Assembly: GCA_958296045.1 (NCBI GenBank)
Contig: CATQHT010000003.1
Location: 1,313,246 to 1,377,245, forward strand
Source of the DNA: Rhodothermales bacterium
Lineage (GTDB): Bacteria; Bacteroidota; Rhodothermia; Rhodothermales; Bin80
Direction: 5' to 3'
Length of the DNA: 64,000 nucleotides
Position numbers and translations under genes: made by a program
Part shown: in pieces, positions 1 through 64,000 of the stretch
Numbering within the stretch: position 1 is the stretch's first letter
Layout of the letters: every line of letters starts with the position of its first letter
Notes under the pieces: model-generated
What the model saw: the letters and a program-made list of their open reading frames with translations, nothing else
The model's database searches: none
What the model was told of the DNA's origin: nothing

Positions 1-2175
1 GCGCTACAATCCGCAGCAGGCCAGTCGCACCTACTGGGAGCAAGTACCTCTACCCGCGTCAGGAGCGTATCCTTCGATTTAGAAGATGCGCAGGATGTGG
101 ACCTGGCAGCCCTTGCGGACCTCATTGCCACAAAGGGGCCTAGTCTGACAGACCGCCTGCCGTGGCCGTTTAACAGGCGGAAGCGATTGTTCTTGCTAGA
201 TCCAGTGGAGCTGCAGCGTGACGTGGTACGCCTGCGCAATCACCTGCAGGACCTCGGATTCCTGCAGGTGCATGTAGACTACGCCGCCTCCACGTACGAC
301 GCGACCAGCAATGAGATACGCGTACAGTTCACTATCCGGCTAGGGCCCCCGCTCATCATTCAGGATGTGGGCTTCCATACGGTCGATGGATACCTAGTAC
401 GGACATTCGAAGGCGCAATGCGCGCGCGTTGGATCGCCTTTAGAGACCGAACAAGCTTTCGGACCGGTGACCGCTTTACTGCCTTTCGGGTGGTGCAGAT
501 AGAAGATGAGGTGCTCAGCTGGCTCAAAGAGCAGTCGTACGCCTTTGCCACGCTTCATACCGTTACCACTATCGATTCAGTCTTCAACACCGCTGACATT
601 GACTTTCTAGTCGACCCGGGCGTGCCAGGTACCATTGATAAGATTGTTGTAGAAGGTAACCGGCGTATCAGCGACTTTCTGGTGCGGAGGGAACTGCCCT
701 TTAAAGAAGGAGATCCGTTTTCAAGCCAAGACCTGCTAAAAGGCCAGCGAGAGCTTTTTGCCCTGAACCTCTTTCGCGTAGCTCAGGTGCAGCTGCCGCC
801 ACAGGAACGTGACTCCACCGTCACGGTGCATGTGCAGCTCAGGGAAGCGCGCATCAGATTTCTTAGCGCGGAAATCGGTATTAACCGCCAGTTCGGCCTC
901 TGGGGGAACGGGCGATGGGCTCACCGAAACTTTCTGGGAGGTGCCCGCGTGCTGGCCGCTTCGGCAGAGCTTCAGACGGGGGTATGGGCTGGCGCCTCCA
1001 GCTATTCACGTCGCCTGCTGCGCGCATCGGTGGCCTTGACACAACCCTACGTGCTGGTTTCGGACCTGGTAGCCGTTGTGGAACCCTATGGGCAGCTTGA
1101 GCGCGATCCCCTGCTGGCACCCACAGAACAGCCCTTCGGAGTGAACCGGCGCGAATACGGGTTCAACACCACGCTGATTTATGGGCTTATCGCGACGCGT
1201 GCCGTCAGCCTGCAGCACAGCCTGGCACGCGCCACGACGTTCTCAGGAGCCAGTACCAGTATAGCACGGGATGCCTACGGCAAAGAGGTGCTATCTCTAA
1301 GCGGAACGCTAGGGTGGACAGACAACCTGCTCAATCCGCGGCGCGGATACATGATTCGCGCACTGGCTGAGCACGGCGGCGGGCTGGAGCGTTGGCTGCG
1401 GCGGCGAAGGATGGGCCTCCACTACTCCAAGCTTAGCCTGGAGGTGTCAGGGTTTATCCCACTGACACAGGACCTGTTTATTGGTGCGCGCGCGGCGCAT
1501 GGCCGCGTATGGCCGCTGCATGCCTCGGAGGTCAGGCTCTACGCGGATGGCAGCACGTTCAGCGTGGCCGCCCAGTTTGTGTCACCTACAGAGAACCGCT
1601 TTGATCCGGTACGCTTCTATGTCGGTGGCCAGGATGTGCGTGGCTGGAGCCCGGGTCATGTGGGTCCTAAAGTGAACCGAACCTCATTTGTTGAGGAAGA
1701 TGCTATGGCCGGTGGTGACGCATCAGCAGCTACAACCACGGCGCGCTATGAGCCTGTGGGTGGGCTGACCCGCGCCTCAATGGGGGTGGAGTTCTGGTAC
1801 AGGCTTGGGGGGCCATGGCGGGTGGCGCTCTTTTTGGACGCAGGGCAGGTGTCTTCCTCGGTCGTACCGGCCGCAGCGTGTCCTGCCCGAGTATATCTAG
1901 ATGCGGCGCTGTCTGTTCCTGCCGAGGTGCAGTGCGGGTTTGAAGACGACGGGCGAATTGACTGGAGCGCCCTCCGCTATGGCACCGGGGCGGGCGTCCG
2001 CTACGAGACGCCCATAGGCTTTGTGCGACTGGATGTGGCTGCTAAGATCAATCCCGATGAGCTCGATCTGCAGTCGCCGCGCGATGCTTTTTTGGCCGAG
2101 CAGGGACTGGCGCCCGTCAAGCGCGCTTGGTTAAACCGCTTCGGTCTGAATGTCAGCATCGGGCAGGTGTTTTGA
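1..2175 (+). CDS. TamA/BamA-like Omp85 outer-membrane assembly protein (5' partial)
   Basis: The frame is open from base 1 and the residues before the first possible GTG start (base 97) read like a POTRA strand (RVRSVSFDLEDA), so the gene begins upstream of the window. Seen: POTRA-like segments in the first third (for example VEGNRRISDFLVRRELPF), then a 16-strand-type barrel region with the Omp85 loop-6 motif VGGQDVRGW, and a C-terminus ending in phenylalanine (SIGQVF) as expected of an outer-membrane beta-signal. Omp85 proteins insert barrels or move substrates through the outer membrane. The next gene is TamB-like and starts inside the stop codon, so TamA is the most likely identity; a BamA paralogue is the alternative. 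Confidence 0.88.
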   Translation, partial: ALQSAAGQSHLLGASTSTRVRSVSFDLEDAQDVDLAALADLIATKGPSLTDRLPWPFNRRKRLFLLDPVELQRDVVRLRNHLQDLGFLQVHVDYAASTYDATSNEIRVQFTIRLGPPLIIQDVGFHTVDGYLVRTFEGAMRARWIAFRDRTSFRTGDRFTAFRVVQIEDEVLSWLKEQSYAFATLHTVTTIDSVFNTADIDFLVDPGVPGTIDKIVVEGNRRISDFLVRRELPFKEGDPFSSQDLLKGQRELFALNLFRVAQVQLPPQERDSTVTVHVQLREARIRFLSAEIGINRQFGLWGNGRWAHRNFLGGARVLAASAELQTGVWAGASSYSRRLLRASVALTQPYVLVSDLVAVVEPYGQLERDPLLAPTEQPFGVNRREYGFNTTLIYGLIATRAVSLQHSLARATTFSGASTSIARDAYGKEVLSLSGTLGWTDNLLNPRRGYMIRALAEHGGGLERWLRRRRMGLHYSKLSLEVSGFIPLTQDLFIGARAAHGRVWPLHASEVRLYADGSTFSVAAQFVSPTENRFDPVRFYVGGQDVRGWSPGHVGPKVNRTSFVEEDAMAGGDASAATTTARYEPVGGLTRASMGVEFWYRLGGPWRVALFLDAGQVSSSVVPAAACPARVYLDAALSVPAEVQCGFEDDGRIDWSALRYGTGAGVRYETPIGFVRLDVAAKINPDELDLQSPRDAFLAEQGLAPVKRAWLNRFGLNVSIGQVF

Positions 2176-5100
2176 TGGAAATGGCCACCAAACGACGAAG
2201 ACGCGCCCCATGGTGGCTGATGGCTCTGGTACCGGTGCTAACGCTGATGCTGGTGCTGCAGACGCCCTGGGGGCTGCGCACGGCGCTAAACGTTGCGCTC
2301 AACAGCGCGGGCGTCTCTGTGGCTGGTGCGCACGGGAACTGGCTTCGCCACGTCGAGCTGATCGGCGTCACCGTGGCCCAAGACGGCCTTGACCTCCGCG
2401 TAGACACGCTGGAAGCTACCTACGACGTGCTGGCGCTCGCCCAAGGCCGAATCCACATTCGTCAGCTCGTACTAACAGGAGCGTCAATGGTACTGGGGCG
2501 TGCCGAGCGCACGCAGCCTGACGGTGGGCCTCCGCCTCCGCTTCAGGTGCAGTCGTTCACGATGCGGCGATCGCGCCTGGTCCTGCCGCTGCAGTCTGAT
2601 ACAACGCTGCTCATCGTGGTGGACAGCACGCGTGGCTCGCTGGCGATGAGACCTGATTTTAACGTAGCAGTGGCGTCTATACATCTCAGGGTGCATTTCG
2701 GGCAGCAACCGCTAGATGTAACCGGCGCAGTATCTCTGGCTGACGGCATGCTGGTTCTGGACAGCGTGCGCCTATTCAGCGACGCCTCTGATGTGGTGGT
2801 GGCTGGGCGCGTGCGTCTGCCCGCACCAGAGACCACCGCGTCGGCCGACCTCTCCCTCGTTGCCACGCCGCTCATGCTGCGCGAGGTCGAATTGATTACC
2901 GGGCTGAGCGGCGCTGATGTGCCGTTGTTCCTGGATATGGTTCTAAGCGATGAAGAGGGGCGCTTTCACCTTTTGGGGGATGCTCGTGTAGGCGAGGCAG
3001 GTGCCGCCGGCCGCCTTGCAGTGGATGCGATCATGTCGGTTCAAGAGGGCGTTGCGGTCCGATCGGCCAGCGTGAGCGGCCTCGACCTCAGCCTTATTGA
3101 TACTACGCTGGTGGGCAAGATAAGCGCCCACCTGCATGGGCAGCTACATGCAGATAGCGTACAAGGCATGACAGGGCAGCTGACTCTGGAATTGCTCGAA
3201 GGCGATGCGCAGGGCTTGATGCTACATAGCGGGCAGGCACAGCTCACGCTGCATGAGCAGACAGCCGCGCTGGAGTTTCTACTTAACCTAGATGGACTGC
3301 AGCTCGCAGGAGCGGGCACGGCCCGTGAACTGGGCCGTGAGCCTGCCTATGTGCTCAATGGTACCATCGGTGCGCTGGATCTGCATCGCCTTCTTGGACT
3401 GCCTGTCGCGAGCGACCTTGCGGGTACATGGGAGGTGAGCGGCAAGGGTGCGCGCACCGCGGCGGCGCGCGTGCACGTAGGCGGCGCTATCGGCTCACTA
3501 GCGCTGTCAGGCGCTGTGCTCGAGGTTGACCTCGATGGCGGGGCGCTCAAGGCCCAGGCCCGTGTGGATGCGGATTCCGGCTACTTAGCAGTGGACGGGA
3601 CCGCTGCCTGGGGTTTGAGTCCTATGGATCTGAGGGCTACCGCTCGGTTGCGCGCGCTGGATGCTGGCGCGATGCTGGCGTTGGACATGCCCAGCCGATG
3701 GACCGCAGATGTGCATACGCACCTGCGCGGCAACTGGCCGCCAGACTCGGGCAAGGTAGCAATCACTCTTAGAGACTCGTACCACGACAATCTCAACATT
3801 ATCGGTGCGGTGGCTCAAGCCTCGGTGCGTGGCACCGATTTGACCGCCCAAAGCGACATGGACTTAGCGATAGGCAAGGTGAGCTGGGCGGCCCGTGCCC
3901 GCCTATTGGGTACAGGGCCGGCTTTGGATCAGGTGCGGATAACCTTTGACAGCCTGGATGCCGGACCATGGGTCGAAGGTTGGCGCACCGCCCTTAGTGG
4001 GACCGCGCGGGTGCACGGTCGACGGCCAGATGGGTTCGACGTGGCGCTGGTGCTTCGGCCATCGATGGTGAACACGCTGCCCGTGGATTCCGGGCGTATA
4101 AGTGTCATGCTGGAATCGAACCGGCTGGCAGGATCCGTGGCCGTCTTTTCGCCAAGTGGAGCTATTGACCTAGCATTTGAGGGTGCACCAGGAGATTCAG
4201 TGTTTGCGCTGACGCGTGGCGACTTTAAGGCGCTGGATTTGGGCGTGTGGTTAGGCCTTGATGAACTCCAAACCCGGCTCACTGGAATGGTTGACACCGC
4301 TGGAGTGACCGGCATGCGCCCGTCGACCTTATCTATGCATGGTACCGTGCGCCTTGACTCTTCAACAGTCAACGGACAGATGCTTGATGCGACCACGGTA
4401 TCGGTCAAGGCAGACAGTGGCGCCTACCACATGGAGGCTGCTACCACTTGGGCTGGCGGAAGCCTCGTCCTGGACTCTGTGGTAGGGCGATGGTTTGATG
4501 ACATACCAACCTATGGAGCACGCGTTGCCGCGGACAAACTGAGTCTGGATGCGCTGTTTGGGATCCCGGCCACCTTCAGCGGCCGTGTTGCCTTAAGCGG
4601 CGATGGCGTGGCGCCAGAGGGTGCCGACCATCGGGCAGAGGGGCGGATGCATGTGATTGCCACCCATTCCAGATACCAGGATCTTCAATTCCATGATGTG
4701 GAGATCGACTTGGCGCTCACCGATGGCGTGGTGCGGGTTGACACGCTGCGCATCCATTCCAATGGGGTCCGGCTGGCCGGAAGCGGCGCCATCCCGATCT
4801 GGGGCCGCGAGGTCTCCGGCCGCCACTTTGTGGCCCATGGTGCGGTGCTAGACGCGGCGGCGCTGGCGACGCTTTTCTTTGAGGCGCCTCTGGCAACTGT
4901 GCCCGCACCTGGAGACACCATCTGGTTTGCCACTACCAGCCGCGGCGACACGACGAAGATCGCAGGCCACTTTCAGGTGGCAGGCGTTAGGGCGGGACCA
5001 TTGAGGGTGCTTGAAGCCAAAGGAGGGGTCCAGGTATCTGTCGCGGCTTCGGGCGATGGGCCACGCATAGCTGCTATCGACAGCATCTGGGGAGACTTAC

Positions 5101-7133
5101 AGCGGGCCTCGATCCCCAGCCTTATGGCGCGCAGCGCGCATATGCGCGCAGACCTTGCAGGGGACACGCTGAATTTTCAGGCTAGCGTAGTTATCGACGA
5201 CACGCGGCACGCGGAGCTAGAAGGCATGGCAGATCTCACCGCACAGCGTATTGGGCTGCGCACGATGGGTATGACTCTGGGCGAAGAACGATGGCATCTG
5301 GATCAGGCCGCGACCATCTCCTATGGTGATGAGGTGCGCGTGCGCAACCTCCTTCTTGTTGCCGATGCCCAGGAGGTGGCCCTCGATGGCGTCATCAATC
5401 CCACGGGGCGTCAGAGCATGGTGCTGACCCTGTTTAACGTGCAGCCAGCCGCGGTGGCAGACCTCTTCGGCTTTCCTGGACTCGGTGGCGTTATCGAAGG
5501 TGACCTCTTCTTTACCGGAGAAGCCACAAGTCCAGCTTTGGATGGCAACATTTCTATGTCGTTGGAAGCCTTTGGCAGGCCTGTGGGAGAGCTGAACGCT
5601 ACCGTTGGCTACGCTGACGGTAGCTTGGAACTCGATGCTATGCTGGCCCATGTTGATCGGAGCTCACTTGCGATGCGTGGCTACGTTCCGGCGGACCTGC
5701 GGCTACAGAAGACGGGAGCGTTGCCCGAAGGGGCGGACGCGGTCGCGCTGCAAGTCAACGCGCAAGGCTTCAACGTAGGATGGGTTGAGCCCTTTCTGGA
5801 TCCAGAGTTGGTAGGAGATGTGGAGGGGCGCCTGACCGGATCCGTGACGGTGGATGGTACCTTGTTGCGTCCGCATGCGCTAGGGAGTATCGTGCTGGAA
5901 GACGGCAGGCTGGAGCTTCCAGAGCTGGGCATCACTGGGGAGGGCATGCAGGCGCAGGTGATGCTTAGCGGAGACTCCGTGCACCTGAGCCACCTTGCCG
6001 CCACCAGTGGGGGCGGCACGCTTACCGGGCAGGGCACCATCGCGCTGGAGGACCTGACGCTCGGGGAGTACGATCTGAGCGGTGAAGCCGATCAATTTCG
6101 TGTGATCGACAACGAAGGCTACCTGGCGCATGTCTCAGGCGACCTTCGGTTGCGCGGCACTACAGAGCAGCCGAAGTTTACGGGAAGCATCCGCCTCATT
6201 AACGCCGACATACGTCCGACCGAAGCCGCAAGTGATGTCTATGACCCGGTAGTCTTCACGCCCGAGGATGTGCGCATGCTGGAGCGGTATTTCAACATTC
6301 GGGTCGATGAGGCGGACACGACTACTTTTGTGTTCTACGATGCGCTGACGATGGCGTTGTCGGTGGTTGTGGGCGAAGATGTGTGGATACGGTCCCGCGC
6401 CGCGCCGGAAATGAATGTGCCGTTCCAGGGGGTTCTGAACATCACGAAGGTACCCGGGGAGGATGCCGAGGTGGTCGGCTCGGTCCAGGTGGTGCCGGCT
6501 CAGAGCTACGTACGCCAGTTTGGTCGCCGTTTCGACATTGATACGGGTCGCATGACCTTTACGGGGTCAGCGCTCAATCCGCTTATTGAGCTGCGGGCTT
6601 CCTATGAAGCATCGGGGCACAGCGGTCAGGAGCGTCCCGTCATCATCTTTCTTGACGTCTCGGGAAGCATTCTGGATGAGGGTGCGCTGACTTTGCGGCT
6701 GAGCAGCGACCCCGCTATCCTGGATGAGTCGGACATCATCTCATATCTGGCTACCGGACGTCCGGCTGCAGAAGCATTTCAGCGGGGCGAAGGCAGTACG
6801 CTGCAGTTGGGACGAGACATTGCGGTCAGTCAGCTGACTAACCTCATAGCGGGAGCGGCCGGTGCGGAGCTTGGGCTCGACATCGTAGAGATTAAGCAGG
6901 AAGGCTCACGTGGCGTTACGCTGACTGCTGGCAAGCGCGTCTCTCGCTACATGTTCGCGTCGATTAGCTGGCCAATCGCTATTGGTCCAGGGGGCGCCGT
7001 GCAGCCCGGCTCGGGATCGACTGGCAACAAGGAGATAGCAATCGAGTATTCACTTTTTCAGTGGCTCCTGGCACGCCTTCGGGGTGACACCGAGTCGCTT
7101 GGTGCCAGCCTTGTCGTACAGTATGCTTACTGA
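2175..7133 (+). CDS. tamB: TamB-like translocation and assembly module / inter-membrane lipid transport protein (DUF490)
   Basis: 1652 residues from the ATG at 2175, which shares its A with the TGA of the upstream Omp85 gene; upstream in-frame starts lie within that gene and are unlikely. Seen: a basic N-terminus followed by one membrane anchor (WLMALVPVLTLMLVLQ), a very long region of repeating short beta-strand motifs alternating hydrophobic and polar residues, and a C-terminal DUF490-type block (FGRRFDIDTGRMTF..., SDIISYLATGRP). Known: TamB/AsmA-like proteins form a hydrophobic beta-groove bridging the two membranes, help outer-membrane protein insertion and carry phospholipids. Its place between an Omp85 protein and an Mla transporter fits lipid or protein supply to the outer membrane. 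Confidence 0.9.
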   Translation: MEMATKRRRRAPWWLMALVPVLTLMLVLQTPWGLRTALNVALNSAGVSVAGAHGNWLRHVELIGVTVAQDGLDLRVDTLEATYDVLALAQGRIHIRQLVLTGASMVLGRAERTQPDGGPPPPLQVQSFTMRRSRLVLPLQSDTTLLIVVDSTRGSLAMRPDFNVAVASIHLRVHFGQQPLDVTGAVSLADGMLVLDSVRLFSDASDVVVAGRVRLPAPETTASADLSLVATPLMLREVELITGLSGADVPLFLDMVLSDEEGRFHLLGDARVGEAGAAGRLAVDAIMSVQEGVAVRSASVSGLDLSLIDTTLVGKISAHLHGQLHADSVQGMTGQLTLELLEGDAQGLMLHSGQAQLTLHEQTAALEFLLNLDGLQLAGAGTARELGREPAYVLNGTIGALDLHRLLGLPVASDLAGTWEVSGKGARTAAARVHVGGAIGSLALSGAVLEVDLDGGALKAQARVDADSGYLAVDGTAAWGLSPMDLRATARLRALDAGAMLALDMPSRWTADVHTHLRGNWPPDSGKVAITLRDSYHDNLNIIGAVAQASVRGTDLTAQSDMDLAIGKVSWAARARLLGTGPALDQVRITFDSLDAGPWVEGWRTALSGTARVHGRRPDGFDVALVLRPSMVNTLPVDSGRISVMLESNRLAGSVAVFSPSGAIDLAFEGAPGDSVFALTRGDFKALDLGVWLGLDELQTRLTGMVDTAGVTGMRPSTLSMHGTVRLDSSTVNGQMLDATTVSVKADSGAYHMEAATTWAGGSLVLDSVVGRWFDDIPTYGARVAADKLSLDALFGIPATFSGRVALSGDGVAPEGADHRAEGRMHVIATHSRYQDLQFHDVEIDLALTDGVVRVDTLRIHSNGVRLAGSGAIPIWGREVSGRHFVAHGAVLDAAALATLFFEAPLATVPAPGDTIWFATTSRGDTTKIAGHFQVAGVRAGPLRVLEAKGGVQVSVAASGDGPRIAAIDSIWGDLQRASIPSLMARSAHMRADLAGDTLNFQASVVIDDTRHAELEGMADLTAQRIGLRTMGMTLGEERWHLDQAATISYGDEVRVRNLLLVADAQEVALDGVINPTGRQSMVLTLFNVQPAAVADLFGFPGLGGVIEGDLFFTGEATSPALDGNISMSLEAFGRPVGELNATVGYADGSLELDAMLAHVDRSSLAMRGYVPADLRLQKTGALPEGADAVALQVNAQGFNVGWVEPFLDPELVGDVEGRLTGSVTVDGTLLRPHALGSIVLEDGRLELPELGITGEGMQAQVMLSGDSVHLSHLAATSGGGTLTGQGTIALEDLTLGEYDLSGEADQFRVIDNEGYLAHVSGDLRLRGTTEQPKFTGSIRLINADIRPTEAASDVYDPVVFTPEDVRMLERYFNIRVDEADTTTFVFYDALTMALSVVVGEDVWIRSRAAPEMNVPFQGVLNITKVPGEDAEVVGSVQVVPAQSYVRQFGRRFDIDTGRMTFTGSALNPLIELRASYEASGHSGQERPVIIFLDVSGSILDEGALTLRLSSDPAILDESDIISYLATGRPAAEAFQRGEGSTLQLGRDIAVSQLTNLIAGAAGAELGLDIVEIKQEGSRGVTLTAGKRVSRYMFASISWPIAIGPGGAVQPGSGSTGNKEIAIEYSLFQWLLARLRGDTESLGASLVVQYAY

Positions 7134-7142
7134 TTGCGCCCC

Positions 7143-7910
7143 ATGCCCACCGACGTGGTAGTTCGCAGCCTGGAGCGTGCAGCAAGCCTGGCGCAGTTTG
7201 TGGCGAATTTCTTAAGAAAGTGTTTCCGTCGCCCTTTTGAGGGGCAGGAGCTCGTGCGCCAGATGGATGAGACGGGGTCGAAAAGCCTGCTCCTGGTGGT
7301 GGTTACGGGCCTATCAATCGGGGTGGTGCTCTCGATGCAGAGCCGCGGCACGCTGGCCCGGTTTGGCGCTGAGTCCGTCCTTCCCAGCATGTTGGCTTTA
7401 TCTGTCATCAAGGAGATCGGGCCGGTGATCACCTCGCTGGTGCTGGCAGGGCGGTTGGGCGCAGGCATCGCCGCGGAAATCGGCTCTATGCGCGTGACCG
7501 AGCAGATTGACGCCCTGGAAGTCGCCGCACTCAAACCGTTCAACTATCTGGTGGTGACGCGCGTTCTGGCGTGCGTGATCATGTTTCCCGTGCTAACGAC
7601 CTGCTGCGACGTGGTAGCGCTGATGGGAGGCTTTCTGGAATCGGTGATGTCATCGGGCACCAACTACCGGCTGTTTATTGACAGCGCGTTCGAAAGCGTG
7701 CTTTTGACGGATATGATCTTCTCAACCCTTAAGACCAGCATTTTCGGCTTTATCGTCGGCATTGTGGGCTGCGAGATGGGTTACCATGTGCGCGGCGGCA
7801 CCCGCGAGGTGGGACAGAGTGCGATGCAGGCGGTCGTATTGTCTTCTCTCCTTATTCTAGTCGCGGATGTGGTGCTGGTGCGTATCTCCCTGGCGATCTT
7901 CGGAGGCTAG
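7143..7910 (+). CDS. mlaE: MlaE-family ABC transporter permease
   Basis: 255 residues from ATG 7143; a TTG at 7134, directly behind the TamB stop, is an alternative start. Several hydrophobic spans and the MlaE signature are visible (AEIGSMRVTEQIDAL, preceded by GRLGAG), with EIGPVITSLVLAGRL before it. Known role: inner-membrane permease of the MCE/Mla system that moves phospholipids between inner and outer membranes. The ATPase gene begins four bases after the stop, in the same reading frame, and the MCE substrate-binding protein follows, giving the usual E-F-D core. No mlaB or mlaC gene is visible in this cluster. Confidence 0.93.
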   Translation: MPTDVVVRSLERAASLAQFVANFLRKCFRRPFEGQELVRQMDETGSKSLLLVVVTGLSIGVVLSMQSRGTLARFGAESVLPSMLALSVIKEIGPVITSLVLAGRLGAGIAAEIGSMRVTEQIDALEVAALKPFNYLVVTRVLACVIMFPVLTTCCDVVALMGGFLESVMSSGTNYRLFIDSAFESVLLTDMIFSTLKTSIFGFIVGIVGCEMGYHVRGGTREVGQSAMQAVVLSSLLILVADVVLVRISLAIFGG

Positions 7911-7913
7911 GTC

Positions 7914-8663
7914 GTGGATGCTGCCGTGCCGCCTGACGGTATCGCCATATCCGTGCGCAACCTGCACAAGGCGTTCGGGGCGCTAAAAGTGCTCAGGGGC
8001 GTATCGCTAGATGTGCGACAGGGGACATGCGTGGCCGTTATGGGGGGCTCTGGAACTGGCAAGAGCGTGCTAATCAAGCACGTCGTCCGACTGCTTCGGC
8101 CGGATAAGGGTACGATATGGGTGTTCGGGCAACGTGTTGACGAGATGGAAGAGGCTGTGCTCAACCAGCTTCGCCTGCGGATAGGGTTCCTGTTCCAGGG
8201 CGGCGCGCTGTTTGACTCCATGACGGTGGGAGAAAATCTGGATTTCATCCTGTCAAGGCATACGCCGTTTCCGGCATCAGAGCGTCAGGAGCGCATCAGA
8301 AATGCACTAGCGTGGGTTGCGCTTCCAGACAAGGCTTCCAGCTACCCGGCATCGTTGTCGGGCGGCCAGCGCAAGCGCATAGCATTGGCGCGTGCTGTCA
8401 TCTTAGAGCCCGAGATCCTGCTTTGCGACGAGCCCACGACCGGGCTAGACCCGGTGTCTGTGCGCATGGTTTCTGACCTTCTGGTGAGGCTGCGCGACGA
8501 GCTCGGCATCACTATCGTATCAATTACGCACGACCTGCTTTCTGCCAGGATCACTGCGGATCGTGCGTGTTTCTTGCACGAAGGCCGCGTCATTGCAGAG
8601 GGTACACTGGAGGAGCTGCAGGAGGACGCGGATCCGGTGCTTCGTGACTTCTTCGGAGACTGA
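7914..8663 (+). CDS. mlaF: MlaF-family ABC transporter ATP-binding protein
   Basis: 249 residues, GTG start three bases after the permease stop. All ATPase motifs are present and look functional: Walker A GGSGTGKS, Q-loop region LFQGGALFDS, signature SLSGGQRKR, Walker B ILLCDEPTTGLDP and the switch histidine in ITHD. The FQGGALFDS wording is typical of the MlaF branch. It should power the permease encoded immediately upstream. Translation is probably coupled to mlaE because the genes nearly abut. Confidence 0.94.
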   Translation: MDAAVPPDGIAISVRNLHKAFGALKVLRGVSLDVRQGTCVAVMGGSGTGKSVLIKHVVRLLRPDKGTIWVFGQRVDEMEEAVLNQLRLRIGFLFQGGALFDSMTVGENLDFILSRHTPFPASERQERIRNALAWVALPDKASSYPASLSGGQRKRIALARAVILEPEILLCDEPTTGLDPVSVRMVSDLLVRLRDELGITIVSITHDLLSARITADRACFLHEGRVIAEGTLEELQEDADPVLRDFFGD

Positions 8664-8692
8664 GGAACATTGATGTATCAGCCACAAGAGCC

Positions 8693-9769
8693 ATGAATAA
8701 GAAAGCGCGCGTGGGGCTTGTCATCGTTCTTGGCGGCGGCCTCTTTATTCTGGTCATATTCCTGGTGGCCAACCGGTCCTTTCTGCTGAGCGATCGTTTT
8801 GAGCTACGCAGCGAATTCAATCAGGTGGCTGGCTTGCGCGCTGGCGCGGGCGTCCAATACCAGGGCGTCAGCGTCGGCACGGTGTCCGCGGTTACGCTAC
8901 CGGTTGCGCCCGGCGCCCCCATCGAGGTGACTATGGGTGTTTCATGGGCTGCCCGCCACCTGATCAACAGCCAGACGCAGGCCCAGATCAAGACGGAAGG
9001 GATGCTCGGCAGCATGATCGTGGTATTGGTCAACCCACCCATGCCGCCTGACATGCCGGACCCGCTTCCGGTGGAGGACGGTGCTACCATTAGTGGCGAG
9101 GATCCGACAGATCTGTTCGAAATCACGGACAAGGCGCTGGAGTCGGTGCAGCGGCTTGAGCAGGCCACCGCGTCTGCTTTCCTGATCGTGGATGATGTGC
9201 GAGAGGGGAAGGGTACGCTGGGCAAACTGGTGTATGACCCGGCGCTTTACAACAGCTTGGTGGCGACCGCAGACAAAACGACGGAGCTGCTGGAGCATCT
9301 GGGCCATGATGCCGAAGCGCTGGTGGAGCTGGCCACCCAGGCCTCAGAAGGTGTGAAGTCTATCTTTGACAAGGTGGATCATGGCGACGGCACGGTGGCG
9401 CGCCTGCTCAACGATCCAGAGATGTATCAGCAGGTGCTGGGGGTGGCAGACACGTTGGCGGCCATCGCAGCGGCCACGCGCATGCTGATCGCCAGTGCGG
9501 AGAGCGCCACCAGTTGGGGCGCCTTAGGGGCGTACCGTTTTGCAGAGCTGATGGAGGCGGGCAAGCACAACTGGCTATTCAAGCGGTATTTTGAGGAGCG
9601 TGGATACACGACGAAGGCGCCCTTTGAGATCCGCGAAGAGGCGATCGTGGAAAGCTTTTTGCAGCTGCAGGAAAAGGAGCGCGAGCTTATGGAGTGGGAA
9701 GCGCGGTTGACCGCACTATCGGCGTCGCTGGATTCTACCGGCGTTGTGTCGACGCAAGACGATCGGTAA
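8693..9769 (+). CDS. mlaD: MlaD-like MCE-domain lipid-binding protein
   Basis: 358 residues from ATG 8693. A short basic N-terminus and one membrane segment (VGLVIVLGGGLFILVIFLV) are followed by an MCE domain at about residues 38-115 (NQVAGLRAGAGVQYQGVSVG). The remainder is helical, with a stretch rich in acidic and small residues (EGKGTLGKLVYDP, DGTVARLLNDPEMY), a pattern common in MCE proteins of this size. Known role: periplasmic lipid-binding ring of the Mla transporter, anchored in the inner membrane. Third gene of the Mla set, 29 bases after mlaF. Confidence 0.9.
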   Translation: MNKKARVGLVIVLGGGLFILVIFLVANRSFLLSDRFELRSEFNQVAGLRAGAGVQYQGVSVGTVSAVTLPVAPGAPIEVTMGVSWAARHLINSQTQAQIKTEGMLGSMIVVLVNPPMPPDMPDPLPVEDGATISGEDPTDLFEITDKALESVQRLEQATASAFLIVDDVREGKGTLGKLVYDPALYNSLVATADKTTELLEHLGHDAEALVELATQASEGVKSIFDKVDHGDGTVARLLNDPEMYQQVLGVADTLAAIAAATRMLIASAESATSWGALGAYRFAELMEAGKHNWLFKRYFEERGYTTKAPFEIREEAIVESFLQLQEKERELMEWEARLTALSASLDSTGVVSTQDDR

Positions 9770-9848
9770 GCAGGCGGCTCCCTTGGCATTGGCGCACTCT
9801 TGGCAGGTTAGGCCTCGGTTTTCGTGCACCCATTCACTCTTGGGGCTG

Positions 9849-10385
9849 TTGATTCGGCGCCTGGTAAAGGATGTGCGACTGGCGGAGGCCGTGGTGCTCG
9901 TGGTGCTTCCGTCACTGATCTTGGTGATCATTCTTTTGCAGTTTCTGGCGTGGACTTGGCTAGCTCCTGTCATCGAGGCTGATGTGTCGGGTCCGGTGGC
10001 TGCCCGCTTTTTTGAGGCGCAGATCTGGGGAGCAGCGGTGTTCCTGTTGACATGCATCGCGGGCTGGGTGCCTGGTGTGCGTGTTCAGCTTCGCGGCGAA
10101 TGCTTGGAGGTTCGCCAAGGGCGAAGGGCTCGGTCGCTTCACTTGTCGCTAATAGTCCACAGCGTTACCGTTACGATGCTGCAGTGGCATCGGGAGTATC
10201 GCCCGTACGAGGAGGTGGAAGCCTATGTCAGCCGACTGACTTCACGCGTGCTGATGCTGGATACCAATGAGGTGCAGATAGCTATCGGTCTGCATCGGAG
10301 CGACTGCGACGAATTGGCCAAGCTGCTAAGCGAACACATGGCGGCACGGGAGAGGACGGCTGCTGCAGCCAATGCTGCCCGCTGA
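9849..10385 (+). CDS. small integral membrane protein of unknown function
   Basis: About 178 residues if the TTG at 9849 is used; TTG codons at 9744, 9783 and 9840 are possible and there is no ATG, so the start is uncertain. Two strong hydrophobic spans are visible (VVLVVLPSLILVIILLQFL and AAVFLLTCIAGWV), then a soluble C-terminal half rich in beta-type residues (VRVQLRGECLEVRQGR..., TNEVQIAIGLHRSDCDELAKLL) that resembles a bacterial PH-like domain, though I cannot prove that. It sits between mlaD and tgt; the tgt start is one base after its stop, so it is part of the same run. Confidence 0.6.
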   Translation: MIRRLVKDVRLAEAVVLVVLPSLILVIILLQFLAWTWLAPVIEADVSGPVAARFFEAQIWGAAVFLLTCIAGWVPGVRVQLRGECLEVRQGRRARSLHLSLIVHSVTVTMLQWHREYRPYEEVEAYVSRLTSRVLMLDTNEVQIAIGLHRSDCDELAKLLSEHMAARERTAAAANAAR

Positions 10386-10386
10386 A

Positions 10387-11511
10387 ATGGAGTTTGAGCT
10401 AGTCCACCAGGATGGCCCTGCACGTGCTGCACTGCTCACCACGGCCCATGGCATTGTTGCTACGCCGGTGTTTATGCCTGTGGGCACGGTAGCCACCGTA
10501 AAGGGCATCACACCCCGTACGTTGATTAGCGACGTTGGCGCGCAGATTATCCTTAGCAATACGTACCATCTGCATCTGCGGCCAGGGTCCGAGGTGGTGC
10601 AGGCTGCTGGGGGGTTGCACCGCTTTATGGGTTGGAAGAGACCGATACTGACCGATTCCGGGGGCTTTCAGGTGTTTTCGCTGGCCGCCCGGTGCAAGGT
10701 GTCAGATGACGGTGCCACGTTTCAGAGCCACCTTGACGGGTCCCGTCACCACTTTTCGCCAGAGTCGGTCATAGAAGTCCAGCGCGCGTTAGGCAGCGAC
10801 ATCATGATGGTGCTGGACGAGTGTCCGCCTGGAGGCGCGCCGCGTGCTCAAGTGGCCAGGGCATGCGCACGGACGATCGGGTGGGCTGCCCGCAGTCTGG
10901 AGCATTATCGGACTACCAAGCCACTGTACGGGGCGTCGCAGGCGCTGTTTGCCATCGTCCAGGGGGGCACGCGTCCCGCTTTGCGCACGGAGTGCGCCGA
11001 GGCTCTGGTGGCGATGCAGTTTCCAGGGTATGCGATCGGAGGGCTATCTGTGGGGGAGGCTCCAAGCGACATGTATGCGACTACGGAGCACGTTACGCGT
11101 TTGTTGCCAGCCGACAAGCCCCGATACCTTATGGGTGTTGGGACGCCCGCCGATCTCTTAGAGGCTGTGGCTCGTGGTGTGGACATGTTTGACTGTGTGA
11201 TGCCTACGCGGAACGGGCGCAACGGCATGGTTTTCACCTCGCGCGGCGTGATCAACATCCGCAATGCGCGCTGGGAGCGGGACTTTTCACCTTTGGATCC
11301 CGGACTGGACGCGTATGCCAGCCAGAATTTCTCGAAGGCGTATGTGCGCCACCTGTTTCAGGCGCGGGAGATTCTGGGACTTCAGTTGGCGTCTGTACAG
11401 AATCTGTTACTATATCACTGGCTTATGCGCAGCGCCCGCAAGGCCATCTTGGATGACTGTTTCGCCGATTTTCAGGCGACGATGCAGCCGCGCGTCAGCC
11501 GGCGCCTATAG
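10387..11511 (+). CDS. tgt: tRNA-guanine transglycosylase lacking the zinc cysteines
   Basis: 374 residues. ATG 10387 is preferred over ATG 10372 because it gives the family's usual beginning (MEFELVHQDG) and lies just after the upstream stop. The enzyme exchanges guanine-34 for a queuosine precursor in GUN-anticodon tRNAs. Catalytic aspartates are recognisable in LTDSGGFQVFSL and in DMFDCVMPTRNGRNG, with GGLSVGE between them. The C-terminal zinc site normally reads CxCxxC with a downstream histidine; here the segment is PLDPGLDAYASQNFS, so all three cysteines are missing, while the histidine in YVRHLF remains. I recall similar cysteine loss in other Bacteroidota Tgt proteins, so this may be a clade trait and not decay. 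Confidence 0.95.
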   Translation: MEFELVHQDGPARAALLTTAHGIVATPVFMPVGTVATVKGITPRTLISDVGAQIILSNTYHLHLRPGSEVVQAAGGLHRFMGWKRPILTDSGGFQVFSLAARCKVSDDGATFQSHLDGSRHHFSPESVIEVQRALGSDIMMVLDECPPGGAPRAQVARACARTIGWAARSLEHYRTTKPLYGASQALFAIVQGGTRPALRTECAEALVAMQFPGYAIGGLSVGEAPSDMYATTEHVTRLLPADKPRYLMGVGTPADLLEAVARGVDMFDCVMPTRNGRNGMVFTSRGVINIRNARWERDFSPLDPGLDAYASQNFSKAYVRHLFQAREILGLQLASVQNLLLYHWLMRSARKAILDDCFADFQATMQPRVSRRL

Positions 11512-11837
11512 GCTCGGGAATTCGGGCCCGCCGTTACCATTCGCTCTTGCCACTCCGTTGGCATCGAGGGACTCTGCTCCGCAGCCTGCGTGGGCACATC
11601 CACTATGGCGATCGTTATTGAAGTTGGTGGTGCGAGCGCCGCTGGCCACGGTAGCGGCGGCTCTCGCCTGCATGGGCAGCGTCAACGGTTGGGTGCTCTT
11701 ATTGACCAGCATCCACTAAACAATGGTGAAGCAGCGGCTGTCGATGGATATAGGCAGTATGTGCATCCAACTATCTGCAGTTGGAGACCCTGTAGACAGC
11801 TATCCATGCCCCATAGGATTGGGACACGATTCCACGT

Positions 11838-11868
11838 CAACTGTCCCGTAGGCTGCATTAAACGCGGG
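11838..11868 (+). repeat. short dispersed repeat, copy 1 (partner at 48131-48161)
   Basis: About 31 bases with the core GTCCCGTAG-CTGCAT that recur at 48131-48161 with roughly five differences. Both copies lie in non-coding accessory DNA. The 3' half of this copy forms the left arm of the hairpin at 11859-11886. Confidence 0.45.
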
Positions 11869-11886
11869 AGGTTTGCCCTGCGTTTA
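11859..11886 (+). other. strong hairpin, possible transcription or mobile-element structure
   Basis: TAAACGC plus GGG pairs with CCC, a bulged T and GCGTTTA around the loop AGGTTTG, giving ten base pairs. No T-run follows, so it is not a textbook intrinsic terminator; it is also about 350 bases from the tgt stop. Confidence 0.5.
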
Positions 11887-12011
11887 TCCTGGTACGGTCC
11901 TCTACGGCTATGCTATGCGGTATCCTTAGTTGTAGGCTGATTGGGGTATCCTTCCCTTTGCGGGGGCACCAATGGCTGGTAGCTCGCGCAGGTATCGGTA
12001 TTCACCAATAT

Positions 12012-13767
12012 TCATTGGGAGCCTCTTGCAAAAGCCCGAAAAACGGCCAGTACTCCCTCCGCAGGCGCGGGGGAAGAGGTGGTACCTCCGTTGTGGGTAT
12101 CGTAATAGTAAGCGCCCGTTAGGGTATACCTTGTGGGGGAGCGGGCCTGATCGCGAATGTTGGGTAGTTACTGGATCGCGAAGCAACAATGCAACTTGAT
12201 TGGTGCCGCGCAGTAAAATACGCGCTGTGTCTGGAGCGCGAAGCATGTATGCGCAAACCGGACGGAGTCGTCCAGCAAAAGCCCGCGAACGTGCGCGAGG
12301 GGCTTGGTGTGATCCGAGCAATGTGGCGTTGAGCGAGGTCGTGGTGTTGGGCGAAGACAATCCCTAACATAACGGGACAGCCATGTCCACTGGAGCAGCG
12401 AAGCTATGTTCTTGGATAAGTCGCCAAGTGATGCTCTTCTCCTTTGCGGAGGAACTGCTCGGTTCTCTGACCGCGCCGCAGAAGAAGCTACTGGGCGTGT
12501 TGGAGATCGCTCGCGTTGAGCGCTTTATTGACGATGATTCGAAGGCCTTGCGCGGGCGTCCGCGGAAGAGTCGTGCGGCGCTTGCGCGGGCGTTTGTTGC
12601 TAAGGCGGTTTACAACATCGATACGACACGCGCGCTGATCGAACGGATTCGCTCGGACCCACAGCTGCGCCGCATCTGTGGGTGGACGCATCTACACGAG
12701 GTTCCCAGCGAGTCGACCTTTTCACGCGCTTTCGGGGAGTTTGCGCAGTCGTGTCTGCCCGATCAGGTGCATCGTGCACTGATCGACGAGTCCTACGAAG
12801 GAGAGATCGTCGGACATCTTTCACGTGATTCTACGGCGATTAAGGCGCGCGAGCGCCCTGCTACGAAGAAGTCCGCGCTGGCCAAAGACACGCATGATCA
12901 ACCGTGTAAGGGAGAAACACCTCCAAAAGAGCAACGACGCCTTGTACGTCAGTTGGACATGAGTCTGCCGGAGATGGAAGAAGATTTGCCCGGGGAGTGT
13001 AACCGAGGCGCTAAGCGCAATGCCAAAGGTTAACGGCAGAGCTGGAACGGCTATAAGCTGCACGCAGATGTGGCCGACGGGGGTGTACCAATCAGCTACC
13101 TGGTAACGTCTGCGTCGGTGCATGATAGTCAGGTGGCCATTCCCTTGGCTACGAAGTCTGCGAAGCGGGTCACGAATTTGTATGATGTGATGGATAGCGC
13201 CTATGATGCGAAGGAGATACGCCTCCACAGCGAGAGTCTTGGGCATGTGCCGATCATTGATGCGAACCCGCGTACACGCGCACGTAAGGCGGCGAAAAAG
13301 CGTGAGGCGAAGGCGCAGCGTGCGGCCGGATGGGTACCACCAGAGCGCGTACGCTACAACGAGCGTTCGACCGTCGAGCGCGTCTTTGGTCGCCTCAAGG
13401 ACGAATATGGCGGTCGCCATATTCGCGTACGTGGTCATGCGAAGGTGCTATGTCATCTTGGGTTCGGCATACTCGCGTTGACGATCGACCAAATGACGCG
13501 CCTTGTGTGCTAACTGGCTTCACCGGCGCACAGAATTGCGGTTGTAGTGGCACGTGTAGTGGGATAGGTATGCGTAATTGTCATCGCTAAGGCCCGAAAT
13601 CTGTCTTTTTGAGGTCAACCTCACTGCGTTAGTCAACGATTCTGGTGTACGTCTATCGCCTTGGGATCTCTATTGCTCCAATCCCCGTAATGCACGTGAC
13701 ATTTAGGCGCCGATTGCTGGTGCTGGAGGAGGAGCCAGAAATGCAATTTGCAAGAGGCTCATTGGGA
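12012..13767 (+). mobile_element. insertion sequence (IS4/IS5-type DDE) with inverted ends and 9-bp target duplication
   Basis: Left end GCCTCTTGCAAA (12021-12032) is the exact inverse of TTTGCAAGAGGC (13747-13758). The nine bases outside each end are identical, TCATTGGGA at 12012-12020 and 13759-13767, which is what a target-site duplication looks like. The element itself is 12021-13758 (about 1.74 kb). It holds one transposase gene, interrupted by a stop codon, and a 362-base leader before it. A shift of one to three bases in the exact ends is possible because the repeat and the inverted ends overlap in sequence. Confidence 0.85.
12383..13513 (+). pseudogene. DDE transposase interrupted by one in-frame TAA
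   Basis: Two halves in the same frame (12383-13033 and 13034-13513) are separated by a single TAA at 13031-13033. The first half has an N-terminal region ending in PSESTFSRAFGEFA and the DDE start HLSRDSTAIKARE; the second has NGYKLHADVADGG, VMDSAYDAKEIR and the C-terminal RSTVERVFGRLKDEYG with the catalytic glutamate. Order and spacing fit one IS4/IS5-superfamily transposase of about 376 residues. Loss of function by a single nonsense change is the simplest reading; suppression would restore it. Confidence 0.85.
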
Positions 13768-14029
13768 GTCGGATTGTCGGTGCGGGCGGTTTGCCATTGA
13801 GGGCGTACGTGGTCAACTAGCGATTGGTAACGGTGTTGCAGTGCGGGCTGGGATCGTGGGCCTCTCAAGGCGTATAACCAAACCACTAACATTTGCGTGC
13901 CACCATTTACCGCATCATCCAATCCGAACCCTTGATTCGACCATGAAGTGTCAAACCTCTGCAGCCCGTTCCATGCTCCTCTATTTCGACTGCACTGGAC
14001 AATTATACCGGCTAACTGGAGCGTTCCGC

Positions 14030-14354
14030 ATGCGATATCGTCGCATGCTATGCGTAGCGATCATACTGATGGCGCTGGTGATCACACACCCGGCTGCTAG
14101 CCAACCGATGTGGACTACGCCCGCCTGGATACATGTAACATCCTAAGCATTTTCGCCCAACGGTACACGCTTGGTCATTGAATTGAATGACTGTACCTTC
14201 CGCCTAGTGGATGTGGCCGCGGGTCAACGAGGTGGGCCGGCTCGTGGGCGCCATGATTGGGAGAGCCTCCGTGGGGTTGTCGCCCGACGGTACGCGCCTT
14301 GTGACTGAATTGCCCGACGGAACCGTCCGGCTGTGGCAGATAGTGTCGCAGTAA
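14030..14354 (+). pseudogene. remnant of a secreted WD40-repeat protein
   Basis: From ATG 14030 a signal peptide is readable (MRYRRMLCVAIILMALV...ASQ), followed after 38 codons by TAA. The same frame continues with a WD40 blade (FSPNGTRLVIELNDCTFRLVDVAAG), then a frameshift leads to a second blade (LSPDGTRLVTELPDGTVRLW) that ends at TAA 14352-14354. WD40 proteins need about seven blades, so this is a shortened and broken relic, not a working propeller. Confidence 0.65.
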
Positions 14355-14849
14355 CGTTGCCTGGCTCGATACCGACGTAGACGTAACATGGAAAAGAAGC
14401 GCCTATTCACCTCCAAAGCGTAACGCGTTGTGGTGGTTGGCCCGCTCCGCCAGGCAATCATGGTCGCAGTTGAGCGCGCACTTGACCTGACTGCTACACG
14501 GCCACTCATGCAAGGTAATCACCGGCTTTCTGACATGTACCAACTGCGACGTGGGTAATCAGCTAGTTATTATCGAGAATAGGCCCGAATGACGGGGCGC
14601 AACATATCGTCAGTGTTGGTGGCTCCGTCTACGATCCACCCGGGCATCGCTAGGGGATAGCAGCTGAGCCTGCCACATCATGCGTGGCTACGGAAGAAGA
14701 GCGGTGGTCAGTTTTGACGTCGATGCATGGCTAGGCAATGGTCGTTGCACCAACTGTTACAATTCAAGAGCAAGAGTAGCAAAGTTGGCTGTCTTATCTG
14801 CCTTAGTCCAGCTGAACCAGCGCTCGAACGCGGGCGTATGAGCTGAGCT
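14355..14849 (+). other. intergenic stretch, nothing recognised
   Basis: No domain, signal peptide or RNA gene is recognisable between the WD40 remnant and ispH. The ispH promoter should lie near its right edge, but I see no clear promoter motif. Confidence 0.5.
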
Positions 14850-16088
14850 GTGGCCAGAAAATTCAACATCCCCCAGTTCTACCGCGGTGGCATCGTGAGC
14901 GCCGTCAAACAGGCGCGCGCCGCGCGCGATCCGCGCAAAAGAGACCAGTCCCCCACCATCCTGGACTTCGGTCCGGTCGTCTTTGGTCTGGCGCGAAGCT
15001 TCGGATTCTGCTACGGCGTGGAGAAGGCCATAGAGATAGCCTACCGGACGCTGCGCGAGCATCCACAGCGCCGCCAGTTCATGCTGTCGGAGATGATTCA
15101 CAATCCTCATGTCAATAACGACCTTCGGCGGCGAGGTATGCGGTTCTTGCGGACCACAACCGGAAAAGAACTAATTCCGCTGCGCGAGCTGCAGCCCAAT
15201 GATATTGTCCTGATCCCGGCATTCGGGACCACGCTGGAAATCAAGCAGTCTCTGGCAGAACGCGGGCTTAACGTCAAGACCTATGATACGACCTGCCCTT
15301 TTGTGACCAAGGTATGGCGCCGAGCCGACCAGATCGGCCGCAAAGGTTTTACCATCGTGGTACACGGCAAACGGTATCACGAAGAAACGCGAGCCACGTT
15401 TTCGCATGCGCGGCAGCAGGCCCCGGTAGTTGTGGTGCGGGACATAGACGAGGCCCGGGACCTGGGGCGCATCATTGCACAAGAGGCGAAGCGAGAATTC
15501 TTTTTTGAGCGGTTTGCTGATCGCCACAGCCCCGGCTTTGACCCAGCCAAAGACTTGAAGCGTATCGGCGTAGTAAATCAGACTACGATGCTGTACCGCG
15601 AAACCGTGGCGGTTGGGGCCGAATTGCGCCGGGCTCTCGTGCGACGATACGGCGCGGATGCGATCCGAGAGCATTTCGCTGACACCAGTGACACGCTCTG
15701 CTATGCGACGCACGAGAATCAGGAGGCGACCCGTGCACTCTTGACGATGTCTGCGCATCTGGCGCTCGTCGTAGGGGGCTATAACTCCTCCAACACCAGC
15801 CAACTCGCAAGCCTCTGCCAGGAGGTTGTTCCGACGTACTTCATCCGTGATGCGCAGGAGATCCTTTCTTTGTCGGCGATTCGCCATTTTAACTATGCCG
15901 CCCAGACGCGGCATGTGACGAAAGACTGGATGCCCCAACAGCGCCCTGTTCGTATTGCGCTGACGGCTGGCGCGTCGTGCCCGGATGCGCAGCTAGATCA
16001 GGTCATCGACCGTATCACCGGGATGCTGCCGGACGCTCGGTGCGGCAAGGAAGTTCTCGAGGAATGCTATGCGCCCCTGGCTGCGTAA
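14850..16088 (+). CDS. ispH: 4-hydroxy-3-methylbut-2-enyl diphosphate reductase (IspH/LytB), long plant/cyanobacterial type
   Basis: 412 residues from GTG 14850. Last enzyme of the MEP isoprenoid pathway; an iron-sulphur enzyme that reduces HMBPP to IPP and DMAPP. The three cluster cysteines are visible in FGFCYGVEKAI, TTCPFVTKVW and SDTLCYATHENQ; substrate motifs IHNPHVNN, HGKRYHEET and GGYNSSNT are present, and GASCPDAQLDQVI closes the domain. The N-terminal extension and PAFGT (where the short bacterial form has a histidine) mark the long form also found in cyanobacteria and plastids. The next gene starts 20 bases before the stop, so they are probably co-transcribed. Confidence 0.95.
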   Translation: MARKFNIPQFYRGGIVSAVKQARAARDPRKRDQSPTILDFGPVVFGLARSFGFCYGVEKAIEIAYRTLREHPQRRQFMLSEMIHNPHVNNDLRRRGMRFLRTTTGKELIPLRELQPNDIVLIPAFGTTLEIKQSLAERGLNVKTYDTTCPFVTKVWRRADQIGRKGFTIVVHGKRYHEETRATFSHARQQAPVVVVRDIDEARDLGRIIAQEAKREFFFERFADRHSPGFDPAKDLKRIGVVNQTTMLYRETVAVGAELRRALVRRYGADAIREHFADTSDTLCYATHENQEATRALLTMSAHLALVVGGYNSSNTSQLASLCQEVVPTYFIRDAQEILSLSAIRHFNYAAQTRHVTKDWMPQQRPVRIALTAGASCPDAQLDQVIDRITGMLPDARCGKEVLEECYAPLAA

Positions 16089-16650
16089 TGGCGCCATGGT
16101 GGCGCTCAGCCTGCTCCTGGTGACAGGAGGAGCATGCGAAATCTTCGCACCGCGGATGCCGGAACCTCCGGCAGGTGAGGGAGGCACGTTTATCCAACCC
16201 GATTCGCCCGACGCGGTGATTGCTAACATCCAGGCAGCCATCCAGGAGCTGAACAGCCTCAGCTATCGCAGGTCGATGCATATGGAGCTGGAGTATGTGC
16301 CCACGGCTATCGCACAGGCACGGGATCCGTCCCTGTGGGCCGACTGGGGATATGCCGAGGAAAACAGTTATTACACCACGATTTCTGAAGCGGCTCGTCG
16401 AGGCAGTGGTCACCTGTTGCGGCTTAACAACGTCGCGAAAGAAATAGGGGACCGCCACTACAAGATGGATGCGAACTATCTTCTGGTTATCCGGCATCTG
16501 CGTGCGGGTGTCCCCGATTCTCTGCAGGGCCGACTAATCTGGGAGATGGAGCCCGATGAGAACGGTCTGTGGGCACTCAGGCGCTGGACCGACCAGGAAG
16601 TGGGCGGGGTGGCATCCTGGAGCGACCTGAAAGCGGAATTCGCCAAGTGA
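16069..16650 (+). CDS. predicted lipoprotein, NTF2-like type, first of a tandem pair
   Basis: 193 residues; ATG 16069 overlaps the end of ispH. The N-terminus is a short basic segment and a hydrophobic stretch ending in GGAC, a lipoprotein-like cleavage site, followed by a proline-rich linker. The mature part has YRRSMHMELEYVPTAIAQ and a C-terminal LWALRRWTDQE. The next gene ends in the matching AWRLQRWRDES, so the two look like diverged duplicates. The alpha-plus-beta pattern with a terminal Trp-containing strand suggests an NTF2/SnoaL-like fold, which is inference. No function can be assigned; envelope location is likely. Confidence 0.75.
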   Translation: MRPWLRNGAMVALSLLLVTGGACEIFAPRMPEPPAGEGGTFIQPDSPDAVIANIQAAIQELNSLSYRRSMHMELEYVPTAIAQARDPSLWADWGYAEENSYYTTISEAARRGSGHLLRLNNVAKEIGDRHYKMDANYLLVIRHLRAGVPDSLQGRLIWEMEPDENGLWALRRWTDQEVGGVASWSDLKAEFAK

Positions 16651-16659
16651 GTCCCAGTC

Positions 16660-17160
16660 ATGCGCAGGCTGTCTGTCTCCGTCCTGTTTGTGATGTTCGG
16701 CTGTAACCCGTTCGCCCCCAGCCTAGAAGACGGTGACCCCTATGCGCACCTTCTGGGTGATCCCACCACGATTGACGGGTACTTCACGGCATTTCAGAGC
16801 GCCTACGAGCTGCGCGACATCACCCTGTACGAGCCGCTGATCGATTCGGCGTTCGTGTTCCTCTATACCGACTTTGATGCAGGCATCGAACGCGAGTGGT
16901 CCTTCATACAAGAGCTGGAAACCACGCGACGCCTGTTAAGAAACGCCGTAGGGGTGCAGCTCCAGTGGAACCAAGTGATTAATCAGCAGGAGCTGGAGCC
17001 GCATGTGCGCACGCGCGTAGTGCGCAGCTTCAACCTGACGGTGTCGCTAGAGGGCGGCGAGGTGTTTCGGGGGGACGGCAACGTTAATTTCCTTCTTGTG
17101 CGCAACGACAGCACAGACGCCTGGAGACTGCAGCGCTGGCGCGATGAAAGCGAGCTGTAA
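16660..17160 (+). CDS. predicted lipoprotein, NTF2-like type, second of a tandem pair
   Basis: 166 residues from ATG 16660, nine bases after the preceding stop. Signal peptide MRRLSVSVLFVMF with lipobox FGC. The mature protein contains IDGYFTAFQSAYELRDITLYEPLIDSAF cut into a helix then strands, a layout like NTF2-like proteins (a helix pair, then FVFLYTDFD and later strands, ending AWRLQRWRDES). It resembles its upstream neighbour in length, order and C-terminal motif. Function unknown; the conserved tryptophan-arginine end is the clearest shared feature. Confidence 0.75.
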   Translation: MRRLSVSVLFVMFGCNPFAPSLEDGDPYAHLLGDPTTIDGYFTAFQSAYELRDITLYEPLIDSAFVFLYTDFDAGIEREWSFIQELETTRRLLRNAVGVQLQWNQVINQQELEPHVRTRVVRSFNLTVSLEGGEVFRGDGNVNFLLVRNDSTDAWRLQRWRDESEL

Positions 17161-17189
17161 TCCATCACCGTAAATCCCCGAGAGCAGCC

Positions 17190-18560
17190 ATGCAGAATGC
17201 ACTAAACTACGCTAGAGCGCACCAGGACAGGTTCCTGGCCGAGCTGTTCGATCTCCTTTCTATTCCGTCGGTCAGCACGGACCCGGCCTTTGGTGACGAC
17301 GTGGCGCGTGCTGCCGAGTGGCTTGCAGGCCATCTGGCATCGCTGGGGGCAACGGGTGCTCGCGCGCATCATACCGGCGGACATCCCATCGTGGTTGGCC
17401 AATCTGCTGGACCACGTGCTAAGCCTACCATCCTGGTGTACGGGCACTATGATGTGCAGCCGCCGGATCCTTTGGACCTGTGGATATCGCCACCCTTTGT
17501 CCCGGAGGTGCGCAACGGTCGGATCTATGCGCGTGGCGCTTGCGACGACAAGGGGCAGCTCTTTATCTGGCTGAAGGCGCTGGAGTCATACGTCAAGACA
17601 GAGGGCAGCCCACCGGTAAACATGAAGTTCATCTTAGAGGGGGAAGAAGAATCTGGTTCCACACATCTGCCCCCCTACATCAGCGGCCACGCGGACAGCT
17701 TAGCAGCTGATGTCGTGCTGATTTCCGATACCGCCTTGTTCGCACCGGGCGTGCCATCCATCACATGCGGATTGCGCGGCATGGCGTACGTGGAGGTTTC
17801 GCTTACCGGTCCAGACCGGGATCTGCATTCGGGCACGTACGGCGGAGCCATTGAGAATCCGATCAACGTGCTGGGACGCCTAATCGGGGGACTGCATGAT
17901 GCAGATCATCGCATCGCGATTAGCGGGTTTTACGACGATGTCCGGCCCCTGTCGCTGGCCGAGCGCGCCGGGTTTGCCCGGCTGCCATTTGACGAAGGCG
18001 CATGGGCAAGAGAGGTTGGCGTGCAGCATTTGCGTACCGAAGCAGGGTTTACGGCCCTGGAGGGGGCCACTTCGCGCCCTACACTTGACTGCAACGGCAT
18101 CTGGGGCGGCTATACGGGCGAAGGAGCCAAGACGGTACTCCCTTCGCGAGCCAGCGCGAAAATTTCGATGCGTCTGGTGCCGGACCAGGATCCAGCCGAC
18201 ATCGGCTGCAAGATCCGAACACATTTCGAGGAGCACGCGCCGGCCACGATGCAGGTCAGCGTCCAGGAGCTGCATGGTGCGGTACCGGTGCTAGTGAACA
18301 CGGACAGCGCGGCGATGGAGGCAGCAGCCCAGGCCCTAAATGCCGTATACAAGCAGCGGCCTCATTTCGTACGCATCGGAGGCAGCATTCCGGTGGTCGC
18401 TGACTTCAAAGAGCTGATGGGGCTAGACTGCGTGCTGATGGGCTTCGGCCTTGACTCGGATGCTATCCATTCTCCCAACGAGCATTTTGGCGTGGATCGC
18501 TTTCAGCAAGGCATCGAGGCTGCCATCCGTTTCATGGCGCTGTACGGATCCAACGTATAG
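17190..18560 (+). CDS. M20-family metallo-dipeptidase
   Basis: 456 residues from ATG 17190. Metal-site motifs of the M20 clan are all present: YGHYDVQPP (first His and catalytic Asp), ARGACDDKGQ (bridging Asp), LEGEEESGS (catalytic Glu and metal Glu), SDTALFAPG (Asp) and the C-terminal His in IHSPNEHF. A dimerisation 'lid' lies between about residues 200 and 330. The length and motif wording match the dipeptidase branch (carnosinase-like) better than acetylornithine deacetylase. Cytosolic, no signal peptide. It stands alone ahead of the tRNA gene. Confidence 0.92.
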   Translation: MQNALNYARAHQDRFLAELFDLLSIPSVSTDPAFGDDVARAAEWLAGHLASLGATGARAHHTGGHPIVVGQSAGPRAKPTILVYGHYDVQPPDPLDLWISPPFVPEVRNGRIYARGACDDKGQLFIWLKALESYVKTEGSPPVNMKFILEGEEESGSTHLPPYISGHADSLAADVVLISDTALFAPGVPSITCGLRGMAYVEVSLTGPDRDLHSGTYGGAIENPINVLGRLIGGLHDADHRIAISGFYDDVRPLSLAERAGFARLPFDEGAWAREVGVQHLRTEAGFTALEGATSRPTLDCNGIWGGYTGEGAKTVLPSRASAKISMRLVPDQDPADIGCKIRTHFEEHAPATMQVSVQELHGAVPVLVNTDSAAMEAAAQALNAVYKQRPHFVRIGGSIPVVADFKELMGLDCVLMGFGLDSDAIHSPNEHFGVDRFQQGIEAAIRFMALYGSNV

Positions 18561-18583
18561 GCTTGCCGTAGTACCAAACGCCT

Positions 18584-18668
18584 GCCCGGGTGGCGGAATC
18601 GGTAGACGCGACGGACTCAAAATCCGTTGTCCGACAAGGACGTGTGGGTTCGAGTCCCACCCCGGGTA
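18584..18668 (+). tRNA. tRNA-Leu, anticodon CAA
   Basis: An 85-base class II tRNA. Acceptor arms GCCCGGG (18584-18590) and CCCGGGT (18661-18667) pair, followed by discriminator A. The anticodon loop CTCAAAA puts CAA at 18618-18620, reading UUG. A long variable arm and T-arm GTGGG-TTCGAGT-CCCAC are clear. CCA is not encoded. The gene lies at the left edge of a long block rich in mobile DNA. Confidence 0.96.
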
Positions 18669-19056
18669 CTTGCAACGCGATGCGAATTTTAGTCGCATCG
18701 CAGCCGACCGGGTCGGATTTCGGTGGGCTGGCCGACACAGCAAGGGTTGCAACGTAGGTGTTCTTCTTATCGGCGCATGGCACGGGAGCAACAGAATCCG
18801 TCCTGCTGCGGGGTCGGCAGGTTCGTGGGCACACGAAGATGGCAGGCAGCGGCTGAGCCCACGTCCAAGCGCGGCTGATACGCCAGGTGCCATTGAGGCC
18901 TTGGTGTTCCGCGCGCTTTGTGTCGGGAGCCTTCTTCAGGCTTACTTGTGATCTTGCCTAAGTATCGATCTCAGACCTATAGACTCTGTGCCACCACCGC
19001 GGCGACTTCTTCTTTGGGATTAATGACCAAAGTACATAGGCGAAGCCTACCTTATT

Positions 19057-19130
19057 CATAAGCGGGAGGTCGTGGGCGGCCGTTGTGGGAGATGGCTGGG
19101 AGGCAGGCGTATGGCCTGTTGATGGGGGGG
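19057..19130 (+). repeat. dispersed repeat A (partners at 34771 and 53306)
   Basis: About 70 bases recur with high similarity at 53306-53378 and more weakly at 34771-34838; shared words include GGGAGGT, GGGCGGCCGTTG, AGATGGCTGG and CTGTTGATGGGGG. The 34771 copy lies a few hundred bases upstream of a decayed Tn5-like transposase, so all three may be pieces of one IS family. Confidence 0.65.
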
Positions 19131-19138
19131 GGGGGGGG
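19124..19138 (+). repeat. poly-G tract of 15
   Basis: Fifteen consecutive G at the end of repeat A. The matching position in the copy at 53306 has only five G followed by CGCAG. Either a slipped-strand expansion or an assembly artefact. Confidence 0.9.
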
Positions 19139-19956
19139 ACTTCCTACCATTTAAGCAAGGCCATTTCAGGGAAAAAGTGGGGCTCAGAGGCCAATCGGGT
19201 CATCCGTTACCGGGGTCTTGATCTGGGCACACGGGCTGGATGCTCGGTGCCTGGTGGAAGCGGTCAAGGCCATATGGAGAAGGGTGTATAGGGAGACGTA
19301 GCGAGTGACCGGGTCTGCAGTTGGAAAACTCGGCACAGGTCCACCGCTGGATGACGCTGGCACTCATGTTTCTGGAACCCAAACGGAAGATTATCCCCAA
19401 CCACCAACACCTACCCACGCTCCAAGAGGCGCTTTTGGATGCCAGGACCCGAATACGAAACTCCAGAATCCCCTTCTAGCCCTCTTCCAACTAATGGTGG
19501 TCCACTGCGGACATAGGCAAACCGCCTAGGCTTTGCTGCGACACGGTTCGCGGTATGCCCAAGCTGTCCTCACCTGTCAGTATCATTCACACAGCAGAGC
19601 GCTTGCGGGCAATGGCAGAGAAAGTGGGCATCCAGCATACAGCGGGCAGCTACAAGGTGCTAAGCGATCGTGCACTCGTGTCCCATCTGGCCACGCTTTC
19701 ATGCTGGACGTAAAGGCGCGCTCCAGGACATCGGCAGCGTCATGCATGGTGCTCGGCCAAGAGATGCCGATGCAGACCCACGCCATTTAGCTGCTACAAG
19801 TGAAGATCCAACAGGACCGCTACATCGGAACACTGAGCAACAAGGCCTCCGCTTACAGATCGCGGTAGCGTATCAAAACGTTATGTTGATTACGGTATTA
19901 CATGATAGACATATCTTCTACATATGAGAATGCCACGTGCAGGCTCCTTTTCCGCG

Positions 19957-21231
19957 TCATCCGTTTGCGTGAGCGGCCGCTACCCGGTCTGGATCAAAGA
20001 CGGTGGCATTTCGCAGCATGGCACACGCAACAAGCAGTAATCGGTCTCCTACGGTGCGCAGTGCTCGGCCGTGTGAATGGCCGCGGGCGCGCAAGGCTCT
20101 GTACCTTGCTTTGCTTACGGGATCCCGCTGGACGGCCACTCTACTCCAATGGTAGACTGCGTTTACCAGGCGGTTGTGACAAGCCCGCCGCCGGACGACG
20201 TATCGCTTCTTTCCAGATCGTCGGGTAACCGGCGCAACGCCGCATAAGCAGCGGAGAGCTCGATAATCCCGAGCTTGCAGTGCACCAGACGCTTCGGAAA
20301 GCAGGGTGGCAAGGACTACGGGACCAACGCCCGGCAGCGAGGCGAGAATGGTAGCATCCGGCAAAGTATCGGGCTTTTCCGGCGTGGACTCGCCATCGGC
20401 GGGCTCGGCACAGGCCTTGAGTGAATCAAGTATGGCTTCAATCTTCCTCTCTACCGCGGTCAACTCCTTTCTAATCAGGTCGACCCTCCGTACGAGTGAA
20501 CCGATATAGGAGGTTGCAGACGCCGTAACTCCCTCAGGTACGGTAAGAGGTTTGGACCGAAGGATGTCGATAACCTGCTTTGCTGTGAAGCGTCGGATGC
20601 GGTGCTTTTTGAGAAGATTAGCCACGGTGGACACCCTTATGCGGCGGGCCCGCTTAGGCGTGGGCGCACGATCCCAGAGCTCCAAGACCCAGGCGGCAGA
20701 AAGATCTACCTTGAGTTCAAGGAACTGCGGGTAATAGCGCCAGAGCTGCTGACGGATCTGGTTGGTCAGCCTGGTACGCTCCTTTTTGAGATCCTCGGCC
20801 CTGCGCGAGCAATCGCGAAGCTCAATAACGGTGTCATCGAGTGGGTCGGTCCGCCGCAGACACGCTGGATCCGTACGAATGGCGCTGGCCAATACACGAG
20901 CGTCGCGGCGGTCATCCTTAGCGCCCGCAGGGGAAAAACGATCCCGGAAGCGATCCAACTGCTTTGGATTGATGGAAAAGACCTGAAATCCGCGATCATG
21001 CAAGCTATCGACGACCGGGCCGTGCGGAACCTCGATGGCGACCGCAATAAAGCGTGCCGCAACAGACACGCAGCCGAGGATCCAGTCAATGAGCTGGCAA
21101 AGCCCATCGCCAGAGTGAGGGAAGGCCCTTTCACCGAGGACCGTGCCGTCAGATGCGAGAATACAGGCCTGATGGGACGTCGAGCCCCAGTCAATGCCCA
21201 CGAAAAAGTTCGGTTGAGGATGAGTAGCCAT
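19957..21231 (-). CDS. IS110-family transposase (DEDD RuvC-like)
   Basis: 424 residues, intact, read leftwards from 21231. N-terminal RuvC-like domain with the first acidic residue in GIDWGSTSH, a glutamate in AIEVPHG and the aspartate pair in KDDRRDARVLA. A coiled region follows (LIRKELTAVERKIEAI), then the C-terminal Transposase_20-type domain with SLPGVGPVVLATLL and ALRCLCGVAPVTRRSGK, which carries the catalytic serine in this family. Known: IS110 elements have no usual inverted ends and are guided by a structured RNA from their own non-coding end. This is the only apparently active insertion sequence in the window. Confidence 0.95.
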   Translation of the reverse strand: MATHPQPNFFVGIDWGSTSHQACILASDGTVLGERAFPHSGDGLCQLIDWILGCVSVAARFIAVAIEVPHGPVVDSLHDRGFQVFSINPKQLDRFRDRFSPAGAKDDRRDARVLASAIRTDPACLRRTDPLDDTVIELRDCSRRAEDLKKERTRLTNQIRQQLWRYYPQFLELKVDLSAAWVLELWDRAPTPKRARRIRVSTVANLLKKHRIRRFTAKQVIDILRSKPLTVPEGVTASATSYIGSLVRRVDLIRKELTAVERKIEAILDSLKACAEPADGESTPEKPDTLPDATILASLPGVGPVVLATLLSEASGALQARDYRALRCLCGVAPVTRRSGKKRYVVRRRACHNRLVNAVYHWSRVAVQRDPVSKARYRALRARGHSHGRALRTVGDRLLLVACAMLRNATVFDPDRVAAAHANG

Positions 21232-21470
21232 GGGATGTGTGCGTCTGGTTGACGGAAAAAGACGGTGGCGAGTCGATGCGACATTCCATCAGTCCCTGTA
21301 TCGGCGCTCAAAGGCACAGAGACCTGTGGAAACCCGGCCCTCTACCGCGATCACGGTGATCTGGCCTTACCTGCATGACATCCAGGACACAGCTTTCGCT
21401 GCTCTTTCTGGGGTGCGTGCGGTCTTCAGACATGAGGCGCGCCACAGGTTTCATTGGTACGACAACTAGG
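21232..21470 (-). ncRNA. candidate IS110 guide (bridge) RNA region
   Basis: In IS110-group elements sensu stricto the guide RNA is encoded in the non-coding end upstream of the transposase start, which here is the plus-strand stretch just right of 21231. The stretch has no gene and contains dyads such as GATCA-CGG-TGATC near 21349-21361. I cannot define the RNA ends, target loop or donor loop by eye; the location rests on family knowledge. Confidence 0.3.
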
Positions 21471-21619
21471 CCGCAGAATGGCGTAGTTGCCAGCCGAATA
21501 GCCGTTCGTCCACACCCGTGTCGTGCTGCTCCTGGATGCACACCCGTACCCAATAGGTCTTACTGTGAAGATTGTGCCAAGAAGGGTGCAGCCCCGGCCC
21601 CACGGCCAGAAACGTTTGC

Positions 21620-21653
21620 TTTGGGAGTCTTGCTATGTCTATATTTATTTTGG
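21620..21653 (+). promoter_or_regulatory. possible Bacteroidota-type sigma promoter
   Basis: TTTG at 21620-21623 is followed after 22 bases by TATTTTG at 21646-21652, close to the Bacteroidota -33/-7 pattern TTTG and TAnnTTTG. It lies 34 bases before ATG 21687 and could drive that ORF and the GLPGLI/barrel genes. Confidence 0.35.
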
Positions 21654-21686
21654 TTGGGATAACCGCTCACCAAACGTCATGCTATC

Positions 21687-21989
21687 ATGCGTTTAACCTC
21701 TTTCGTTTTACCCGTCCTTTACGCCATCATGACCGTAGCTAGCTCGTCGCTTGCGATTCCAGCAGATGGCCCTGTGCCAACGACTAACGCAGACATCGGA
21801 AAATGCGTCGCGTCAACGGCTCAGACGGATGCCGACCCGATCAGAGCCCTGACCAATAGGACGGTGGCATGGCAACTTGCAGGATCAGCATCACTGGCTG
21901 TTCCAGTGTGCATTTTACCTGGAGACCCTACGGAAGAAGATAGACACGAATCTGCAGACTACCTCGTTGGTTATGACTGCGACGTTTAG
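21687..21989 (+). CDS. hypothetical secreted small protein (weak)
   Basis: 100 codons starting with a plausible signal peptide (MRLTSFVLPVLYAIMTVASSS) after a possible promoter. The rest has no recognisable domain. It may be the degraded start of a longer gene, because the GLPGLI gene follows within 90 bases in a different frame. Support is limited to the signal peptide and position. Confidence 0.3.
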   Translation: MRLTSFVLPVLYAIMTVASSSLAIPADGPVPTTNADIGKCVASTAQTDADPIRALTNRTVAWQLAGSASLAVPVCILPGDPTEEDRHESADYLVGYDCDV

Positions 21990-22074
21990 AGACGATTTGA
22001 AGATGACAACAACGGAAACATCGCTATGGTATGCATGGACGAATAACCGTCGCTTGCACCTGCTTCCAACCGTT

Positions 22075-22866
22075 ATGCACCGCACGATTTGTGTTGCAAT
22101 CATCCTGTTGCCTGCGATAGCCTCGGCACAGCAAGGGACTGTTCGCTATACCCATAGCTATTCTACTATGGCATTCCCCACTGACCAGCTAAATGAGTTG
22201 TTCCTCAAAGAAGGTATTGGCGATCCAAAGTGGTCGCCTCTTGATTCTGGCGAGTTTAGCCTAGCCAGAGTCCTGGAATTCGATCCTTCTTCTTCTCTTA
22301 TGTACCCTGATTCGGGGGTATCATTCAGGCCAGGGAGTCGTACAGCCAGGCCAGGGAGTCGTACAGCTGATTCTATGGAGGTGGGATGGGAGTTCGTTGA
22401 TTCGACGTATGTCGATCTTAACACCAACACATTCGTCGAATCGAGGAAATTCTACCGCTCCAAGTACATCGTCAAAGGTGAGCTACCCTCCGTGCCATGG
22501 CAGTTGACCACCGACGAGCGAACGTATCTGGAGTATCGCGTCATGAAGGCGACGGCAATAGTGGATTCAGCGGTTGTGGAAGCATGGTTTACTCCAGACA
22601 TACCTATTTCCGCCGGTCCAGGCTTATATGGAGGCTTGCCAGGCCTCATTCTTATGGTAACAAATGTCGGACGCGGCGAGGTATACGCAGCCGAGGCCGT
22701 CGATCTGGTGGATGTGGTGCCGTCTATCCGGCATACGCAACCGACTGTAGGACGTGAAATGTCCCCCGAGAAATACGATCAACGCGTAGCATCGGTGATT
22801 GCCGAGAACCAGCGAAAATGGGAAATAGTCAGAAAAGCTGTAATCACGTCCGTGCCCGGTAATTAA
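22075..22866 (+). CDS. GLPGLI-family secreted protein
   Basis: 263 residues from ATG 22075, chosen because it begins a clean signal peptide (MHRTICVAIILLPAIASAQQ); the frame is open further upstream without protein-like features. The family signature GLPGLILMV follows GPGLYG, with ISAGPGLYG as usual. A 21-base unit (22327-22347) is duplicated in tandem (22348-22368), giving RPGSRTA twice, an insertion outside the conserved core. GLPGLI proteins are small periplasmic or surface proteins of Bacteroidota, usually encoded beside a TonB-type barrel as here; their biochemical role is not settled. Confidence 0.88.
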   Translation: MHRTICVAIILLPAIASAQQGTVRYTHSYSTMAFPTDQLNELFLKEGIGDPKWSPLDSGEFSLARVLEFDPSSSLMYPDSGVSFRPGSRTARPGSRTADSMEVGWEFVDSTYVDLNTNTFVESRKFYRSKYIVKGELPSVPWQLTTDERTYLEYRVMKATAIVDSAVVEAWFTPDIPISAGPGLYGGLPGLILMVTNVGRGEVYAAEAVDLVDVVPSIRHTQPTVGREMSPEKYDQRVASVIAENQRKWEIVRKAVITSVPGN

Positions 22867-23002
22867 TCCTGTGGGGCCCTTAGCGCCTAACGAATCGAGT
22901 AGACCAAGGCGGGCAGCTGTGGCTGGACATAGCCAGTTGCCTGCCTACGTCTCTGAGACACGGTGCTGGAAGCAGTTGCAGTGCACAACAAGAGAAGAGT
23001 CC

Positions 23003-25714
23003 ATGAGCAGGTGCATGGCGCTCAGATGTTCAATGACCTTCCTCACACTGTTTCTTTGCAGTGTGGCACATGGTCAGCGCTTCGCTGCAACGGGCTCGGT
23101 GACGGATTCAGCTGGTACGGCACTGGTCCAGGCAACGGTGGTGGCGCTCATGCGTGGGGACTCGAGCTTGGTACAATTCACGACCTCTCGCGGTGACGGA
23201 TCATTCGTGGTGCCACGCCTGGAAGCCGGCGAGTACGTTTTGCAGGCTTCGTTTGTCGGCTACCAGACAGTGTTGCATGATTTTGACGTTCGTAATACGG
23301 ATGTCGATGTCGGCCGCTTGCAGCTACCGGTTCAGGTCGAAGTGCTGGAAGCGTTTGTAGTGACCGCGGACCGTCTGCCTTTCGTAGTCCGCGGAGACAC
23401 CATTGAGTACAACGCCCTGGCCTTTCTGGTGCGTCCACACGACATGGTGGAAGACTTGCTGCGGCGCCTTCCCGGTATCGATGTAGATCGAAGCGGAACG
23501 ATTACCGCCCAGGGCGAAACCGTCGAAAATGTAATGGTGGAGGGGAAAGAGTTCTTTGGTAACGATCCGTCGATAGCTACAAAAAACCTTCCAGCCGATG
23601 CGGTAGATAAGGTTCAGGTATACGATAAGCCATCTGACCGGGCTGAGTTGACGGGCGTGCCCGACGGGCAGGAGGAGAAAACCATCAATCTGGCACTTAC
23701 CGAAGAGGCCAAGCGCGGTGCTTTCGGACAGAGCACAGGCGGTCTCGGGGGCGCGCAATTGAATCAGGGGCGCTACTTCGCACGGGGCAGCGTATTCCGG
23801 TTTGCCCCCCGCACCCAGCTTGCCCTTATCGGCAGCGCGGAAAACGTGAACCAGCCAGGTTTCAGCTGGGGGCAGTTGGGCAGCTTTGGAAGAGCAGGCA
23901 ATTCCTATCTCCGCTCGGGTGGTATCGACGGCTATTCGGAGTCCCTTGGGGCTGGCTTCAACGCGAACCGGGACTTGGGATCTAAGACTACGGTCAATGT
24001 CAGTTATTTCCTGGTGGATGAAGGCAATACGCGCAACGGCACCATCCAGCGCCATCAGCTCTTCGGCTCCGAAGTGTCAGCCTTCAGTGATGAGTCAAAT
24101 AGTCGACGGACCAGCAATCTGGCCCATGAGGTGGTTCTGAACGCGGATGTGAATCTAGGCGAAGGGCACGACATGGTGCTCCGCGGCAGTCTCTTTAAGG
24201 CGGTGTCGTCTGTTGGACGCACGGGTCTGGAAAGAGCGGCCAATCCGTCTGGAATCTTGCAGAACGCGGCTGCAACTACCTTGGACGATGAGGCCGACAA
24301 CTTGAGCGGCACCGCGCATCTTACCTGGCGGAAGCGCATAACGGAGAACGGCCGCAGTCTCATTTTCGAAGCTACAACCACGGCCCGGGATGCCAGCGAA
24401 GCAGCGGACCTGTACACGGAGATGCGCCTCTATAACCTGGGGGACCTGCAAACACGAGAGGAACTATATCAGCTACAGGAACTGCAAAGTCGTTCCTTCA
24501 AACATTCGCAGCGCTTTGAGCTGCTGCAGCCCTTACGCTCGGGCCGAACACTCTCTGCTTATGTGCAGCGCTCGGCAACCAGCCGACGAAGCGATAAGAC
24601 ATATTTCGACTTCGTAGACGGCCATCAAGTTCTGAATTTGGTCCTCAGCGACGGCTTTTCTGAAGACTACGAGTATCTGCGCTCTGGCGTGAGTTTCAAC
24701 TTGCGTTCCCTAGACCGCTCGTGGTGGATAAGCGGCGATTTGGAAGCACAACACTCGAGACGCAGGGGCACGGTCACGGGTATTGATCAGGCCGTCACGA
24801 ACACATACACGCATGTGCTACCCACCGCGGTAGGCCAAAAGCAGCTGGGGGGAAACGGGTCTCTGAATCTCTTTTACAGGACTAGTACGCGCGAACCTTC
24901 CATCCGACAGCTGCGACCGTTTGCTGACAACAGCAACCCGCTTCGCACGTACATGGGCAATCCCTCGCTTACGCCGGAATACCGGCATGATCTAAACCTC
25001 CAGTACTCACTCAAACCCAGCTATTCTGGACTCACTCTGAGCACTGACATGGGTACAGCCTATACGCACAACAGCATTGTTCGGGTGCGGACGGTGGGCA
25101 GCGGATTGCGTCAGAGTGTGAGCGCGATCAATTCGGGCGCAACCTGGTCTGCGGACGGCGGCTTCAGGGTTGGCATGCCAATACGGCTCCTGGGGATGGA
25201 GTGGGGAATAAGGGGTAGAACAGACCTTGAGATAGATACGGAGTTTATTAATGATCTAAAGAACGAGAGCCGACTGCTGCGCAACAGCTTGCGTCTCGAC
25301 CTCGACTATTATTTCCGTGACCTGCTGGAGGTCACCACGAGTGGCAGGATCACCTGGAACAACGTAAGCTACTCGATCAGTGACGCGTTGAATCAGCGTT
25401 ATGTCAACAGCAGGATCAACGCCGAGGTTAGCTGGCATCTTTACGACAACTGGCTGCTCGAGACCTCGCTGCATTACCGAATACTAGACCGCGATATCTT
25501 TGACGACAGCCAGAATATGGCCCTTTGGAATCTGATGCTGTCTCGTCTGCTCTTAGCCGGGAGGGGGAACTTGCGACTCGAGGTCAATGACGTGCTAAAC
25601 CAGAATCAGGGTGTCACCTTTACAAATGCCGCGACCTACATCCAAGAGTCACGCATCGAATCGCTAGGCCGCTACGTTATGCTGAAATTCACCTATAAGC
25701 CCAAACTGATGTAG
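23003..25714 (+). CDS. outer-membrane beta-barrel protein with N-terminal carboxypeptidase-regulatory-like domain (GLPGLI partner)
   Basis: 903 residues from ATG 23003, which starts a signal peptide (MALRCSMTFLTLFLCSVAHG). Seen in order: a CarboxypepD_reg-like domain (about residues 25-105: ATGSVTDSAGTALVQATV, LEAGEYVLQASFVGYQT), a plug-like domain (DMVEDLLRRLPGIDVDRSG, VEGKEFFGNDPSIATKNLP), then a long beta-rich barrel ending in an aromatic-basic strand (YVMLKFTYKPKL). It belongs to the TonB-receptor-related barrels that accompany GLPGLI proteins. Import of a peptide, metal or other ligand is possible, but the substrate cannot be read from sequence. Confidence 0.88.
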   Translation: MSRCMALRCSMTFLTLFLCSVAHGQRFAATGSVTDSAGTALVQATVVALMRGDSSLVQFTTSRGDGSFVVPRLEAGEYVLQASFVGYQTVLHDFDVRNTDVDVGRLQLPVQVEVLEAFVVTADRLPFVVRGDTIEYNALAFLVRPHDMVEDLLRRLPGIDVDRSGTITAQGETVENVMVEGKEFFGNDPSIATKNLPADAVDKVQVYDKPSDRAELTGVPDGQEEKTINLALTEEAKRGAFGQSTGGLGGAQLNQGRYFARGSVFRFAPRTQLALIGSAENVNQPGFSWGQLGSFGRAGNSYLRSGGIDGYSESLGAGFNANRDLGSKTTVNVSYFLVDEGNTRNGTIQRHQLFGSEVSAFSDESNSRRTSNLAHEVVLNADVNLGEGHDMVLRGSLFKAVSSVGRTGLERAANPSGILQNAAATTLDDEADNLSGTAHLTWRKRITENGRSLIFEATTTARDASEAADLYTEMRLYNLGDLQTREELYQLQELQSRSFKHSQRFELLQPLRSGRTLSAYVQRSATSRRSDKTYFDFVDGHQVLNLVLSDGFSEDYEYLRSGVSFNLRSLDRSWWISGDLEAQHSRRRGTVTGIDQAVTNTYTHVLPTAVGQKQLGGNGSLNLFYRTSTREPSIRQLRPFADNSNPLRTYMGNPSLTPEYRHDLNLQYSLKPSYSGLTLSTDMGTAYTHNSIVRVRTVGSGLRQSVSAINSGATWSADGGFRVGMPIRLLGMEWGIRGRTDLEIDTEFINDLKNESRLLRNSLRLDLDYYFRDLLEVTTSGRITWNNVSYSISDALNQRYVNSRINAEVSWHLYDNWLLETSLHYRILDRDIFDDSQNMALWNLMLSRLLLAGRGNLRLEVNDVLNQNQGVTFTNAATYIQESRIESLGRYVMLKFTYKPKLM

Positions 25715-26028
25715 GCGCACGCAGCATTATGTACCTGCACAGGCATTCTTCTGGTAGCCAATCTGGCGGATTCTGCATACTGCACTCGCTATGCGTCAGC
25801 TAAGAATGAATCAAGTTCGCCTCGGAATTAGTGTGGCGGCTTAATGGCCCAATTAACGCGCGAGGTTGTCCTGCTCTTGGGTTTATCTAGGGGCCTGAGC
25901 CGTAGGAACGATCACATTTGCTTTCGTGGGCCGGATTGCAGGTCAGCCGTACAGCCCAAGGCAAATGATGTCCGTTGGCAGCCCTTTCTTGTCTTGGAGC
26001 AGCCCTCTTCACCTGATGTTTGTTGCCT
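25715..26028 (+). other. intergenic stretch downstream of the barrel gene
   Basis: No gene recognised. The right part should contain the end of the IS1182-type element, but I could not find matching inverted ends. Confidence 0.45.
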
Positions 26029-27570
26029 TTACGTCACATTTGCCACCTGCATTGCAAATAGCCTTCTCAGACTCGGACTTAAGCACACCAGGTCCCACTC
26101 GCCAGCAACCTTTTTCAGTCCCCGAACAATGAATTGTCGAAAGCCGAGGACAGACTTTATCCAACCGTTGGGTGCCTCGGAGAGCCACTTGCGCTCGCGG
26201 TAGACCGCGCGCCCCTCCTTCGTACGCAGCTTGTCCCACATGCGTGCCGTAGCGGGCCGTGTCTCTGGATTGATGGATACCACCTTCCCGGTCTCCCGAC
26301 CGACGGCGATATAGCCATCTATGCCGCGGGTGTTCAACGCGGTGATATTGGCCTCGCTGCAATAGCCTGCGTCCGCTATCACAATAGCGAGCTGCTGACC
26401 ATAGGTATCTTGGGTGGCCGTTACCATCGGCAAAAGCTGATCTTGGTCTGTAGCCTAGTTAGTCACGCGTGTTTCTACGATTAACTGGTTGCGCCCGTCC
26501 ACTACCGTTTGTGCATTGTAACCTTGCTGGAAGCCATCCTGGCTCGTCAGCATGATGCGGCTTTCGGGATCGGTAAACTTGCTTTGTGCCTTGGCTTCGG
26601 GTTCCCCGAACGGACGCTTGTACGCTGGACCCCCTTTCGGATTGCGCTTCTGACCCGGCTCGCGCCCCTTAGCCTCATCCCTCTCCCGCTGTCTGGCTTT
26701 CAAGTTGGACTTGGCCTTTCGGATGTTGGCAAGCTTCTTCCGCCTGCGTGCAATCTCCTCCTCCACACTGCTATCCGCGGGGACTTCTACGAACAGGTCG
26801 GTCGTATCCGTCGGCAATTCTGGAGACAATGAGGACGAATCCACTGCCTCGGTGGGCTGTGTCGTGTCAATCCCCTGCTTTTTGCTGCCAACCGCCTTGC
26901 TCGCACGCGTGCGCTCCGTCTCCATTGCATCAAGAGCGGCTTTACGACCTGCGCGAGTAGACAGCGCCGGCGGCAACTCGTCGCCACGCACTTCCTATTC
27001 TAACAACGCGTCGTCTACTTCATCCTCCTCCTGCGCCTGCCCCAACAGCGCGTCAACCTCTGACTGCAGCCGCTTCTCCTCCTTGTTCATTCGCGCGTAG
27101 CTCATCGCCTTACGCTTACTCGCATTCGCCCTAACTTTGGTGCCATCAATCGCAACCTTCCCCCAATCAATCAATCCAGACTTCTGTGCCATCACGACGA
27201 CCTGAACAAACAAAGCACGGAAATCCTGGAAATGACGCTGCCGGAACGCACAAATCGTACGATGGTGCGGCATGTTATTGGCCGCCAGTACACGGAAGGC
27301 AATATTAGTCTCCAACTTCTGCGCAATCTGCCGCGATGAGGTGACCCCTGTGGCATAAGCGTAGATCAACACCTTCAACATCATGGCAGGATGATAGGGT
27401 CTATTGCGGCGCCCATCCCCCTCGTATGGAGCAAAAAAGGGCGCAAGGTCCGCGCGGTCTACAAAGTCAGACACGAAAAAGGCCAGATGATCCTCTGGAA
27501 GCCAGTCCCGGAGCGATGGTGGCATCACCACTGGATCCTCTGGTGCATACGGGCGAAACGTTGTTGGCAT
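26029..27570 (-). pseudogene. IS1182-family transposase with two amber codons
   Basis: One frame read leftwards from 27570 gives about 513 codons, interrupted by TAG at 26995-26997 and TAG at 26455-26457. N-terminal part: YHPAMMLKVLIYAYATGV, SSRQIAQKLETN, FRQRHFQDF and the DDE aspartate in VAIDGTKVRANAS. Middle: FTDPESRIMLTSQDGFQQGYN. C-terminal: IVIADAGYCSEANI (second Asp) and the glutamate-containing YRERKW...LGFRQFIVRGLKKVAGEWDLVC. Both stops occupy positions where glutamine would fit (a CAG to TAG change). The rest of the protein is undamaged, so inactivation looks recent. Confidence 0.88.
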
Positions 27571-27982
27571 GGGCTTAAGGGTCGGCAGGTAGCGCTAACA
27601 CACACATATATGTACCTACAATCATAAAGATGCATATATGCAATGGGTACGGGGTGACTGTTCCAAAGATGCCACGTCAGCAAGCACCGCCACCATGCAT
27701 AACGGGTGCTACTGCATCGCAGGCTCCTAGGACTCTTCTGCGCGAGCGTTTTCCTACTCCTGCAGCTGGTGAACGAAGCTGTCCGGACGCGGCAGGGGGA
27801 GTCAGGGCGTCCAGGGCACCTTTTAGCAACGTCTGTTTCTGCAAGGGTATGTGGATGCGTTTGGTCGTTTGGGATGGTCGGCAACGAATGAGCACCGCCC
27901 GCTGGGGGGTAAGAACGAATTGCGGGCTTTAAAGGGACCGTGGGGCCACGCTCCTCAGGTAGCGCTGGTGCGACCCCAGTGA
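27571..27982 (+). other. intergenic stretch, nothing recognised
   Basis: Short AT-rich patch with repeated ATATAT words near 27605-27640 next to the transposase start, otherwise no gene, RNA or clear repeat. Confidence 0.45.
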
Positions 27983-29890
27983 TCAGTTCTCAATCGGCCA
28001 GAAAACGCCAAACCGCAGAATCGTAGCCGGTAACGGGTAAATTGGAATGAGTTGATTCCCTGCCATTAGGACGGTACCGCTAAGCACATTCTCGTAAGCG
28101 ACAAACAGCACGGCTGTTCGCACGCCAGCCTCAGCAACCACATCCACAGCGGCGGACGCAGGAAGGCGGTGCCCAGCCTCAAAAAGTGTCTCATCCTCAG
28201 GAATTACCAGTAGACCCGTAGGCGAATGCAGTGTTCGGCTTGCCATCTCTGACCACAGCCGCGCACGAATGAACAGGTTCAGTGCCAAATCTCCCCGAAA
28301 TAACGTGTAGCGGATACCAAGCCGCCCGTGCCCCGAAAGGCGCGGCAGGATGGCCGCTCCCAATGTCGTCTCGCCGCTACCGGGTGCAACCCAGAGTCCC
28401 TGCAGCTGCGCATAGAATCCGCGCCTTGCCCTTCGCCTAACGCCAAGGTCTACGGCAGCTCCCGCTCTTCGCACGCCATTCTGGCTGGAACGGACGACGA
28501 GGCTGTCGCTACGTGCGCCGTAGAGTTCCGCCACGCGGCGGCTCAGGCTCCCGAACACGAATCCTTCGACACTGAGTGCACCCCAAGTGGCGCTCGCCCC
28601 CAGCCGCGCAAGCATGGTACGGCCCGTCGGCGCACCAGGCAAAGGATCCACCGTCTGCCCGAATCCGTGTGTCATAACGCGCGAAGGCGTCACGCTGGCC
28701 ATATGCGCCTGTAAGAAAAGGTGGCTTCGATAGGAGACCGCGCCGCGGAAACCTAAAACGACGCTGCTGCCCTCAGCACGAGCACTCACCTCCTCCGTAA
28801 GCCTTATTCCACCTATGCTGACCGAGTCGCGCAGCGACGCATGCCACACGAAGCGTCCATCCTGTACAACAGCGCGTGCTATCGCACGCATGCGGTGCGC
28901 ACCCCAATGGAAACGCTGGCGCACGCGAACCCCCCAGCGGCTTTGCGTCACTTCAGTGGTGTTCTGAGCCGACTGGGTGTAGCGCAACCTAGCGTATGTG
29001 TGCCAGCCCTGGACGGTCACGGGCGACATATCCTGCGCCAATGCCATGCGCAGCGTCAAGGACCCATCGTGCCGGACATCCCGTCGCACAGCACGTTCAT
29101 CACGCACCGAAGCAATAAGCCTGTTGTACACCGTAGCATACGAGGGAACGGGCACAACGCCCCCGTGCGCCCCCAGGCGGCGCTGGTTGTGCAGATACAG
29201 GAGCTCCAGCGACCAGGCTCCTGGATTGAATCGGCTTCTTACCATCACCTGCCTCATCCGCTTAAGCCGACTACCCGGATACTCACCCCGATGGGCAGCC
29301 CCGGCATACGCAAACAGTCCCTGCAGCGTGCCGGTGGTTCCTAAGATCGTCTTCTGCATCTGCTGCGCATGCATCGCCGTCACGCGTTGCAGTCCGTTGT
29401 CGCCCGCCTGATAGTGGAGCTCCGTCCGCGGCCGTCTGTTATGAAACGAACGAAGTTGCGTGTGCACGGAAACGGGTCGGCCGTACCCCCCAGCGACCAC
29501 CGCCGGGGTGTGCAGAAGCGCGGTGGGCAGCAGATCTAGGCGCGCGCGCCCTGTCAGCGGGTCGTCAAATGGTATACCGTGCCAGTAAGCCGCAACGATG
29601 TTCGGGCTTCCGCCCAGATAGCTCCATCCAGCCGGCCAGCCAAGAGCGCCGAAGTCGTATACAAAGGACCCGGCGTGAAGTGACAGCGTCGTTGTCAGGT
29701 CATGATCAAAATGGAGCAGGGAATCCACCGGGCCCGACTCCGCATCCGGTGACTCAAAGCCTACATCCTGCCTTGGACCTAGGAGCAACGATTCCGGCAA
29801 CAGCGAGTCGGGCCGCACCTGGGCCAGCGTCCCCACAGCAGGGGTTAGCGCACAAAGCGCATGCAGCAGGATGATGCGTAGCGGATTCAC
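27983..29890 (-). CDS. TonB-receptor-plug-like outer-membrane protein / putative porin
   Basis: 635 residues from a GTG at 29890, picked because it begins a signal peptide (NPLRIILLHALCALTPAVGTLAQ); upstream sequence in frame is not protein-like. After a short acidic linker there is a plug-like block (WSYLGGSPNIVAAYWHGIPFDDPLTGRA in pieces, LDLLPTALLHTP), then about 450 residues of alternating beta strands (for example RTELHYQAGDN, YARLRYTQSAQ, LRFGVFWPIEN at the C-terminus). That order resembles shortened TonB-dependent receptors and 'putative porin' proteins of Bacteroidota. No TonB box is evident. It is a single gene with large non-coding flanks. Confidence 0.75.
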   Translation of the reverse strand: MNPLRIILLHALCALTPAVGTLAQVRPDSLLPESLLLGPRQDVGFESPDAESGPVDSLLHFDHDLTTTLSLHAGSFVYDFGALGWPAGWSYLGGSPNIVAAYWHGIPFDDPLTGRARLDLLPTALLHTPAVVAGGYGRPVSVHTQLRSFHNRRPRTELHYQAGDNGLQRVTAMHAQQMQKTILGTTGTLQGLFAYAGAAHRGEYPGSRLKRMRQVMVRSRFNPGAWSLELLYLHNQRRLGAHGGVVPVPSYATVYNRLIASVRDERAVRRDVRHDGSLTLRMALAQDMSPVTVQGWHTYARLRYTQSAQNTTEVTQSRWGVRVRQRFHWGAHRMRAIARAVVQDGRFVWHASLRDSVSIGGIRLTEEVSARAEGSSVVLGFRGAVSYRSHLFLQAHMASVTPSRVMTHGFGQTVDPLPGAPTGRTMLARLGASATWGALSVEGFVFGSLSRRVAELYGARSDSLVVRSSQNGVRRAGAAVDLGVRRRARRGFYAQLQGLWVAPGSGETTLGAAILPRLSGHGRLGIRYTLFRGDLALNLFIRARLWSEMASRTLHSPTGLLVIPEDETLFEAGHRLPASAAVDVVAEAGVRTAVLFVAYENVLSGTVLMAGNQLIPIYPLPATILRFGVFWPIEN

Positions 29891-31182
29891 CGGTGGTGGG
29901 GGACTCCCACTAGGGTCAGGGTAATGCGCACGGTGTGGTACATAAACGCCCCTCCTCCAGGTCACTGCTATTGGAGGCAACCGCCTCTCGCGCTGGCACG
30001 GATTCGAACGGGCCACTGCGTAAGTAGATGGTACGCGTACTGCGCCCGAAGTGTCACATAGGCAGATGACGTGCGAGCTCCACCCCGAGAGGAGCCCCAA
30101 GTGCCATGGGCACGCAACTCCATGGCGCATTAACGGCGCTCGCTATCCTGCCTGGTCTATAAGGGCGGCATGGCTGCACGCAACCACCTACGCATTGGCT
30201 CGTGGCGCGGGAGGGATGCTTGTATCAACAGAACAACAAGTTTTACAAAGCAAACGCAGCCAAGGCCCCAGGCACCTGAGGCTCTGGCTGCACTCCTGAC
30301 CCGGCACCGCACGTAGCCCTGCTCTGTTGGGCTACCCACATGCCTACGTCGTTATGCCTGAGACGTCGTCAATTCAAGAGTATCTACGATCTGTAATCCC
30401 GTAAGTGTCACATGTATATCGATTCTTCGAGAATAATTTTCCCCTGCAGGCCTGGACGTGAGAGTACGGCGAAAAGGGACGCCCTGAGCCGCGGGAGCGG
30501 AACTTCTACTGTGGCGCTGGGGCGGAGCAGACCAACAATACGGCAGATGCATTACAGCAGCCCCGAGCAGCACGACTTCGTGGAAAACAAGGAGGCCATT
30601 GCAGCGCCCACAAGCCAACAATGGCCACCCATGCCGGGCCCGTTAAGAGCCCTTTGAGCCTGCGTCTACCTATGGAAGTGATCGGACACGAAAGGTGGAG
30701 CAGCCCGTTCTGCCTACCCCGAGCGCCTGTGGCACAGGATGCCCTTGGCGTAAGGTGGAACCCTGCGACCCTTGTTGCATGTGCCCAAACGCTGCGGTGC
30801 CCATTCCAAGACTGTTCCGCGGCATTGAGCTGCCGTCAACCTCGTGCTACGCGCACTCACTGGGGCATCGCGCGCACTATTAGAAAGCCTCGTACTCAGT
30901 GCAAGCACGGCCTGCTTCCGCGGGCCAACTCGGGTCGTAAGCCATAATCCGCGCCTCGCGCCAGACTTGCCCCCTGATCCGCCTCCCAACCCAGTCGCCG
31001 GTCCGACAATCCCACTTGAGCCTTGGAAAACAACATGTGCACCTGCTTGAGCCGCGGGCATGTCGGGCGAAGTAGAATGACCGGGTGCGTGCAGGCGTGG
31101 CAACAGGATGCGGGAACCACAATCGGACAACGGCATAAATGAGCCTTGCCCTTTTGCAACCTTCAACACCGTCCCCATTGCC
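29891..31182 (+). other. long gene-poor stretch
   Basis: About 1.3 kb without a frame that shows a domain or signal peptide. Promoters for the divergent genes at its edges should be inside, but I cannot point to them. Likely decayed accessory DNA. Confidence 0.5.
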
Positions 31183-31764
31183 ATGCGAGTCTACACCTTA
31201 GCATCTGCAATCGCTGTCCTTCTACTCTGCGCGGACTTAGCCCAGGCCCAGCGGCCCGCGTCCCCACGGGGCGAATCCGCCACGCAAATCGGAGAAGCCT
31301 GGATTACGGTTGACTACAGCCGCCCGATTCTTCGTGGCCGCACCGGCATTTTTGGTTCTGGAGATACTTACGGTGACCGGGTCACCGGACAAGCCCCCGT
31401 CTGGCGTGCTGGAGCCAACAAGTCTACGCGCTTCAATACGGAAGCCAACCTGGAATTCTCAACCGGCACGCTGCCAGCAGGCGAATACAGCGTATTTGTC
31501 GACTTGGCTGAAGACGAGTGGACGCTCATATTCTCCAATCACCAAGCCAAAGAGTCCGGCCGGGAAGAGGGGCCGGGCATCTGGGGCGCCTATGGATACT
31601 CAGAGGATATGGATGTTCTGCGTGCCCCCATGACCCTAGATGAGCTTTCCGTGTCTGTGGACCAATTCACTTTCGAGTTTGTGGACGTCACGACCGAAGG
31701 AGGGTCGCTGGCGATCGTGTGGGAGCGTACTATCGCTGCTGCCTCCTTCACGGTTGTGGAGTAG
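31183..31764 (+). CDS. DUF2911-family secreted protein
   Basis: 193 residues from ATG 31183 with signal peptide MRVYTLASAIAVLLLCADLAQAQ. The mature part has the DUF2911 wording: ITVDYSRPILRGRTGIFG, VWRAGANKSTRF, LPAGEYSVFVDLAEDEWTLIF and a closing strand AIVWERTIAAASFTV. These proteins are common single-domain secreted proteins of Bacteroidota with no established function. The family length is about 170-290, so this one is complete. Confidence 0.9.
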   Translation: MRVYTLASAIAVLLLCADLAQAQRPASPRGESATQIGEAWITVDYSRPILRGRTGIFGSGDTYGDRVTGQAPVWRAGANKSTRFNTEANLEFSTGTLPAGEYSVFVDLAEDEWTLIFSNHQAKESGREEGPGIWGAYGYSEDMDVLRAPMTLDELSVSVDQFTFEFVDVTTEGGSLAIVWERTIAAASFTVVE

Positions 31765-32373
31765 AAGCTGTAGAAGCTCAGCCCGCGTTGCCGCGCCCGC
31801 CACGCGACTGAGCATTCCTTCGCGAAGGGTCCACTCCTGCGCCTTCTGAGATCTGTTGCCCTCGCAAGGATTCGCGCGCTAGGCTGTCCCGCTAACCCAA
31901 TCGAAACGGCGCTGGCCAAGCTCCGCCGCCCAACATTCCCACGACCTTGCAACACCCAGCCTAAAGCCAACAAACAGCGTCAAACCGCCTCTGCGGAGCA
32001 CCATTCAGCTGAATTGCGTTCAAATATCCAGGCTTCCAGACGGATAGTTTATGCCCCCGCTGTGGAGTGCGCAATCTGGCCAACCCATAGGTTATCCACT
32101 TCCTGCCTGGCTGATGGGGTTGGGTACCGAGTGTGCTACGGAGCCGCAGGGGTCAGGCGGTCGTACAGGCATCCATGCGGAAGGCCACCTCGGGCTTTCC
32201 GCTACGAACCGACCGGTGCCGTGCTCCTCACGTATGTGCGACCCGAAACGCCTAGACCGCCCTGGAAACGCCAGTTTACCCACTTGGACCCGATACGGCC
32301 AGAGCCGCCATACATAGCGCACAGCACGTAGTCCTAGCGGCTTACGGATGCGTGACTTACCGTCACGCGCCCC
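31765..32373 (+). other. intergenic stretch with one dispersed repeat copy
   Basis: No gene recognised. Contains the inverted repeat copy at 32001-32045 listed separately. Confidence 0.5.
32001..32045 (-). repeat. dispersed 45-bp repeat, inverted copy
   Basis: The complement reads ATCCGTCTGGAAGCCTGG and ends TTCAGCTGAATGG; near-identical words occur at 48251-48295 and 35039-35082 on the plus strand. All three are in non-coding accessory DNA. Confidence 0.7.
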
Positions 32374-32994
32374 TTAGTTAGCTCCCACAGGTGTCGGGGT
32401 GCCCCGCCTGACCCAGGTAGCGATACCGGCCAAGCTGGTATAGCGAATCAGCTCCTTTTCCATAAAGCGCTGGTTGGGTCCTTCATCGGAATTCAACGCC
32501 ATGCGCTCCAACACAGACACCTGAGGCATCCCATCCAGCAGGTGCGACCATGTACGCGCACCCAACCCGTATTGACTGCGCCCGGTGGCAATCTCGTCAA
32601 AGTAACCGACCCTATCCACATGTCCCACCCCCTCTCTTGTATCCCAGTCTATGGCGATGCCCACCGCCGAAAATGACGCACCACGTACTGCGGCGTGCTC
32701 ACGCACAGCGACCTTCGCGCTGTCAATCACGCCAGGCAAAGCGGGATCGTTACACCACCCACAGGCCGCAGAACCGAAATACACCAAGACGAGCTCGTGT
32801 TCCAGCGGCCCCGTGAATGATGGCGTGTATTGCGTTGAGTCTTCGTGGTGCGCATCCGGCCACTGGACCGTGATGGCCGGGAAAGGCAGAACGCCTAAGG
32901 CTGCTAATACAAATGTCGTGGATAACACCAAAAGAAGTACCCTCCCTTTCTTTTTCTTATTTCTGCGATGTCCGTCCGCCGCCGTGTCCGTCAC
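32374..32994 (-). CDS. membrane-anchored thioredoxin-fold protein (CGWC)
   Basis: 206 residues from GTG 32994, which overlaps the upstream stop (GTGA). A lysine-rich cytosolic start (NKKKKGR) precedes one membrane span (VLLLVLSTTFVLAALGVLPF); the rest should be periplasmic. The redox motif is in FGSAACGWCNDP, placed after a strand (ELVLVYFG) as in thioredoxin folds, followed by a helix (LPGVIDSAKVAVREHA) and a strand SFSAVGIAIDWD. The usual cis-proline could be that of GMPQVSV. Third gene of an operon with a propeller lipoprotein and a peptide with eight cysteines, which suggests disulphide handling of that peptide (inference). Confidence 0.75.
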   Translation of the reverse strand: MTDTAADGHRRNKKKKGRVLLLVLSTTFVLAALGVLPFPAITVQWPDAHHEDSTQYTPSFTGPLEHELVLVYFGSAACGWCNDPALPGVIDSAKVAVREHAAVRGASFSAVGIAIDWDTREGVGHVDRVGYFDEIATGRSQYGLGARTWSHLLDGMPQVSVLERMALNSDEGPNQRFMEKELIRYTSLAGIATWVRRGTPTPVGAN

Positions 32995-34250
32995 CGTGTT
33001 GTGTCTGGTATAGGATGGATCCCCAATTGAGGATACGGGTCGGATTGGGTAGTGTACAGATACTCCTGATCTATGGCCCGCACACGCCTTGCCACCTTAT
33101 TTGATTTGACCGGACGCGTCCCCAGATACTCGCCCCGTCCCGATAACACATCCACTTTGTAGAAGTGGTGCGCCCAACGATATTGGGCTTCCTTGGGCCG
33201 CATTTCAAGACGAGCCAGCCAGAACGAGTCTCCGCGCGCTCCCCCCATAATCTCGATATCTTTCGATTCACCAACAACAGGCAAGGGTAGGGGGACGATA
33301 CCTCTCGGATCGCCTTGCTTATCATTCAGCACTAGTCTTGGTCCTATTCGTGCATCTCCAAACCTGATCCGCCAGATCATGTCTCCCGACTCGGTGAATG
33401 CGGTCGCTATCGGAGCGCTGGGCTGGGTAAACAGAAGAATGCGATGCGTCTCGTTGCACTCCAGGCTGCCATAGTCGGACATAGTCTTTCGAATAATGAA
33501 TTGGGGGTGCCTGGAGCCCACACCGAATGATGAGACGTATTTCCCCTCCAACGTGTGTTTGTGGATTACACCCTCGTGGTCTTCGGAGTATCCTGTGGTG
33601 TAAACGTGCCCTTGCATCGCGCACATCTCGCCATTATGGAATTCAACGCTAGCCCTGAATGATGTCTGGAATACATGGCTGCCATCCAGGCTCTTCTTGA
33701 ACACCGACACGCTGCGCGGAACGGACCCAACCACCACATGCACATTGTTGCCTGTACCCGTAACGGTAAGCTTTGGAAACGCGCCTAATTCGCCCGGTCC
33801 TGCCCCAGGGCCACCGATGATGTCTACCAGATGGCCCTCAAAAGTATAGGCGCGAACATGCCTGTAACTCCCATCCAAGTAGTACACGAGGCTGTCGCCG
33901 ACCGCTACATCGGCTGCCCAACCAAGCATCTCGTCTGGGTGTCCCTCCGCTACGCCGACCAGGTACCCGCCACGAAGCGCATCCAACATCCAGAACAGTG
34001 TGTCCTGCGGTTCATCATATATGATGAAGCGGGGATCTGTGACCGAAGGGATGCTGTCAGGTGGTGGATACCACTGGACACTACCGACTTCAATTGGGAG
34101 AGTTGACAGACTCGTTTTATCCGGGAAATCTGACAGGTCTATCGGCTGGTAGTCGCGCGTCGTAGGGCCCTGTCCGTCGCGACCTCCATCTTTCTGGCAG
34201 GTCGTTAGCAGCAGCGGTAACAACAGTGGTAACAGCAGTGTCTGCCTCAT
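32991..34250 (-). CDS. six-bladed beta-propeller lipoprotein
   Basis: 419 residues from ATG 34250. Signal peptide of leucine-proline repeats (LLLPLLLPLLLTTC) with a lipobox cysteine. The mature protein has repeating NHL-like blades: VAVGDSLVYYLDGSYRHVRAYTF cut by turns, GHLVDIIGGPGAGPGELG (the typical IGGPGxGPGEF phrase), TLEGKYVSSFGVGS and later SNKVARRVRAIDQEYLY. This matches the 6-bladed propeller lipoproteins that are abundant in Bacteroidota, often next to small secreted peptides and thioredoxin-like proteins. It starts six bases after the peptide gene and overlaps the thioredoxin-like gene by four bases. Confidence 0.88.
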   Translation of the reverse strand: MRQTLLLPLLLPLLLTTCQKDGGRDGQGPTTRDYQPIDLSDFPDKTSLSTLPIEVGSVQWYPPPDSIPSVTDPRFIIYDEPQDTLFWMLDALRGGYLVGVAEGHPDEMLGWAADVAVGDSLVYYLDGSYRHVRAYTFEGHLVDIIGGPGAGPGELGAFPKLTVTGTGNNVHVVVGSVPRSVSVFKKSLDGSHVFQTSFRASVEFHNGEMCAMQGHVYTTGYSEDHEGVIHKHTLEGKYVSSFGVGSRHPQFIIRKTMSDYGSLECNETHRILLFTQPSAPIATAFTESGDMIWRIRFGDARIGPRLVLNDKQGDPRGIVPLPLPVVGESKDIEIMGGARGDSFWLARLEMRPKEAQYRWAHHFYKVDVLSGRGEYLGTRPVKSNKVARRVRAIDQEYLYTTQSDPYPQLGIHPIPDTTR

Positions 34251-34256
34251 CTAAGG

Positions 34257-34523
34257 TTAGTTACTACCGCAGCGGATTTGGACGCACATCACCTCGTCTT
34301 CACTGTCGCCGTCGAGATCTTCTTCCATATACCCGCAACCATCCGCAGGATCATGTTCGGGGAATACCGCGCAAACGCCACACAGCCAGTCGGCACCCCC
34401 ATAGCCACAGCCTCCATAGCATCGTCCACCATCACACGGCGCTGTTGTCGCCTGTGCGCCGTCGGGGTTGATCCAAGGCGCTACAACCCCGCCAGCGAGG
34501 TATGCGCCCGCGATAAGCGCCAC
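34257..34523 (-). CDS. small secreted cysteine-rich peptide (8 Cys)
   Basis: 88 residues if GTG 34523 is the start. A hydrophobic N-terminus (ALIAGAYLAGGVVAPW) is followed by a mature part with eight cysteines (APC, GRC, GGC, WLC, GVC, DGC, VMC, IRC) and an acidic patch. It lies six bases before the propeller gene, so it is very likely translated. Size, position and cysteine content recall the NVEALA-type small proteins found beside propeller lipoproteins in Bacteroidota, but I see no NVEALA motif. The start lacks basic residues; another frame just upstream (TTG 34561) would supply a basic segment (KTVTHLLTRAL), so a one-base shift at the 5' end is possible. Confidence 0.6.
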   Translation of the reverse strand: MALIAGAYLAGGVVAPWINPDGAQATTAPCDGGRCYGGCGYGGADWLCGVCAVFPEHDPADGCGYMEEDLDGDSEDEVMCVQIRCGSN

Positions 34524-34770
34524 TATAGTGCGCGCGTCAGTAAGTGCGTTACAGTTTTCAAAGCAAGCCGCCCCTCTGGGCGGGTTCGTCAGTGAATGCC
34601 GCGGCTGGCGGGTCCAGCCGCGTACGCTTTACGGCAGCACGGACTCCGATCAAGCCTCCCACCGCCGCGTATGTACCACATGGTACGGTGCTATAATATG
34701 CATTCTGCGCACAAAATTCTCGCGCCACATCGGCGTATCTGGATGAAAATCCGCATTGTCCCACCTTCTT

Positions 34771-34838
34771 CATACGCGGAAGGTCGTCAGCGGACGTTGG
34801 GTAGGCTTCCCAACGGGCAGGCGCATGCCCCGTTAACG
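34771..34838 (+). repeat. dispersed repeat, copy C
   Basis: Similar over about 70 bases to 19057-19130 (shared words CATA-GCGG, AGGTCGT, GGCAGGCG-ATG). A further similar patch near 34870-34925 matches the region after the 53306 copy (CGGGG-CT-GCGGCGTGC, GGTGTTTT). Probably the 5' part of the decayed Tn5-like element that follows. Confidence 0.55.
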
Positions 34839-35038
34839 GGAGCCTATTCGTGGTTTTTGAAGGTGGTGTCGGGGCTTGCGGCGTGCTCACATCGGTGTTT
34901 TGCCCGTCATCTGCGTGCTGCAATGCCACGTGGGCGAAGCTTAGGCCTGGGGTCTTCTTGGTCGCCCTTGGGGAGGTGCGTTATCGTCGCTAGAAGTTCA
35001 GTCGGTAGCCTCTCAGCTAGGCCGGGGAAGGCCAGCGA

Positions 35039-35082
35039 ACCGTCAGGAAGTCTGGACATCTGAGCGCATTTCAGCTGATTGG
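35039..35082 (+). repeat. dispersed 45-bp repeat, plus copy 1
   Basis: Matches 48251-48295 and the inverted copy at 32001-32045 (GTC-GGAAGTC-GG and TTTCAGCTGATTGG). It lies about 130 bases before the readable part of the Tn5-like transposase remnant. Confidence 0.65.
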
Positions 35083-35210
35083 AGCCGCGCAGAGAGGGTC
35101 TGGTGCCTTTTATTGGGTTCAGGCCCAGTACTGAAAGGTCGTGGGGGTGCTGGGCGCTCACGGGTGGGAGCAGTGCCTGTAGGTGGCAGCGCCTTCAAGC
35201 TTGGTCCACC

Positions 35211-35727
35211 GGTGGGGCAACTCGGATTGAGTGGTTTCTGCTAACCACTGTGGAGGCGACATCATTGAAGGAGGCAGAGCAGATACTGGAATACTACACA
35301 CTGCACTGGCGCGTGAAGGACACCCTTGGGGCTGCTAAAGACTGATTGCCGAGTCCAAAAGCTGCGCATGCAGCTGGCGGAAAACCTGCACCGGGCAAAT
35401 GCGCTGCATTTGGTCACGTCCTGGCACCTCATGCTCGAGACTCTGTTGGGACGTATGACGGCCAGCATGGGCGCGGAAGTGATCTTCACCGACGCGAAGA
35501 TGCATATGCTGCGGATCTGAGGCCACGCTTGCAGCCTTCCCGAACGTACGGTCTTCACCTCGGCGATCATCTTGGTGGCGATAATGGGCGGCTACATGAA
35601 CCGAAAGCACGACCCGCCGCCTGGGCACGAAACCATCTAACGCGGTACCGCAAGTCTGCAGATGCGCGCCAAAGCCTACGAAGAACTCGGAGCGATATAC
35701 AACCTTCTGGAGCGCCCACCACCATAG
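35211..35727 (+). pseudogene. Tn5-like (IS4 family) transposase remnant
   Basis: The C-terminal half of a Tn5-type transposase can be read in pieces: EWFLLTTVEATSLKEAEQ and YYTLHWRVKD in one frame up to about 35340, then after a frameshift LKTDCRVQKLRMQ, LAENLHRANALHLVTSW and LLGRMTA, then a TGA (35518-35520), then GGYMNRKHDPPPGHE, a TAA (35638-35640) and LQMRAKAYEELGAIYNLLE. The YREK-type region (Y, R, E/K after 'YYTLHWRVK') is partly kept. One frameshift and two stops make it non-functional. Its 5' half, in 34771-35210, is too decayed to read. Confidence 0.8.
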
Positions 35728-35997
35728 CACATGGCGTAGGCTCAGCAATCTCAACTGGTTCTCTCACCGTACGCTGCACAGAGTGCACACCCGTAGAGCA
35801 AGGGAACTACTCGCCTGTCGATGTCGGTCCGTACACCCTTGACCCACGCCTGCTACGCGAAGAGCCTTGGCCTTTGGTACCTACCACATAGAACAACGTG
35901 CAAGTCGCTTTCAGCGTGAAGCCCAGGCCTCCCGCTACGAAGGGCTGTACTTTACTTGTCGGATAACCGCGTGGCTGGGTGCGAAGCAGGGCCCGCC

Positions 35998-36204
35998 CTA
36001 TGCATCTTGAAGACTCGCTGTCAAGTTGCTCGAGTACGAACAGGGCAGACCTAGCGCAATCGCACCACAGCTGCCCGCGTCCGACATAAGCTCGACACAC
36101 CCGTTACACGAGCACTTACCAGCACACGAGGATCCGCAGATGTTGGCGTACGCCAGGGCAACTGCACGCAACGAGTGTGCTGGCAGGTCGTAGCCCTCTA
36201 CCAT
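35998..36204 (-). CDS. small cysteine-rich peptide ORF (7 Cys), tentative
   Basis: 68 codons from ATG 36204, overlapping the last bases of the SDR gene upstream (TGGTAG within ATGGTAG), which allows coupled translation. Seven cysteines sit close together (NICGSSCAGKCSCNGC, AGSC, LPC) after a helix-like leader (LPAHSLRAVALAYA). No cleavable signal peptide is obvious. The leader plus cysteine-rich core layout resembles precursors of modified peptides or metal-binding peptides, but no modifying enzyme is encoded next to it. It could be chance; cysteine density is the main argument. Confidence 0.35.
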   Translation of the reverse strand: MVEGYDLPAHSLRAVALAYANICGSSCAGKCSCNGCVELMSDAGSCGAIALGLPCSYSSNLTASLQDA

Positions 36205-37106
36205 GCCTTGCGCTTCAGATATGCAAGGTTCTCCAGCGTAAACGGCATTGGCGTAAGGTCGAACAGATCATAGAAGGGGGCAGGGTCGCCCACGTTGCCC
36301 TGTAACAGCATCTCCAACTGGTCCATTGAGATCGGGAGCACGCCCAACGGCCCAAGCCGCCTGATGCCCAAGCGCATTAGTCCAGGCGGCACCACCAGCT
36401 TCGGCCGAACCTTGCGCCCAAGACCCTCGGTGATGCGATCAATGACTGTCCGCAGTGGCAAAGGCTCCTGGCCCACCGCTACCACAGTGCGCCCATGCGA
36501 AGCCGCAAGCTCGATTCCCTGCGCGAGCGCCGCGGCCACCTCCTGCACGGACACCGGCTGTAATGGGCAAGGATCCCTTCCAAAGAGCGGCACCACAGGC
36601 AGTGGCAAAATCATCTCGCGAGCCAGACGGGTGCAGAACTCAATCGTGCCGGGCGGAGGCTCGCCAAACACTATGCCAGGCCGCAGAATAGTCCAGTGCC
36701 CAAATCCCGCCTCCCTAACCAGCTCCTCCGCCTGCCACTTTGTGATCTGATACCGACTCACACCATCAGAAGACGCGCTATTGGCACTCATTTGAACAAA
36801 CCGCTGTACCCCAGCCCGAAGGGCTTCCCTTACTACGGTGCGCGTCGCCTCCACATGAAGGGATTCATACGTTACACTACGAGCCGGATCTTCGTCAATG
36901 ATGCCGACCAGATGAATTGCCGCGTCGCATCCGTCCATTGCACCCTCTAGCGTAGATGGCCGCGTCACATCACCCCGGACAACCTCGACACCGCGCAACG
37001 TCGTGCTGCCCCGCACTAGGCAGCGCACACTATGGTCGCGCTCCTTGAGCTCGGCCAAGAGATACGAACCGATAAAGCCCGTAGCACCTGTGACAAATAC
37101 AAGCAT
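36198..37106 (-). CDS. NAD(P)-binding atypical SDR, NDUFA9-like
   Basis: 302 residues from ATG 37106; further upstream codons in frame lack similarity, and the protein begins directly with the Rossmann strand VFVTGATGFIG (glycine motif GxxGxxG). HLVGII, a YQITK motif for the active-site Tyr and Lys, and LRPGIVFG are present. The C-terminal part (PVSVQEVAAALAQGIE) is as in the complex-I NDUFA9-like / nucleoside-sugar-epimerase-like SDR group. Such proteins act on sugar or quinone-related substrates or are structural; no precise substrate can be read. Divergent from rsmD, with about 100 bases between for both promoters. Confidence 0.88.
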   Translation of the reverse strand: MLVFVTGATGFIGSYLLAELKERDHSVRCLVRGSTTLRGVEVVRGDVTRPSTLEGAMDGCDAAIHLVGIIDEDPARSVTYESLHVEATRTVVREALRAGVQRFVQMSANSASSDGVSRYQITKWQAEELVREAGFGHWTILRPGIVFGEPPPGTIEFCTRLAREMILPLPVVPLFGRDPCPLQPVSVQEVAAALAQGIELAASHGRTVVAVGQEPLPLRTVIDRITEGLGRKVRPKLVVPPGLMRLGIRRLGPLGVLPISMDQLEMLLQGNVGDPAPFYDLFDLTPMPFTLENLAYLKRKAW

Positions 37107-37204
37107 AGCATCCGTGTTTTCAGCTGCTACGCTGATAAGACCGATGCGTGCCAACCGCAGGCCCCCTTAAAGCGTATTAGGAACATCGAAGCCAACCTTG
37201 CGCT

Positions 37205-37747
37205 ATGCGCATCATCGCCGGCGCCCTGCGCCGACAACACCTCAAGGCGCCCCCGGGACACTTTATACGCCCAAGTACGGACCGCGTACGCGAGGCCCTC
37301 TTCGGCCTTGTAACGCACCGCGTCACCCTCAGTCGCGCTTCCGTGCTCGACCTCTTTGCTGGTACCGGAGCGCTCGGACTAGAAGCCATCAGCCGCGGCG
37401 CCAGCCGGGCTGTCTTCGTCGAAGCCAACCCCCTCGTCCTGGCCACCACGCGCCGCAACGCACGTCGACTCCGCGTAGAAGAACAATGCGCGTTCCTGCG
37501 GCAGGATGCGCTGACATACCTTCGCCGGGGCGAGACTGCTCAGTACAACGTCGTATTTGCCGATCCGCCCTACACGCTGGAAGCTATGGCATCGCTGCCG
37601 GAACTTGCGCTGCCTCTGGTCGCACCCGGCGGACGTTTCGTCTTAGAGCACGACCGGAGGATTACCTTCGCTTCGCATCCAGACCTCGACTGCACACGCA
37701 CCTACGGGCGGACCATCGTAAGCATATTCATGCCAGCAGCCTCCTGA
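37205..37747 (+). CDS. rsmD: 16S rRNA (guanine-966 N2)-methyltransferase RsmD
   Basis: 180 residues from ATG 37205. Family start MRIIAGALRR, then RPSTDRVREALF, SAM-binding motif VLDLFAGTGALGLEAISRGA and the catalytic FADPPY. Methylates G966 of 16S rRNA during 30S assembly. It is followed four bases later by coaD, the neighbour seen in many bacteria, and the two are probably co-transcribed. Length is normal for the family. Confidence 0.94.
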   Translation: MRIIAGALRRQHLKAPPGHFIRPSTDRVREALFGLVTHRVTLSRASVLDLFAGTGALGLEAISRGASRAVFVEANPLVLATTRRNARRLRVEEQCAFLRQDALTYLRRGETAQYNVVFADPPYTLEAMASLPELALPLVAPGGRFVLEHDRRITFASHPDLDCTRTYGRTIVSIFMPAAS

Positions 37748-37751
37748 AGCC

Positions 37752-38240
37752 GTGACACGACTCGCGTTGTATCCGGGTACCTTTGACCCCTTTACGCTGG
37801 GACACCTGAATATCGCTCGCCGCGCGCTGCGCCTGTTCGACCAGGTGGATATCATCGTGGCCAGGAACCTTGATAAGAACGTGATGATGCCCATCGAGCG
37901 GCGCGCCTCGGTGATCCGTGCTTCCATCGAAAACATCAACAATCTCGCAATCCGTACCTTCGAGGGGCTCATAGCCCCGTATGCCGCCGCGCGTGGCGCT
38001 ATCGCACTGGTGCGCGGCGTACGATCCGCCTCGGACTTTACCTACGAAGCCACGATGGCAAAAGCCAATGAGCACCTTAATCCCAGCCTTGAAACCGTAA
38101 TCCTGGCCACCGCTCCCGAATATGCGCATATCAGCTCTAGCCTGGTACGGGAAGTGGCCCGATGGGGCGGTGATCTTACGCATTTTGTGCCGCCGCCCGT
38201 AGCGGTGGCCTTGGCTGACTACTATAACGTTGACTGCTGA
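37752..38240 (+). CDS. coaD: phosphopantetheine adenylyltransferase
   Basis: 162 residues, GTG start at 37752. Nucleotidyltransferase motif YPGTFDPFTLGHL (TxGH), substrate motif RGVRSASDF and the C-terminal ISSSLVREVA are all intact. Penultimate step of coenzyme A synthesis: transfers AMP from ATP to 4'-phosphopantetheine. Encoded between rsmD and an aminotransferase gene whose ATG overlaps the coaD stop by one base. Confidence 0.95.
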   Translation: MTRLALYPGTFDPFTLGHLNIARRALRLFDQVDIIVARNLDKNVMMPIERRASVIRASIENINNLAIRTFEGLIAPYAAARGAIALVRGVRSASDFTYEATMAKANEHLNPSLETVILATAPEYAHISSSLVREVARWGGDLTHFVPPPVAVALADYYNVDC

Positions 38241-39445
38241 TGTCTACGCCAATACGATTCAATCCGCGCGTTGCCTCTATGCAGCCCTCCGCTACGCTCG
38301 CTATGAGCGGGCGTGCTAAGGAGCTCAAACGCCTGGGCGCACCCGTCATCGCACTCAGTGCTGGCGAGCCCGACTTCCGAACGCCAGCAGCCGTCGCCGA
38401 AGCAGGCGTGCAGGCCATCCGTGATGGCTTTACGCGCTACACGCAGAATGCCGGCATGCCAGAGCTGCGCGAAGCCATCTGCGCCAAACTGCTACGCGAC
38501 AATGGACTTAACTACGAACCGAACCAGATTCTCTGCTCGAACGGGGCCAAACAGTCTGTGGCCCTCGCAGTGGCAGTCCTGTGCACAGAAGGCAACGAAG
38601 TGCTCATTCCTGCACCCTACTGGGTGAGCTACCCGGAAATGACGCGCTTCGCCGGCGCCACCCCGGTCATCATACCCACCGGCACGCAGACCCAGTACCG
38701 GCTGACCCCCTCTATGCTCGAGTCTGCCATCACGGACAAAACGAGGCTCCTGATTCTGTGCTCACCCTCCAACCCGACTGGCTCGGTATACTCACGAGAG
38801 GAGCTGGAAGCATTAGCTGACGTACTGCGACGGCACCCAGGCATCTTTGTGGTGTCTGATGAGATATACGAACACGTCATATACGAGGCCACGCATGTGC
38901 CCATTGCATCGCTTGATGGGATGCAGAAGCGCACCGTAACGGTCAACGGCTTTTCGAAATGCTTTGCCATGACTGGGTGGCGCCTGGGGTATATGGCTGG
39001 GCCAGCAGCAGTAGTAAAACAGGCGGCCAAGGTACAGAGCCAGTTCACTTCCGCGCCTTCGTCCATCAGCCAGCGTGCTGGCATTGCAGCACTCACCATG
39101 GGTACGGAACCCATCCGTGCGATGGTCGCCGCATTCAGGAAGCGCCGCGACTATGCGCTCGGGCGTCTGTCGACATGGCCCGACTTTACCTGCCCCAAAC
39201 CCGAGGGCGCATTCTACCTCTTTCCCCAAGTCAGCCCCTACTATGGGCGCTCCGCACCGTCAGGGCGCGTCATCACTGATAGTCAGGAAATGTGCTTCTA
39301 TTTCTTAGAAGAATGTCATGTAGCACTGGTGCCCGGAGCGGCCTTCGGGGATCCGAAAGGGATCCGTCTCTCATACGCAGCCTCTATGGACGACATCACG
39401 CGGGCGCTGGACCGCATAGAGAGGGGACTGGCAGTGCTGGTATAA
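38240..39445 (+). CDS. PLP-dependent class I aminotransferase (aspartate aminotransferase type)
   Basis: 401 residues from ATG 38240 (TGATG overlap with coaD). Fold type I features: SAGEPDFRTPAAVAEA near the N-terminus, substrate/PLP contacts in SNGAKQSVALA, SPSNPTGSVYSREEL, SDEIYEHVIYE, and the PLP lysine in GFSKCFAMTGWRLGY, plus a C-terminal RLSYA (substrate arginine). The wording is that of the Igamma-like aspartate/aromatic aminotransferases such as AspC of Thermus. Substrate range (Asp, Phe or prephenate) cannot be decided from sequence. Confidence 0.93.
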   Translation: MSTPIRFNPRVASMQPSATLAMSGRAKELKRLGAPVIALSAGEPDFRTPAAVAEAGVQAIRDGFTRYTQNAGMPELREAICAKLLRDNGLNYEPNQILCSNGAKQSVALAVAVLCTEGNEVLIPAPYWVSYPEMTRFAGATPVIIPTGTQTQYRLTPSMLESAITDKTRLLILCSPSNPTGSVYSREELEALADVLRRHPGIFVVSDEIYEHVIYEATHVPIASLDGMQKRTVTVNGFSKCFAMTGWRLGYMAGPAAVVKQAAKVQSQFTSAPSSISQRAGIAALTMGTEPIRAMVAAFRKRRDYALGRLSTWPDFTCPKPEGAFYLFPQVSPYYGRSAPSGRVITDSQEMCFYFLEECHVALVPGAAFGDPKGIRLSYAASMDDITRALDRIERGLAVLV

Positions 39446-39498
39446 TCAGAACAAGGGATCCAGCTAAGCATTGAATCAGCTTCTCAACAGAATAGCGT

Positions 39499-40746
39499 GT
39501 GGATCCGCCTGTTTCGTCCTTTCGTTTCTTTGGCCGCCGCGTGGCGCCCGGCCCTGAGCGCAAGGATCGTTACTGGCTGCACGGACTCCTCTTTGTCGTC
39601 ACGTTCGTTTCCACCGCGCTGACGACCGGTTTAGTCTTTATCGGGCGCAGCGCCGCGTGGGCTGAAGGCGAGGTGCTGTTCAGCGTTGGGGGCTTTCCCG
39701 TGACGACCTTGCTGGTGCAGGACGGGTGTGTTTTTGCCGCCTGCCTGCTGCTGTTCTTGACGACCCACGAATTCGGGCATTACTTCGCCGCGCGCCGCCA
39801 CAGTGTGCGCACCTCGCTGCCCTACTACATCCCCTCGCCGATGATCGGCATCGGCACGATGGGGGCAGTCATCAGCATCCGGGAGCGAGTACCGTCCACA
39901 CGCAAAATGTTCGATATCGGGGTCGCTGGCCCCATCGCGGGCTTTGCGGTGGCGCTGCCGCTCTTGTGCTATGCCATGGCCGCGGTCCCTGGCCCGGAAT
40001 ACATGTTTGGGGTAGGCGGCCACGAGCCCCTTCTGGAATATATCCGCGTCAACGGGGCCTTTCCGGCAACGCCACTCGAAGATGGAGGCGGGACCCGTCT
40101 CACGGTCGGCACCACACCCTTGTACTCGGCACTTGCGCGGCTGATACCTGACGTGCCGCCGATGTACGAGATGTACCACTATCCGCTTCTGTTTGCGGCC
40201 TGGCTGGCGCTCTTTTTTACGGCACTCAACCTTATGCCGGTAGGACAGCTGGATGGGGGACATATCATGTACGCCCTGGTCGGCCCGCGCTGGCATGGTC
40301 ACATTTCGCGCGGGTTTGTCATCCTTTTGCTCACGTCGATGGCCATCGGCGCCGCCCACGACGGACCCGCCCTGATGTCCGCGCTATTACCGGTCGGCAT
40401 GGGAGCCTCTTCGTGGCTTCGGGAGCTGGTCACATGGCTGACGTTGGCACTTCTTTTGCGGCTTTTCCTGCGGCGAATATTTTCCGGTGACCCGCGCCTG
40501 GTTATACCTGTGGCGTGTGCTATTCTTGCCGTGGCCGCACTTGGACGCCTCACTGGCGGGCTCATCGCAGAAGCGGGCTACTCCGGCTGGCTCGTGTGGT
40601 GTTTTCTCCTCGTGTACCTTATCAAGGTAGAGCATCCACCGGTAGCCCGGCAGCACACGCTTTCGCCGACGCGTCGCGTGGTGGGCATTGCAGCTATGAC
40701 AATTTTCCTGCTGTCGTTCAGCTTGAAGCCACTTTACTTTGTATAA
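39499..40746 (+). CDS. M50-family site-2-type intramembrane metalloprotease
   Basis: 415 residues from GTG 39499. Multi-span membrane protein with the zinc-binding HEFGH motif in FLTTHEFGHYFAARR and the second site NLMPVGQLDGGH. Between them are an extended GTMGAVISIRER-type loop and several membrane spans. No PDZ domain is visible. Known: site-2 proteases cut substrates inside the membrane for regulated signalling. It leads a run of five genes encoding envelope proteins (lipoprotein, Asp-box protein, two PorV-like barrels), so it may process one of them or a regulator; this is inference. Confidence 0.92.
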   Translation: MDPPVSSFRFFGRRVAPGPERKDRYWLHGLLFVVTFVSTALTTGLVFIGRSAAWAEGEVLFSVGGFPVTTLLVQDGCVFAACLLLFLTTHEFGHYFAARRHSVRTSLPYYIPSPMIGIGTMGAVISIRERVPSTRKMFDIGVAGPIAGFAVALPLLCYAMAAVPGPEYMFGVGGHEPLLEYIRVNGAFPATPLEDGGGTRLTVGTTPLYSALARLIPDVPPMYEMYHYPLLFAAWLALFFTALNLMPVGQLDGGHIMYALVGPRWHGHISRGFVILLLTSMAIGAAHDGPALMSALLPVGMGASSWLRELVTWLTLALLLRLFLRRIFSGDPRLVIPVACAILAVAALGRLTGGLIAEAGYSGWLVWCFLLVYLIKVEHPPVARQHTLSPTRRVVGIAAMTIFLLSFSLKPLYFV

Positions 40747-40772
40747 CAGTCGGGGCTAATGCCGCTGCCCCG

Positions 40773-41612
40773 ATGTCCAACTTATATCGGATGCGCACAC
40801 CTGTTGCCTTGGGCCTTACTGTTTGCCTTGTTGCACAGTGCGACATGGCTCCAGGCCCTCAACCACTGGACCTGCGTCCCCCGGTTCTGGAAGACCTCAC
40901 TATGGCGCCCCAGCGACTGATCTTTGCGCTTCTGCCCGCAGATCAGGTAGTGGGCGACAGCATTCGTGTGCCGATCAGCCTGGGCGTCACCGCCAAGAGC
41001 CAAGGCAGCCCTATCAGCGAGGTCTGGTATGTGGTGCAGTCCCCTTCTTCTTTGGAGGCGCCCATAGCGACGGGGCAGCTGACCGCGGGCGGCAGTGGCC
41101 GGTATGAGGATTCCGTGGTTCTAACCCTGAGCGCACTTAACGTCAAGACCTATACTGTGCTCGTGTACGCCGTGGATGAGGCGCAGCGTATCAGCGGTGA
41201 TATGCGCGCCTCGCTGCCCTATTACCGCTCCTTTGAGCCTGGCATGCCACCTGTGATCGACTCTTTGGCCATACCGGACACGCTGGTGCGCCCAGCAGCC
41301 GGCGAACCGGCGGTCAGCCTGGAGCTCATTGCCGCAGTGAGCGATCCCGACGGTCAGAGCGACATAGGACAGGTCGATTTCTGGAATGCCGCAGCACCCG
41401 GCACTAGGTTCCTGATGTGCGACGACGGGGGAGCCGCCCCATGCGGCAGCAGCGCCGACAGCGGCGACAAGGTGGCGGGCGACGGGCAGTACACGCGGCG
41501 CGTATTTATCACCAGCAACAACTCGGCTGGCACCACCACGCTTGTTTTCGAGGCAACGGACCGGGCAGGACTCACGAGTCAGGTGGTCAGCCACGAAGTT
41601 GTGATCCTCTGA
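40773..41612 (+). CDS. predicted exported lipoprotein with Ig/cadherin-like domains (choice-of-anchor-X type)
   Basis: 279 residues from ATG 40773; ATG 40791 is an equal alternative and gives a compact signal peptide (MRTPVALGLTVCLVAQC). The cysteine after VAQ could be a lipid anchor although glutamine at -1 is unusual. The mature part has two beta-sandwich-like blocks: one around ISLGVTAKSQGSPISEVWY and one around VSDPDGQSDIGQVDFWN, with the phrase DDGG...SGDKVAGDGQYTRRV typical of choice-of-anchor-X/Ig-like domains. It ends one base before the next gene. Probably a surface or periplasmic binding protein; function unknown. Confidence 0.75.
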   Translation: MSNLYRMRTPVALGLTVCLVAQCDMAPGPQPLDLRPPVLEDLTMAPQRLIFALLPADQVVGDSIRVPISLGVTAKSQGSPISEVWYVVQSPSSLEAPIATGQLTAGGSGRYEDSVVLTLSALNVKTYTVLVYAVDEAQRISGDMRASLPYYRSFEPGMPPVIDSLAIPDTLVRPAAGEPAVSLELIAAVSDPDGQSDIGQVDFWNAAAPGTRFLMCDDGGAAPCGSSADSGDKVAGDGQYTRRVFITSNNSAGTTTLVFEATDRAGLTSQVVSHEVVIL

Positions 41613-41613
41613 C

Positions 41614-43254
41614 ATGAAGCGCACGCGCAATCATCTACCCCGCCTTACCCCTGGCGTGCTGCTGCGCGACGGGTTGGGGATCCTTGCGGGACTGTTGGTC
41701 TGTACCTTGGCCGTGTGGGTAGTCCCCGCGCAGCACACCACGCACAGCATCCTTTACAACAGCGTCACCAACCTGCATGCCGACGGAGATGCTTTGTGGG
41801 TCGGCCCGTTTCTTAATGTGACGCGCGATGGTGGCACGACATGGCAGGTAGCAGACGCCGATTCTCTAGCGGGGCTTGTCAATCGCGTGTATTCCATCGA
41901 TGTGGGAGACGACGTGGTTTGGGTTGGTTTGGGCACCACACGATCTGTTGAGAGTGGCACCGGGCAGCAGAGCGTTGACATGGCGCGTGGCTTCTTGTTT
42001 TCCACCGATGGCGGCGCGTCGTGGACCTACCGCTCACCGAACGCCCCGGCCGACAGCGATCCCGCCACTACGGGAATCCTTGACCTACCCGACGACACGG
42101 TCACCGTATACGGCGGCATTGCACTTCCCACGCTTCCGGTAACGGTTCCAGAGCAGAGCCCACCTTGGGATATTGACTACGACCCACTCACCAGGCACCT
42201 CTGGAGCGCCAGTCAGCTCGCTGGGCTGCGCCGCTCTACGGATGACGGTCGCTCCTGGCAGCGCATAGTGCTGCCTCCAGACACTACCGCCTACTTGGCG
42301 CCAGAGCTCGGATACCAGTTTCCATACTTTGTGCAGCCCACACGCGTGCCGATCGATCAGTTTTTCGGGCTGAATTTCCAGGCATTTAGCGTGCTGGTAG
42401 ATGCCACAGGCACGGTATGGGCAGGATCAGCGGGAGGTCTTAACAGGTCTGTTGACAGTGGCGTGCGCTGGACGCATTATACCGTCGACGACGGGCTGAC
42501 TGGCAATTGGATCCTGTCGATTGAAGAGCAACCCCGGGCTCAGGGGCCGCCAGCCATCTGGGCAGCTACAGGCCCGGGCCGCGGTGCGGGTCAAGCCTAC
42601 GGCGTTGTCGTCACACGCGATGGCGGTCACACTTTTGAGCAGGTGCTTATCAACGAGACCGTCTACGACTTCGCCTTTGACGGTTCGAGCGTATATATCG
42701 CTGGGCTGGGGGGGCTGTTTATTTCAGACGATGACGGACGGACATTCCGTACGGAGCGGGAATTCTACGACCCCACCCAGCCGGAGCGCACCACCTTGCC
42801 CAACACGGAGGCTTATTCGGTGGAGACTTCGCCCACTGGGGTGTGGGCAGGGACGGAGGACGGCTTGTTTAACAGCCGTGACGGCGGGCGCACATGGCGC
42901 ATCTTCCGTGCCGATGTGCCGCTTTCGCCCGATGGACTGCCACCCTCGGTGCCAGCCTCCCGGGTGCCAAGGGTGGAAGCTTATGCGTATCCCAACCCCT
43001 TTTCGCCCAGTTCAGACCGGCTTGTGCGGCTGCGTTACAAGCTTGTCTCCGAAAGCGCGGTCACTATTCGCATCTTCGATTTCGGCATGAACCTTGTCCG
43101 ACGTCTGCACGTTAGCGGCGCAGGGACGGGCGAGCGAGAGGTATCCTGGGACGGCACCAGTGACAGTGGCACGCGAGTAGCCAACGGTCCTTACTTCTAC
43201 GCTATCGGAGTCGAAGGCGACACGTTTTGGGGAAAGATTCTGGTTCTCGAGTAG
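41614..43254 (+). CDS. secreted Asp-box (BNR) propeller protein with C-terminal FlgD Ig-like domain
   Basis: 546 residues from ATG 41614, which follows the previous stop by one base. An N-terminal hydrophobic segment (LLVCTLAVWVVPA) serves as signal. Repeated Asp-boxes mark a sialidase/VPS10-like propeller: TRDGGTTW, STDGGASW, STDDGRSW, SVDSGVRW, TRDGGHTF, SDDDGRTF, SRDGGRTW. The last 100 residues begin with YPNPFSPSS and continue with IRIFDFGMNLVRRL and VANGPYFY, a FlgD Ig-like domain that often acts as a C-terminal sorting or anchoring module in this phylum. The next two genes encode PorV-like barrels, so export or surface attachment through them is plausible. Confidence 0.87.
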   Translation: MKRTRNHLPRLTPGVLLRDGLGILAGLLVCTLAVWVVPAQHTTHSILYNSVTNLHADGDALWVGPFLNVTRDGGTTWQVADADSLAGLVNRVYSIDVGDDVVWVGLGTTRSVESGTGQQSVDMARGFLFSTDGGASWTYRSPNAPADSDPATTGILDLPDDTVTVYGGIALPTLPVTVPEQSPPWDIDYDPLTRHLWSASQLAGLRRSTDDGRSWQRIVLPPDTTAYLAPELGYQFPYFVQPTRVPIDQFFGLNFQAFSVLVDATGTVWAGSAGGLNRSVDSGVRWTHYTVDDGLTGNWILSIEEQPRAQGPPAIWAATGPGRGAGQAYGVVVTRDGGHTFEQVLINETVYDFAFDGSSVYIAGLGGLFISDDDGRTFRTEREFYDPTQPERTTLPNTEAYSVETSPTGVWAGTEDGLFNSRDGGRTWRIFRADVPLSPDGLPPSVPASRVPRVEAYAYPNPFSPSSDRLVRLRYKLVSESAVTIRIFDFGMNLVRRLHVSGAGTGEREVSWDGTSDSGTRVANGPYFYAIGVEGDTFWGKILVLE

Positions 43255-44262
43255 ATGCGCGCCGCCTTTACCATCTCCTTAGCGTCGGTCCTCCTGCTGT
43301 TGGCTACGCCTGCTGTGGCCCAGCACGCGGGTGCATTTGCGCGCATGGGATTCAGCGCACGCGGCATGGCTTTGGGCAACGCGGTCATCGCGGACGGCTC
43401 GGGCCTGGCCAGTCCGTACTACAACCCCGCGCTCGCCCCTCTACTTAGCCGCCAGCGTCTGGAAGCATCGGTGGCACTGATGACGCTTGACAGGCAGTTT
43501 CAGTCTTTGCAGCTGGCTACGCCGCTGCGTCCGCGCGCAGGCATCGCCGGTGGCATGATCCACGCGGGAGTCAGCAACTTTGACGGGCGGGATCGCAGCG
43601 GGTACCACACAGGCACCTTTGCGATTAGCGAGTATGCCTTTTTTCTGGCTTTTGGCGTTCATATGAGCCGTAGTCTGACCTTTGGTGCTGGTCTGCAGCT
43701 GTTTCGATCGGACTATCACGCACAGGTGCCCGTAGCGCTGAGCATCGGCATCGATCTCGGAATGACCTTTCAGGTGACCGACCACCTGCGCGTCGGGGCG
43801 GTGGCTGAAGACCTCCTAGCGAATTACTCGTGGGATACCTCCCAGGCGCACAGTGGCGGCGGCAATACCAGCGACCCGTTTCCGCGGCGTCTGCGCTTGG
43901 GTGCCACGTACCGGTTGCAGCAGATGCACCTTTCTGTGGAATATGAGTCCCGCCTATCGCAGGCGGAGGTTTGGCGCCGTACAGTCGAGTTTTCTGGAGG
44001 TTCGTTGCGGGAGGTCATCCGCAGCGAGGAGCTGATGCTCCACGAGTATCGTTTTCGCGTTGGGGCGGAATACCGCTTTGAGTCAGCATTCGCGGTGCGT
44101 AGCGGGGTCACCACGCTCGCTAATGGCGCGTGGCGCCCCAGCGCCGGGTTTATGGCCGAGCAGCCGCTGGGCGAAATAGCCGTGCGCGCCGAATACGCTT
44201 TCCTGTTGGAGCCCTTTGCGCTGGGCACTATGCACCTGGTCACCATGTCCATCCTGCTGTAG
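43255..44262 (+). CDS. PorV/PorQ-family outer-membrane barrel protein (first)
   Basis: 335 residues; ATG 43255 follows the preceding stop with no gap. Signal peptide MRAAFTISLASVLLLLATPAVAQ. Family signature near the N-terminus: FARMGFSARGMALGNAVIA and SPYYNPALAPL, followed by regular strands (AGIAGGMIHAGVSNFDGRD, LRVGAVAEDLLANYSW, AVRSGVTTLANGAWRPSAGF) and an end in a hydrophobic strand. The PorV/UPF0164 group are 14-strand FadL-like barrels; in type IX secretion PorV carries C-terminal domains of cargo. Whether this one serves secretion here is inference from the neighbour. Confidence 0.88.
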   Translation: MRAAFTISLASVLLLLATPAVAQHAGAFARMGFSARGMALGNAVIADGSGLASPYYNPALAPLLSRQRLEASVALMTLDRQFQSLQLATPLRPRAGIAGGMIHAGVSNFDGRDRSGYHTGTFAISEYAFFLAFGVHMSRSLTFGAGLQLFRSDYHAQVPVALSIGIDLGMTFQVTDHLRVGAVAEDLLANYSWDTSQAHSGGGNTSDPFPRRLRLGATYRLQQMHLSVEYESRLSQAEVWRRTVEFSGGSLREVIRSEELMLHEYRFRVGAEYRFESAFAVRSGVTTLANGAWRPSAGFMAEQPLGEIAVRAEYAFLLEPFALGTMHLVTMSILL

Positions 44263-44265
44263 CTG

Positions 44266-45180
44266 ATGCGCCCGTTGCTCTTGGTCATTGTTCTCTCACT
44301 GATCCTCGTGCGCGCCAGCGCCGCCCAGGAGTCGGGCATGACCTTTTTGCGGATCGGTGTTGACGCCGCTGCCAGCGCTATGGGCGACGCCAGGGTGGCG
44401 GCCACCAGCAATGCTTTTGCCACCTATTGGAATCCGGCGGGTCTGGCGGCAGCGGAGAGCGGGCTGGCTGTAAGCCATCGTCTCTGGGTGGGCGGCGTAC
44501 GCGTGTACGATGTGGCGGCACGTCTGCCTTCGGGCCAGCGCGGCGCCTGGGGGCTGGCCGTCACCGCTACTGACAGCGGGGATCTGGAGGCACGGGAAAA
44601 GCCCGGGGAGCCTGCGGGCACCTTTAAGGCCCAGTTTCTGAGTGTGGGCGCCTCCTACAGCCGCATGGTAGGTCCGCTTCGCGCAGGCATCACGGCCAAA
44701 TACCTGCGCGAGCGCATCTATGAGGCAAACGCATCGGGCTACGCCTTTGATGCCGGGCTACAGCTGGATCTGCCCCGCCGCCTGGTCACCTTCGGCGCCA
44801 CTTTGCGCAATATCGGGAAGATGTCTAGGCTGCAGTACCAGCCTACCGAATTGCCCCAGACCCTGGCCGCAGGTGCCGCACTGCACCCGTTCAGGATTGT
44901 AGCCAGCCAGGATGGCGCGTCTTTGTTGGACCTGGAGCTGACCGTTGAGGTGTCCGTGATCACGCCGGGCAGCGTGACGCGAATGCATACGGGAGTCGGC
45001 GTTACCATTCTCGATCTGGCCACAGTGCGGGTGGGACACATATCCAACGACGAGCTACGCACGCTGACGTTTGGTCTTGGCTTGTATTGGGAGCAGCTGA
45101 TTTTCGATTACGCCTACATCCCGTTTGCTATCGGCTTCGAAGGGCCCGGTCACGTGCTGAGCCTATCGTATGCGTGGTAG
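44266..45180 (+). CDS. PorV/PorQ-family outer-membrane barrel protein (second)
   Basis: 304 residues from ATG 44266, three bases after the first PorV-like gene. Signal peptide MRPLLLVIVLSLILVRASAAQ. The signature is even clearer than in its neighbour: FLRIGVDAAASAMGDARVA and FATYWNPAGLA. Strand pattern continues to LSLSYAW at the C-terminus. The two barrels differ too much to be a recent duplication. Last of the five-gene envelope run starting at the M50 protease. Confidence 0.9.
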   Translation: MRPLLLVIVLSLILVRASAAQESGMTFLRIGVDAAASAMGDARVAATSNAFATYWNPAGLAAAESGLAVSHRLWVGGVRVYDVAARLPSGQRGAWGLAVTATDSGDLEAREKPGEPAGTFKAQFLSVGASYSRMVGPLRAGITAKYLRERIYEANASGYAFDAGLQLDLPRRLVTFGATLRNIGKMSRLQYQPTELPQTLAAGAALHPFRIVASQDGASLLDLELTVEVSVITPGSVTRMHTGVGVTILDLATVRVGHISNDELRTLTFGLGLYWEQLIFDYAYIPFAIGFEGPGHVLSLSYAW

Positions 45181-45256
45181 CTGCAGCTGCGCAACCTGCG
45201 GTATAACACGTCCGTACAGCTTGGTGAGGGTTTCTTTTGGACCTAACCGCAAGATC

Positions 45257-45511
45257 GTGGAGATATTCAAATGGGTTTTGATGGGTGCTGTCGCGGGCTA
45301 TGTGTCACGCTGGATTGTGCCTGGGGCGCCGCATGAGGGTTTGCTTCAAACCGTGCTGATCGGCATGGGTGGCCTTCTTCTGGGCACGGGTGCAGCGAGT
45401 TTCGTGGGATTCGCTTCGCTAGGAGAGGCCAGCTTCAGGGGGATTATTCTTGCCTGCGCCGGCTCCGCCATCATCCTGTGGGTGATGCGACGAAGAGAAG
45501 CACAGTCCTGA
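45257..45511 (+). CDS. GlsB/YeaQ/YmgE-type small membrane protein (transglycosylase-associated)
   Basis: 84 residues from GTG 45257; an ATG at 45170 in frame would add a cysteine-rich, unlikely extension overlapping the upstream gene. Three hydrophobic spans with glycine patterns (VLMGAVAGYVSRWIVPG, LIGMGGLLLGTGAASFVG, GIILACAGSAIILWVMRRR) match the family, which is usually about 80 residues. Known members are stress-related inner-membrane proteins of unknown mechanism. Confidence 0.78.
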   Translation: MEIFKWVLMGAVAGYVSRWIVPGAPHEGLLQTVLIGMGGLLLGTGAASFVGFASLGEASFRGIILACAGSAIILWVMRRREAQS

Positions 45512-46361
45512 TCGGATCAGGGTGGGCCCCCGTCACAGGACAACGCACCCAAACCCCCAACTGGGCCCAGCCAGACCCCCTGCCATCGCTCACGCCTGAC
45601 CGCTCGTGAAATCGGTGGGATACAATTCTCACTTGCGATAGGGAGCTCTGTTTCACCGACGAGCCTGCTAAGAGTCGAGGCCGGAAATGAAGGGTAAGGT
45701 TACCCAGATATAGAAGGCCTTCATGAGTATGGACGACTCAGAAACCAAGCGCCATGGCGCCTTCTTTCAGGTCCGTATACAGATGACGAAACCCCATTCA
45801 TCACATGCTACAGGAATGGACCATCTTGCTACACTGAAGGAGTGGCGGAAGGCACACCTGCCGTAGGTTCTGGCGGCAGTACTGTTGCTTCGCTTGGGAA
45901 CTTGGTCGGGCTTCCATGAACGTGTTTCCTGCCAGCGCCCTCCAAGCCGGGCGAGCGAGGTTCCCGCAACCGGCCTTCTAGGTGGATCGTGCGCTTTGCA
46001 ACTTGAGTGCTAACGCAGCCGTGCTGGGCTTTTGCTACGCAGCAGCGTGCACTGCCAGTATAGCCTCCCAATGCCCTGCCGGGACCGTTTGTCTGGACCG
46101 CACAATGATGCTGCCAGATTACGACTTTGCACCACTGTCCTGGCGTTGTCCGTAGCGCCGTCCACAGATTCCAAATATCATTCACAGGAGCCGGGCTTCC
46201 GAGCAGGGTGTAGGTCTGGATTTTACGCAATTCGTGTCAGCCGCGCGGTAAAGGCCTGGAGCAGGCCTACTAGCGTAACGACCTACTGAAGCGCAGCGGC
46301 GAGATGCAAGCTCAGGCCAACTACGTTCGGAACATACAACAGCAATCCACCGTCCGATGGT
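45512..46361 (+). other. gene-poor stretch before the DUF4365 module
   Basis: About 850 bases. No frame with a domain, no tRNA and no clear repeat. Marks the change from core-like to accessory DNA. Confidence 0.5.
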
Positions 46362-46368
46362 AAGGAGG
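46362..46368 (+). promoter_or_regulatory. Shine-Dalgarno sequence AAGGAGG before a non-standard start
   Basis: AAGGAGG ends seven bases before ATC 46376. Strong ribosome-binding sites are rare in this window, so its presence exactly where the DUF4365 frame needs a start supports translation from about here although no ATG, GTG or TTG is available in frame. Confidence 0.5.
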
Positions 46369-46375
46369 GTGCGCC

Positions 46376-46933
46376 ATCGACATTAGAGTACAACGTTTTC
46401 TCCTGTCGCGTTCTACCCCAACCCTTAGCACAATACAAGTACCTGAGCCGGTAGCGGGCACACTCCTGACAGACAATCAGCGGAAAGCTGAGATTTCTTT
46501 AGCTTACCTTGCCGCATTGGCGGCTAGGGATGGGTACCTCATGCAGCCCGAACCGCACCCCGACATGGACAGCATCGACGCGACGATCCGGAGGGGACCT
46601 CCGAACAGGAGGGTGATTGACATTCAGCTGAAGGCTACGGCGTCCCCCGTCCACAAGAAGGACGGGCTCCACTTTCGTCTCAAGCAGAAGAACTACAACG
46701 ATCTGGTGGGATCCCGAAGTGTGCCCTTGCTGCTTGTCGTCCTTGAACTCCCGGCCAACGAAGCGGAGTGGCTGGAGTGCACACTAGAGCGTTTGATCAT
46801 CAGGAAGTGCGGGTGGTGGCATTCGCTTGCTGGCCAGGAATCCATCGAGGCCGGATCTCGGACCATCGTGATACCTTATTCTCAACGCATCAGTGGTTCA
46901 GGACTCGCGCCGCTGTTCGCACAGGTCGAATAG
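46376..46933 (+). CDS. DUF4365 nuclease-like protein (start codon non-standard or mutated)
   Basis: About 185 residues if translation begins at ATC 46376 (ATT 46382 and CTG 46403 are alternatives). The first standard start in frame, TTG 46517, would remove conserved sequence (DNQRKAEISLAYLAALAA), so the gene must start earlier; the frame's previous stop is at 46361-46363. Core motifs: PEPHPDMDSIDATI, VIDIQLKAT, KNYNDL, PLLLVVLELP, EWLECT, WWHSLAG and TIVIPYSQ, which is the DUF4365 pattern. An aspartate (SID) followed by QLK resembles a PD-(D/E)xK nuclease centre in its Q-x-K variant. The next gene begins two bases after its stop. DUF4365 proteins are recurrent in accessory and defence-rich regions. 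Confidence 0.8.
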   Translation: MDIRVQRFLLSRSTPTLSTIQVPEPVAGTLLTDNQRKAEISLAYLAALAARDGYLMQPEPHPDMDSIDATIRRGPPNRRVIDIQLKATASPVHKKDGLHFRLKQKNYNDLVGSRSVPLLLVVLELPANEAEWLECTLERLIIRKCGWWHSLAGQESIEAGSRTIVIPYSQRISGSGLAPLFAQVE

Positions 46934-46935
46934 GC

Positions 46936-48105
46936 ATGACCACAAACAGGTTGATGAACGAGATCACACTGGCCAAGACTATTGCCCTTCGCGCCGTCCA
47001 CGCCTATTTGCGCGCCAACGGTTGGGTTCGTGACGACACTGTAAGCCGGGCCACAGCGGACGTTTATCTGTGGCCGAGGGACGACCGAGAATTCGCCATC
47101 GTCCCCGCGTCAGAGGAGTATGGTGACTACGGCACCCGTATTTATCAGATCGCGGAGCAGATCGGCCGGATCGAAGGGCGGAATACGCTGGCCGCGCTTA
47201 CCGATCTCTCGCTTGCCGACTCGGATCTCGTGCGCGTTCGCCTCCCCCATGTACACGCGGACAACACTGTCCGTCTCGCGGACGGTGCAGCAGTGCTTGA
47301 GGAGGCAATAAATCTCTTGTTGGCCGCAGCGTGCTCGGCTGACCGGCCTCAGCGCATGTATCGGGCGGGCCGCAACAGGGTGGCTCGAGCATACCTGGAA
47401 CGCGTGCGCTTGGGCCACACTGAGCCCGGCAGCTACGTGATCAACCTTCTTTCGCCCGTGGCTCCTTACCTCCGTGAACCAGGTACGCTGCTGCCCGAAG
47501 AGCCATTTGAGCGCAGGGTTACACGTAAACTAGCCTCCGGTTTGCAAGGATCGAGACAAGCGATGGACCGAGTCAATCGAGGCGTAGCAGACATCGGCGA
47601 ATTCGAGAGGCGGTTAGGCGAAGGCATCAGTGCCAATCTATGCCGATCTGTCGCGAGGCTTACCGAGGTAGGACGAGGTCTTGAGGTGTCCGTCAGCTGG
47701 GCCATAACGAGACCGAAACAGGAGGAGGTCGGTGAGCGGATCACAGTCGCCTTCAGGCCGCCCGATGTCGCTGTCCTTAACGAAGCCGCCCGGGTACTTG
47801 GCAACCGCCAAGAGCGCACCAACGAGGAGATTAATGGGTATGTCTCACGGCTAACGCGGAACGAGGAGGATCGGATGGGGACGGCTACCATCAAGGCGTT
47901 TGTTGATGGAACGATGGCTTCCGTCCAGGCAGTCTTCGATGCAGAGGACTACACGAAGATCACGCATGCACATGAGGCGCGCCTAAGCATATCACTCGAG
48001 GGGGACTTGCACCGGGAGGGGCAGCGGTGGCGCCTCCGGAATCCGCGCGCCGTCACCGTAATTGAAGATGACGATTTCACCTTACTTGGCCTGAGCCATC
48101 AATGA
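46936..48105 (+). CDS. unknown 389-residue protein paired with DUF4365
   Basis: 389 residues from ATG 46936. No signal peptide or membrane span; soluble and charged. Visible features: an N-terminal block (AVHAYLRANGWVRDD, DREFAIVPASEEYGDY, RIYQIAEQIGRIEGR), a central LLLAAACSADRPQRMYRAGR and ARAYLERVRLGHTEPGSYV, a helical middle (RQAMDRVNRGVADIGEFERR), and a C-terminal beta-rich half (ITVAFRPPDVAVLNEAARVL, AHEARLSISLEGDLHREG, FTLLGLSHQ). I do not recognise a named domain. Tight coupling to a nuclease-like gene suggests a two-protein system, perhaps defence; that is inference. The gene looks intact. Confidence 0.8.
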   Translation: MTTNRLMNEITLAKTIALRAVHAYLRANGWVRDDTVSRATADVYLWPRDDREFAIVPASEEYGDYGTRIYQIAEQIGRIEGRNTLAALTDLSLADSDLVRVRLPHVHADNTVRLADGAAVLEEAINLLLAAACSADRPQRMYRAGRNRVARAYLERVRLGHTEPGSYVINLLSPVAPYLREPGTLLPEEPFERRVTRKLASGLQGSRQAMDRVNRGVADIGEFERRLGEGISANLCRSVARLTEVGRGLEVSVSWAITRPKQEEVGERITVAFRPPDVAVLNEAARVLGNRQERTNEEINGYVSRLTRNEEDRMGTATIKAFVDGTMASVQAVFDAEDYTKITHAHEARLSISLEGDLHREGQRWRLRNPRAVTVIEDDDFTLLGLSHQ

Positions 48106-48130
48106 CGTACGGAACGTGGATTCGAAGACG

Positions 48131-48161
48131 CAACCGTCCCGTAGACTGCATCTAACGCAGG
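48131..48161 (+). repeat. short dispersed repeat, copy 2 (partner at 11838-11868)
   Basis: Shares GTCCCGTAG-CTGCAT--AACGC-GG with the copy at 11838-11868, with about five mismatches in 31 bases. It starts 25 bases after the end of the 389-aa gene. Confidence 0.45.
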
Positions 48162-48250
48162 CGATGTACCCATGTTATGTTTTTATGGGGATCTACGTGG
48201 TCTTGCAGTAGCCACGGCTCCGAGCTGGTTGGGAGTTACCTCAGCCGTAT

Positions 48251-48295
48251 ATCCGTCTGGAAGTCCGGTTATTTGAGGACGTTTCAGCTGATTGG
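48251..48295 (+). repeat. dispersed 45-bp repeat, plus copy 2
   Basis: Reads ATCCGTCTGGAAGTCCGG then TTTCAGCTGATTGG near its end; homologous to 35039-35082 and to the inverted copy at 32001-32045. Confidence 0.7.
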
Positions 48296-48629
48296 GTGTA
48301 TCATAAATGTGGGCACATTCCGATACGAGAAGGAGCCAGAAGCTTAGCGCGAGGATAGGTCCATAGGAATTGACCAGGGTGCAATTCTAATTGTCGCTGA
48401 ACATAAGTTTGTTGGGTGTGGTGAAACAGCAGGCCAAGCGAGCTCCGGCATCAGGCCCAAGCACACTTCGCATGCCGCCTTCGCACCTTCCTAGGGCGCA
48501 CGAATCCACTGGATCGAGCAACCGAATTCACTCAATCTTCGTATTTGATGCCGCAAGCGGTCGAACCCTTCGACGACATACCTGTAAGTAAGAGCGTGCG
48601 GATTTAGTAGCGGTTGGAAGCAAATCACC

Positions 48630-48647
48630 GGTTGGCAGTTGCCAACC
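48630..48647 (+). promoter_or_regulatory. 18-bp palindrome, operator-like
   Basis: GGTTGGCA-GT-TGCCAACC is a perfect dyad with eight bases per arm and ends 18 bases before ATG 48666, overlapping the expected promoter/leader zone of the lipoprotein gene. A Shine-Dalgarno AAGGAG follows at 48651-48656. The two-base centre makes a stable RNA hairpin unlikely and a dimeric repressor site more plausible. Confidence 0.5.
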
Positions 48648-48665
48648 ACAAAGGAGAAGGGTTCT

Positions 48666-49752
48666 ATGAAGCATCGAAAGCATGTTGTCTACGGCCGTTG
48701 CTGCGCTGTTTTTCTTGGCCGGATGCGACTCGGCCACGGTATCGGATGCGGATGCGGTGCCTAACTTCGAGTATGCGGCGATTGATGCGCAGGAGATTGA
48801 GTCCCTCGCAGCCTTGGCTGCGTCCGGTACTGAGGCGCAGGAACCAGTATTTGAATTCAGTGCCGATAATCGGCCTGTGCAGAGGTTTGCCTCTATGGCT
48901 GAATATTAGGTCGCCTTGGATTTCACTATGGAAGAATCCGCCTTGCGTGATGCGCCGATCAAAATCCACCCAGCGCTTAGACGGTACGTAAAGTTCAGCC
49001 GCATGGTGCCGATGATTGAGCTCGCCATGGTGAATCAGGACGGCCAGCTGATTGTTGGCGATACGCTATACTCACTGCGCGGCGCATCGTACTCGAAGCG
49101 GCATCTTGTCTCCCGGGAGGAGGCTACCTTTCCGCTGGAGGAGTTCGATCCATCGGCGACCATGGAAGTTCGTCTGAATGCGGCCTTAGCAAAGAGGAAG
49201 GCGTCTAGCGTTACAGAGCTGTTTGGCACGCAGGGCACCACTGGGACGCATTCAGGTTGCGGAAGGTCGAATAGATTTGACTTTCTTAGCAACCCCGCGC
49301 GGCGCCACGAGACGACGACCATGTGCGTACATGATTTCAGATACCCCAGCATTAGAGTAGATCCAGAAGATTATGACTTCACGCCTAACGCTCCTGGTGC
49401 CATTGTGATGTGGAACACGTCGTACCGGACGTGGACTGACCGGACGTGGGGAGAAGCTTATACTCGATTCTACAAGTACAGAAGGATTGGCTCAATGTTG
49501 AAGCTTGCTACCGTAAGCAGCAGTGACTTGCCAAGAGAATATCCTCGGTCCACGGAGGCCACGGTGATGACGCAGCAACGCCGTTGGAGGGATGTTAAAT
49601 TTGTGTGCAGAGGCCTGCGTTCAGCACTCAATCATGGTGGACTGGTCGTACGAGCAAGCATTGCCAGATGTGCAGGAACAGGGACATGGAGCAAGCATAC
49701 GGCACTCATGGCCAATGTGCAGAATCTGCCCAACAAATATGGCATCGATTGA
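48666..49752 (+). pseudogene. broken lipoprotein gene of unknown family
   Basis: The Shine-Dalgarno at 48651 points to ATG 48666 (MKHRK), but the lipoprotein signal (MLSTAVAALFFLAGC) is in the frame of ATG 48682, so a small indel probably separates them. That frame then meets TAG at 48907-48909 (after FASMAEY) and continues undamaged to 49752 (ALDFTMEESALRDAP, IVGDTLYSLRG, HDFRYPSIRVDPEDYDF, AIVMWNTSYRTWTD). A glutamine codon would fit the TAG. The product would be a lipoprotein of about 350 residues. I do not recognise the family. It directly precedes the TonB receptor/DUF4249 pair. Confidence 0.6.
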
Positions 49753-49835
49753 TTCCTAACAGACCCTGTCTTCTGTTGCTCGGGCAGCATGGCATGTTGA
49801 ACATGCTCTATCCAAACAGCATTGGGAGTAGCGCT

Positions 49836-52319
49836 ATGAGACCTGATTCCCTGCTGTCGGCGCGGTGGCTTCGCTGCTGTTGGCTTCTGATCGCTTGGAC
49901 CTGCGCTTGGCTGACACCATGGACTGGGGCTGGCTTCGATGGAGCCATTGGTACGACGCTGCTCAGCATAAAAAGTAACGTACGCGCAACGCAAGAGGCC
50001 ACGTACACGGTGAGCGGGTACGTCACTGACGCCGAAAGCGGAGAGACCATCGTCGGCGCAACTGTGTATGTGCCCGACCGCGATCGCGGCACGACAACGA
50101 ATCAATACGGCTTCTTCAGCCTCTCCCTGAAAGCTGATTCGGTCATATTCGTGTTCTCGCACCTTTCGTATACGGCACAGACTGTGCGCATCTGGCTGGA
50201 GCAGGACCTGCGCCTCGACGTCACGATGCCGCTACGGTCGGTGTACCTTGATGAAGTCCAGGTCGTAGCAGATGCGGACGACATTGTCCAGGCCATGCAG
50301 ATGAGCCAAATCACGCTGCCCATACAGGCGCTGCAGTCCGTTCCCGCGCTTCTAGGCGAGTCCGACCTCTTAAGAGTGTTACAGCTTCTTCCAGGCGTAG
50401 CGTCTGGACGAGAGGCAACGAGCGGAATCTACGTTCGTGGTGGCGGACCGGATCAGAACCTGATTCTCTTGGACGGTGTGACGGTCTACAACGTTTTCCA
50501 CCTGTTCGGCTTTCTCAGTGCTTTCAATGGAGACGCCATAAAGGATGTTGCGCTCATCAAAGGAGGATTCCCGGCGCGCTATGGAGGCCGTCTCTCGTCG
50601 GTCGTTGACATAACGATGAAAGAAGGTAATCGGAAGGAATTCACGGGATCGGCCGACGCGGGAATCGTGGCTGCCAGAGCAACTGTCGAAGGGCCGCTGC
50701 GCAAAGATCACGCCTCGTTTCTCGTATCTGCGCGACGCACCTACTTGGACCTTCTTGCTTGGCCACTGATGCCAAAGCACAATAAATTTGGCTACAACTT
50801 CTATGACGTAAACGCCAAAGTGAGCGCGATTCTTTCTGATCGCGACCGCGTGTATGTGGCCTTCTACTCGGGACATGACCATATCTCGTCCCGCCAGACA
50901 TCGAAACCTGACGCACCCGTCAACAACCGCGCCGAGACCGACGTCGGCTGGCGCAACTTGGCAACTACGGCACGTTGGACCCGCATCCTGAGCTCTGACC
51001 TCTTTTTGAGTGTGCTTGGCGGCTACACGCGTTTCCTCCTGCGCAGTAGAAGCGAATCTGTCAGCCGGCTGGAATTCGAGCCAGAAATCCCGACGGAATA
51101 TTATTTTTCAAGCCTTCTGAGTGGAATTGCCGATGGTCTGCTGCGTGCCGATCTTCAATACACGCTAGGGCGTGACCATATCATCAGGGCTGGCGCCGCA
51201 GGTACTTTCCATCAGTACAATACGGGCACCCTGCAGCATCGACTCTCGGGAGCCGGGCTTGCCCCCGTTGATACACTTCTAGTCCCGGATCAGTTGACCA
51301 GCAGCATTGAGGCCAACGCTTATGGTGAGATTGAGGTCCGTATTGCACCGCAACTGAAGGTCAATGCCGGACTGCATCTCTCGGCGTTTGGAGTTGGGGC
51401 CGCTACGTATACCTCAGTGCAACCGCGATTCAGCCTCTGGTGGGGCCTCGCGCCAAAAGCAGCGCTGAAGGCGTCGTATGCAACGATGCAGCAATATGTC
51501 CACCTCCTGCCTTCTGGAACCGGCCTCACACTGCCATCGGATCTGTGGGTGCCGGCTACCGAGCGGATCCAACCCCAAGTGGCCGACCAAGTGGCAATGG
51601 GGATAGCTACGACCATGTTGGATGATCGCATTGCCGTCACGCTGGAGGGGTATTCAAAGCGTATGCGGCACGTGATCGAATACAAGGACGGCGTTGAAAC
51701 AACGATGTCAGGCTCCGGCGACTGGCAAGACAACGTGACCATCGGTCGCGGATGGTCGTACGGAATCGAGGTCTTCGTTCAAAAGCGATCAGGGCGAACG
51801 ACAGGCTGGATCGGATACACACTGTCACGGTCGATGCGGAAATTTGAACACCTTAACGGCGGCAAGCCATTTCCGTATACCTACGATCGTCTTCACGATG
51901 CCTCAGTCGTGGTGACGCACAGACTGCGCCCAACGGTGGAATTATCAGGAACGTGGGTGTATGGAACCGGCCAGGCGCTGTGGCTGCCGATTGGACAGTA
52001 TTACGGTCATTTTCACGACGCAGGCGACACATCCGTCAGCCCGGGTGAGGCAGAAACCCTGCTTATTTTCGGTCCTCGGAATTCGTCGCGCATGCCCGCC
52101 TATCACCGCCTCGATCTTGCCGTGCGACTGCATAAAGAAAGACGGCATACCAGGCAGACCTGGTCATTCGGGTTGTACAACGCATACAATCGCCGGAACG
52201 CTTTCGCGGTAACGTCCACTGTAGTTGCCGCTGAAGACAGAGGTCCAAGCCACATGGAATTCAAGAAGTTCACCCTGTTCCCGATCATACCGTTCGCCAC
52301 GTTCAGGCTGGAGTGGTAG
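49836..52319 (+). CDS. TonB-dependent receptor with carboxypeptidase-regulatory-like N-domain
   Basis: 827 residues from ATG 49836; ATG 49794 and 49803 are possible earlier starts. A hydrophobic export segment (WLLIAWTCAWL) precedes a CarboxypepD_reg-like domain (YTVSGYVTDAESGETIVGA, TTNQYGFFSLSL), a plug domain (LLRVLQLLPGVASGREATS, IYVRGGGPDQNLILLDGV, HLFGFLSAFNGDAIKDV, GGFPARYGGRLSSVVDI) and a 22-strand-type barrel ending FATFRLEW. Such receptors import ligands using TonB energy. The DUF4249 lipoprotein gene starts right after the stop (no gap), a pair typical for Bacteroidota. Substrate unknown. Confidence 0.93.
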   Translation: MRPDSLLSARWLRCCWLLIAWTCAWLTPWTGAGFDGAIGTTLLSIKSNVRATQEATYTVSGYVTDAESGETIVGATVYVPDRDRGTTTNQYGFFSLSLKADSVIFVFSHLSYTAQTVRIWLEQDLRLDVTMPLRSVYLDEVQVVADADDIVQAMQMSQITLPIQALQSVPALLGESDLLRVLQLLPGVASGREATSGIYVRGGGPDQNLILLDGVTVYNVFHLFGFLSAFNGDAIKDVALIKGGFPARYGGRLSSVVDITMKEGNRKEFTGSADAGIVAARATVEGPLRKDHASFLVSARRTYLDLLAWPLMPKHNKFGYNFYDVNAKVSAILSDRDRVYVAFYSGHDHISSRQTSKPDAPVNNRAETDVGWRNLATTARWTRILSSDLFLSVLGGYTRFLLRSRSESVSRLEFEPEIPTEYYFSSLLSGIADGLLRADLQYTLGRDHIIRAGAAGTFHQYNTGTLQHRLSGAGLAPVDTLLVPDQLTSSIEANAYGEIEVRIAPQLKVNAGLHLSAFGVGAATYTSVQPRFSLWWGLAPKAALKASYATMQQYVHLLPSGTGLTLPSDLWVPATERIQPQVADQVAMGIATTMLDDRIAVTLEGYSKRMRHVIEYKDGVETTMSGSGDWQDNVTIGRGWSYGIEVFVQKRSGRTTGWIGYTLSRSMRKFEHLNGGKPFPYTYDRLHDASVVVTHRLRPTVELSGTWVYGTGQALWLPIGQYYGHFHDAGDTSVSPGEAETLLIFGPRNSSRMPAYHRLDLAVRLHKERRHTRQTWSFGLYNAYNRRNAFAVTSTVVAAEDRGPSHMEFKKFTLFPIIPFATFRLEW

Positions 52320-53294
52320 ATGAAAATCCATTTTCCTTACTTGCTGGCCGCTACCGGCAGCATGCTCCTGGCAGCCTGTGAGACCGTGATTGAGATTGAT
52401 CCGCCGCCGTATGAGCCGCAGCTCGTTGTCACCAGCCACTTCGCACCAGACAGCGTCTGGTCCACGTTCATCCACACGAGTCTGGGCGTTGCCACTGCCG
52501 TGAATCCCAGACTGCAGGTGGTCAATGATGCGGTTGTCAAAATCCTACATGCTGGCGGTGTTGTGGACGAACTCGTATATGATGGTCGCGGCCGCTACGT
52601 GTCCAGAAGCAACACGTATCCAGAGGCTGGCAAGTCGTATCGGTTAAGCGTCGAAACACACGAATGGCCCTCCGTCAGCGCGGAATCGGCAGCACCGGTA
52701 CCTGCGCCAATTATTGAAACCGACTTCTTTGTGGTGCGCGCTGTGCCTTATCCTCCGTTCACAGTGGAATACGAGCTTCGGCTCCAGTTTCGCATTGAAG
52801 ATGCACCAGGAAAAAACTATTATAGGTTCGCGGTTTACTGGTACTGGGCAAACGACGAAGCGCGCTGGTATCCAGACGCTGGGCTTCCAGACAGTGCGTA
52901 CCGGATCGTAGGGTTGCAGGCTGGTGAGGTTTCTTGGTTTTGCGGGTATGATTATGCGGCTAGCGCAACGCCCATCGAACGGGAGCCAGGTTTAACTTGC
53001 GAAGAGGGAGTGGTCACAGATCGGCTTTTCGATGGACAGACGTACCAGTTCAGTGCAACGGTAACCTTTGCCGTGCACTCCATCGGTAGTGCCAGAAGAA
53101 ACGAATTACTGTTGTTACTATCAACGCTGAGCGAAGACTATTTCGAATACCAGCGTACGCTGCAAACCCAGACCTCCTGGAATGGGACCGTCTCCATTCC
53201 CCTGAATGTCTACTCCAACGTTGACGGAGGACAGGGAGTGTTTGCAGGTTACTCCAACACTACTCGCATTCTCCCGATCCCGTCTGACCAATAA
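52320..53294 (+). CDS. DUF4249 lipoprotein (TonB receptor partner)
   Basis: 324 residues from ATG 52320, immediately after the receptor stop. Signal MKIHFPYLLAATGSMLLAAC with lipobox, then ETVIEIDPPPYEPQLVV, the usual DUF4249 start. Beta-rich body with paired blocks (VVNDAVVKILHAGG, YPEAGKSYRLSVETHEWP, FRIEDAPGKNYYRFAVYWY, LSEDYFEYQRTLQTQT, GGQGVFAGYSNTTRI). Members are surface lipoproteins that probably sit on the receptor and help capture its ligand, like SusD-type partners, though without SusD similarity. Complete and intact. Confidence 0.92.
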   Translation: MKIHFPYLLAATGSMLLAACETVIEIDPPPYEPQLVVTSHFAPDSVWSTFIHTSLGVATAVNPRLQVVNDAVVKILHAGGVVDELVYDGRGRYVSRSNTYPEAGKSYRLSVETHEWPSVSAESAAPVPAPIIETDFFVVRAVPYPPFTVEYELRLQFRIEDAPGKNYYRFAVYWYWANDEARWYPDAGLPDSAYRIVGLQAGEVSWFCGYDYAASATPIEREPGLTCEEGVVTDRLFDGQTYQFSATVTFAVHSIGSARRNELLLLLSTLSEDYFEYQRTLQTQTSWNGTVSIPLNVYSNVDGGQGVFAGYSNTTRILPIPSDQ

Positions 53295-53814
53295 GCCCGC
53301 AGGTTTCACAAGTGGGAGGTCCTGGGCGGCCGTTGGGGGAAGATGGCTGGGGCAGGTGTATGGACTGTTGATGGGGGCGCAGTCGTGGCACGAGAGGGCG
53401 ATTTCGGGGGCTCGCGGCGTGCCATTGGTGTTTTTTGCCGCTCAGCGGGGCGTATTAACGTCGCGCGTGCGTCGTCGCTTGGCGCAGGGCTCTAGTTGGT
53501 GCTTATCAGAAAATAGGGCATTTTGGGCGTCTGCCTGGCTGGAGCAAGGTCGGGGGCACGCTGGGGGCCCGATAGCGACACTGGTCTGAGCGATGGGAAG
53601 GGTAACAGAAGCGCTGCGCGGCCATTTTTGACACTCAACCGGGCTTCGTTAGCTCCTGGCGGCGCAGAGTGGATACAGCTTACCCGTCGCGGGCTTGTCG
53701 GAGACAGAAAAAGAAGGGCTCAGCCGAAGCTGGAGCGGCCGAGCCTTAAGTGGCCTTCGCGCGAGCGGCGTGCCATGCTCGTCGTTTCGCTTCTTTCTTC
53801 CTGACCACTTTGCC
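53295..53814 (+). other. decayed mobile DNA between DUF4249 and an IS remnant
   Basis: Contains repeat copy B at its left end. The rest has one long but unassignable open frame (53311-53589) whose beginning overlaps the repeat; it has no domain I recognise. Confidence 0.5.
53306..53378 (+). repeat. dispersed repeat B (partner of 19057-19130)
   Basis: About 70 bases highly similar to 19057-19130, starting eleven bases after the DUF4249 stop. The terminal G-run is five here against fifteen in the other copy. Confidence 0.7.
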
Positions 53815-54158
53815 TCATCGGTGAATGTTTGCCGCCAGCACCGCCAGCCCTACCGACCGATCGAAGCCCTCCTTTCCGTGGGTACGTATGAGCCCCATCC
53901 CCCGCTGTTGCAGGTTGTTGATGGCGGACTCGATCGCAGGATGCTGTTGACGCGCCTTGATAAAATCGGGATGAGACTCCCGCTCGCGTTGTTTCGCATT
54001 GCGGTAACCAGGCTTGGGCATGACGTTCAAGTCCAGCAGCTCATCCAAGGCGTCGCGATTCTTCGCAGAGTAGAAGCCCTTATCCATGCTGCAGGACGTA
54101 AGCGACGGATAGCGCTTCATTGCTTCGCCTATGAAACCCACGATCATGGCCTTATCGC
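53815..54158 (-). pseudogene. ISNCY-type transposase, C-terminal fragment
   Basis: Read leftwards from 54158: DKAMIVGFIGEAMKRYPSL, CSMDKGFYSAKNRDALDEL, MPKPGYRNAKQRERESH, ARQQHPAIESAINNLQQRG, HGKEGFDRSVGLAVLAANI. This is the usual C-terminal end of ISNCY transposases, including the SMDKGF acid and the HxAxESAIN glutamate. It is the missing continuation of the fragment at 57449-58040; the two were separated by the 3.3-kb recombinase element. Confidence 0.85.
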
Positions 54159-54242
54159 ACGTTGCCGAATGCGAAGCAGCCGGAATCGTCGTTAGCCCAC
54201 GCCAGCGGATCATCCTTACCGAATGCCGGTCGGCGACAGGGT

Positions 54243-54524
54243 ATGGCGGATTCTGGCTCGGATGACTGGGTAGAGGTCACGCATCCTTTCCATCCATGGT
54301 TTGGTCGCCGATTTCCGCGCCAATACTGCCTGACAATTGGCAATGTGCGGCTGGTACGCTGCATTGTGGATGAAAACACGCTACGGTGTTTGCCCAGGGC
54401 GTGGACAGACTTGCGCGTGGTAGACGACTTCGAGCGGGTTTCAGCGGGCCGTGCCCTCTTTCGGGCAGACGATCTTGTGGCCCTGAGGTCGCTGGTGGAC
54501 ACGCTTTTGGAGGAACACCTTTAA
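54243..54524 (+). CDS. DUF5372-like protein of recombinase elements
   Basis: 93 residues from ATG 54243; a TTG at 54162, just inside the element, could extend it. Core wording EVTHPFHPWFGRRF, CLPRAWTDLR and ERVSAGRALFRADDLVALRSLVD is that of the small proteins (DUF5372 type) that accompany serine recombinases in bacterial transposable elements. The THPFHP-WFG start and the SAGRA-FR-DDL end are the best marks. Function unknown; a DNA-end or recombinase accessory role is inferred from co-occurrence. Confidence 0.75.
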   Translation: MADSGSDDWVEVTHPFHPWFGRRFPRQYCLTIGNVRLVRCIVDENTLRCLPRAWTDLRVVDDFERVSAGRALFRADDLVALRSLVDTLLEEHL

Positions 54525-54659
54525 TGCAACGCATAATCGCGTATTGCGCAACTTCGTGGCCAATGAGCTGTTTTTTGGCCGTAGTAGGTCGTTATTGTGT
54601 GCCTAGGTTGCATTCCGAAGCGACGTACATATTCCGTGGTGATCATTACTCCTGACGGC

Positions 54660-55100
54660 ATGTCCAGTGACAAGAGCGAGCGCCTGCAGAGGTCAAGAAC
54701 CCTCAACCCGAACCCAGAGGCGGTCTCCGATCCCCTATTTGAGTGCAGCCCCTTCTTCGATCCGCGAGACCTCCTGCAAGTCCGCTACGAGATGATACGC
54801 TCTCATACGAAAGACACGACTCTTGCAGCGGTCGCGGCCCGGTACGGCATGTCTGTACCTACCTGTGTGCGCGTAAAGCGCGCTTTCCGGGCAGGCGGTC
54901 TGCAAGCCCTGATTCCGGAGCGGCGCGGGCCCCGGGGACCCCGCAAGATTACGCCCGAAATCTTAGCGTTTGCCGAGAATTGCCGCGCCTTACCTGACGC
55001 CGTCAGCGTCCGTAAACTCGCCGAGATGATACGCGAACGCTTCGATGTAACCATCCACTACAGCAGCCTTCACCGAGCGCTGTCAAAAAAAAACTCCTAA
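54660..55100 (+). CDS. helix-turn-helix protein of the recombinase element
   Basis: 146 residues from ATG 54660. After a short tail comes DPRDLLQVRYEMIRSH, then a helix-turn-helix (TLAAVAARYGMSVPTCVRVKRAF cut as two helices), a basic-glycine hinge (IPERRGPRGPRK) and a winged second half (EILAFAENCRA, VSVRKLAEMIRERFDVTIHYSSLHRAL). The layout is like the N-terminal half of IS630-type transposases, without any catalytic domain, and is the standard middle gene between DUF5372 and the recombinase. It probably binds DNA as regulator or targeting factor. Confidence 0.78.
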   Translation: MSSDKSERLQRSRTLNPNPEAVSDPLFECSPFFDPRDLLQVRYEMIRSHTKDTTLAAVAARYGMSVPTCVRVKRAFRAGGLQALIPERRGPRGPRKITPEILAFAENCRALPDAVSVRKLAEMIRERFDVTIHYSSLHRALSKKNS

Positions 55101-55183
55101 ACGTGCTGATGACCCATCGCGTGATAGCCAGGACACCCATCGCTATGACCGTTGGCGCCAGCGGTGGCTCAGTGGCCAACACA

Positions 55184-55220
55184 GCCAGGCCATCTCCCTC
55201 CTGTGCCACCATGGCCTGGC
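55184..55220 (+). repeat. perfect 10-bp inverted repeat upstream of the recombinase gene
   Basis: GCCAGGCCAT (55184-55193) and ATGGCCTGGC (55211-55220) are exact complements around a 17-base spacer, in the 257-base gap before the recombinase. No T-run follows. Could be a protein-binding site, an RNA hairpin controlling recombinase expression, or a recombinase accessory site. Confidence 0.7.
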
Positions 55221-55357
55221 CCACGCGCTGGTGCTTACTGCACCGATGCCTAGCACCTGTGCTCCGAGCGAGCCTGCACCCATCGCCCCATCTGCTCCAT
55301 TGCTTAGGCAGGCCTCGTCCATGAGCTGCCATCTCATTCACTCCTTGCGTATCGCCT

Positions 55358-57418
55358 ATGCCCGGACCCTCATCCCATAAAATCACTGCCGACCATCTCA
55401 ACCGCCGGGCCTGCCTGTACATCCGCCAGTCCTCGCTGCATCAGGTGCAGACCCACAAGGAGAGCCAGCACCGTCAGTACGACCTGCGCAGGCGTGCCAT
55501 TGCCTTGGGCTGGCCCGAAGATCGGATTGACGTGATTGACGAGGACCAGGGCAAGTCTGGCGCCACCAGTACCCAACGTATGGGATTCCAGGATCTGCGT
55601 GCGCGTGTCGGTGCTGGAGAAGTGGGCATGGTGCTCAGTCTCGAAGTATCACGCCTGTGCCGAGACAATGCGGAATGGCATCAATTGCTTCGGATCGCAG
55701 CCGTGGCAAAGACCCTCATCCTGGACGAGCATGGCATTTACGACGTAGGCGACATCAACGACTGGATGCTGCTCGGGCTCAAGGGGCAGCTCTCGGAGTA
55801 CGAACTGCGCGGCATACGCGCACGCATGGTTGGGGGACAGCGCTCGAAGGCACTGCGTGGAGAGCTCAAGCTTCACTTACCGATCGGGCTGGCATACATC
55901 GAAGCAGACAGGGTTGTCTTGGATCCAGATCAATCCATCACCGAAGCGATTGCCTTGGTATTCACGACCTTCCGGCGACTGGGGTCCGCCATGCAGACCA
56001 CCCAGTGGTTCCGGCGACAAGCGATTCGCTTACCTTCGCGGCCCCACACGGGTAACAGTGAAGTGCACTGGGCAGTGCCCAATTACAGCCAGATTCAGCG
56101 CATCCTCCATAATCCCCGCTATGCCGGCTGCTACGCCTACGGCCGTACGGGCATGCGCACACGCCCAGATGGGTCCGTGCAGCGTACCTCCCTGCCCATA
56201 GACCAGTGGCTGGTGTGTATTCGGGATGCCCACAAGGGTTACATTGACTGGGAGGAATATTTACACAACCAAGAGACCATGCGCACGAACGCGGCGAGCT
56301 ACCTTGGCGGGGCCGAGCGTACGCCGCCGCCACGCAAGGGGGTGGCCTTGCTTCAATCCCGCATCATTTGCGGCCTGTGTGGTCAGAGGATGCACGTGAA
56401 GTACAACTATAATAACCGCGAAGATGTTAGGTGGTACTATCTGTGCAAGGAGAACGTCGTTCGCCGCGGCACGCGTACCTGCCAAAGCATGCGTGGAGAC
56501 GTGCTGGATGCGGCGGTAGGTCGCTTTGTTGTCGCCGCGGTCAACCGGGAGAACCTGACGCTTTCGCTGATGGTGCGCGAGCAGCTGCGCAGCGACTTTG
56601 AGGCGGCAGATCGCCAGAGAATCAACCATATCGAAAGCTTACGATATCAGGTGGATCTGGCCCGCCGCAGGTACATGGAAGTGGACCCGTCGAATCGCCT
56701 CGTGTCTGCGACGCTGGAGGCCGAATGGGAAGCCCGTCTGAAGGCCCATGGTGAAGCCGTCAGAGAACAAGAGCGGTACAAGAAAGCCCAGCATAGCACA
56801 CCCGATGCCGCGTTGGACCAGCGCATCCTTACGTTGGCCAGCGACTTTGGCACCGTGTGGGAAGCGGCTCATACCACCAACAAGGACCGGAAGCGTCTCT
56901 TGGGATTGCTGATCGAGGACATCACCCTGACCCGAAGGGGATACCAGGTGAATGTCGGATTGCGATTGCGTGGCGGACGAACCCACGAGCTGCCTCCAGT
57001 AGCGTTGCCCCTGCCTCGCGCTACGGTCATCCGTCGCGATGCCTCCAAGCAGGCCCTGGCCGAACTGGAGGAGCTGCTTGAGGCAGGCTACGATGATTCC
57101 CAAGCCGCCGAGGAGCTGAACCTGCGCGGGCACCGCGACAGCTTGGGAGGACGGTTCAACGCAAAACGCATTCGCACCATTCGCGTGCGTCACAAGATGC
57201 CTGGAGGAATCGAGCGGCAACGCGAAAAGATGCGTGCGCAGGGCTACAAAACCGCCAAAGAACTCGCCGCCGAACTCGCAATAGATGTTTCCACGGTAGG
57301 ATGGCGAGCCCGGGAGGGCAGAGGCATTGACGTGCACCAGATCCCTGCCAGCAAGCGTACCTTCGCAATGTATAGAATCAGCCCCAAAATACGAACCACA
57401 GCTACCGCCTCCTCATGA
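55358..57418 (+). CDS. large serine recombinase
   Basis: 686 residues from ATG 55358. N-terminal resolvase domain with catalytic serine in CLYIRQSS and partner residues in EVSRLCRDN and LSEYELRGIRARM; recombinase domain with QRILHNPRYAGCYAYGR; a zinc-ribbon with ICGLCGQRMH and a later CQS; a coiled coil (residues about 400-470, INHIESLRYQVDLARRR); and two C-terminal helix-turn-helix-like blocks (DDSQAAEELNLRGH, AKELAAELAIDVSTV). All domains are intact, so the element may still be mobile. It ends 31 bases before the right-hand core repeat. Confidence 0.93.
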   Translation: MPGPSSHKITADHLNRRACLYIRQSSLHQVQTHKESQHRQYDLRRRAIALGWPEDRIDVIDEDQGKSGATSTQRMGFQDLRARVGAGEVGMVLSLEVSRLCRDNAEWHQLLRIAAVAKTLILDEHGIYDVGDINDWMLLGLKGQLSEYELRGIRARMVGGQRSKALRGELKLHLPIGLAYIEADRVVLDPDQSITEAIALVFTTFRRLGSAMQTTQWFRRQAIRLPSRPHTGNSEVHWAVPNYSQIQRILHNPRYAGCYAYGRTGMRTRPDGSVQRTSLPIDQWLVCIRDAHKGYIDWEEYLHNQETMRTNAASYLGGAERTPPPRKGVALLQSRIICGLCGQRMHVKYNYNNREDVRWYYLCKENVVRRGTRTCQSMRGDVLDAAVGRFVVAAVNRENLTLSLMVREQLRSDFEAADRQRINHIESLRYQVDLARRRYMEVDPSNRLVSATLEAEWEARLKAHGEAVREQERYKKAQHSTPDAALDQRILTLASDFGTVWEAAHTTNKDRKRLLGLLIEDITLTRRGYQVNVGLRLRGGRTHELPPVALPLPRATVIRRDASKQALAELEELLEAGYDDSQAAEELNLRGHRDSLGGRFNAKRIRTIRVRHKMPGGIERQREKMRAQGYKTAKELAAELAIDVSTVGWRAREGRGIDVHQIPASKRTFAMYRISPKIRTTATASS

Positions 57419-57448
57419 ACCCTACAGGTCGCATACAGACTCGAACGA

Positions 57449-58040
57449 CTTATCGCCCCCGTCGTGCTGCACATGGTGCATCAAGATGAATTGATGCTGA
57501 TCCTCCAGCACGCAGACCGGAATGCCGAGCTCAGCTAACACGCCGGCCTTTCCTTTCCTGACCCACTGCGTATGCGGCTCGAAAACAGAAAATATCTTCT
57601 CTTCGTGCTCAATGTCTTCCTTTTTCAGCAAGCGACGGTCCACTTGGTCTACCAGTGTTTCGCTGGCTTCCAGGTACCACGCCATCTTGTCGGTCACTTC
57701 CTTCAGCGTCTTCACCGTTCCTAACGCCTTTGTGATGATCTGGCGCGCAACCGCAAGGAACTGACGTACGCGGTCGAGAAAGCCATTCTTATGGGCCTTA
57801 CGGCAACGGCGATAGGCTTTCGTTAATGTCTTCACCCACCAGTGGGCCTTGCGCCAGCCCTTCATTCCTATCGACTTGCAGTGTCCGTACAACTCGTTAA
57901 CCAGACTGCGCAATGCATCACAGAGAAGTCGTACGTCCGTGGGCCACTCCACGTTGGTACGCGCCACAGCCGAATCCGCGCGGCAGGCCCTGTTTTTCGG
58001 ACAAGCACTACCTACCAGCCTGAACCTGCCAGGAATGCAA
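57449..58040 (-). pseudogene. ISNCY-type transposase, central fragment
   Basis: Read leftwards from about 58040: RADSAVARTNVEWPTD (first catalytic acid region), LRSLVNELYGHCKSIG, RVRQFLAVARQII, MAWYLEASETLVDQVDRRLL, EKIFSVFEPHTQWVRKGKAG, ELGIPVCVLEDQHQFILMHH, then GGDK at the insertion point. The next residues continue at 54150 leftwards. The N-terminal part of the transposase is absent or unreadable towards lysS, so this IS was already truncated or decayed. Confidence 0.85.
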
Positions 58041-58080
58041 AGCGCCTTGCCTGGTCATTCGAGGCGGGAGCAGACGCAGA

Positions 58081-59592
58081 TCAAGGCTGCTGGGGTCTTA
58101 ATAGCGGGAAGAGGATCACGTCCCGGATCGATTCCTGGTTGGTCAGCAGCATGGCCAGACGGTCGATGCCGATGCCGAGTCCTGCTGTGGGCGGCATGCC
58201 GTACTCCAGGGCACGGAGGTAATCTTCATCAATCTGCATGGCTTCCTCGTCACCGCGCGCCCGCTGCCGAGCCTGTTCTTCGAAACGTGTCCGCTGGTCC
58301 TGCGGGTCGTTAAGTTCGCTAAAAGCGTTGCAGAGCTCCTTGCCGTTGCAGAATCCCTCAAACCGCTCGACAAGCCCCGCCGTGTGGCGGTGCCGCTTGG
58401 CCAAAGGACTTAGCGCTACTGGATAGTCCGTGATAAAGGTGGGCTGTAACAGATGCGGCTCCACAAAGGCGCTGAAAATGTCGTCAACAATTTTGCCTCT
58501 GCCCATACTGTCATCCACTACCAGACCCAGCGCGGTGGCCGCCTCGGCGAGCGCCTCCCGGTCCGCGCCCTGCAGACCGTAGCCCGTGTGCTGTACGATC
58601 GCTTCAAACATAGGAATACGAGGCCACGGCTGGGCGAATGAAAGTTGACGGCCCTGCACCTCGATATCTGTAGTACCACAGACCGCCATCACCACGGCCC
58701 CGATCATCTCTTCCACCAGAGCCATCATCCACCGGTAGTCCTTGTACGCCACGTACAGCTCCAGCATGGTGAATTCCGGGTTGTGAAAACGGCTCAACCC
58801 CTCGTTGCGAAAATCTTTGCCTATCTCATACACGCCATCAAAACCGCCGGCTATGAGGCGCTTGAGATATAGCTCATCGGCGATGCGCAGGTACAGTGGT
58901 ATATCCAGCGCATTATGGTAGGTAGTGAATGGACGCGCGGTGGCACCGCCGTACAGCGGCTGCAGGATCGGGGTCTCCACCTCCAGGTATCCGCGCGCAT
59001 CCAGAAAGTGCCTGAGGGCCGACACCATGCGGGAGCGCTTCACAAAGACGGCGCGCACACGAGGGTTGGTCACCAAGTCCACATAACGCTGGCGGTACCG
59101 CAGCTCCTTGTCGGCAAACTCATCGTACGTCGTGCCACCCTGCTCTTTGGCCACGGGCAGAGGGCGCAGGCTTTTAGCAAGAAGGATCAGGTTGTGAGCG
59201 TGTAGCGTTACTTCACCACGTCCGGTACGAAAGATGTGCCCGCGAACACCCACGATGTCACCGATATGGAGCAGTCGCTTGAAGACTTTGTTGTAGAATC
59301 CCTCCGGTAGGTCGTCGCGCCGGACGTAGACCTGCAACCGACCGCTGGCGTCGTGCAGGTCAAAGAACGAAGCTTTGCCCATGATGCGCCGCGCCATGAT
59401 GCGGCCAGCCAAAGACACCACCAGTGAGCGGGACTCCTGGTGTCGCGCATCGTCAAACGTGGAGTGCACATGCGCGATAGTGGCGTCCACATCCCAGGCG
59501 TAGGGATACGGCGGCACGCCCATCGCTTCCAGCGCTTTGCGCGCCTCCACACGTACCGCCTGCTGATCCGACAACGTGGTACGATTTGCCAT
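58081..59592 (-). CDS. lysS: lysyl-tRNA synthetase, class II
   Basis: 503 residues from ATG 59592; a longer frame upstream is not similar to the family. OB-fold anticodon-binding domain in the first 150 residues (LAGRIMARRIMGKASFFDL), then class II motif 1 (VETPILQPLYGGATARPF), motif 2 (FRNEGLSRFHNPEFTMLE) and motif 3 (GLGIGIDRLAMLL). Charges tRNA-Lys with lysine. Complete and of usual length; its 3' end abuts the IS remnant. Confidence 0.97.
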   Translation of the reverse strand: MANRTTLSDQQAVRVEARKALEAMGVPPYPYAWDVDATIAHVHSTFDDARHQESRSLVVSLAGRIMARRIMGKASFFDLHDASGRLQVYVRRDDLPEGFYNKVFKRLLHIGDIVGVRGHIFRTGRGEVTLHAHNLILLAKSLRPLPVAKEQGGTTYDEFADKELRYRQRYVDLVTNPRVRAVFVKRSRMVSALRHFLDARGYLEVETPILQPLYGGATARPFTTYHNALDIPLYLRIADELYLKRLIAGGFDGVYEIGKDFRNEGLSRFHNPEFTMLELYVAYKDYRWMMALVEEMIGAVVMAVCGTTDIEVQGRQLSFAQPWPRIPMFEAIVQHTGYGLQGADREALAEAATALGLVVDDSMGRGKIVDDIFSAFVEPHLLQPTFITDYPVALSPLAKRHRHTAGLVERFEGFCNGKELCNAFSELNDPQDQRTRFEEQARQRARGDEEAMQIDEDYLRALEYGMPPTAGLGIGIDRLAMLLTNQESIRDVILFPLLRPQQP

Positions 59593-59960
59593 AGAGCCTA
59601 TCCGTGAGGAGACGGGTGAGCCACTCTGGGTAGCGCATCCGATGGACAGCGCCTGCCCGCTGCTGCGCGCCATTGGGCCAGCACCCTGGGCGGGTGGGCC
59701 GAGCTGCCATCAGGTTTTGTGCCGCGCTACTTTTGCGTCTGGATTTCGTGACCACCGGCGGTCCATCGGACATTGGGGCAAGGCATTTCGGCAGCAACCC
59801 GGTTTAACAAGAGGGTGGCGGCGCGGTTCGTGCCCAGCGCCTAGGGCTCAGACCTCGCAAGTGGCGACATGCGGCATGGCCGCCAGAGCGATGCCGCAGG
59901 AGTCAGGGCGCAATGCGGATTCGCGCACCCCGTCGCGAGGGGCGGTTCACCGCTGAGGGC
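59593..59960 (-). other. leader region of lysS, nothing further recognised
   Basis: About 370 bases between the cyclophilin gene end and lysS. It should carry the lysS promoter. I see no T-box or L-box signature and no gene. Confidence 0.45.
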
Positions 59961-60833
59961 TTATCGGCCGGGTATTCGTGCTACTGACATCAAAATGTCT
60001 GTAAGCGGACGGTCTGGTGGTCTTCCGTACGTGCCGGTCGTCTGGACCGATGCAATCTTGTCAAGCACATCGAATCCCGCGACGAGCTCACCGAACACGG
60101 TATAGCCCCCGTCAAGCGGCGGATAGCCGCCCTCGGTGATGTACACTGCCCGCTGCTCTGCAGAAAACGTGAATCCGGGGTCAGTTTGACGCATGCCGTT
60201 TTCGATCTGTGTCAGTTCCTCGTCTGTCCATGTTCTGCCGTGGATGATGTAGAATTGGCTACCGCTGGACTCCTTCTCGGGATTCACTTGGTCCGGCTGG
60301 CGTGCCGCGGCCAGTGCGCCGCGCTTGTGGTACAGCCGGCGGTCTATCTCCGCGGGAATGTTGTACCCCGGACCTCCCTGGCCGTCATCAAGTGGGTCGT
60401 CATTCTTCGAGTATGGGTCACCGCCCTGAATCATGAAGCCGTTTATCACCCGATGAAACAGCGTCTGCTCAAGAATGTCTTCCTCTACCAGCTTCATGAA
60501 ATTGTCCCGGTGCAGGGGCGTTTCGTCGTAGAGACGAACGACCATGGTCCCCATCGGACTGTGAATCGAATAACGGTTGTTAAGCACGTCACTGCTGCCT
60601 AATGGCATCGGACTCTCAGGTCGGGAGGACACCTTTTCTTGGATGGCATCCGCGACCGCCTCGCCCGGACTGGATGACTCGTCCGCTACCGCCACATCCG
60701 CAATTGTCGCATCCGCGAGCGGCACCTCATCGGAAGTATCCGCAACAGGCTGATCCGCGTCTGGCTGGGCACACGCGGCGAAACATACCATCGAGAACAC
60801 CAAAGTCAGCAGCTTCACTACACTAAAATTCAT
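59961..60833 (-). CDS. cyclophilin-type peptidyl-prolyl isomerase lipoprotein
   Basis: 290 residues from ATG 60833, chosen because it starts a lipoprotein signal (NFSVVKLLTLVFSMVCFAAC). An alanine/aspartate-rich linker of about 70 residues follows, then the cyclophilin domain: MVVRLYDETPLHRDNF, TLFHRVINGFMIQGGDP (catalytic Arg, Phe, Gln), GSQFYIIHG, VFGELVAGFDVLDKIA. An insertion between SQFYI and the end (TWTDEELTQIENGMRQ) is typical of Bacteroidota members. Catalyses prolyl isomerisation, here in the envelope on folding or unfolding proteins. It overlaps the upstream gene by eleven bases. Confidence 0.93.
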   Translation of the reverse strand: MNFSVVKLLTLVFSMVCFAACAQPDADQPVADTSDEVPLADATIADVAVADESSSPGEAVADAIQEKVSSRPESPMPLGSSDVLNNRYSIHSPMGTMVVRLYDETPLHRDNFMKLVEEDILEQTLFHRVINGFMIQGGDPYSKNDDPLDDGQGGPGYNIPAEIDRRLYHKRGALAAARQPDQVNPEKESSGSQFYIIHGRTWTDEELTQIENGMRQTDPGFTFSAEQRAVYITEGGYPPLDGGYTVFGELVAGFDVLDKIASVQTTGTYGRPPDRPLTDILMSVARIPGR

Positions 60834-61206
60834 CGATCCAGCATCGGTGATTAAGGTCAAAATACGCCAGCGCCGCCTGCCGCAGCATCACTTCCTCTTC
60901 CGCTTTCGTCAGATCCGCAGGCATGGATTTGCGCTGTTCCCAAATCCAGTGGCCATTGTCTTCAATGCCCGTACGTTCGTAATACCCCAGCGTCTCAAAG
61001 GCACAGAACGTGCCTTCCAGCAGGATCTGCTCCTTGCGCGCTTTATCTAGATCCGGTGCAGCGCCACGACCCAGCTCCTGTAGGCCAATAAGAAACAGCA
61101 CTCCCTCCACATCTGCGCGCTTACCGAAGCGTCGCCGCGTCCACTCCTGCAGCTGCGGCCAGCGCTCGCGCACGCTGGAAGCATGCTGCGCAGGATTTTC
61201 AGCCAT
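60823..61206 (-). CDS. conserved small cytosolic protein of unknown function
   Basis: 127 residues from ATG 61206 (the frame is open further upstream but not protein-like). No signal peptide or membrane span; mostly helical and charged. Conserved-looking blocks: WPQLQEWTRRRFGKRADVEGVLFLIGLQELG, KEQILLEGTFCAFETLGYYE and MLRQAALAYFDLN. Its stop lies within the start region of the cyclophilin gene, so the two are co-translated. Similar small proteins ahead of peptidyl-prolyl isomerase genes are familiar from this phylum, but I know of no assigned function. Confidence 0.75.
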   Translation of the reverse strand: MAENPAQHASSVRERWPQLQEWTRRRFGKRADVEGVLFLIGLQELGRGAAPDLDKARKEQILLEGTFCAFETLGYYERTGIEDNGHWIWEQRKSMPADLTKAEEEVMLRQAALAYFDLNHRCWIDEF

Positions 61207-61355
61207 GTTTATGCTAGCTAGCGCCAAGCAGCCAGCAAACATTGGGGCGCCTGGGATGTTTCCGTCTGCGGAACTATGCGGACAAAATGCTCCTTTAAAT
61301 GGCGATTTCAGGCCACATGGCCGCTCTACCTCACTACAGCCATTTGTCAGGACCG

Positions 61356-63665
61356 ATGACCAGGAGCATAACTGTTCTGCTGCTCTTTGCCGCAGCACTT
61401 CCGGTGAGCGCCCAGCGCTTTGGCGGCTCCCTCGCCATACTTGAAGATGACGTCTTCGTAGGCGAAACCGGCAACATGTCGTTCGCGTCCGAGGTCTACA
61501 TCTACAGCCGCGCCAATCGATGGGCAGAAACCGGGCGCCTTGCCGTCAGCGAGAAAGCGGACCGTTTCGGGCGCGCGCTTGCTGGGCACGGCAACATTCT
61601 TCTTGCTGGCGCCAGCCAAGCCGAAGAAGGGACGGGCATCGTATATGTCTTTGCTCCAGGCGGTGACGGTGCATGGACGCAGCAGGCGGTACTGCGTGCG
61701 CCAGATGCCAGCGAGGGAGACCTGTTCGGTAGCAGCCTCGCGTTCGACGGTACAACGCTGGCGGTTTCGGCACTGGGTAAAGGCGAACATGCTGGTGCAG
61801 TATACGTGTTTGATGCTGGCTCAGATGGCGCATTCACCCATATGACGACGCTCACGCAGGAGGGAGTTTCCAGTTTCGGCAGTGTCATGGCCTTGCGCGA
61901 CGGCACCCTTCTCATCGGCGTGCCCCAGCACGAGGACAGCCGCGGCATCGTGTTCGCGTATCAAAGGGAAGGCCAGGAGGTCATGCTCACCGGTACTTTG
62001 GAGCCACCCGGCAACGCGAAAAACGGGCGCTTCGGCTCGGCACTGGCCCTAGGCGGCGATCTGGCATTTGTAGGTATGCCCAATGTTGTCCAGAGCCAGG
62101 GATCGGTGATGGTTTATGAACGTGACGAGTCTGGCAAGTATGCTGCGCTGCCCGAGCTTCGGGCCTTTGAGCCGCAGGCGGGCGCCTCATTTGGATCCAG
62201 CCTAGCTTTTGAAGATGACGCATTGTGGGTGGGAGCCTCTGGCGAGAATCGGCGCAATGGCTCTGTATACCGGTTTGACCGGCGCGAAGATCGCTGGGGC
62301 AGCGCTGCGCGACAGGTCAGCTCCCTGGCGGAAGGTAGTGCGGGCTTTGGCACCACGTTGGTGGTGCAAGGCGATGTGGCCGTGGTCGGAGCCACCGGGG
62401 TGGACCGCCGCGAAGGGGCCGCGGTGATTCTGACATTAGACGACGGATGGCAGGAGCAGACTATAGTCATCAATGACATCAAGAGCTTTCCACCTGTGAC
62501 CGGTGGCCAAGTGCAATGCACCGATGGCGAAGCGCTCGACTGGCCATGCAGCGACATTGACCTAGTGGCCTTCATTCCCACGCACCAGATGGGCGGCGGC
62601 CGCGGAACGATGGCCAACGACGTCTGGGGATGGACGGATCCGGTCTCCGGCCGCGAATACGCACTGGTGGGCCGCGATAACGGCACCTCATTCGTCGACG
62701 TCACGATGCCGGAAATGCCCATCTATGTTGGCGACCTGCCCATGACAGAAGGCTCACGCGCCAACGTCTGGCGTGACATCAAAGTGTATGAGGATCATGC
62801 ATTTGTGGTTGCTGATGGCGCAGGAGAGCACGGGATGCAGGTGTTTGATCTGGCTCGACTGCGTGACGTGGAAGAGATGCCAGTGACCTTTACCGCTACC
62901 GCACACTACGACGGCATCCACAGCGCGCACAACATCGTCATCAACGAAGACACCGGTTTTGCGTATGCGGTAGGTGCCAGCGGCGGTGGCGAGACATGCG
63001 GCGGCGGGCTGCACATGATTAACATCCAGGATCCGGTGGCACCCGTCTTTGCCGGGTGCTTTGCCGACCCTAGCACCGGGCGGCGTGGCACCGGCTATTC
63101 GCATGATGCACAGTGCGTCATCTACCACGGACCAGACGACCGGTACGTGGGTAACGAGATCTGCATCGGCTCGAACGAAACCGCGCTCAGCATCTCCGAT
63201 GTAACGGACAAAGGTAATACGAAGGCGCTGTCCATGTCGGCATACCCCAAGGTGGCTTACGCCCACCAGGGCTGGCTGAGTGTGGATCACACGTACTTCT
63301 ATATGAATGATGAGGGCGACGAGCCGCAGGACCTGGTCGAAGGCACGCGCACACTGGTGTGGGACGTGACCGATCTGGAGGACCCGGTGCTTATACATGA
63401 GTACATCGCGCCCACGACCACCACCGACCACAACCTTTACATCAAGGATAACCTGATGTACCAGGCCAACTACGGAAGCGGCTTGCGTATCCTGGATATC
63501 ACTACGCCGGACAACCCGGTGGAGGTGGGCTTCTTTGATACGACGCCGACCAACGCCGGGGGTGGCGCCTGGAGTAACTACCCCTATTTTAAGAGCGGCG
63601 TGATCATTGTCACGAGTATGGGAGAAGGGTTGTTCGTGCTGAAGCAGCGCACCGCCGGCACCTGA
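61356..63665 (+). CDS. secreted choice-of-anchor-B / FG-GAP-like repeat protein
   Basis: 769 residues from ATG 61356 with signal peptide MTRSITVLLLFAAALPVSAQ. First half (to about residue 360): repeats of the type FGRALAGHGNILLAGASQ, FGSSLAFDGTTLAVSA, FGSALALGGDLAFVGMP, an FG-GAP-like propeller. Second half: choice-of-anchor-B domain (ANDVWGWTDP, YALVGRDNGTSFVDVT, WRDIKVYEDHAFVV, HSAHNIVINEDTGFAY, SHDAQCVIYHGPD, TTDHNLYIKDNLMYQANYGSGLRI), built of LVIVD-like repeats. No C-terminal sorting domain is present. Secreted or cell-surface; ligand unknown. Divergent from the 127-residue protein gene with a 149-base shared promoter region. Confidence 0.92.
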   Translation: MTRSITVLLLFAAALPVSAQRFGGSLAILEDDVFVGETGNMSFASEVYIYSRANRWAETGRLAVSEKADRFGRALAGHGNILLAGASQAEEGTGIVYVFAPGGDGAWTQQAVLRAPDASEGDLFGSSLAFDGTTLAVSALGKGEHAGAVYVFDAGSDGAFTHMTTLTQEGVSSFGSVMALRDGTLLIGVPQHEDSRGIVFAYQREGQEVMLTGTLEPPGNAKNGRFGSALALGGDLAFVGMPNVVQSQGSVMVYERDESGKYAALPELRAFEPQAGASFGSSLAFEDDALWVGASGENRRNGSVYRFDRREDRWGSAARQVSSLAEGSAGFGTTLVVQGDVAVVGATGVDRREGAAVILTLDDGWQEQTIVINDIKSFPPVTGGQVQCTDGEALDWPCSDIDLVAFIPTHQMGGGRGTMANDVWGWTDPVSGREYALVGRDNGTSFVDVTMPEMPIYVGDLPMTEGSRANVWRDIKVYEDHAFVVADGAGEHGMQVFDLARLRDVEEMPVTFTATAHYDGIHSAHNIVINEDTGFAYAVGASGGGETCGGGLHMINIQDPVAPVFAGCFADPSTGRRGTGYSHDAQCVIYHGPDDRYVGNEICIGSNETALSISDVTDKGNTKALSMSAYPKVAYAHQGWLSVDHTYFYMNDEGDEPQDLVEGTRTLVWDVTDLEDPVLIHEYIAPTTTTDHNLYIKDNLMYQANYGSGLRILDITTPDNPVEVGFFDTTPTNAGGGAWSNYPYFKSGVIIVTSMGEGLFVLKQRTAGT

Positions 63666-63710
63666 CGCGCATGCGCCTTGGCGCTTGCCTGTGCGATGGT
63701 GCGCCGGCTC

Positions 63711-64000
63711 TTAGTCCAGTCTGACGCCCAGCCCGGGCTCGTCTACCAGGTGCAAGCGACCTTCGTGCAGGCGGAAACCGCCGGTTGCTACGTCGCGGGC
63801 CAGGTCAAAGCTTCCATCTAGGTCCAGGTAGCGCGTGGCGCGGGATGCATAAGCGGCATGCAACGCGGCCGCGATGCTAATGACGCTCTCATCCATGCAG
63901 CCCCACATACAGGAGACGTGCGCCAAAGAGGCCAGCCGCGCGATGGCGCGGCCACTGCTGATGCCGCCGCACTTCATCAGCTTGATGTTGAATATTCCAA
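63711..64000 (-). CDS. dipeptide epimerase (enolase superfamily), 3' end only
   Basis: The last 96 or so residues, read leftwards from the window edge. NIKLMKCGGISSGRAIARLA has the beta-strand with the KCGG motif; WGCMDESVISIAAALHAA carries the conserved MxES region and YLDLDGSFDLARD the terminal aspartates of L-Ala-D/L-Glu epimerases. This group acts on muropeptide dipeptides in peptidoglycan recycling. The metal ligands and general bases lie upstream of the window, so activity cannot be judged. Convergent with the choice-of-anchor-B gene. Confidence 0.88.
   Translation of the reverse strand, partial: GIFNIKLMKCGGISSGRAIARLASLAHVSCMWGCMDESVISIAAALHAAYASRATRYLDLDGSFDLARDVATGGFRLHEGRLHLVDEPGLGVRLD

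Follow-up and report, generated by a model that had tools for sequence, protein, structure and literature searches.

A predicted DREN-type nuclease and its OB-fold partner: a member of the phage-defence candidate PDC-M02 in a Rhodothermales genome

Results

Two adjacent genes, one of them without a canonical start codon

We analyzed a 64,000-nucleotide stretch of a Rhodothermales genome (the window; all positions refer to it unless a locus is named) and found two adjacent genes, A and B, both on the forward strand. Gene A ends with a TAG stop codon (46931-46933), and a 2-bp gap separates it from the ATG of gene B, which encodes exactly 389 amino acids. The initial annotation had described a partner of 389 residues two bases away, preceded by a gene-poor left flank, and we found the same, the gene-poor part covering about 45.5-46.4 kb. 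Its pair, families and context stand; its start coordinate, 46362, does not, as this base falls within a TAA stop (46361-46363) that precedes the frame of A. The features of the region are as follows.

46425-48076, forward strand: DNA with 78-80% similarity to loci in Bryobacterales metagenome-assembled genomes (MAGs) (blastn)
46451-46468, forward strand: degenerate start region of gene A (codon comparison with the related loci L014-L019)
46466-46933, forward strand: gene A, DUF4365, predicted DREN-type PD-(D/E)xK nuclease (Pfam, PADLOC, frame and start analysis)
46577-46633, forward strand: predicted catalytic triad of A, D38 (46577-46579), Q54 (46625-46627) and K56 (46631-46633) (alignment A5)
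46936-48105, forward strand: gene B, PDC-M02B protein, 389 aa (PADLOC, 2.9e-110)
47416-47433, forward strand: motif [HQ]-T-E-x-G-S of B, residues 161-166 (alignments A3 and A6)
47809-48075, forward strand: predicted C-terminal OB-fold domain of B, residues 292-380 (AF2 model m58ca1815f39e, VIA-align)
53300-55350, no strand assigned: multicopy repeat/IS block (41 matches in its own genome)
55358-57418, forward strand: large serine recombinase (Pfam Resolvase, Recombinase and Zn_ribbon_recom)

The open frame of A extends back to 46364, and its first ATG, GTG or TTG appears only at 46517, already within the conserved domain. The codon at 46451 is GTA here; it is GTG in L014 and L015, and L016-L019 have a GTG or ATG nearby. 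A TTG further down in L014 and L015 is CTG in the window (46466), the nearest permitted start for A, from which the protein would have about 155 residues. As a canonical start is absent, A either begins at this CTG or is poorly translated, and the window copy of the pair may not work. The reading frame of A contains neither a stop nor a frameshift, and its dN/dS against six relatives is 0.17-0.22, close to that of B against five relatives (0.12-0.23), so that both genes have values of about 0.2. With its start codon lost, the gene that would do the cutting may be silenced in this copy, or on its way there.

Synteny with relatives extends to about 45.5 kb, beyond which the right side differs. 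The dispersed repeats that the initial annotation placed to the right proved to be multicopy elements at 53.3-55.35 kb with at least 20 genomic copies, comprising elements of about 666 bp (about 20 copies) and about 1200 bp (7 copies) and repeats of about 195 bp, found genome-wide. A scan for local repeats at 45-56 kb gave nothing beyond chance. The TonB-dependent receptor block at 48916-53294 is duplicated with its flanking genes on another contig of the genome (G000:C2:680261-682756), and the receptor copies are 82% identical. Neighboring genes of porin and TonB type suggest a Bacteroidota/Rhodothermia-like host. Ten larger open reading frames at 28-64 kb, compared with Pfam profiles rather than Drm profiles, belong to other Pfam families or to none.

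Gene A has the predicted fold and catalytic residues of DREN domains

The assignment of A to DUF4365 with an Asp plus Q-L-K arrangement was borne out by the Pfam profile (E = 1.4e-18; 67.7 bits, with a gathering cut-off of 24.3) and by the presence of both elements. A also matches the PADLOC profile PDC-M02A (E = 6.8e-41, residues 35-188 aligned to profile positions 3-161 of 167). D38, Q54 and K56 are invariant among the 23 members of alignment A5 and correspond to D41, Q60 and K62 of NbaDREN, which are the catalytic residues of that domain (PMC12205087).

We modeled A from a 23-sequence alignment with AF2 (pLDDT 87.7); the alignments used for structure prediction leave out the loci found in genome searches. 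Among solved structures, the model fits best to DREN (DUF4365) domains from SPARDA complexes (Foldseek E 1.3e-4, TMq 0.66), with a VIA Z of 13.7 and an rmsd of 3.1 over 134 residues for 9qbq_C. Holliday junction resolvases (Z 11.3) and then I-Ssp6803I (Z 8.9) come after DREN. A likeness to EcoRV, seen in weak profile alignments (E 0.13-0.87), was superseded by the DREN match. By predicted fold and catalytic residues, A is a DREN-type PD-(D/E)xK nuclease and would be expected to cut DNA. The isolated NbaDREN domain is monomeric and its nuclease activity is undetectable; it becomes active by forming tetramers on the Ago filament (PMC12205087). A DUF4365-APAZ protein, with predicted active-site residues Q62/K64, degrades DNA non-specifically once its Argonaute partner is activated (PMC10810196).

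The source genome encodes a third DUF4365 protein (L013:1303-2475) of 390 amino acids, apparently with a TPR-type C-terminus, and no B gene adjoins it.

Gene B carries a conserved motif and a predicted OB fold

B matches PDC-M02B over nearly the entire profile (E = 2.9e-110, residues 8-379 aligned to positions 6-377 of 380). Sequence searches of Pfam, NCBIfam and the PDB gave no relative, and B matches phrog_27927, a PHROG of unknown function (5.6e-11). Its most conserved motif is [HQ]TExGS, in which T162, G165 and S166 are invariant.

In the AF2 model of B (pLDDT 86.0, pTM 0.71), residues 292-380 resemble domains of SSB, PriB, RPA and RecO, with Z values of 8-10 over 68-87 residues; these values are middling, and the matches listed are overwhelmingly OB folds. 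We conclude from the model that the C-terminus of B is an OB fold, a likeness at the level of the fold, which suggests nucleic-acid recognition by B and may extend to binding of single-stranded DNA. OB folds bind many types of ligand, protein and sugar among them. The initial annotation had proposed a look for structural matches between the partner protein and a housekeeping enzyme; the full-length model gave none, only the C-terminal OB fold. There was also no Ago chain among the Foldseek matches listed for the full-length model, which covered residues 1-290 as part of it.

A DUF6575-annotated viral protein was the third structural match of B, found against BFVD (Foldseek E 1.2e-6, TM 0.31). 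The DUF6575 family has a reported anti-phage activity in E. coli, and its anti-phage protein is similar in length to B (PMC9519451). However, the structural match is weak, sequence profiles gave no support (hhalign probability 0.2%), and no DUF4365 gene adjoins the one example examined. We rejected DUF6575 as a relative of B and keep the match as a lead only.

A and B are coupled across phyla

With B as the seed, we searched genomes, viral contigs, plasmids and phages and obtained 67 distinct loci (L043 and L047 counted as one), 63 of them with enough upstream sequence. The initial annotation had asked whether the two families co-occur, and they do: A lies immediately upstream of B on the same strand in 56 of the 63 testable loci, which are not phylogenetically independent. 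The stop of A and the start of B often overlap in the relatives. DUF4365 without B exists in other subfamilies, mostly inside longer proteins; no A of the present subfamily was seen without B in the genome surveys. Judged from the sequences, the pairing is far beyond chance, given the dN/dS of about 0.2 in both genes and a gene order kept across phyla.

The hosts include Acidobacteria, Thermoanaerobaculia, Gemmatimonadota, Alpha- and Betaproteobacteria, Spirochaetota, Bacillota, Actinomycetota and Bdellovibrionota, as well as prophages of M. abscessus. The distribution is sporadic (16 of 395 genomes of the phylum), an E. coli collection contained no near or distant match, and some pairs are found on plasmids and prophages. 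The DNA similarity to the closest relatives, the Bryobacterales MAG loci, is confined to A and B. The source genome contains a second A-B pair with ATG starts (L053, G000:C3:2653323-2654902), whose B is 36% identical. As far as sequence comparison can tell, the A-B unit is mobile between bacterial lineages and phyla.

The pair belongs to a catalogued defence candidate

Because both proteins match the PDC-M02 profiles strongly, the pair is one that has already been catalogued as a phage-defence candidate. PDC-M02 is a two-gene computational candidate in PADLOC-DB 2.0.0; the window has a match to each profile, adjacent and on the same strand with A first, and differs from it in no systematic way, apart from the missing canonical start codon of A. 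The window pair is a further member of this known, unvalidated system. New here are nine loci in which A is broken or missing and B is intact, with no case of the reverse, and the loss of the start codon in the window A.

The initial annotation had proposed an uncharacterised defence or conflict system made of a nuclease and an unknown partner. The co-occurrence of the genes, the lack of a housekeeping-enzyme match for the full-length model of B and the neighborhood of DISARM, Iet and PD-Lambda-4 genes in the closest relatives agree with this proposal, and 'uncharacterised' still holds, as the literature searched contained no experimental test or phage assay of PDC-M02. The PDCs were predicted on the basis of guilt by embedding and most await validation (PMC12988326); two other PDC candidates were inactive when tested in the native host (PMC12409345).

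With SPARDA (short pAgo plus DREN/DUF4365-APAZ), the pair has in common the DREN fold and the catalytic D/Q/K residues. In contrast to the SPARDA protein, A is free-standing and consists of the DREN part only (about 155-165 amino acids, no APAZ domain). No Argonaute was recognised, and the partner is B, for which the searches with Pfam and with the full-length model found no relationship to Ago or APAZ.

Relatives of the pair lie among defence genes

The defence context of the relatives is given here by examples rather than by enrichment statistics. In L016 the order on one strand is drmD-drmMI-A-B-drmA-drmB (L016:313-14754), which places the pair within a DISARM operon; the drmC gene of class 1 DISARM (drmD, drmMI, drmA, drmB, drmC) was not found in the tested flanks. 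In L017 an intact pair follows drmMI, drmA and drmB, and degraded A and B fragments of another copy lie exactly at the drmMI-drmA junction (L017:3629-3965). The pair is thus a guest inside or beside DISARM in some relatives. In the window, the Pfam comparison of the ten larger open reading frames turned up no DISARM gene next to the pair. The intact pair of L017 is preceded by a stretch that resembles the 3' end of drmMI.

In L018 the pair is located between IetA/IetS and a PD-Lambda-4 gene. Plasmid copies neighbor cas3, DUF262, Abi, HicA and RelE/ParE genes, and the second pair of the source genome adjoins a PDC-S32/AbiJ_NTD4 gene and a large serine recombinase.

Loss or disruption of A in nine loci that retain an intact B

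The nine loci include four with frameshifts or stops in A (L047, L049, L050 and L051), two with insertions in A (L062, with a remnant of an IS240-type transposase, and L078) and three without A (L044, L045 and L046). Genomes with a broken or missing A include G010, G012, G014 and G015. None of the surveyed loci combined an intact A with a B that is clearly disrupted; the B of L085 is cut by the contig end, and apparent premature stops in the B genes of L014 and L068 are at the natural C-terminus and were not counted as lesions. If lesions are distributed by length, the probability of 6 out of 6 falling in A is 7.5e-4. This is suggestive only of A being lost more often than B, since searches seeded with B are biased toward B-only loci, four of the lesions are in one genus, and L044 and L045 are congeners.

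In L078 the interruption of A is about 700 bp long and looks like an insertion sequence (L078:3716-4984, B intact). A solitary B lies directly 3' of a HEPN (NTase_sub_bind)-MNT nucleotidyltransferase pair in L022 (L022:565-2634), L044 and L045, as though B could partner another effector.

Discussion

We consider it somewhat probable that A and B form a mobile two-gene module against phages or plasmids, in which A serves as effector nuclease and B as its obligate nucleic-acid sensor or scaffold. A would be a DREN-type effector, probably inactive as a monomer. The OB-fold C-terminus of B, possibly together with the domain of the [HQ]TExGS motif, would recognise a nucleic-acid structure associated with the invader, most plausibly single-stranded or replication DNA. 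Once bound, B would assemble or release A, leading to DNA degradation and presumably to a phage phenotype. In the window, A may be weakly expressed from the CTG at 46466, or be en route to silencing. Both the defence role and the direction in which B acts, activating A or restraining it, are what we infer.

The decay of A with B kept fits a nuclease with its partner and an antitoxin-like B alike. The main alternative, a toxin-antitoxin or addiction pair with A as DNase toxin, B mainly as the inhibitor that keeps the pair on mobile DNA, and phage protection as a by-product, would agree with the tight coupling of the genes, the copies on plasmids and prophages, and the occurrence of B without an intact A in nine loci next to the absence from the genome surveys of an A without B. 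We regard it as rather improbable: B exceeds the typical size of an antitoxin and carries a domain of the nucleic-acid type, the B-seeded searches themselves favour B-only loci, and the pair inside a DISARM operon, with decayed remnants there, points to cooperation with defence genes. A housekeeping pair for DNA repair or recombination, made of an Hjc-like resolvase fold and an SSB-like protein, could draw on the resolvases that rank next to DREN among the matches of A and on the SSB-like OB fold of B. This reading is disfavoured and very improbable given the sporadic distribution, the plasmid and prophage copies, the defence-island context and a similarity to distant lineages that is confined to the two genes.

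A further reading concerns the window copy and is compatible with the defence module as the best explanation of the family. This copy could be a decaying relic in which A is not made and B persists, with no present function in defence. The canonical starts of the closest relatives are lost at both positions of the window A, and other members of the family also have a disrupted A or lack it. However, A has kept its reading frame under a low dN/dS, CTG is a permitted start, and the other pair of the same genome is intact and begins with ATG in both genes; a relic is the lesser chance, though an appreciable one.

Returning to the defence module, we put forward more tentatively, as a speculation that is probably wrong in some part, that B is a guide-free OB-fold sensor of single-stranded or replication DNA that assembles DREN units in place of an Argonaute, acting alone or as an alternative nuclease arm of DISARM. 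If true, this would be a second, guide-free activation route for the SPARDA effector.

In guide-directed Argonaute immunity, DREN is the known killing arm and stays inactive until it multimerises. If a widespread system joined this nuclease to an entirely different partner, DREN would prove to be a plug-in effector, and the pair would be a minimal two-gene system for asking how DREN is switched on. The copies embedded in DISARM and the recurrent loss of A from loci that retain B turn a catalogued candidate into one with concrete, testable predictions.
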